Source: a virus. From it: 24,498 bases of DNA. Where the stretch lies: IMG/VR virus record IMGVR_UViG_3300043419_000226, positions 1 through 24,498 of that record; one strand, written 5' to 3'. Positions within the stretch are counted from its first letter, which is position 1; each line of letters begins with the position of its first letter. Below the pieces are notes generated by a model. The model saw only the letters and a program-made list of their open reading frames with translations. It searched no databases and was not told the origin of the DNA. Shown one piece after another: positions 1-24,498 of the stretch. The translations under genes and the position numbers were made by a program.

Positions 1-103
1 CCATGTCATAGTAAGACAGGGCATGAGAGGCGATAGAAGACGGGCCTAGGGCTGCGGCATAGGTGGCGAGACGCTTGCGCGTCATGGTACGGTAGCGGGA
101 CAT
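1..103 (-). CDS. Small phage protein of unknown function, cut by the left window edge
   Basis: An open frame starts at ATG (103-101) and runs off the left edge after 34 codons, beginning MSRYRTMTRKRLATYAAALG. The start is supported by AGAGGAA about 8 nt upstream. The visible part is basic at the N-terminus (six Arg/Lys in the first 11 residues), then Ala/Ser-rich. It is the last visible member of a leftward run of small genes and follows copy A of the intercistronic hairpin repeat. I do not recognise the family. The frame and ribosome site make it a credible gene, but the C-terminus is missing and no function can be given. Confidence 0.6.
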   Translation of the reverse strand, partial: MSRYRTMTRKRLATYAAALGPSSIASHALSYYDM

Positions 104-120
104 GGTGGTTATTCCTCTGT

Positions 121-171
121 GGACATGCAAAGGCGCATGGGATGCCAGCCCGTGAAGGCTGGACACCGATA
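121..171 (-). repeat. Intercistronic hairpin repeat, copy A
   Basis: Lies between the stop of the 75-aa gene (176-178) and the ribosome site of the next gene. On the transcribed strand it reads TATCGGTG, then a perfect 6-bp stem CCAGCC/GGCTGG (genomic 145-150 and 157-162, 6-nt loop), then ATCCC and a second small inverted repeat CATGC...GCATG. Copies B (419-470) and C (741-778) share this frame. There is no T-tract, so a simple intrinsic terminator is unlikely. An RNA processing or stability element (T7 uses RNase III sites between genes) is a possible role, by inference only. Confidence 0.75.
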
Positions 172-175
172 GGCC

Positions 176-403
176 TCAGTTGGACATTGCTTTGTGAATG
201 TCTTGCAGGGTGCAGATCAGTTGACCTAGGCCATCCTTGGACAGGCTAGAGGCGCATTCGTCTTTCCATTGTGCGCCAATCACAAGACGGATGGCGTCAC
301 CTTCGGTGTATGGCTTAACACTCATGTACGTGCCACCTGGCCCCATGCCATCGATCACTTCACACAGTTTGGTGGTGGTCACTTGTTCGACAAACTTGTC
401 CAT
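176..403 (-). CDS. Conserved-looking small phage protein of unknown function (75 aa)
   Basis: ATG at 403 is preceded by AAGGGAA at good distance (AGAAGGGAAACAGA then ATG), which fixes the start; it stops at TGA 178-176. The 75-residue product is soluble-looking, mixed alpha/beta, with no signal peptide, membrane segment or cysteine cluster (cysteines at 14, 50 and 64). It lies in a leftward operon-like run, with repeat copy B upstream and copy A downstream. I do not recognise the family. Placement among short genes near the presumed left genome end suggests an early, host-interaction gene, which is inference from position only. Confidence 0.65.
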   Translation of the reverse strand: MDKFVEQVTTTKLCEVIDGMGPGGTYMSVKPYTEGDAIRLVIGAQWKDECASSLSKDGLGQLICTLQDIHKAMSN

Positions 404-418
404 TCTGTTTCCCTTCTA

Positions 419-470
419 GGACATGCAAAAGCGCATGGGATCAGGGTGGACGTGCCACCCCTCACCGATA
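419..470 (-). repeat. Intercistronic hairpin repeat, copy B
   Basis: Same flanks as copy A: on the transcribed strand TATCGGTG at the gene-proximal side, and ATCCCATGCGC-TTTT-GCATGTCC at the other. The central stem has a different sequence, GGGTGG/CCACCC (genomic 444-449 and 455-460, 5-nt loop), and still pairs perfectly. This compensatory change argues that the RNA or DNA hairpin, not the stem sequence, is what is kept. It lies between the 72-aa gene stop (476) and the ribosome site of the 75-aa gene. Confidence 0.75.
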
Positions 471-475
471 TGCTT

Positions 476-694
476 TCAGCCTGCGAACCGATGCAGGGCG
501 CGAACCGTGGCAGGGCTTTCCAAATAGAGCGTGGTTTTGCCCATGTTGACCTTGGCCATGCAGTCACCGACAGACACGTTCCAGCCATTGCTTTGCGTGG
601 TGCGGCGACGGATCAACCCCTTTTGACCTAGGACACGAAAGCGGAACCCGGACGTGCGGTCATTCAACGCTTTGAAAGAGACAAACTTAGCCAT
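476..694 (-). CDS. Small basic phage protein of unknown function (72 aa)
   Basis: The start is taken at ATG 694 (MAKFVSFKALNDRTSGFRFR) because GGAG lies 8-9 nt upstream; the longer frame from 763 would read through the intercistronic repeat and is not supported. The product is 72 residues, rich in Arg/Lys, predicted mostly beta, with a central QKGLIRRRTTQSNGWNVSVG stretch and no membrane segment. It sits in the same leftward unit as its neighbours, flanked by repeat copies C and B. I do not recognise it. The basic, compact character would suit nucleic-acid binding, but nothing in the sequence proves that. Confidence 0.65.
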   Translation of the reverse strand: MAKFVSFKALNDRTSGFRFRVLGQKGLIRRRTTQSNGWNVSVGDCMAKVNMGKTTLYLESPATVRALHRFAG

Positions 695-740
695 TGCATT
701 CACTCCATGACGTGCGACAGGGCGGTATTGCCCTTGGGAT

Positions 741-778
741 TGCACGGGATGCCAGCCCCTCAAGGCTGGTCACCGATA
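741..778 (-). repeat. Intercistronic hairpin repeat, copy C (shorter)
   Basis: The third copy lies between the 241-aa gene stop (803) and the 72-aa gene. It keeps the CACCGATA/TATCGGTG border and the CCAGCC/GGCTGG stem (752-757 and 764-769), with a different loop (cctcaa against cgtgaa in copy A). The outer CATGC/GCATG part has decayed to TGCACGGGAT. It is a weaker copy of the same element. Confidence 0.7.
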
Positions 779-802
779 AAATCCCCTGCGCTAGCGTAAC
801 GA

Positions 803-1528
803 TCACCCCACGACAAAGCCGGACTGATCAAGCTTAGCCTTGCCCTTGGCATAGAGGGCCACGACAACCCCGGCAGGATCAAGAAACCGCATGTCGTCAC
901 GGTCACCGTCAATCGTGGGAAGGCCAAGGAAGGTTGACGGGATGTCAGACTTGCGACGGAATACGACCGCAACATTCAGGCCGTTAGCCTTGGCAATATC
1001 AGCCTGAGCCGCATAGGCCTTGTTTGCGCCAGAGTATGACCACGTCAAAGCGTAGTTTGAGGGAAGGCCACGGCGGTTTGCAATCTTGGTGTAGTCATAG
1101 AATTGCACCATCGGGAAAGCTTCCATGACATTGCGATAGACCGGGCCAAAAGCCTCAGTCTGAACCGGGATCAATTCCCAACGGATGTCAGACGTGCCAT
1201 TGAGACGGACGCAAGGCGTGATGCCACGCTTGGCACAGTAAGACACAAAGGACGACAGGTCAGACACAAGCTGAGCCATGAACCCGGCACGGTCAGAGGC
1301 GAACCATTGGGTTTTCCGTGCGCGACCGAGTTGGACAGAGGACATCTGGCCACGGCCTGCGGTGTTCAGGCATCCCGTGATGCATTTGGCCTGCTCTGCC
1401 ATCGGGCAGGTATTGATCCCGGCAGACTTCCAAGGGGTGAGGTACATGATAGCGGTCAGATACTCTGAACCGTCGCCCTTGACCGTCTTAGCGTTATTGC
1501 CACATGCCAGAAGATTGCCCTTCCACAT
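803..1528 (-). CDS. Conserved phage protein of unknown function (DUF7227 / 'gene product 88'-like), 241 aa
   Basis: ATG at 1528 has a strong site, GGAGGAA, 7-8 nt upstream. The protein begins MWKGNLLACGNNAKTVKGDG and carries the segments CPMAEQAKCITGCLNTAGRG (41-60), VRLNGTSDIRWE (107-118), QFYDYTK (142-148), LTWSYSGANKAYA (161-173) and DGDRDDMRFLDP (207-218). From memory these recur in a widespread phage family of unassigned function; the family name is my recollection and unverified. Cysteines 41, 49 and 53 (Cx7Cx3C) are clustered and could bind metal or an Fe-S cluster. The spaced beta-strand-like segments would fit a TIM-barrel-like fold, also inference. It is followed by repeat copy C and is the largest gene of the presumed early block. 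Confidence 0.75.
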   Translation of the reverse strand: MWKGNLLACGNNAKTVKGDGSEYLTAIMYLTPWKSAGINTCPMAEQAKCITGCLNTAGRGQMSSVQLGRARKTQWFASDRAGFMAQLVSDLSSFVSYCAKRGITPCVRLNGTSDIRWELIPVQTEAFGPVYRNVMEAFPMVQFYDYTKIANRRGLPSNYALTWSYSGANKAYAAQADIAKANGLNVAVVFRRKSDIPSTFLGLPTIDGDRDDMRFLDPAGVVVALYAKGKAKLDQSGFVVG

Positions 1529-1610
1529 AGTCCATTCCTCCGGTGTATTGGTTGCGTTGGTGTAACTGTTGATAAGCTAGGGGCAATGCCATTGCAAGCC
1601 CCTTGTGGGT

Positions 1611-1688
1611 TCAGTAGCAATCCTTGGCAAGGATCACCACGACCGCTAGGCCCCATATGATAGACATGAGAAAGAATGCTTCGATCAT
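1611..1688 (-). CDS. 25-aa single-span membrane peptide
   Basis: A very short frame from ATG 1688 to TGA 1613-1611. AAGGGGA lies 6-7 nt upstream of the ATG, a good ribosome site. The product begins MIEAFFLMSIIWGLAVVVIL and ends AKDCY, that is, an acidic residue, one hydrophobic helix of about 18 residues, and a short polar tail. It is the first gene of the leftward run after the non-coding region and lies about 80 bp upstream of the 241-aa gene. T7-like phages often encode tiny membrane peptides early. The strong ribosome site and clean transmembrane composition support it; its small size keeps the confidence moderate. Confidence 0.5.
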   Translation of the reverse strand: MIEAFFLMSIIWGLAVVVILAKDCY

Positions 1689-1716
1689 GACGTTATCCCC
1701 TTGATTGATTGACAAG

Positions 1717-1746
1717 CTAAGAGTGCATCACATGCGGCACTCTTAG
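1717..1746. other. Perfect 10-bp inverted repeat (hairpin)
   Basis: CTAAGAGTGC (1717-1726) and GCACTCTTAG (1737-1746) are exact inverted copies around a 10-nt spacer, just upstream of the 25-aa leftward gene. A second inverted repeat, ATCAAC/GTTGAT, follows at 1750-1755 and 1768-1773. Neither has a T-run, so a 5'-leader structure, RNA processing site or operator is more likely than a terminator. Confidence 0.65.
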
Positions 1747-1911
1747 GTTATCAACCGGGCAAGGCTTGTTGATCCCGTGTTACTGTCACGGCAAGCCCTG
1801 CCCTAGTTGGTGGCCATCATCGGCTTGCGCCTAGGCTTAGGGTCATAACGATGTCAAAGAGCGGTATCGCTTGGCTGTCCGGCTTGTCGCCTTGTTTCCT
1901 TCGATGAACAA

Positions 1912-1962
1912 GGTATAGCCTAGGATTAAATCCCTTGTCCATCCCCTATTTTAAAAAAAAGT
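1912..1962 (-). promoter_or_regulatory. Candidate sigma70-type promoter for the leftward early genes
   Basis: On the minus strand: TGGACA (1941-1936), an 18-bp spacer, then TATACC (1917-1912), with a run of T and A (about 1951-1962) directly upstream that could act as an UP element. It matches consensus at 5/6 and 4/6 positions. The place, ahead of the first small genes, suits the early host-RNA-polymerase promoters known from T7-like phages. The call is by eye. Confidence 0.35.
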
Positions 1963-2015
1963 AACGAAAAGAGCTAACTTTCTTCTAACCTATTGAAAAT
2001 GAATAAAACCTTTTT

Positions 2016-2180
2016 GCATGGTTAGGCATGGTCTGGCCTAGGTTTTCCCTTGTGCATGGTATGGATCACCCGTGCGCGTATCGTGTGCGTGTGTGTGTGT
2101 GCAGGGCTTGGCCTAGGGTCTGGCATGGCTTGCCCTTGGCTTGGCATGGTCTGGCATGGTCTGGCATGGTCTGCCCGGTT
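2016..2180. repeat. Array of 10-bp-spaced GGCATGGT words
   Basis: TTGGCATGGT, CTGGCATGGT and CTGGCATGGT follow head to tail at 2141-2170, with further GCATGGT or GGCATGG variants at about 2016, 2025, 2054 and 2121. The 10-bp step puts the copies on one face of the helix. T7 has short repeat arrays next to its terminal redundancy, which makes a packaging or end-processing role conceivable. The function is not shown by the sequence. Confidence 0.65.
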
Positions 2181-2205
2181 ATGCCTAGGTCTGGCCTAGT
2201 GTTAC

Positions 2206-2235
2206 GTTATAACAAAACGAAAAAATATAGACCAA
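2206..2235 (-). promoter_or_regulatory. Candidate leftward sigma70-type promoter, weak -35
   Basis: On the minus strand: TTGGTC (2235-2230), an 18-bp AT-rich spacer, then TATAAC (2211-2206), five of six matches to the -10 consensus. It lies in an AT-rich patch inside otherwise GC-rich non-coding DNA. It could add to early transcription of the leftward genes. Confidence 0.3.
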
Positions 2236-2510
2236 AAAACAGACCCCCAAGCCTGCCCCGATCTATCCCCCGCCTTGCCTGCCCTTGTTAGGATGTCGCA
2301 TCCTATGGCTAGCCTAATGATTACAATGGGTTAGGCCTTGTTTGTGCCTAGGATCATGGCACAAGACACCACCACCCCGCCTTTCCAGCACTCCACCCCC
2401 ACCCCAGAGGGGGGAAGCTGCGCCGCCACGTATGCGGTAGGTACTTCAGATTTTTGCTAGAAATTCTAAGACCCTATCTCTCAACCACCACTACCACACC
2501 CCTATGTCCA

Positions 2511-2540
2511 ACCCTGTTCAACCCTGTTCAACCCTGTTCA
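2511..2540. repeat. Three perfect tandem copies of ACCCTGTTCA
   Basis: The 10-mer ACCCTGTTCA occurs head to tail at 2511-2520, 2521-2530 and 2531-2540 without a mismatch, with a degenerate half copy on each side (TGTCCA before, CCCTTCTC after). It lies in the non-coding region, in no supported frame. Its 10-bp period matches that of the GGCATGGT array, although the words differ. Confidence 0.8.
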
Positions 2541-2602
2541 CCCTTCTCTCTTCACACTGTTGTTATCTTGGTCAATCCTATTCACCACCATGTCCATTAT
2601 TC

Positions 2603-2678
2603 TGAACCTATGTGTCTCCATGTTGAACCTATGTTCAACAGGTAAAGCTATGTAGAACCTAGGTTAAACCTATGTAGA
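2603..2678. repeat. Spaced GAACCTATG-type words with an inverted repeat
   Basis: TGAACCTATG occurs at 2603-2612 and 2624-2633, exactly 21 bp apart; related words GAACCTAGG and AAACCTATG follow at about 2655 and 2666. CTATGTAGA occurs at 2648-2656 and 2670-2678. GTTGAAC (2622-2628) and GTTCAAC (2633-2639) form a 7-bp stem with a 4-nt loop. The pattern looks like clustered protein sites near the rightward promoter. Confidence 0.6.
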
Positions 2679-2740
2679 GATAGGTAGAGCGGAGGGGGTA
2701 CCCCCCTAGGTGGGTGGGGTAGTTGTTTACCCTTGTTTTC

Positions 2741-2768
2741 TTGACTCCAACAGAACCTTTTATACAAA
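2741..2768 (+). promoter_or_regulatory. Candidate rightward promoter for the plus-strand gene
   Basis: TTGACT (2741-2746), a 16-bp spacer, then TACAAA (2763-2768). The -35 matches consensus at five of six positions and the -10 at four. It lies 45 bp upstream of the plus-strand start codon, and a palindrome covers the predicted transcription start. The only plus-strand gene in the window needs its own promoter, which adds contextual support. Confidence 0.45.
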
Positions 2769-2773
2769 TGGAA

Positions 2774-2783
2774 TCGCTAGCGA
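2774..2783. promoter_or_regulatory. 10-bp palindrome TCGCTAGCGA, operator candidate
   Basis: A perfect 10-bp palindrome directly downstream of the candidate -10 box, where the transcript should begin. A repressor bound here would block the rightward promoter. Because the gene it precedes resembles AbrB-type regulators, autoregulation is a reasonable hypothesis; nothing in the sequence proves it. Confidence 0.35.
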
Positions 2784-2812
2784 AACTGCTACGCTGATGG
2801 AAGGAGTAACGA

Positions 2813-3235
2813 ATGAGGAAGAGACTACAACCCAACGAAGAAAGAAAGGAGGTACAACCAGCTATCCCAGCGAACATCCAGTTTGAACTACCTCTGAGAA
2901 CGAGGTCAGACGCTGTTGACTGTAGGATTACCAACCTAGATCGGAACGGTAAGAGGGATTGTAGACTGACAATCTCCCGCCTGATCATGAGCAAGGCCGG
3001 GTTTAAGCCCGGTCAGAGGTTCACCGTACTACGAGGTAAAGCCCCGCATCACCGTTGGATACGTGTAGAGCCTGCCAACTACGGGCAGAGGCTCTCTGAC
3101 AAGGGTTCCCTATCCCTGAGTGTACGTCAGATCATGAGGCACGATGTCAAACTCAAGGCTGAGAAGGTAGAACCTCTCCTTGGGAAGGATGCAGTCTACT
3201 TCGAACTCCCTGAGAACTGGGTAATCAGGGCGTAG
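2813..3235 (+). CDS. Plus-strand gene of unknown function; tandem AbrB/SymE-like half-barrels (140 aa)
   Basis: The start at ATG 2813 has AAGGAG six bases upstream. This is the only credible plus-strand gene here, convergent with the large terminase. Residues 51-87 (LTIS, then IMSKAGFKPGQRFTVLRG, then WIRVEP) resemble the SpoVT/AbrB and SymE pattern of strand, short helix, 'KPG', strand, strand. Residues 99-133 (LSLSVRQIM...LKAEKVEPLLGKD...YFELP) look like a second copy, suggesting a single-chain pseudo-dimer. The N-terminal 25 residues are charged and probably flexible. Twelve of 18 arginines use AGA or AGG, whereas those I checked in the capsid gene are all CGN, a hint of different origin. 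A DNA-binding or toxin/antitoxin-type regulator is the best guess; no family is firmly recognised. Confidence 0.8.
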   Translation: MRKRLQPNEERKEVQPAIPANIQFELPLRTRSDAVDCRITNLDRNGKRDCRLTISRLIMSKAGFKPGQRFTVLRGKAPHHRWIRVEPANYGQRLSDKGSLSLSVRQIMRHDVKLKAEKVEPLLGKDAVYFELPENWVIRA

Positions 3236-3246
3236 GCTTCGTATAA

Positions 3247-3322
3247 GAGGCGTACAGAGGTGTAGTGTGTCTAGGGTAGGTCAGCCTACCTCAAACCAAT
3301 ACAGCCTCTGTACGGCCCTCTT
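3247..3322. terminator. Large inverted repeat between convergent genes, possible bidirectional terminator
   Basis: CGTACAGAGG (3251-3260) pairs exactly with CCTCTGTACG (3305-3314); GAGG/CCTC (3247-3250 with 3317-3320) extends the stem past a 2-nt bulge. An inner hairpin GGTAGG-TCAG-CCTACC (3275-3290) sits in the loop. It separates the plus-strand gene from the leftward terminase gene, where termination in both directions is needed. Only a short TTT follows on the plus strand, so factor-dependent termination or RNase III cleavage is also possible. Confidence 0.5.
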
Positions 3323-3336
3323 TGAGACCTGTTTGC

Positions 3337-5007
3337 TCATCGACCCCTGAATGAGATCACAGAGGTACGATCAGGGCCTCGTCCAATGGCATTTTCCATA
3401 AATCGGGATAGCTCACTGTCCAGTAGACGGTCTCTTTCCGAGGCTATACCCCGTTCAGCGTCCTGACCCATGCGTTCAGCCCAGTAGTTGATGGCAATAG
3501 ACAGTGCATCAAGACGGTCATCGTGCTTCAAGGCACCACGATCATACGAGATACGTGTCAACTGGTAGATCAAGCTCTTGGTGAACTTGTTATCACCCTC
3601 GTATGCCTGTGCAGAACGGTAGTCTTCCTCAATGACAGAGGAGTCGAACACCAGTTTGTGCCTGTTCATCACAGGTTCGATGGTGTCAATGATCCGTCGT
3701 TCCTTCTGAGTGGAGTGTTTGACCTCTTCGATCATGCAAGGGTGTACCCTCGCCATGACAGGCTTGATCAACTCGGTATACATGCCATCACCAAAGTTAG
3801 CTTCGATGATCACATGGTTCACCTTCTCTTCCTTGGCGATCTGGGAGAGCTTCTCAAGGGTTGCCATGTCGTAACCACCCGGTAGACCCCCTGCCCTGCG
3901 GACGTACAAGAAGCCATTCAGCATCTTGACCACGGCATAACCCGTTTCGTCCTTGCCTCTACCAGCAGGGTCGATGGACATCACGCTCCCAGTGTAGTCT
4001 GAGAAGGTCTCAGAGTGTGCTGCAAAGCGATAAAAGCGATCACCCGACATTGCGAGGTTAGGAAGGAGCTTCCACTCCTTGTTGGGATCAGGCATCCACT
4101 CCACCTTCATGGGAGCGCGATCAACCTGAGTGTCCATCACGATCAAGTCACGTACCTTGAGGGGGAACCTCTCGGTATCGGACAGACTGGTGTTCAACAT
4201 GAACTGCAAGGCAAAACCTGCCTTACCGTATTCAGCCATACGGGCCATCAGGTCCATGTCTGAGAAGCGTTGGGGGTCCGTTGAGGTCCCTACAGTCTTG
4301 TTCAGACGCTTGATGAATGGTGCAAGCTTCTCGCCATACTTCTCCCGCTCCTTGTCAGTGGGTACAAGGGCTGGCCAGATGCGTGTCTCAAAGGTCTCAG
4401 GAAGTTTCTCGTAGATCGAGTCTTCTGTCTGGGGAGTACCGAGGTAGATCACCCGTGCCTCTTCGACAGGCTTGAGGATAGCCGAGAACTCTTTGGTACG
4501 TTCAAGCAGCTTCTCACGCATGTCTGCGGTTGCTGCGTTGTTCAGGATTTCAACGTCGTCTGCGATGATGATGTCAGCACGGCTACCAGTGAGCTGACCA
4601 GTGATACCCACGGATTTAACCGATGGAGACTGGTCTGCGGTGGCTGGACCTACGTCAAACTCGATACGCGAGTTACGTTGTTCTTCACGGGGTCTCAGAT
4701 GGGCCAAGATAGGTAGTTCTTGGATGAGACGCATGGTGAAGGTGGAGAAGGCGTCTGAGCGGCTCTTCGAAGCCGATACGACCAATATCTTCAATTGAGG
4801 ATTACGGTACAACTCCCACAGAACGTAGGCAGAGGTCACGAAAGACTTGCCTACACCCCGGAATGCCTGAATGCAGCACTTGCGAGGACCGTGTTGCAGG
4901 TAATGTGCAATGTCGTATTGAAGAGGTGTGGGATCGGGAAGATTGATGTGCTGCCAGACGACGAAAAGGAACTTGCGAAAGTCCTTCTTGAGTTCATCAG
5001 CTAGCAA
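3337..5007 (-). CDS. terL: Terminase large subunit (T7 gp19-like DNA maturase B)
   Basis: The packaging motor ATPase and nuclease that drives DNA into the prohead and cuts the concatemer. Visible motifs: Walker A AFRGVGKS (48-55), Walker B IIIADDVE (146-153), the coupling segment YLGTPQTE (188-195), and the RNase H-like nuclease acidic residues D346 (SIDPAGRGKDETGY), E402 (IEANFGDGM) and D496/D497/D500 (KHDDRLDAL). The length of 556 is close to T7 gp19 (586). SVKSVGITGQLTGSRADIII (129-148) closely matches the T7 protein as I remember it. The start is TTG at 5007, directly after the small-subunit stop; no ATG exists further upstream in frame, and the N-terminus (LKKDFRKFLFVVW) aligns with the start of gp19. 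Confidence 0.96.
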   Translation of the reverse strand: MLADELKKDFRKFLFVVWQHINLPDPTPLQYDIAHYLQHGPRKCCIQAFRGVGKSFVTSAYVLWELYRNPQLKILVVSASKSRSDAFSTFTMRLIQELPILAHLRPREEQRNSRIEFDVGPATADQSPSVKSVGITGQLTGSRADIIIADDVEILNNAATADMREKLLERTKEFSAILKPVEEARVIYLGTPQTEDSIYEKLPETFETRIWPALVPTDKEREKYGEKLAPFIKRLNKTVGTSTDPQRFSDMDLMARMAEYGKAGFALQFMLNTSLSDTERFPLKVRDLIVMDTQVDRAPMKVEWMPDPNKEWKLLPNLAMSGDRFYRFAAHSETFSDYTGSVMSIDPAGRGKDETGYAVVKMLNGFLYVRRAGGLPGGYDMATLEKLSQIAKEEKVNHVIIEANFGDGMYTELIKPVMARVHPCMIEEVKHSTQKERRIIDTIEPVMNRHKLVFDSSVIEEDYRSAQAYEGDNKFTKSLIYQLTRISYDRGALKHDDRLDALSIAINYWAERMGQDAERGIASERDRLLDSELSRFMENAIGRGPDRTSVISFRGR

Positions 5008-5244
5008 TTAGTTCACATACCCCTCATGATCATCTTCATCGAATGTGGGAAGAGCGGCAGCAAGCTTGTCGAGCGATGTTTCACCCTTGCCGATCACTGC
5101 TTCGATACCGTTGTTCTGTAAGAACTTGATGGCTGCACTGATTTCAGCCGGGGTTGCTTCCCCAGACTTAACCTTTTCCAAGAGCTTGCTAGCAACAGCT
5201 TCATGCAGTTCACCAAGAAGCTCTTCTGTAGCTCTCTTAGGCAT
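5008..5244 (-). CDS. terS: Terminase small subunit (T7 gp18-like DNA maturase A)
   Basis: A 78-residue protein starting MPKRATEELLGELHEAVASK, helical, with the segment SGEATPAEISAAIKFLQNNG (27-46) typical of small podovirus terminase subunits, and a very acidic C-terminus (DEDDHE). It recognises the concatemer and recruits the large subunit. Length is near T7 gp18 (89 aa). The start codon overlaps the end of the holin-like gene by 8 nt, and the stop is immediately followed by the large-subunit TTG, so the three are translationally linked. The ribosome site is weak, which fits coupling to the upstream frame. Confidence 0.9.
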   Translation of the reverse strand: MPKRATEELLGELHEAVASKLLEKVKSGEATPAEISAAIKFLQNNGIEAVIGKGETSLDKLAAALPTFDEDDHEGYVN

Positions 5245-5443
5245 GTTTCATAACCCAGTTAATTGCGTGTGTGATGCCTGCGCCTAGGAAGGCAGCGACA
5301 ACCATAAGCACCCGCCAACCGCCCTTAAGCTCTGACCAGTGCTGTTTCATTTCCTTCATGTCACCACGCAATTCTTCGATCATTGCTGACTGGTGCGACA
5401 TGGTTGCCTTGAGGAAACCAATGTCTTGTTCGTAGTCGCTCAT
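5237..5443 (-). CDS. Holin-like small membrane protein
   Basis: The 68-aa product from ATG 5443 (MSDYEQDIGFLKATMSHQSA) has a heptad-like, charged N-terminal helix (about 5-42) and one C-terminal membrane segment (about 43-62, WRVLMVVAAFLGAGITHAI). This layout matches XhlA-type phage lysis proteins. Start choice: ATG 5443 overlaps the outer-spanin stop as ATGA, with GGAGG 10 nt upstream; an in-frame ATG at 5449 has a shorter spacing and cannot be excluded. It follows the endolysin and spanin genes and precedes the terminase, the region where T7 keeps its gp17.5 holin. No second holin candidate is visible, so this is the most likely holin, by inference. Confidence 0.7.
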   Translation of the reverse strand: MSDYEQDIGFLKATMSHQSAMIEELRGDMKEMKQHWSELKGGWRVLMVVAAFLGAGITHAINWVMKHA

Positions 5444-5640
5444 TTGCATACCGCCTCCCACGCAGCGTTATGAGATTTCACTTCTCGGATAGTTTGATCA
5501 GTATCACTCTTTGACCACGTGATAGGCTTGAAGGATTGACAGGATGCTTTAATCCCGCCTGTACCCGTCGTTGTCGCGCAACCTGTTAGTAGGAGTGACA
5601 GCGACACCAATACGGGCGCGATCAGCTTTCTCAACGGCAT
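5440..5640 (-). CDS. Outer-membrane spanin lipoprotein (Rz1-like)
   Basis: From ATG 5640 (MPLRKLIAPVLVSLSLLLTG then C) the protein has a basic n-region, a hydrophobic stretch and a lipobox LLTGC with Cys21 as the lipidation site, then a short mature domain ending EVKSHNAAWEAVCK. This is the o-spanin design: the lipoprotein goes to the outer membrane and joins the inner spanin to fuse membranes at lysis. GGGAGG lies 7 nt upstream of the start. About 60% of the gene lies inside the inner-spanin gene in another frame, the usual Rz/Rz1 nesting. A longer frame from 5724 is not supported by a ribosome site. Confidence 0.85.
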   Translation of the reverse strand: MPLRKLIAPVLVSLSLLLTGCATTTGTGGIKASCQSFKPITWSKSDTDQTIREVKSHNAAWEAVCK

Positions 5641-5782
5641 CCTGCGCCTCCCTGTTCTGTTTGTTGACATATGAGTCCACCCCAGACGTTGAACCTTTGC
5701 GGTACACGGCTGCGAGGACAGCAAACACCACAGCCGCTATGGCTGCGATGCGGTAGAACGGAGTGAGGATGATGTTAAGCAT
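5549..5782 (-). CDS. Inner-membrane spanin (Rz-like)
   Basis: 77 residues from ATG 5782, which overlaps the endolysin stop as TGATG; GAGGG is placed well upstream. An N-terminal membrane anchor (about 3-26, IILTPFYRIAAIAAVVFAVL) is followed by a charged, periplasmic, coiled-coil-like region (NKQNREAQDAVEKADRARIG) and the tail RLRDNDGYRRD seen in many short phage i-spanins. The outer-spanin gene begins within it. With the endolysin and holin-like genes it forms the lysis cassette. It is shorter than lambda Rz (153 aa), but such short forms are common in podoviruses. Confidence 0.8.
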   Translation of the reverse strand: MLNIILTPFYRIAAIAAVVFAVLAAVYRKGSTSGVDSYVNKQNREAQDAVEKADRARIGVAVTPTNRLRDNDGYRRD

Positions 5783-6489
5783 CACACACCCTCGTTCTTT
5801 GATTTCTTGATACGTTCCATGACGATCCAGATGACACCAATGACCACTACAGCGGCTAGGCCATAGGCAAACACCTCTGGGCCGATGTTGTCCTTGATGG
5901 ATTTCATGTTGTCTGACACCTGTGCAACGGTAGAGGTAACACCTGCTACACCGACTGCACCTGCGGCGAGGTTGGTTGTCGAGGCCATTGCAGACTTGCC
6001 AGTCGAGGGCTGAACATTAGTGTCTGGTTCGACACTGTCGTCAGCATCATTCGATGCAAACATTTCGCCTTCTTCGGCACGACGACGGACAAGACCCTTG
6101 AGGACCTTGCCCCCACCCTTGTTCCACAGTGCCAACTTGGCAGGGACAAGGTCAAACTGTTTAGCGTTGATAGACTTGAGGACAGACGACTTTGCGAAAT
6201 TAGTTTCACCCACGTTGTACACGAATGACACAATGGCAGAGTACTGGTTGTCGGTGAGTGACACCTTGACCAGCCTCTTTACCACTGCTTCGAACTTGGC
6301 CAGATCAGAGCGGAGAATCCGTTCAGCCTCGGCTTCATCGATGGTCATATCGGGTTTAACAAAGGGACTACCCGCAGCGGAGGTGTGACCGTAACCGATG
6401 GTCCACACTCCACTGGGGCATTTGTACGCTTTAAGTCGCAAACCCTCATGAGCCTTGATCATGTCAAGGCCTTCACGGGTGATTTGCAT
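5782..6489 (-). CDS. Endolysin, GH24 lysozyme (muramidase) with C-terminal membrane segment
   Basis: Start ATG 6489 (MQITREGLDMIKAHEGLRLK), six bases after the stop of the upstream gene. The catalytic triad pattern E-8-C-5-T is visible as E15, C24 and T30 in the segment EGLRLKAYKCPSGVWTIGYG, as in P22-type phage lysozymes. It hydrolyses the peptidoglycan glycan backbone. GH24 covers about 1-145; a Ser/Thr/Ala-rich linker follows (about 148-195), then a C-terminal hydrophobic helix (about 207-224, VFAYGLAAVVVIGVIWIVM) and a basic tail (ERIKKSKNEG). Most GH24 endolysins are 140-180 aa, so the tail-anchored extension (235 aa) is unusual. T7 uses an amidase (gp3.5) instead. Confidence 0.9.
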   Translation of the reverse strand: MQITREGLDMIKAHEGLRLKAYKCPSGVWTIGYGHTSAAGSPFVKPDMTIDEAEAERILRSDLAKFEAVVKRLVKVSLTDNQYSAIVSFVYNVGETNFAKSSVLKSINAKQFDLVPAKLALWNKGGGKVLKGLVRRRAEEGEMFASNDADDSVEPDTNVQPSTGKSAMASTTNLAAGAVGVAGVTSTVAQVSDNMKSIKDNIGPEVFAYGLAAVVVIGVIWIVMERIKKSKNEGV

Positions 6490-6494
6490 GTCTC

Positions 6495-6857
6495 TTACTC
6501 TTTGGGATTGTCTGCTTTGACCTTGGCTACATAGGCCTGCCAAGCTTCGAGACCGTTCTCAGTGATGAACTCAATCTGAGCAGCGGTGCTACCGTAGGCA
6601 TCAACTCGACGCTGGAACCAGTCCATCGTAGCGTCAGGAATGTCCAGAATCTGAATAGCCTCAACAGGAGGTGCAGCACGGGTGTAGCCAACCGTGATGA
6701 AATCAGGGATCGTGTGGTTCTTGGGAGCGAAGGCCATAATGGCAAAATCGACTTCCGCAGGCGTGAACGTCGCATCAAGACCAACATTAGCCCACGAACC
6801 ATCTTCAAACTTGACCGTTACAACACCTTCATTGATTTCGGTTATTTCGTATTTCAT
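6495..6857 (-). CDS. Protein of unknown function downstream of the fibre genes (120 aa)
   Basis: The start ATG 6857 (MKYEITEINEGVVTVKFEDG) overlaps the stop of the 46-aa Cys-rich gene (TAATG) and has AAGGA 8 nt upstream; the ATG two codons earlier is too close to that site. The N-terminal half is beta-rich (VTVKFEDGSWANVGL), followed by a helical segment with AIMAFAPKN and PDFITVG, and the C-terminal half is helical (DWFQRRVDAYGSTAAQIEFI). Similar small proteins beside tail-fibre genes are sometimes fibre chaperones, but I do not firmly recognise a family. Position between the adhesin-like gene and the endolysin supports a late, structural or assembly role. Confidence 0.7.
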   Translation of the reverse strand: MKYEITEINEGVVTVKFEDGSWANVGLDATFTPAEVDFAIMAFAPKNHTIPDFITVGYTRAAPPVEAIQILDIPDATMDWFQRRVDAYGSTAAQIEFITENGLEAWQAYVAKVKADNPKE

Positions 6858-6997
6858 TACCATTTTCCTTCCGGGCAATGCTCTCCGGGGATGATCACTT
6901 TTGCGGGCATAAAGCATCCGCAGGATTTACAGGTCCTCATCATTTGTCGAAAAAGAGGACACCCGAGACACACTGCATACTTTTCTTTAGCGGTCAC
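6857..6997 (-). CDS. 46-aa Cys-rich zinc-ribbon-like phage protein
   Basis: A short frame starting GTG at 6997, overlapping the stop of the glycine-rich protein gene (TAGTG), and ending at TAA 6859-6857, which overlaps the next ATG (TAATG). The product, with cysteines at 10, 13, 23, 26, 28 and 41, has the layout CLGCP...CKSCGCFM...KV...CPEGKW. From memory this 'CxxCP...CxxCGC...CPxGKW' pattern is shared by small uncharacterised proteins in many phages, often near tail genes; two CxxC pairs would suit one zinc site. The exact head-to-tail coupling on both sides is strong evidence that it is translated. Confidence 0.75.
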   Translation of the reverse strand: MTAKEKYAVCLGCPLFRQMMRTCKSCGCFMPAKVIIPGEHCPEGKW

Positions 6998-8046
6998 TAA
7001 AACGCTCCGTTGATTGTACCGTTGTTCTGTACCGTGACAGAGCCTGCGGTCATAAGAATTGCGCGTCCTGCGGCACCACCAGCATTACCAGCAGCCCCAG
7101 CAACACCAGCCTGACCGTTTGAGAAGTTACCGTTAGCCCCGGTACCACCTGTCAAGCCTGCCGAACCGCTAGCGCCAGCAGTTGCCCATGCGCTACCTGA
7201 GCCACCAGCACCAGCGTTACCGCCTGTGCCACCCGCCCCTGCGTTAGTTCCACCAGCACTACCAGCCGATCCGAAGCTTCCGCCCGAGCCTGCCGTAGCC
7301 GCTTGGTTATAACCTTGGCCGACACCACCGTTACCGCCAGTTGAACCGCCAGCACCGCCAGCACCACCTGAGAAGTAGTTGTACACAGCAGAGCAAGTAC
7401 GTGTCCGACAGCCTTCGGAAACGGGACCACAAGAAGCGGTGCTACAGGTCTTAGTTGATCCTGTCGGGCAGTTTGCACCCCCGGCACATGGACACTGACA
7501 CGTGGAGCTACCAGCAAAGATCGTTACGCGACCTGTCCCGCCTTGACCACCAGCACCACCAGTACCGCCAGAACCACCACCACCTCCGCCACCACGTACA
7601 GCACCCGTTGCGGTGTTGATCAGGGTGAAGGTTTGAGACGAGGTAATAGCGTGTCCACCAGCACCACCATTGGCAGCACCACCTAGACCCTGAATTTCAC
7701 CAGAGTTCTGGACGATGAGAGTCCCGGCCATGCCTGTCGGGATGCTCAGGGGGCCAAGGATAACCCCATACGGGATGACAAGACGCTTAGGGACGTTCAC
7801 GCCCCAGTTAGAACCGAACACAGTAGCGAGATTGAGGTTCGCAGCACTTACTGCCGAAATAGCGATCTCATTTACCGCACCGTAGAACTTCTGTAGACCG
7901 ATAGCGCCTGACGTAGGAACATTGCTGTTTACATCAGGGACCTTGCCACCGTTTCTATAAAACTCGCTCATGGAGTGTGGAGCGGTATCATTGAATTCGG
8001 CAGCAAGGTCTGTAAGGCTGATCGGACCAGTTTGTTGAATGGCCAT
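6997..8046 (-). CDS. Glycine-rich tail adhesin-like protein with an 8-cysteine insert
   Basis: 349 aa from ATG 8046, 13 bp after the tail-fibre stop. The N-terminal part (1-60: ISLTDLAAEFN...SMSEFYRNGGKVP...PTSGAIGLQKFYGA) has the short repeated 'SL.dfYrgGg.VP' motif of phage tail-tip proteins. Residues 70-120 are a beta-rich domain. Residues 120-330 are very rich in Gly, Ala, Ser and Thr, with GGGGGGG at 152-158, interrupted by a Cys-rich block (183-218) with eight cysteines in 36 residues. The last 25 residues are again beta-like (VTVQNNGTINGAF). Polyglycine-helix packing occurs in T-even gp38-type adhesins; a receptor-binding role here is inference from composition and place. Confidence 0.75.
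   Translation of the reverse strand: MAIQQTGPISLTDLAAEFNDTAPHSMSEFYRNGGKVPDVNSNVPTSGAIGLQKFYGAVNEIAISAVSAANLNLATVFGSNWGVNVPKRLVIPYGVILGPLSIPTGMAGTLIVQNSGEIQGLGGAANGGAGGHAITSSQTFTLINTATGAVRGGGGGGGSGGTGGAGGQGGTGRVTIFAGSSTCQCPCAGGANCPTGSTKTCSTASCGPVSEGCRTRTCSAVYNYFSGGAGGAGGSTGGNGGVGQGYNQAATAGSGGSFGSAGSAGGTNAGAGGTGGNAGAGGSGSAWATAGASGSAGLTGGTGANGNFSNGQAGVAGAAGNAGGAAGRAILMTAGSVTVQNNGTINGAF
7393..7500 (-). other. 8-cysteine segment within the glycine-rich protein
   Basis: Encodes residues 183-218 with cysteines at 183, 185, 187, 193, 201, 206, 213 and 218, between two Gly-rich blocks. Even number and close spacing suggest disulphides or a metal site. Cysteine is otherwise absent from this protein, so the segment looks like an inserted module. 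Confidence 0.7.
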
Positions 8047-8059
8047 TATCAGCCTCCGA

Positions 8060-9805
8060 TTATTTCTGTAGTTCGTAAATCTGACGCTGTAGGTCCTTCA
8101 CAGCTTCAACGAGAAGACCCACAAGGTTACCGTAGGCCACAGCGTAGTGTTCTTCCTCAGAACCAACGACAGCCTCAGGCATCACAGCAAGTACTTCCTG
8201 CGCGATAAGACCCGTCTGCCGCTCACCCGTGTCAATACGAGTGTAGGTGTAGCCATTGAGGCTCATGACCTTAGCGACAGCACCAGAGATCAGTTCAATG
8301 TCCGTCTTCACACGCTTGTCCGAGTAGGCGGTGACGTTACCAGTTGAGTAGATGTCACCAGAAACATGCAGTGGGTACGCAGGCACAGTCACACCAACGC
8401 CAACACGGTTATTCGCCCCGTCAACGACAAGTGCGTCCGTGTCAAACGTGGCGCTACCCGTGAAGACTGGGTTAGCCTTTACAGCCTTCTCAGTGTCCAG
8501 TTCTGCAAGAGCATTCTGAACATCCGTAGATGCGATACCACCTGTAGGAGTGAAGCTGATACCAGCCGCATTCGAGACACCCTGAGCCAAGATGGCCCAG
8601 TAGGCGTTGCTCAGGGTTGGGAGGGTCGGAGGGGCATTACCCGAGGTCGAAGCAGTGCAAATCCAAGCAGATGTACCCTGATAGACGACATCGTCCACAA
8701 TGTACGTCGTGACGCCACTATAAGCACCACGCCACTGCATCCCTTTGGCACCGTTTGACCCTGCCGGACCTTGAATACCCTGCGGACCCTGAATGCCCTG
8801 AGGACCAGTTGCACCTACAGGACCAGCGGGACCAGTAGGACCCACATTACCGATGGGACCCTGAATACCCTGAGGACCAGCAGGACCAGCAACACCCTGC
8901 GGACCCTGAGGACCCTGAGGACCTACACCGAAGGTAATACCGTTAGACCAGTCGCCCGATGTAGCCGAGAGCTTGAAGTAAATCTGCTCAAGATCGGTAG
9001 CAAGATAGGCAAACCCAGTCGCAGCACTGTTATAGGCAGAACGGTTGGCGTACAGGCCGACAGCGTCAGGCGCAAAGTCTGCCCCGGAATTACCCTGTGG
9101 TCCCTGTACACCTTGAGCGCCAACCGGGCCTTGCGGACCTTGAGGGCCGACAGGACCACCCGGTCCCACAGCACCAACGGCACCAGCGGGGCCAGCAGGA
9201 CCCTGAGGGCCAGCGACACCCTGTAGACCCTGCGGCCCAGCAGTACCCACAGGCCCCTGAGGACCCTGAGGACCAGCAGGACCCTGAGAACCAGCAGGCC
9301 CAACAGGACCAGCGGGACCTACAGGCCCAGCAGGCCCAACGGGACCAGTCGGACCCGGAACGCTGATCTGAGCTTCAACAAAAGCCCGAGTAGCTGCATC
9401 CTGAGGTTCGATAGGGTCAACTACCTGACGAATGCGCTTACCCTGTGCCAGCCAGTTCTGGGCCGGGTCACGCAGCATCTTGTCATTGGCAATGTCGTTA
9501 GCTTCCTGCAACGCAGCAAGCATCTGACCAAACGACTTGTTCAGTTGGGACCCCGTAACCGGGACCCCGTTCTGATAGGTAACTTCCGCCGAGGCAATAT
9601 CCGTCGCACGGGCGATAATCAGGGCATCACCAACGGCCAAAGGAGTACTGAGACGGATGGTGTTGCTATTGAGGAAGGTGAAGGAAACGGCACCGTTCTG
9701 CCTCGTCACAACAACTTCCGACTGGTCGGTGTATGTGAACGGGATGGCAAAGTTCTGGGTGGTACCGTCACCGTTGTAATTGGCGAAGGTATTGTAAAAA
9801 GCCAT
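8060..9805 (-). CDS. Tail fibre protein: T7 gp17-type N-terminus, collagen-like shafts, S74-type chaperone
   Basis: 581 aa. Residues 1-140 match the T7 gp17 virion-attachment domain ([20 protein letters not shown] at 7-26, [20 protein letters not shown] at 86-105). Then come collagen-like Gly-X-Y repeats (150-241), a small globular insert (242-293), a second collagen-like block (294-354), a domain resembling a carbohydrate-binding module (about 355-409: [18 protein letters not shown] and a later AYWAILAQG), a linker ([15 protein letters not shown]), and a C-terminal S74/intramolecular-chaperone domain (about 493-581: [31 protein letters not shown]). S74 domains trimerise the fibre and cut themselves off; Ser495 and Lys500 fit the reported Ser...Lys spacing. 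It binds the host surface. It follows the gp16-like gene, as in T7. Confidence 0.92.
8744..8926 (-). repeat. Collagen-like Gly-X-Y coding repeat, block 2
   Basis: Nine-base-type repeats coding mainly GPQ, GPA and GIQ triplets (residues 294-354 of the tail fibre). On the plus strand this appears as repeated GGACCCTG or GGACCAG words. Such tracts are prone to expansion and contraction by slippage or recombination. Confidence 0.85.
9083..9358 (-). repeat. Collagen-like Gly-X-Y coding repeat, block 1
   Basis: Codes residues 150-241 of the tail fibre as an almost unbroken Gly-X-Y series ([12 protein letters not shown]). One break of register occurs near the end at NSGADF. It probably forms a triple-helical shaft in the fibre trimer. 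Confidence 0.88.
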
Positions 9806-9818
9806 TTATGAAATGTCC

Positions 9819-12800
9819 TTAGCGGTATGGATTAGAAGGCGTATCCCAACGCCCAGCTTCGGCATCGGCCTCTTTCAGCCTGTTCTGAATGAACTCTTCT
9901 TGAAGGTTCAACTCTTCGCCCATAACCTGAGCAAAGGCAGCACTGCGGAGCTTGTTGATGATCTGCCGAGTAGCAATAAGGCGAGACCCGTCTGTAGCGG
10001 CTGTACCGATTGTACCTGCTCCATCCCCTTCAAACAGGGGATACAAGGCACCAGTAGGGTCAAGCTCACGATAACGGCGTACAACACGGTCGTAGACGGT
10101 CTCTCGACCATCAGTGGTCATACGCTTACGCATGTCGAAGTCGAACCCCGGCATCTTGTAAGGGAACACGAAGCTAGTGTCGGCAGAGATTTGAAGATCA
10201 GCCAGACCATTGAGGACCACCTGTTCTTTCTCGCTCATCCCTTTCTCACGCATGGATTCGGTAGTGGGCAGAGGCCCAAAGAACCCAGAGTACTGGTTGT
10301 TGATAGTACGAGGACGCCCAAGAGCGTCATACATGGTTGGAACCAAGTTGTTACCCGGATTGAGCCGAGCCATGAAGTACTGTTCAATGGTTGCGGGATC
10401 ACGCATAACCGAGGATTGACCCGTGAGACCCTCAAGAACCGTCTGTCCACCAGAGACAACGGCAGGTACAGCAAGCTGAACCTTCTTACCGACAAGCTTC
10501 TCAAGTTCACGTAGAGCGGTCGTATCGCTTTCCTGCGTCACCGCATCCCAAGCATCAAGCAACTGGTCGAAACCAGTGGTCAACGAGGCATCACGGATAG
10601 CCTGCACCACGGAGAGCATCCCTGCTTTACCGTACTGAATGGTTTCAAGGATTTGGTTGTCCACCTTCTCCCCTTGAGACTTGCGATACTCAAGCTCACT
10701 GATGCGGTCCATCATGTTGACCATGATCTTGATCGGTGTAGCGAAGGGGTCCATGTTGCGGTAGGACCATGTCGAACCATCGGCAAAGCGAATGGTGTAC
10801 GGTTCCCAATCCTTGCCATCTTCAAGCGCACGGCGCTGACGATAGTCCGAGGGACCAGCACCAGTGATGTTGCCAGAGGCATACATACCCAGCACCCATG
10901 CAGCGATACCGTAGGACAGCAGGGCTTCACCCTGTGCGCGTAGCTGCTTAGGAACACCGTTCTTACCCGTGAGGTCTGGGAGGAACGTAGGATCAACGAT
11001 CTGGATACCGGGAGTTAGCCGGATACCCTCTTGGAACACTCGCACCGGGGTGCGGAAGAACAACTGACCAGCAAGACGCATGAGCGGGTTCTTGTTGACG
11101 AAACGCTCGTATCCTTTAGCAAGCTTGGAGGGAGCATTGTCACCAGAGAACTCACGCTTGAAGAGAAGGTCATCGGTGAAATCAACACCTGCTTCGTTCA
11201 CAGCCTTACGGAATAGATCTTCGTTCTTGTCCAGTTCAGCCTTAATCCAGAAATCAAGCTTGTCACCCTTGAGACCACGCTCCATACCCCGCATACGCAG
11301 TGTATCGATCACCTTGGCCTTGTCGGGAGAAATCTCGTAAGCTTGTTTGACAGCCTTATCGACAGCCTCTTTCACGAATCTATCAAGTGCTTTACCCTTG
11401 AGACCCTTGCGAATACCCTGTTCAGCAGCGTTATGAGCGGCATCACCTGCGACGTACCCATTGTAGTTGATACGGGCAAAGAACTCGTCAGTCGCAGTCA
11501 AGGCACGGGGGAAGAACCTGAGGATACGCCCCTTGAGACCCTTGATTGCAGGGCCACCTTCAAGGAACTTGCTCATGTCACCATCAAGCAGGCCTTGTTC
11601 GTACTTGAACGCAGCCCTTGCAGCCTTGAGAGCAAAGCGCATGTTAGCACCCATTGCAGCATAGGTATGAGCAGCTTCGGCACGGGCAGCTTTACCTGCA
11701 CCACGAAGAACCATCTTGTAAGCAGGCTGATACGCAGTCTTGACCAAGGCGGGAACAAGGTTCACCGAGAGTGTACCAATGTCAAACACGGTCGAGATAA
11801 CGTACTCGTTGATCTTGCTGATCAAGTTGTTATTGAGCCACTCGTAGGCTCTACCTGCTTTGGTGGTTCGAGCATCCTTCTTGATCTTTTCAGACAGAAG
11901 GGCATCCCGTTCCTTCATCAGCTTGGTAGTCGTAGCGATGTCACCAGCGTTAGCAGCCGCATCGATCTTCTTGGTGAGTTCCACCACTTCACGATCACGC
12001 AGCAACTCAGTAATACGCTTTTCGATCCTTGCGACAAACTCCAACTCTGCATCCAGCTTCTCGTCAGGAGTGGCCGTTGCAGGGTCGATCTTCTTGTCTC
12101 TCAGGAGCTTCTCAACAGACAGGCCCCGGTTCTCGTTGACCATGACCCCACCAACACGGGTACCAAGATCGGTACCAGACTTGCTGGACAGCTTTGCGTC
12201 CATTTCAGCAAGCGTGTCTTGCAGGCCTTCGATCTTCTTCAACTGTTCGTTAGCCTGTGCAACCTCGTCAGCCGAGGATGTAGGGGCGTTCTTCACCTTC
12301 AACAGTTCTGCACGTACAGTCGCCACGTTCTGAGCAGCCTGCTGAGACGCAGTCTTGATAGCCGTAGCCTGATCGGGAGACAGCGGAGCCTTGGTGAACA
12401 GATCGACAGCATCTTGTGCGCTGCGGATACCAAGACCACGCAGAGCGGTAGACACATCTTCAACCTGCTTGAACAGGTCTGCACGGGTACGGGGAACAGC
12501 ACCAGCTTCCATATCGGGAGCGGCGCTCTTCAACGCAGCTACAACATCTTCAACTTGGGTTGCACCGGGTTCGACTGGTGTAGGCGTTGCACCAGCACGT
12601 TCTGCTGCGGCAGCATCCACTCTAGGCTGGATCGAAGGTGAGGGCTTTGTTTCCCGTCTCGCAGCAATCCGACCAATGGTCAGCGTGTCGTCAGTAGAGT
12701 CCTTTGCTTGGCTCTTGATGGTGTCACGCACCTCTTTACCGAACTGATCAATTTCAGCATCGGTATAGCCAACGGACTTGAGCCAGTTGCGGTAGTCACC

Positions 12801-13808
12801 ATCACGGGCAGACTTCTTCGCCTGTGACGTAATGAACAAGGCCCGTTCAACATCGCTCTCAAAGGTGAGGCCAAACCCCTTGGCTCCGTAGTTGTACCGA
12901 GGCTTTGCCCCAGTAAGAGTGCCGGGAAGCTGTGGTTCTACAGTAGGAGTGGGGGCGGTAACGGCTTGAGCAACAGGAGCAGCCTCAGGTACCACCGTAG
13001 CGGCCATAGGATCGGCAACAGAGGGGGTAGTTGCAGTTTCAGGTGCAAGGGTAGCCGGATTAGGCTGTACCTCTGTAGCAGCCTGTTTTGCGCCTTTCCC
13101 AAAGAGGGTCTTGACCCCTGCCCCTGCGACTTCGACCGTCCCACCGAGGGTAGCACCAAAGGCACCGCCAATGGCAGCGTCCTTGATGACCTGACCAGTG
13201 TCAATCTCTTCACGGCGACCACCAGACACTTCCACCTGTTGACGGGCAACAGAGGTGGCTGCACCGTAGGCTGTACCTTCTACACCAGCGATAACCGAGG
13301 AACGGACAGCTTGACCGAGGAGAGCCTTGAGACCCTCCTTGGTAGTGATCTTACCACCAGCCGAAGCGGCAGTACCCACGCCAAACGACAGGAGACCAGC
13401 GTAGGTGGTGGGGTCAGATGCAACACCCTTCAAGAAGCGCCCGGTACCGCCCCATGACATTTCCAGAGCATCGTAGCTGTCCATGAGGTACAGGAACGAC
13501 TTCTGGTAGTCAGCGGGGGCAGTGGTAACCTGAGCGGCGTCCACACCCATCTGAACAAGGTTGTAGTTGAAGTAACCAAGAGCTTCCAAGGAGTACTCGG
13601 CAAGCTCTTGATCGGTTCCAGTAAAGTCTTCACCGTTGTCATAACGGTACATGATCCGAGAAGCTTCCATCCAATCCTTGTTGGAGGTCAACGTATCTGG
13701 ATCGATGCTTTCAGCAACGGGACCAAAGGACGAGGTCTGAGCCTTGGGCATTTCCCAAGGTGCCAGAGTCTCCTCAGGCTTCTCCCAAGGCGCAAACGTA
13801 GTTTCCAT
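9819..13808 (-). CDS. Internal virion (core) protein, T7 gp16-like, without an N-terminal transglycosylase
   Basis: 1329 aa, near T7 gp16 (1318). It is ejected into the cell envelope and helps form the DNA-translocation channel. The start ATG 13808 overlaps the gp15-like stop (TAATG). The N-terminus has a short duplication (FAPWEKP, LAPWEMP; 5-21). Residues 137-235 are Gly/Ala-rich and hydrophobic (TAYGAATSV, AAIGGAFGATLGGTV), 241-300 form an Ala/Pro/Thr linker, 480-545 and 585-645 look like coiled coils, and 668-690 is a hydrophobic helix (YVISTVFDIGTLSVNLVPAL). The C-terminal half is large and helical (NPLMRLAGQLFFRTPVRVFQ). Unlike T7 gp16, no ES...GPFQF lysozyme-like motif is seen at the N-terminus; it is in the upstream gp15-like protein. 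Confidence 0.88.
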   Translation of the reverse strand: METTFAPWEKPEETLAPWEMPKAQTSSFGPVAESIDPDTLTSNKDWMEASRIMYRYDNGEDFTGTDQELAEYSLEALGYFNYNLVQMGVDAAQVTTAPADYQKSFLYLMDSYDALEMSWGGTGRFLKGVASDPTTYAGLLSFGVGTAASAGGKITTKEGLKALLGQAVRSSVIAGVEGTAYGAATSVARQQVEVSGGRREEIDTGQVIKDAAIGGAFGATLGGTVEVAGAGVKTLFGKGAKQAATEVQPNPATLAPETATTPSVADPMAATVVPEAAPVAQAVTAPTPTVEPQLPGTLTGAKPRYNYGAKGFGLTFESDVERALFITSQAKKSARDGDYRNWLKSVGYTDAEIDQFGKEVRDTIKSQAKDSTDDTLTIGRIAARRETKPSPSIQPRVDAAAAERAGATPTPVEPGATQVEDVVAALKSAAPDMEAGAVPRTRADLFKQVEDVSTALRGLGIRSAQDAVDLFTKAPLSPDQATAIKTASQQAAQNVATVRAELLKVKNAPTSSADEVAQANEQLKKIEGLQDTLAEMDAKLSSKSGTDLGTRVGGVMVNENRGLSVEKLLRDKKIDPATATPDEKLDAELEFVARIEKRITELLRDREVVELTKKIDAAANAGDIATTTKLMKERDALLSEKIKKDARTTKAGRAYEWLNNNLISKINEYVISTVFDIGTLSVNLVPALVKTAYQPAYKMVLRGAGKAARAEAAHTYAAMGANMRFALKAARAAFKYEQGLLDGDMSKFLEGGPAIKGLKGRILRFFPRALTATDEFFARINYNGYVAGDAAHNAAEQGIRKGLKGKALDRFVKEAVDKAVKQAYEISPDKAKVIDTLRMRGMERGLKGDKLDFWIKAELDKNEDLFRKAVNEAGVDFTDDLLFKREFSGDNAPSKLAKGYERFVNKNPLMRLAGQLFFRTPVRVFQEGIRLTPGIQIVDPTFLPDLTGKNGVPKQLRAQGEALLSYGIAAWVLGMYASGNITGAGPSDYRQRRALEDGKDWEPYTIRFADGSTWSYRNMDPFATPIKIMVNMMDRISELEYRKSQGEKVDNQILETIQYGKAGMLSVVQAIRDASLTTGFDQLLDAWDAVTQESDTTALRELEKLVGKKVQLAVPAVVSGGQTVLEGLTGQSSVMRDPATIEQYFMARLNPGNNLVPTMYDALGRPRTINNQYSGFFGPLPTTESMREKGMSEKEQVVLNGLADLQISADTSFVFPYKMPGFDFDMRKRMTTDGRETVYDRVVRRYRELDPTGALYPLFEGDGAGTIGTAATDGSRLIATRQIINKLRSAAFAQVMGEELNLQEEFIQNRLKEADAEAGRWDTPSNPYR

Positions 13809-15997
13809 TATTCAATCTGTTCCCAATTGGAGATATCATTGTCGGCACCATCTTTGACCTTGCGCCACTTGGTACCTGCACTGTCTGTTGTGACGTACCC
13901 AACCGGGAAGCCCATTTCAGTTTCAACAGGAGAAATCGTAGCAGTACCAGCAACAGCCGAGTCAAGCACAGTGCGGGCATCCTTCACCGCAACATCAAGC
14001 ATGGAGCGCATATCCACAGGGATACCGCCGTTAGACTGGATGGAGGTGAGGAGAGACAGTTCAAAGGCTTCACGTACAGTATCCCGAATGTTCGGGAACT
14101 TCATCAGCTTGGCACTCATGACAGGATCACGCAGCATACCTTCAAGCGTGGCAGCTACGTTGGTGTTGAACCACTTATCGACAGTGGGGTTCTGCAAGAA
14201 GGCTACAGAGCTAAGCTCGCTTTCAACAGCGTTAAACAGTTCAAGCTTCTGTGCATCGTTCAGGTCAGGCCGGAAGATGATGTAGTCACGGATTTCATCC
14301 GCAGTTGGCTGTTCACCATTGAAGGTCAAACCGGGAATACCTTCGAAGTCACCCTTCAAGAAGGCATCACGAAGCTGACCCTGTAGAGCATAGGCATTAC
14401 GCTTGCTCTGCACAGGGCTGATCAAGGATGAACTGGTGTTCAACGCCTGTTGAGCCGCTTCCAGCTTGACAGGGTCAACTCGACCAGTGGCCGGATCAAT
14501 GGCGAAGGTGATGGGATCGACCTTCTCACCAGCGGCACGACGGTTGATAACATCGACTGCGATGTCACGCTTCATCTGCTTCTCAGCAAGGTCCTTCTGG
14601 AATTCTTCATCCCGAAGATCAGCCATCTTCAAGTTGCCGATCTGCTCACGTGCCTTGGCATACTCAGCCCTCAGGGCCGGGGTCATAAGCTCGTCGGGCA
14701 TAGCCAACAGGAAGCGTTCATCCCGGTATTCCAGAGCTTTCGACAGGAAGGACTGTGCAGCAATGTCACGACGCTCATAATTGGCAAGTGAACCAGTCAG
14801 CTTGTATTCTTCATCCTTGCCAAAGAAGGCTTCACGGAGTGCAAGAGCTTCTGCGGGTAGACCGGGGTTTGACGGATCGTAAGACACGTTGCCAAACTTG
14901 CTCATCCACTTCATAGCGAACTGGCCAGCGGTCATGTCGAGATTGCCGCCGTTGTCGAGGATGGCCTTCTTAGCAGTCGATTCCTTGCCATAGACTTGGG
15001 TCAGGACTTCGAGAGCAGAAGCATCCGGGTTACGGAGCAGTGCAGGACCACCACCAGAGCCTTGCTGGTGATACAGGTAGATTTCCGCCGGGGTAGGCTC
15101 ACGACCCATCACACCCTTGAGAGCGTTAAACCCATTAATTGCCAGTCGTGCAGCACCATCGGTCGCCTGAGCGAAGTCCAACGGATCGACAACACCGTAC
15201 TGCTTGGCTGTACCGGGCATGAACTGGAAGGGACCAGCCGCACCAGAGCCAAGCTTGTTGTACTTGTCACGGCCACCAGTGCTTTCGATCTGGGCGGTGC
15301 GATGCAGGTAGGCACTCAGCCACGGATACTCGGGGTACTTGGCAGCAACGGCGCTGATCTGGGCTGACAACTCGGGCAGCACGGAAGCACCAGCAACAGC
15401 ATCGGCTTCCATCATGAGGGAGTTACCGAAGGCGTCCTTCTGGATACCCTGCCACTCAGCAACACGCGATGCAGAGGTCTGCTGGCGGCGCTGGGCGATC
15501 TGGCCCTCTACAGCCTTCATAAAGCCTGCTGCACGAAGGGGATCACCACCAGCCGCAGCTAGTGCTTCCTTGCGGATGTTGTCGAAGTAGGCTGTTTCCG
15601 CCTCAGGAGACAGCGTAACCTCGTAAGGCATGGTCTCCATAGCCTTTGAGACAAACTCAGTGCCAAGGCCGTACATGTAGTCTTCGGTGACACGCTGTCT
15701 CACCTTGGGGTGAAGATTGGAGGTCACATTGTTGATGTCATCCTGAGTGGCTTGGGAACCAAAGCCTGCACGGATGCGGGAAACGTAAAGATCAGTCTGC
15801 TCTGCCTGTTCGGCAATCTTGGTCTCTTGCAGCGCACTGTAAGCACCCGTCAAGCCTTCTAGCGACTTGGCAAGCTCCGTCATACCCCGGCCAGCGTAAT
15901 TAGGACCGAAGCCTCGCTGGTACTGGGACACATCCCTCGGGGTGATGCCGGAACCGCCAATCGACACCGTTCCAGTGTCTTCGAATTGGACAGCCAT
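13808..15997 (-). CDS. Internal virion (core) protein, T7 gp15-like, carrying a lytic transglycosylase domain
   Basis: 729 aa (T7 gp15 is 747). Residues 222-335 form an SLT-type lysozyme-like domain: catalytic Glu238 in AQIESTGGRDKYNKLGSGAA (235-254), GPFQFMPGTAKQYG (255-268) and the distal AEIYLYHQQGSGGG (304-317). The enzyme would open peptidoglycan locally during DNA entry. The rest is helical and charged, as expected for a core protein; the N-terminus (SGITPRDVSQYQRGFGPNYA) and the coiled-coil-like helices around 40-75 flank the domain. In T7 this activity is at the N-terminus of gp16, so the domain is relocated. It lies between the gp14-like gene (12 bp gap) and the gp16-like gene (1-nt overlap). 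Confidence 0.9.
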   Translation of the reverse strand: MAVQFEDTGTVSIGGSGITPRDVSQYQRGFGPNYAGRGMTELAKSLEGLTGAYSALQETKIAEQAEQTDLYVSRIRAGFGSQATQDDINNVTSNLHPKVRQRVTEDYMYGLGTEFVSKAMETMPYEVTLSPEAETAYFDNIRKEALAAAGGDPLRAAGFMKAVEGQIAQRRQQTSASRVAEWQGIQKDAFGNSLMMEADAVAGASVLPELSAQISAVAAKYPEYPWLSAYLHRTAQIESTGGRDKYNKLGSGAAGPFQFMPGTAKQYGVVDPLDFAQATDGAARLAINGFNALKGVMGREPTPAEIYLYHQQGSGGGPALLRNPDASALEVLTQVYGKESTAKKAILDNGGNLDMTAGQFAMKWMSKFGNVSYDPSNPGLPAEALALREAFFGKDEEYKLTGSLANYERRDIAAQSFLSKALEYRDERFLLAMPDELMTPALRAEYAKAREQIGNLKMADLRDEEFQKDLAEKQMKRDIAVDVINRRAAGEKVDPITFAIDPATGRVDPVKLEAAQQALNTSSSLISPVQSKRNAYALQGQLRDAFLKGDFEGIPGLTFNGEQPTADEIRDYIIFRPDLNDAQKLELFNAVESELSSVAFLQNPTVDKWFNTNVAATLEGMLRDPVMSAKLMKFPNIRDTVREAFELSLLTSIQSNGGIPVDMRSMLDVAVKDARTVLDSAVAGTATISPVETEMGFPVGYVTTDSAGTKWRKVKDGADNDISNWEQIE
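14993..15334 (-). other. Lytic transglycosylase (SLT-like) domain segment
   Basis: Encodes residues 222-335 of the gp15-like protein. Glu238 is the expected acid catalyst; AAGPFQFMPGTA and YLYHQQG are the two other hallmark blocks of the fold. No signal peptide precedes it, consistent with a virion-carried enzyme rather than an endolysin. Confidence 0.88.
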
Positions 15998-16009
15998 CTA
16001 TCTAAGTCC

Positions 16010-16525
16010 TTAGTTGAATTTCAGAGTTGACTGACCCCAGTCGCTCTTGGCGATTGGAGTGGCAACATCAATAGCGAGGCCGAGAACACTCGGACCCGGA
16101 TCGTATGGAAGGGAGTTGATGGTGGACTGAGCGCCCGCTTCGATGCTCTTAACAGTCGAAGTGTAGGCTGAACCAAGGTCTTCCCGCTTGGTAGCGAGGC
16201 GGTTCCTGTTCTCAGCTTCTTTCTGGAAGGTGTCTGCCACCAGTGAGCCTAGGGTCAGACCTGCGACACCAGCGGTACCAGCCGAAGCGATACCTGATGC
16301 ACGGTTCTCACGTGCTTTGATAGCCAAGTCGTAGCCATCCTGTTGAATGGCCTTAGCGTTGTATGCAAAGCGTTGGCCTTCGTCGTAGTAACGCCAACCC
16401 GCTGCTACGCTAGCATCGGTCTGTCCCTGTTGATTTCGTGCGTTCTGTTCATCAGTTGCTTGAGACTGGCCCACAAAGGAGGCAGCACTGCTGGCAACCG
16501 TCAGTGCAGTAACTAGGTCGCACAT
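16010..16525 (-). CDS. Internal virion protein, T7 gp14-like
   Basis: 171 aa (T7 gp14 is 196). It starts MCDLVTALTVASSAASFVGQ, a short hydrophobic N-terminal stretch as in gp14-type proteins, then a Gln/Asn/Asp-rich helical region (TDEQNARNQQGQTDASVAAG) and long Ala-rich helices with a Gly-rich hydrophobic stretch (ASAGTAGVAGLTLGSLVADT, about 97-116). In T7 this protein forms the outer-membrane part of the ejection channel. Position between the gp13-like and gp15-like genes agrees. The predicted hydrophobic segments and size carry most of the call, so it is made mainly on synteny plus composition. Confidence 0.82.
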   Translation of the reverse strand: MCDLVTALTVASSAASFVGQSQATDEQNARNQQGQTDASVAAGWRYYDEGQRFAYNAKAIQQDGYDLAIKARENRASGIASAGTAGVAGLTLGSLVADTFQKEAENRNRLATKREDLGSAYTSTVKSIEAGAQSTINSLPYDPGPSVLGLAIDVATPIAKSDWGQSTLKFN

Positions 16526-16528
16526 TGC

Positions 16529-16993
16529 TTAACCTCTTAGTTTGACAAATTCAATGAAGTCTCGATTGTATGGGCCTAGCTTGATTGTTCTGAGGAACGT
16601 GAAGCCTAGCCACTTGAGCCAATCGATATGGAGTTGGTTCTGGGAGTAAACGTAGTTGTAGAAAAGGTCGTAGCTGGTTTCCCGCCACATGCGATCTAGA
16701 AGAACCTTGGAGTTCTTGAGCAGTGTCATGGGCCTTTCTTCGATGCCCTTTGAGCAAAGCATCCAGATGGCACCAATAGTAGGATCGACACCGCCCCCTA
16801 CCCCCACCATGCCCCACACCTCTCCCGTGGGGGATTGGATTGTGAAGCATGGTTTGGATTTCTCGAACCCGTCAGACAGGGCATAAAGAGGGGTGATGCC
16901 ATGTGACAACACCTCCTCTTCATCCCTTTGACGAAGGTTCTTCGATAGGTAGATAACGTCCTCCCACGTGGGTTCACGCAGGTATTCGGTCAT
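16529..16993 (-). CDS. Internal virion protein A-like (T7 gp13 position), GNAT-like fold
   Basis: 154 aa. The ATG at 16993 overlaps the tail tube B stop (ATGA). The sequence has the order of a GNAT acetyltransferase-like fold: an N-terminal helix (TWEDVIYLSKNLRQRDEEEV), beta strands (FTIQSPTGEVWGMVGVGGG, 51-69, and AIWMLCS), a long helix (LKNSKVLLDRMWRETSYDL), and a closing strand/helix (WLKWLGFTFLRTIKLGPYNR). T7-like phages commonly have such a protein at the gp13 locus; T7 gp13 is 138 aa. Whether it is catalytic is doubtful: no clear acetyl-CoA pyrophosphate loop (Q/RxxGxG/A) is visible. The call rests on fold impression and synteny. Confidence 0.75.
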   Translation of the reverse strand: MTEYLREPTWEDVIYLSKNLRQRDEEEVLSHGITPLYALSDGFEKSKPCFTIQSPTGEVWGMVGVGGGVDPTIGAIWMLCSKGIEERPMTLLKNSKVLLDRMWRETSYDLFYNYVYSQNQLHIDWLKWLGFTFLRTIKLGPYNRDFIEFVKLRG

Positions 16994-19326
16994 ACTCGTC
17001 TTGACGCCTTAGGGTAGTACTGTCCAAGCACTTCGGCAGAACCAAAGAAGCATGGATATGGGCTATCGTTCTTGATCGTGACAGTCGTCTTGATGTTCTC
17101 ACCCATGACAGGAACACGGAATGCTCCACTTGGGAATGACACATCACCCAGAACACTTTCGACAGAACCAATGGTCTGACCTGTGAACTCCATGATCGAC
17201 AAGTCTCTACCGGGGGCAGCGACTTCGGTCTTGAAGTAGAAGGTGTCGTGGTATTCAAGGATCAGGTACCTAACCTGTAGGCGACCATCTAGAACAACAG
17301 CTTCACCGTTGCCCTTGGCTTGACGGATGTAGAACGGGCTGAACACGTACTTCATTTCGTAGGGGTAGCCCACCAATATGGTAGCACCCGTCAGATTGCC
17401 TGACACGGTCACGTAGTCATTCCCAGAGTCCACCACTGGGTAGAGAAGGTTCTTCAAGGCACCAAGGGTTGCCACCACCTGCGGAACCGTTGTACCAGCG
17501 TAAGGAGTGGTGATAGTTGTTTCATCGGTGGTAGAGTTGTAGCTGATCGAAGAGGCCGGGGCTTGACGGTCAAACAGTGGGGTATACTCACCCGACGAAG
17601 TGAACACATCCTCTTTCAAAGAAATGCTCTCAAGGTTCAACGTACCGTCACGCCGGATCAACATGTACAACCGTTCCTGAGCAATACCTGCCCACACGAT
17701 TGCGGTTGCACCGGGGAAGGTCCACTTGCCCCAAGCATTCTGAACCTTACGGTCACCTGCCCAGAACCACTTATGAACCCATACAGTGTTCGAACCATCC
17801 GACAGGAAGATCGACTTGGACGACGAAGACCCAGCAGTCCATTTCACTGGACCACTGATGTACTCAGGCACAGCGGCGCTGATCTCTTCTGCATCGTCAC
17901 CCGTCTGGTTGTCCTTAGGGAAGTACTCCATCACCCGTGCATAGGTGGTGTTGGTCTGATCATCCACGAAGTAGATGGACCCACCAATGTTCAACGGAGC
18001 AACACGGCGCGAACAGTTGAAGGATGTGGTGAACTGGGTCTTGACGTTCTTAGGACCGAGGAACCCATCATACGAATAGCGGAACTGGTTCTGGTCCGAG
18101 AAGAGGAGGATGTTCTCATTATAGGGGATAGCGTGTTGAAGGATGTTCACGCTGTTGTGCAGCACGGCCAGATCGATTGGATCACTGTCAAGCAGTGCGG
18201 TCAGGGTGGTGCGGTAGAAGTTCTCGTACTCATTCGTCTCCGACATGATCACGTTCTCTTCTGACACCAGACCGAGGCGGTTGCTGTTCAGGAAGATGTC
18301 CCTGAGCTTGAACCCTACAAACGACGGATGCGAGTTAGAGTTGTTGTCGCCAGTGATACGCTCTGTCCATGTATGGCGCTGGAACGTCCACGTACCATTC
18401 GAATTACGTGTCAACACGTGCGGCATGGTAGAGCGGTCTAGGCCCGCCTTCTTTCCATACTGAACGGTTTCGGTCCAGATGCCATTGATGTATTGAACGT
18501 AGTAGTCGTCCTCTGCACCCGACACATCGCCTTTGACACGTACAACACGGTTTGGCACTTCTGACGGGGGAAGGTCCGAGAAGGACGCTACTTCATCACG
18601 ATACCACTTAAGGATTTTGTCGCCGTTGGACGAGTTGGTCACAATAGCTGCAGTGGAACCAATGCCAGCAACGGTAATCGTAGAGCCTGTTTGTGTTACA
18701 GTATAACCTGCCGATGTGAGGTCACTGGCGAGGTTAGACGCAATTGCGATTGTACTCTGCACTGCCGAGGCTGCATCGGTGTTGGTCGAGGTGGTAAATG
18801 TCGCCTTGAGGACATTATCCACATAGATGTTGTAGTTGGCGTTTGGTACTGAGTTGGTAACGAAGAACGTCACACGCGAGGTAGGATCGATCCGGGTAGG
18901 CGAAGCAGGTTCATAATCAGCGGTACTGAGTACAGCCTTCTCCCGATTAAGGACAAAGGTGGTATCACCCACGGTCACGAACTTGAAGCTATCGATAGGG
19001 CTGGCAGCATCAAGGTACCCCTTCCCATCAGGGAACGATACAGTCTGAGCATTGCCATTGATGTCAAACACCTTGAGGTCATCATCCACCACCACGACAA
19101 TGTAGCGGTAGGAGGTGTCCCGGTCGATGATGTAGCCCATAGCGTTCAGGGCGGTCATGCCGAGGTTCTTGTGCCAAACAGTCGGAGGACGCTTTGACAG
19201 GCCGCTAACCACGCTTGGCCATGCGTTGACCATTTCTTCACAGGATGTAGCAAGGCGCAAGGTAGGCGGCTGTTGCGATACCCCGTTAGTGAGGTTTGGA
19301 ATGGCGGTAGAGAGAAGGGTTGACAT
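16990..19326 (-). CDS. Tail tubular protein B (T7 gp12-like nozzle)
   Basis: 778 aa (T7 gp12 is 794). It starts MSTLLSTAIPNLTNGVSQQP, continuing PTLRLATSCEEMVNAWPSVV, a characteristic beginning of this family, where the tail nozzle protein caps the short tail. The rest is beta-rich (TIGSVESVLGDVSFPSGAFR) and includes the conserved segment KTQFTTSFNCSRRVAPLNIG. The start overlaps the tail tube A stop (TAATG), with GGAGGG just upstream. The stop overlaps the next ATG. It acts with tail tube A to build the tail through which DNA leaves. Confidence 0.93.
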   Translation of the reverse strand: MSTLLSTAIPNLTNGVSQQPPTLRLATSCEEMVNAWPSVVSGLSKRPPTVWHKNLGMTALNAMGYIIDRDTSYRYIVVVVDDDLKVFDINGNAQTVSFPDGKGYLDAASPIDSFKFVTVGDTTFVLNREKAVLSTADYEPASPTRIDPTSRVTFFVTNSVPNANYNIYVDNVLKATFTTSTNTDAASAVQSTIAIASNLASDLTSAGYTVTQTGSTITVAGIGSTAAIVTNSSNGDKILKWYRDEVASFSDLPPSEVPNRVVRVKGDVSGAEDDYYVQYINGIWTETVQYGKKAGLDRSTMPHVLTRNSNGTWTFQRHTWTERITGDNNSNSHPSFVGFKLRDIFLNSNRLGLVSEENVIMSETNEYENFYRTTLTALLDSDPIDLAVLHNSVNILQHAIPYNENILLFSDQNQFRYSYDGFLGPKNVKTQFTTSFNCSRRVAPLNIGGSIYFVDDQTNTTYARVMEYFPKDNQTGDDAEEISAAVPEYISGPVKWTAGSSSSKSIFLSDGSNTVWVHKWFWAGDRKVQNAWGKWTFPGATAIVWAGIAQERLYMLIRRDGTLNLESISLKEDVFTSSGEYTPLFDRQAPASSISYNSTTDETTITTPYAGTTVPQVVATLGALKNLLYPVVDSGNDYVTVSGNLTGATILVGYPYEMKYVFSPFYIRQAKGNGEAVVLDGRLQVRYLILEYHDTFYFKTEVAAPGRDLSIMEFTGQTIGSVESVLGDVSFPSGAFRVPVMGENIKTTVTIKNDSPYPCFFGSAEVLGQYYPKASRRV

Positions 19327-19919
19327 TAAACCCTCCGAGCAAAGTTGTGTCGATCAAGAATGGAACGTGTCTGGTCGCTGTCATACAGCATGTTGTAGTC
19401 AGCAACTTCAACGTCATCTTGGAGAAGAGTGAGGTAAGCCTGACGCTCTTCCTCCTGTCCAAACTCGGACAACACAGGTGAACCCAGTACACGCTGTTGG
19501 AAGAGGCGAGACGAGCGCATAGCGATGTATTGCTGCGCCGCAAAGGGAAGGTCTTCGAAGGCAAGGAACACGTACACCTCAAGCACAAGAGGCTTGGCGA
19601 AGATGTAGCTTGCTTCATAACGGTTATAGAGTTTACCACCCCGGATAACAACATCAGTGGCACGGTCACCATCAATGGTATCAATACGGGCAGTGTTTGC
19701 TGGGGCTTGGATGATGCCGAATACATCGGGAGAAAGCGTCAACCGCTCTCTGTTCCAGTGCCACCCACGCGATTGGACGCTCCTAGACGTTTCATCGATC
19801 AGGTCGGAAGCGATCTGAGCATCGACAGCAGAGCCGTCTAGCGTGTTGATCTTAGGTTCGCCCATTGCGGAGAGGCAGATGTTCACAGCATCCAGCTTAG
19901 TCATGGATGTGATGGTCAA
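19326..19919 (-). CDS. Tail tubular protein A (T7 gp11-like adaptor)
   Basis: 197 aa (T7 gp11 is 196), the ring protein between portal and nozzle. Conserved features are LDAVNICLSAMGEPKINTLD (9-28), IDETSRSVQSRGWHWNRE (40-57) and the late segment SRLFQQRVLGS. The start is TTG at 19919: GGAGG lies six bases upstream of it, while the in-frame ATG five codons on is 21 bases from that site. Using TTG gives a length one residue from T7 gp11. It follows the capsid gene after a terminator and begins the tail/core operon, whose members overlap or nearly touch. Confidence 0.92.
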   Translation of the reverse strand: MTITSMTKLDAVNICLSAMGEPKINTLDGSAVDAQIASDLIDETSRSVQSRGWHWNRERLTLSPDVFGIIQAPANTARIDTIDGDRATDVVIRGGKLYNRYEASYIFAKPLVLEVYVFLAFEDLPFAAQQYIAMRSSRLFQQRVLGSPVLSEFGQEEERQAYLTLLQDDVEVADYNMLYDSDQTRSILDRHNFARRV

Positions 19920-19940
19920 TAGGGGCCTCCAAATGCGTAG

Positions 19941-19976
19941 AGAAGGAAAAAGAAAAAAGGGAGAGGATTTCTCCCC
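19941..19976 (-). terminator. Intrinsic terminator after the major capsid gene (T7 T-phi position)
   Basis: On the minus strand, about 20 nt after the capsid stop: stem GGGGAG (19976-19971), loop AAATC, CTCTCC (19965-19960) with one G-U pair, then C and TTTTTTCTTTTT. Hairpin plus T-tract is a classical Rho-independent terminator. T7 has its late terminator exactly between gene 10 and gene 11. Confidence 0.8.
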
Positions 19977-19995
19977 TCCCCTTCAATTGTAGTGA

Positions 19996-20949
19996 TTAAG
20001 CAGCCTTGAGTTCGATCAGGCACTCGGGGCGCAGAACACCGTGACCCACGGCCATCTTGGAGACCATCAAGGTACCCTGACGACGGATGTCGTATTCCAT
20101 TTCCGAAGCGAGGTCGAGCAGCTTGACCGTACCCAGAGCCTGCGGATGCATGATCAGGGCCTTGGTGTTCGACGCATCGACAGCGTACTTAGCCGAGTAG
20201 TCCGGGTAAGCGGTAGCGGTCGTGTGGTTCACAGCGAGGTTGTTGGTCTTGACAATCGACATGCCAGCGACTTTGAGAACGGTACCGTCCATGTAAGCGC
20301 CATTCTGGCCACCGAAGTCACGGTTCAACAGCTTGTCCGACTGGACCAGACCCCAGTACACGTCGGGGGAGACCAGCACATAGCGGTCGCCTTCCGGCAC
20401 GTTCTTCTCGTCCAGCTTCTGAGCGGCTTCGAAGATGTTGGCGATGATGGTGTCGATGGTCGGAGTTGCACCGATGGAGATCGACTCAGCGTCACCCTGA
20501 CCAACAGCGCCATTGCCCAGACCCGACGGGTCACGTGCAGCCTTAACAGCCAGCGACAGCAGGTTGCGGTCGTAGGTCTGAGCCAGAGCATCGCCCATCT
20601 GACGCGAGTACTCCGAGCGCACTTCAAAGTGCGACATGGCTTCGTCGATGCGGGAAATGAAGGTGTTGGCGATCAGGAGGTCATCAATGGTGATGACTTT
20701 CTCATCCTGCTGGATGATGTTGCCAGTGATTTCAGCGCCGGGGGTGTGGTAAGCAGCCGAGGTCTTGCCGATGGCCGGGAACTGAGCCGACTTGCCCGAA
20801 GCGATGTTACGGACGCGAACCTTGTCGGCCATAATCGTCTTGGTGTTGAAGGTGGTCAGGACTTCGCCCGAGAACACTTTCAGGAACAGTGCGCGAGTAT
20901 CGCCAGCGCCGAGCGCCTGACCGATCCGCGACGGATTTGCAGCAGTCAT
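19996..20949 (-). CDS. Major capsid protein (T7 gp10-like)
   Basis: 317 aa (T7 gp10A is 345). Segments typical of the HK97-fold podovirus capsid are GQALGAGDTRALFLKVFSGE (10-29), VLTTFNTKTIMADKVRVRNI (30-49), SGKSAQFPAIGKTSAAYHTP (51-70), DDLLIANTFISRIDEAMSHF (89-108) and the C-terminal MEYDIRRQGTLMVSKMAVGH. The start ATG 20949 has GGAAGGA 8 nt upstream. Arginine codons I checked in this gene are all CGN, consistent with a highly expressed gene adapted to its host. An HNH gene separates it from the scaffold gene, and a strong terminator follows. Ordering and level of expression agree with a late gene read from an upstream promoter region. Confidence 0.95.
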   Translation of the reverse strand: MTAANPSRIGQALGAGDTRALFLKVFSGEVLTTFNTKTIMADKVRVRNIASGKSAQFPAIGKTSAAYHTPGAEITGNIIQQDEKVITIDDLLIANTFISRIDEAMSHFEVRSEYSRQMGDALAQTYDRNLLSLAVKAARDPSGLGNGAVGQGDAESISIGATPTIDTIIANIFEAAQKLDEKNVPEGDRYVLVSPDVYWGLVQSDKLLNRDFGGQNGAYMDGTVLKVAGMSIVKTNNLAVNHTTATAYPDYSAKYAVDASNTKALIMHPQALGTVKLLDLASEMEYDIRRQGTLMVSKMAVGHGVLRPECLIELKAA

Positions 20950-21080
20950 TTGGAAATTCCTTCCGAAATATAATTACGTTAGTGTAAGAGTTGAAAAACG
21001 ATCTCTGACACCGAACACGGTTGTCCAAGTCACCTCCCCCTCAGGGTCAGTTAGTGGGCCGGAAGGTAGTACTTATGTCG
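20950..21080 (-). promoter_or_regulatory. Leader upstream of the capsid gene with a candidate promoter
   Basis: A 131-bp non-coding gap, the longest between the structural genes. On the minus strand it contains TTCAAC (20995-20990), a 17-bp spacer and TATATT (20972-20967), a good -10 with a poor -35. T7 has its phi10 promoter here. No T7-type 23-bp promoter consensus is recognisable; a diverged phage promoter could be hidden. Confidence 0.3.
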
Positions 21081-21305
21081 TTATTTCTTTGAGCGGTTTT
21101 CGCTCTTAGACATGATCCTCAGATTGGATACGTTGTTGTTCCGAGGATTTCCGTCCTTATGATCAATGTCTTTTCCAGCTACAGCAGCTTTGCCGTGCTT
21201 CTTGATCATAAGCCGACGCGCCTTGTGACGCATCGACTGGTTCTTTAGTTGCTCAGGTGTACCTTGGTATTCCCGGTACTCCTTTGCATAATCTCGTTTC
21301 GCCAT
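21081..21305 (-). CDS. HNH homing-type endonuclease, free-standing
   Basis: 74 aa starting MAKRDYAKEYREYQGTPEQL, with AAGGGG 6-7 nt upstream. The HNH core is clear: DIDHKDGNPRNNNVSNLRIM (46-65), with His49, the Asn56-58 cluster, Asn61, and the terminal SENRSK. It is a metal-dependent DNA nuclease. A basic N-terminal part (RHKARRLMIKKHGK) probably contacts DNA. It is inserted between scaffold and capsid genes, where T7 has none, and is typical of a selfish homing endonuclease of T7-like phages. The gene is complete and appears intact; the length is short but usual for this class. Confidence 0.9.
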   Translation of the reverse strand: MAKRDYAKEYREYQGTPEQLKNQSMRHKARRLMIKKHGKAAVAGKDIDHKDGNPRNNNVSNLRIMSKSENRSKK

Positions 21306-21321
21306 GATTTCCCCTTAGGGG

Positions 21322-22113
21322 TTACATGATGTCAGAACGAGAAAGCTTCTGTTCCACATCACGCCGGAATGCCGGATCGTTGCGGTAACGGGCGTCACTC
21401 ATGTCTTTCTGCAATTCAGCAAGAGAGCGGTAAGTGTCTGCCCCAGACTTCACAGTTTCGCCTTTGATCTGACGAGCGGGTTCGCTGCCGACCTCAGAGC
21501 GATAGCGGGCATGAAGGCCCTTAACTGCCATCATGGTCATGTTCTTGTCGCCACTGTTGACAGCACGGTTGAAGGCGTCAACCTCATCCGAGGCAAGGTT
21601 ATCCCCTGCCCATGCGGTTAGATCGTTGTACGCTTCTTCACCACCAACCGATGAGAACACCGACTGACGGGTTGCATCAAGGATGGCTTCCTGACCAGCG
21701 ATGAATTGGTCCACCAGACCACGGGGAATGCCGCTCTTTTCCAGAGCTTCAAAGTCCGCATCATCTAGTGCGCCTTCATCCCAATACTTTCGAGACAAGC
21801 TATCAAAGTCTAAACCCGCATTCTCGACAGCTTCACGTGCCTGATCTTCTACATTGTCAGACTTCGCTTCCTGTTCTTTTGGTTCTTCTACGTTTGGAGC
21901 GGGTTCTTCCGAAGGCTGCGACCGGGAGCCAAGTTTCGCTTGAAGCTCGTTGTACGCTTTCGCTAGGTCTTCGGGTGACTTGAACTTTTCTGGAAGCCAC
22001 TCAGGACGATCACCCGGTGGTGCGGGTTCGTCATACTTGGCAGCTTCTTCTTCAAGGGTGGGTTGGACAACATCCTTAGAGGTGTCCAGAGTTACGCTGA
22101 GCGTGTCGCCCAT
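21322..22113 (-). CDS. Capsid assembly scaffolding protein (T7 gp9-like)
   Basis: 263 aa (T7 gp9 is 307). A very acidic protein (EEEAAKYDEPAPPGDRPEWL at 21-40), with the conserved 'PEWLPEKFKSPEDLAKAYNE' start of the domain (37-56), a Glu/Ser-rich linker, and helical segments with charged C-terminus (PAFRRDVEQKLSRSDIM). Scaffolds of this kind guide prohead assembly and leave before packaging. AAGAGGA is 4-6 nt upstream of ATG 22113. It lies between portal and capsid (with an HNH gene inserted) as in all T7-like phages. Confidence 0.92.
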   Translation of the reverse strand: MGDTLSVTLDTSKDVVQPTLEEEAAKYDEPAPPGDRPEWLPEKFKSPEDLAKAYNELQAKLGSRSQPSEEPAPNVEEPKEQEAKSDNVEDQAREAVENAGLDFDSLSRKYWDEGALDDADFEALEKSGIPRGLVDQFIAGQEAILDATRQSVFSSVGGEEAYNDLTAWAGDNLASDEVDAFNRAVNSGDKNMTMMAVKGLHARYRSEVGSEPARQIKGETVKSGADTYRSLAELQKDMSDARYRNDPAFRRDVEQKLSRSDIM

Positions 22114-22122
22114 ATAGTCCTC

Positions 22123-23685
22123 TTACTGAGAGGCAGGAGCGGCGGCCTTACCAATTGCTGAAACAGCATTGGGAATGGCTTTCTCCGCCATACTTGCCAC
22201 CATAGCCTGTTGCTGCTGTTGAGCAGCCAGTTCGGCTTCCTGCGCGATTTGTTGATCCGACTTAATCAGTCCGTCCATGTCGATACCGAGCGAGGTACCG
22301 ATACGCTTGATGTAATCCCCGGTGTTCATGTACCGCTGCATAGCCTCAGGCCCCAACGGAGCGAGAGCCTGTATCATCATCTGATACTTGCTAAGGTCAT
22401 GACCCCTACCGAGTGCCTCAAGGCCTGTAACGATCTGCGGCTGGACAATGCCCTTGGGCAGTGCCGGGAGGCGCTTCTGCTTCGTCATGCGATCCATAAC
22501 CCGGATCACAAGTGGAAGCTGGAACTCCTGAGACAAGATCGAATAGACACCACCAAGGGCATCTTCCAGTTCACCAGCCATGTAACGCACCTCTTCGGCG
22601 GTCACACGCTCTGCTTGACGCTGGATAGCCGTGTTCATCAGGAAGGCCATAGCGAGGCGATCAGTGATGGTCTTGGCAGCTTCATACGCGATACGCATGT
22701 CAGCCTGCTTGTCGGTCTGTAGAGCCTGTACGTCAGCAACGGAGCCGACGATAACATCACCAGACTCAGCCTTGGTCAGGTCCTTGGCACGGGTTACACC
22801 GTTGGGGTTCAACAGGTATACCACTTTTGCAGCCACGGCAGACGCTTCGACGATAGCCTTGGACAGTCCCTCAAGAGAGATCAGGTCACCGATGTACTCT
22901 TCGACATAGGATCGACCGTAGTCTTCCCCGTCTACATGGGTCCAACGGAGAGCCATGAAGGGAGCCTTATCGACGGGCCATTCACCTTGGGAACCTTCGA
23001 TAATGTTGCCCTTGATCTGCTGATAGGACTTCCACACTTTACCATCACGGTAGAACTTGGTGTACAGCTTGACAGTCTTATCGGTGGATTCGGACTTGGT
23101 GCCACTTTCACTTTCGGAAAGAGCGGCTTGTTCAGTTGCATTCAGGGAGAGGGGGCTGACTTCATCAAGCGTAATAGCTTCGAGTACGTTGCCCATTGTA
23201 TCGCGCTTTACGACAAAACGGTCTAGCGGATAGCCTTTAACGCCACCATCCTTGGGGAGGTAGGCGAAGTAATTTCCTGCAACAATAAGGTGCTTTAGAG
23301 CTAGAAAGATAGGACTACGAAGGCCAGTGCCTTCAATCTCAGTCTGAACAGCCCGTTCAATCTTGTTGAGACCTTCTTCAATCTTGGCCCGAGCGCCCTC
23401 TTCACCCGCCAACTGAGCAGACGTGAAGTCGTCAATGCCTAGGCGGAAGAAGGGGCTATTCGGGGGAAGAAGAGAAAGAAGGAGTTTCGATGAGAGGGTA
23501 TTTACGCCTCTTGCGCCGATCCCTTGCCACGGGGTGTAGTACACAGTGTGACTACCGTGGGCTTCTGGGGGTACCAGTGTTGGAATTGTCAGTTCGCTGC
23601 ATTTACGTGCGCGATCTAGAAACTGCAATCTGGTGGACGCAAGCTGTTCGTAACGTGCCTCACACGTTGCTGCCTGCATATCCAT
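22123..23685 (-). CDS. Portal protein (T7 gp8-like head-tail connector)
   Basis: 520 aa (T7 gp8 is 536). The 12-fold ring at the capsid vertex through which DNA passes. Family features: YEQLASTRLQFLDRARKCSE (12-31), TIPTLVPPEAHGSHTVYYTP (33-52), QGIGARGVNTLSSKLLLSLL (54-73), NSPFFRLGI, and the late QRQAERVTAEEVRYMAGELE segment. The C-terminus is Gln/Ala-rich (AELAAQQQQQAMVASMAEK). ATG 23685 has AAGG 7-8 nt upstream, after a 9-bp gap from the preceding small gene. First structural gene of the long leftward run. Confidence 0.95.
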   Translation of the reverse strand: MDMQAATCEARYEQLASTRLQFLDRARKCSELTIPTLVPPEAHGSHTVYYTPWQGIGARGVNTLSSKLLLSLLPPNSPFFRLGIDDFTSAQLAGEEGARAKIEEGLNKIERAVQTEIEGTGLRSPIFLALKHLIVAGNYFAYLPKDGGVKGYPLDRFVVKRDTMGNVLEAITLDEVSPLSLNATEQAALSESESGTKSESTDKTVKLYTKFYRDGKVWKSYQQIKGNIIEGSQGEWPVDKAPFMALRWTHVDGEDYGRSYVEEYIGDLISLEGLSKAIVEASAVAAKVVYLLNPNGVTRAKDLTKAESGDVIVGSVADVQALQTDKQADMRIAYEAAKTITDRLAMAFLMNTAIQRQAERVTAEEVRYMAGELEDALGGVYSILSQEFQLPLVIRVMDRMTKQKRLPALPKGIVQPQIVTGLEALGRGHDLSKYQMMIQALAPLGPEAMQRYMNTGDYIKRIGTSLGIDMDGLIKSDQQIAQEAELAAQQQQQAMVASMAEKAIPNAVSAIGKAAAPASQ

Positions 23686-23694
23686 CTTGTTACC

Positions 23695-23907
23695 TTAGTT
23701 AATCGACAGACCAGTACGGCCCGTGTTTGCACCAGTGTCAGCGACACCGAGGCTAGTACGATATTTCCGATTTCCCACAGCGGCCTTCTTAGCCGTTTCA
23801 CCCGAGGTAACCTTGGCAGACTGAGGTGCAGCCTGATCAAGTACGGGTGGAGCCGGAGGCGGGGGTGCGGGGGTGATGGGCTTTGGTGCTTCCTGACGAG
23901 GACACAT
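23695..23907 (-). CDS. Small Pro-rich protein before the portal (T7 gp7.3 position)
   Basis: 70 aa from ATG 23907, overlapping the stop of the preceding gene as TGATG, with AGGA 8 nt upstream; a GTG one codon earlier is an alternative. The N-terminal third is proline-rich (PAPPPPAPPVLDQAAPQSAK), the C-terminal part Gly/Arg/Thr-rich (GNRKYRTSLGVADTGANTGR). Many podoviruses have a short protein of this composition directly before the portal gene; T7 gp7.3, a tail/adsorption protein, is at that place. Assignment to gp7.3 is by position and composition, not by clear sequence identity. Confidence 0.75.
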   Translation of the reverse strand: MCPRQEAPKPITPAPPPPAPPVLDQAAPQSAKVTSGETAKKAAVGNRKYRTSLGVADTGANTGRTGLSIN

Positions 23908-24095
23908 CACTTGCTTCCTAACATGTTTGCGCGTTGTTCTTGGTGGATAGCGGCGAGGTGGCGAACCACCCCGACCGCACCACGGTTCATCCAGATCGCC
24001 CGTTCCGTCATATCAGGTTCGGGTGACCGCTCCGGGTTGAGCCGCTGGAGATATTCCAGCAACTCGTCCGAGATATAGGGAATCTTAGATTCCAC
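23907..24095 (-). CDS. Small conserved-looking podovirus protein between RNR and portal (62 aa)
   Basis: The start is taken as GTG 24095, with AAAGGCGG about 8 nt upstream, giving VESKIPYISDELLEYLQRLN; it overlaps the reductase gene by 11 bp. A longer frame from ATG 24143 has no better ribosome site. The protein is a short helical one: ISDELLEYLQRL and VGVVRHLAAIHQEQRANML, with central ERSPEPDMTERAIWMNRG. From memory, similar 'IPYiSdELLeYL' proteins precede the portal in marine T7-like phages; their function is unknown. It is coupled to the next gene by a TGATG overlap, so it belongs to the structural transcription unit. Confidence 0.75.
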   Translation of the reverse strand: MESKIPYISDELLEYLQRLNPERSPEPDMTERAIWMNRGAVGVVRHLAAIHQEQRANMLGSK

Positions 24096-24498
24096 AGCTT
24101 CCGCCTTTACCCGTGTAATCACAGATATCGAAGGTTTCCACATGCTCTTCAAACTCTTCACCGAGCTTGATACGAGCTTCGTCATAGTTGACAGCGGTTA
24201 GCGGCTGTCCGCCACGTGCGCCATCCGGGTAACACGTAAAGCCACGCAGACGGTGAGCGTAAGAAGCAAGCGTCTTAGCAAAGTCTTTCACCTTGTCAGG
24301 ATTGTTGAGGGACGAACCCCACGCAGGCAGGTTGATGGTCGAAGAGATCGACTGGTCAACGTAGTCCTGCACATCAGCTTGGAATTTGATACGACGCTCG
24401 TAGTCCTGCGCCAGATCAAGGGCAGACTCGATGTTGTTCGGGTTAGCCCCGTACAGATCGATCAACTCCTGAGCCGCACTGTCAACAACGTACTGGTA
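24085..24498 (-). CDS. nrdJ: Ribonucleotide reductase, probably class II (cobalamin-dependent), C-terminal part
   Basis: The frame enters from the right edge and ends at TAA 24087-24085; 137 residues are visible. The segment QDYVDQSISSTINLPAW is a hallmark of the reductase barrel near its C-terminal end, and RLRGFTCYPDGARGGQPLTA is typical of the phage/class II branch. The C-terminal Cys pair (CDYTGKGGSCGI) matches the mobile cysteines that re-reduce the active site. The enzyme makes deoxyribonucleotides for phage DNA synthesis. Class II assignment is from the tail and from the known habit of marine T7-like phages; the active-site part lies outside the window, so class I cannot be fully excluded. 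Gene order RNR then portal fits those phages. Confidence 0.78.
   Translation of the reverse strand, partial: YQYVVDSAAQELIDLYGANPNNIESALDLAQDYERRIKFQADVQDYVDQSISSTINLPAWGSSLNNPDKVKDFAKTLASYAHRLRGFTCYPDGARGGQPLTAVNYDEARIKLGEEFEEHVETFDICDYTGKGGSCGI

Follow-up and report, generated by a model that had tools for sequence, protein, structure and literature searches.

A convergent orphan gene, a candidate genome-end motif, and a long hairpin between the terminase gene and the predicted right genome end of a T7-like phage

Genes and features of the locus

The window analysed here is a linear viral record of 24,498 bp, a metagenomic contig that derives from a T7-like (Autographiviridae) phage. All genes recognised in the window are located on the minus strand with the exception of a single open reading frame (ORF) for a protein of 140 amino acids, which is indeed, as a preliminary description of the sequence had stated, the only gene on the plus strand. 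It faces the gene of the large terminase subunit, the last of the late genes, and both stop codons flank a long hairpin (Table 1). The closest terminase relatives among isolates are those of roseophages, Pseudomonas phage LUZ100, Bordetella phage BB8, and Rhizobium phages (54-62% identity), and the protein is closer to those of many metagenomic contigs (71-80% identity). Two features were observed at the other side of the predicted genome end: a gene of the GP88 family (PF17338, E 5.5e-45; 803-1528, minus strand), which follows the genome end here and in several relatives, and a repeated block, GGACATGCAAARGCGCATGGGAT and GGGATGCCAGCCC..AAGGCTGG, which precedes several small early genes (121-171, 419-441, and 742-778) and is possibly a shared leader or regulatory element.

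Table 1 Features of the region between the terminase gene and the predicted genome end (positions refer to the window)
Feature	Position	Strand	Remarks
Direct terminal repeat, predicted first base	2438	minus	placed like the repeat start of BA14 and P-SSP7 (eighth base after TCTGA); predicted from position
Genome-end motif GAATTTCTAGCAAAAATCTGA (family consensus TTTTGnnnnAAAAATCTGA)	2446-2466	minus	chance 0.01
Non-coding stretch from genome-end motif to gene	2467-2812		short direct repeats at 2505-2543 and 2601-2688; 12-bp palindrome at 2694-2705
TTGACT-N16-TACAAA, promoter-like	2741-2768	plus	9/12 matches; conserved last T missing
Perfect palindrome TCGCTAGCGA, 10 bp	2774-2783		one of 12 such palindromes in the window
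Shine-Dalgarno-like purine run GGAAGGAGT	2799-2807	plus	upstream of the ATG of the ORF
ORF, 140 amino acids (16.3 kDa, pI 10.4)	2813-3235	plus	opposed to the terminase gene; residues 50-72 form an AbrB-like segment
Long imperfect hairpin, about 97 nt	3234-3330		separates the two stop codons; similar stability on plus and minus strand
Large terminase subunit gene	3337-5007	minus	phrog_38, E 9.4e-125; convergent neighbour of the ORF, last late gene

The ORF is very probably a gene. An ORF of at least 140 amino acids was obtained in 0.4% of the dinucleotide shuffles of the interval 2467-3240, and in 0.2% when a Shine-Dalgarno sequence was demanded in addition. The sequence GGAAGGAG is located a few bases 5' of the ATG, which bears out the strong ribosome site noted before. 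Furthermore, the base composition by codon position has a periodicity (p 0.0085 against shuffles), a low value in this phage, yet one within the range of its late genes.

The preliminary description had also assigned a promoter and an operator of its own to this gene. Both sequences are present, the palindrome being perfect, but neither is better than expected by chance: 18 promoter-like sites of the same quality occur in the window and at least one was found in 16% of the shuffles of the upstream region, and a perfect 10-bp palindrome turned up in 14% of shuffles. A dedicated promoter and operator are not supported beyond this chance level. The ORF, its ribosome site, the inverted repeat, and the position at the genome end were retained from that first set of observations. 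A search of the intergenic regions for a promoter of the phage-RNA-polymerase type gave no convincing element common to them. Short tandem repeats at 2013-2182 and 2505-2543, composed of the 10-nt units GGCATGGTCT and CCTGTTCAAC, flank the position at which the terminal repeat is predicted to start and are reminiscent of the short repeats near the ends of T7.

The genome-end motif and the hairpin

The motif TTTTGnnnnAAAAATCTGA is common to the relatives of the terminase, in which it lies downstream of the last late gene. When viral contigs were scanned with nothing but this pattern, at least 80 loci were obtained; among the matches listed, at least 59 loci encode a terminase relative, and in 58 of these 59 cases the motif is located 0.1 to 2.7 kb downstream of the terminase gene and in the same orientation. 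Downstream of the terminase gene it was observed once per locus (window, L078-L157, L203, L204, and L207). Several genomes connect the motif to a physical end. In phages BA14 and FE44 it abuts the annotated terminal repeat (...AAAAATCTGAGTGGGTA, directly followed by TCTC), and in cyanophage P-SSP7, whose 206-bp terminal repeats were identified by sequencing of the genome ends (PMC3350473), the right repeat begins 7 bases after ...ATTTTGGCAGAAATGTCTGA. In the linear record of roseophage CRP-227 (OR420746.1; L076, L077), which is cut precisely at the motif, the last bases are AAAAAAATCTGA and the first ones GGTGGTATACG, and its start GGTGGTATA is the continuation seen in another locus (L106). 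In addition, 15 ends of motif-bearing whole contigs are located within 500 nt downstream of the motif compared to 3.4 expected, an excess consistent with assemblies that break at a repeat a few hundred bases long. No contig end lies within 500 nt upstream; this depletion stems from the use of the terminase to recognise most of the contigs.

A conserved end motif just upstream of a terminal repeat, as is typical of the T7 type of genome end, is thus found in the window when its motif is read together with the boundaries in BA14, FE44, and P-SSP7. From this motif the terminal repeat is predicted to start near position 2438 and to extend towards lower coordinates, and the plus-strand gene would begin about 375 nt from the right genome end and be read towards the interior. 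The proximity of the gene to the presumed genome end, which had been proposed from the first inspection, can thereby be stated precisely. A description of the motif was not found in the literature searched, and since the older literature on T7 and T3 packaging lay outside this search, novelty is not claimed. The motif is a concrete candidate for the sequence by which the terminase finds the genome end, and it may serve to locate the ends of T7-like genomes in metagenomic contigs, in which assembly conceals them.

The long inverted repeat between the ORF and the terminase gene, likewise noted at the outset, proved to be a rare structure. Its arms (3246-3260 and 3305-3319), together with a further inner stem, were matched in 1% of local shuffles, and the predicted folding energy is -43.9 kcal/mol for the plus strand (z -4.6) and -45.4 kcal/mol for the minus strand (z -5.7). 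An Rfam search of positions 1500-3400 gave a single hit, which did not reach the gathering score and is ascribed to chance. In the nearest relatives, a hairpin of similar size follows the last late gene and ends 1-48 nt before the genome-end motif; in the window, 778 nt separate hairpin and motif, and the plus-strand gene occupies this gap. In an alignment of eight relatives, four of the 24 pairs vary on both sides yet stay paired, and these compensatory changes lend modest support to a conserved hairpin structure. In L006-L020, these relatives' hairpins are likewise long and imperfect, with energies of -40 to -64 kcal/mol; they lie about 400-700 nt after the terminase gene, and the inner sequence CTACTACCCTAGC recurs in many of them. 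The hairpin stands out in the close clade; the idea that it is a universal feature of genome ends was rejected, as just 11 of 72 loci had a z-score below -3 (12 shuffles each).

The late-strand RNA is more stable than its complement in 10 of 12 intervals of the nearest relatives (by 10 kcal/mol on average; Wilcoxon p 0.007, calculated for sequences that are related to each other). In the same comparison, the hairpin of the window is nearly symmetric (-46.8/-45.3), which is expected if it must act in both directions. We predict that the hairpin acts at the RNA level as an end signal for late transcripts, serving both directions in this phage. Because a clear U-run is present on neither side of the hairpin in the window, termination is putative, and RNase III processing or 3'-end protection are possible alternative roles.

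The 140-residue protein

No homologue of the protein was found in phages, plasmids, genome contigs, PDB sequences, and 22 related records, nor in viral contigs when the whole protein, residues 48-95, or residues 93-140 served as query. Comparison with Pfam, NCBIfam, PHROGs, and PADLOC gave no match; the curated profile of the AbrB/MazE-type antitoxin domain (PF04014) scored below its cut-off and the SymE profile (PF08845) did not match. A pattern scan with GFKPGQRF yielded two matches, both in unrelated proteins. The preliminary description would have counted the absence of the frame from related phages against it; indeed no relative carries the ORF, which marks the gene as an orphan and is no proof of a false frame.

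A likeness to AbrB and SymE had been suggested for the product, and this hypothesis was thus stated before it was tested. A core profile was built from six sequences, i.e. Escherichia coli SymE, MazE, ChpS, PrlF, and both halves of MraZ. With this profile in HMMER, the protein ranked first against 3158 real ORFs and 2000 shuffles, though with no more than 6.0 bits. With hhalign, the probability was 48% for the full length and 76% for residues 46-92, the decoy maxima being 5.0% among 700 real decoys and 5.3% among 100 shuffles. The match, obtained with the six-sequence profile, spans about 21 residues and corresponds to a core of strand, short helix, GxxxGQ loop, and strand, which is present in residues 50-72 (RLTISRLIMSKAGFKPGQRFT). 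A 14-nt direct repeat (2978-2991/3125-3138) had suggested a tandem duplication of the AbrB-like half, which was rejected on the basis of self-alignment (p 0.59) and hhalign (0.3% for the second half).

Structure prediction and fold search had been proposed as a check of the suggested fold. Single-sequence models of the protein had pLDDT values of 49.5 and 66.9; that of residues 46-140 contains the order beta-alpha-beta-beta, its pLDDT reaching about 80 over a large part of residues 55-95. Searches of the PDB with these low-confidence models retrieved neither an AbrB chain nor a convincing match to any solved structure, and since AbrB-type folds are dimeric and the model is of low quality, the missing AbrB chain does not argue against such a fold. 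Among viral structures, residues 46-140 are best matched by BFVD A0A6J5L3G4 (TM 0.65, probability 1.00, E 0.03), an uncharacterised protein of 208 amino acids from an uncultured phage. Taken together, an AbrB-like DNA-binding fold is somewhat favoured for the protein by the profile comparisons, and binding of DNA is predicted on this basis; the earlier suggestion is kept to the extent that the custom profile and hhalign rank the protein at the top, while curated models and solved structures do not match.

Two other readings bear on the product. In the first one, the ORF is again an accessory gene at this position, but encodes a small basic protein with a fold of another kind, such as an inhibitor of a host enzyme, an RNA-binding protein, or a virion-associated protein, and the resemblance to AbrB is fortuitous, extending over about 20 residues. 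The lack of Pfam, NCBIfam, and PDB matches, the fold searches without an AbrB chain, and the uncharacterised phage protein as best viral structural match all agree with this reading, which we nevertheless regard as rather unlikely, because a hypothesis stated in advance ranked first against thousands of decoys by two methods. In the second one, the ORF is not a gene but a spacer from the terminase gene to the genome end, which is open by chance. Such a spacer would account for the absence of homologues and for a codon usage that is unlike that of the late genes and inside the range of spurious ORFs (score -0.14), and chance ORFs of similar length do occur opposite real genes. At this site, however, there is no gene on the opposite strand to keep a frame open, and the rarity of such an ORF in shuffles, the strong ribosome site, and the significant codon periodicity make this reading improbable.

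The variable slot, interpretation, and comparison with known systems

The slot between the terminase gene and the genome end, in which the gene is located by virtue of its position between hairpin and genome-end motif, is variable, as the contents found in relatives differ. In the nearest clade, the terminase gene is followed by a co-directional gene for an AdoMet-decarboxylase-like protein (PF02675, E 4.6e-18), possibly a metabolic gene of the phage, of which no copy was recognised in the window. It was observed directly after the terminase gene in L004 and L006-L020, and convergent ORFs called in L006, L015-L017, and L020 were discarded as antisense artefacts of it. Roseophages CRP-804, CRP-118, and CRP-403 carry genes for ThyX and glutaredoxin in the slot, convergent with the terminase gene; Limnohabitans phage YIMV22061 has a single convergent ORF of no known function there, and Rhizobium phage RHEph01 a convergent gene further down the slot. 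L029-L032 contain an HNH-like gene, and in many pelagic contigs the slot is empty. A small HNH-like ORF (..RDYAKEYREY..), which also occurs in the slot of these distant relatives L029-L032 as if it were a mobile gene, was observed beside the capsid gene of the window (21081-21305, minus strand).

The explanation that we prefer, with a probability of roughly one half, is that the ORF represents an accessory gene of this variable slot, which extends from the last late gene to the right genome end, that it is opposed to the late genes and probably encodes an AbrB-like DNA-binding protein, and that the hairpin is a shared end of transcripts. The product would be a small basic protein with a core like that of the half-barrels of the AbrB/SymE/MazE type, acting outside virion assembly, presumably in host take-over or gene control. 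The gene would be transcribed from a promoter near the genome end, and its transcript and that of the late genes would meet at the long hairpin as a common end signal. The ORF statistics, the position, the variable slot, the AbrB-like core, the predicted beta-alpha-beta-beta order, the pI of 10.4, and the symmetric hairpin speak for this explanation. The missing curated family, PDB fold match, and homologue, the shortness of the AbrB-like match and the small profile used for it, the failed second AbrB-like repeat, the chance-level promoter, the lack of a proper U-run at the hairpin, and the deviating codon usage speak against it.

The preliminary description had gone further and considered a repressor, an immunity or superinfection factor, or a toxin under control of its own operator, i.e. 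a SymE-like toxin or an AbrB-like repressor. The AbrB/SymE-like segment and the palindrome at a plausible transcript start could be read in this way, but palindrome and promoter are at chance level, PF08845 does not match, and an integrase or lysogeny gene was not recognised within the 24.5-kb window, so that such a regulator or toxin is very improbable. Evidence for any of these roles was not obtained; the earlier interpretation is supported in its genome-end position and partly in its AbrB likeness, and its promoter and operator are not supported beyond chance. It is a highly improbable further extension that an AbrB-like factor binds to the short repeats or palindromes within 2467-2812, linking late transcription with the supply of terminase and the processing of ends; if it were true, such a factor, whose gene is read inwards from beside the terminal repeat and ends at the hairpin shared with the terminase gene, would act at the genome end itself.

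The gene preferred here as an accessory one is of an ordinary kind but has a new sequence, an orphan at a known type of site. Its absence from close relatives and the variability of the site are those of accessory genes of the "moron" type, and it represents one more orphan where T7-like phages exchange cargo, with a DNA-binding prediction that is testable. The more useful outcome is the genome-end motif together with the hairpin.

Compared to the AbrB/SpoVT swapped-hairpin proteins (MazE, ChpS, PrlF, SymE, and MraZ), the protein of the window shares the beta-loop/helix-GxxxGQ-beta core at residues 50-72, is also basic, and has the predicted beta-alpha-beta-beta order; it differs by a longer basic N-terminus, by a second half that is not demonstrably AbrB-like, and by scores below every curated threshold. 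A bidirectional terminator between convergent arms has been described for cobaviruses (PMC6775973), which belong to another phage group, have tail genes in their variable region, and converge elsewhere in the genome. Within the Autographiviridae, the slots of the roseophages and YIMV22061 also contain one or more genes between terminase gene and genome end that are convergent with the former, and in CRP-403, CRP-804, and YIMV22061 a strong hairpin likewise separates the convergent units; the slot proteins compared are not related to that of the window. The statement that T7 has no such gene at this place holds insofar as all post-terminase genes of the T7 relative BA14 run with the terminase gene, and it does not extend to CRP-804, CRP-118, CRP-403, YIMV22061, and RHEph01 with their convergent slot genes. 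BA14 (gp19, phiOR, gp19.5, terminal repeat) and the window have the same order of terminase gene, accessory gene or genes, motif, and direct terminal repeat, but the accessory genes of BA14 are oriented with the terminase gene, whereas the single gene of the window runs against it.
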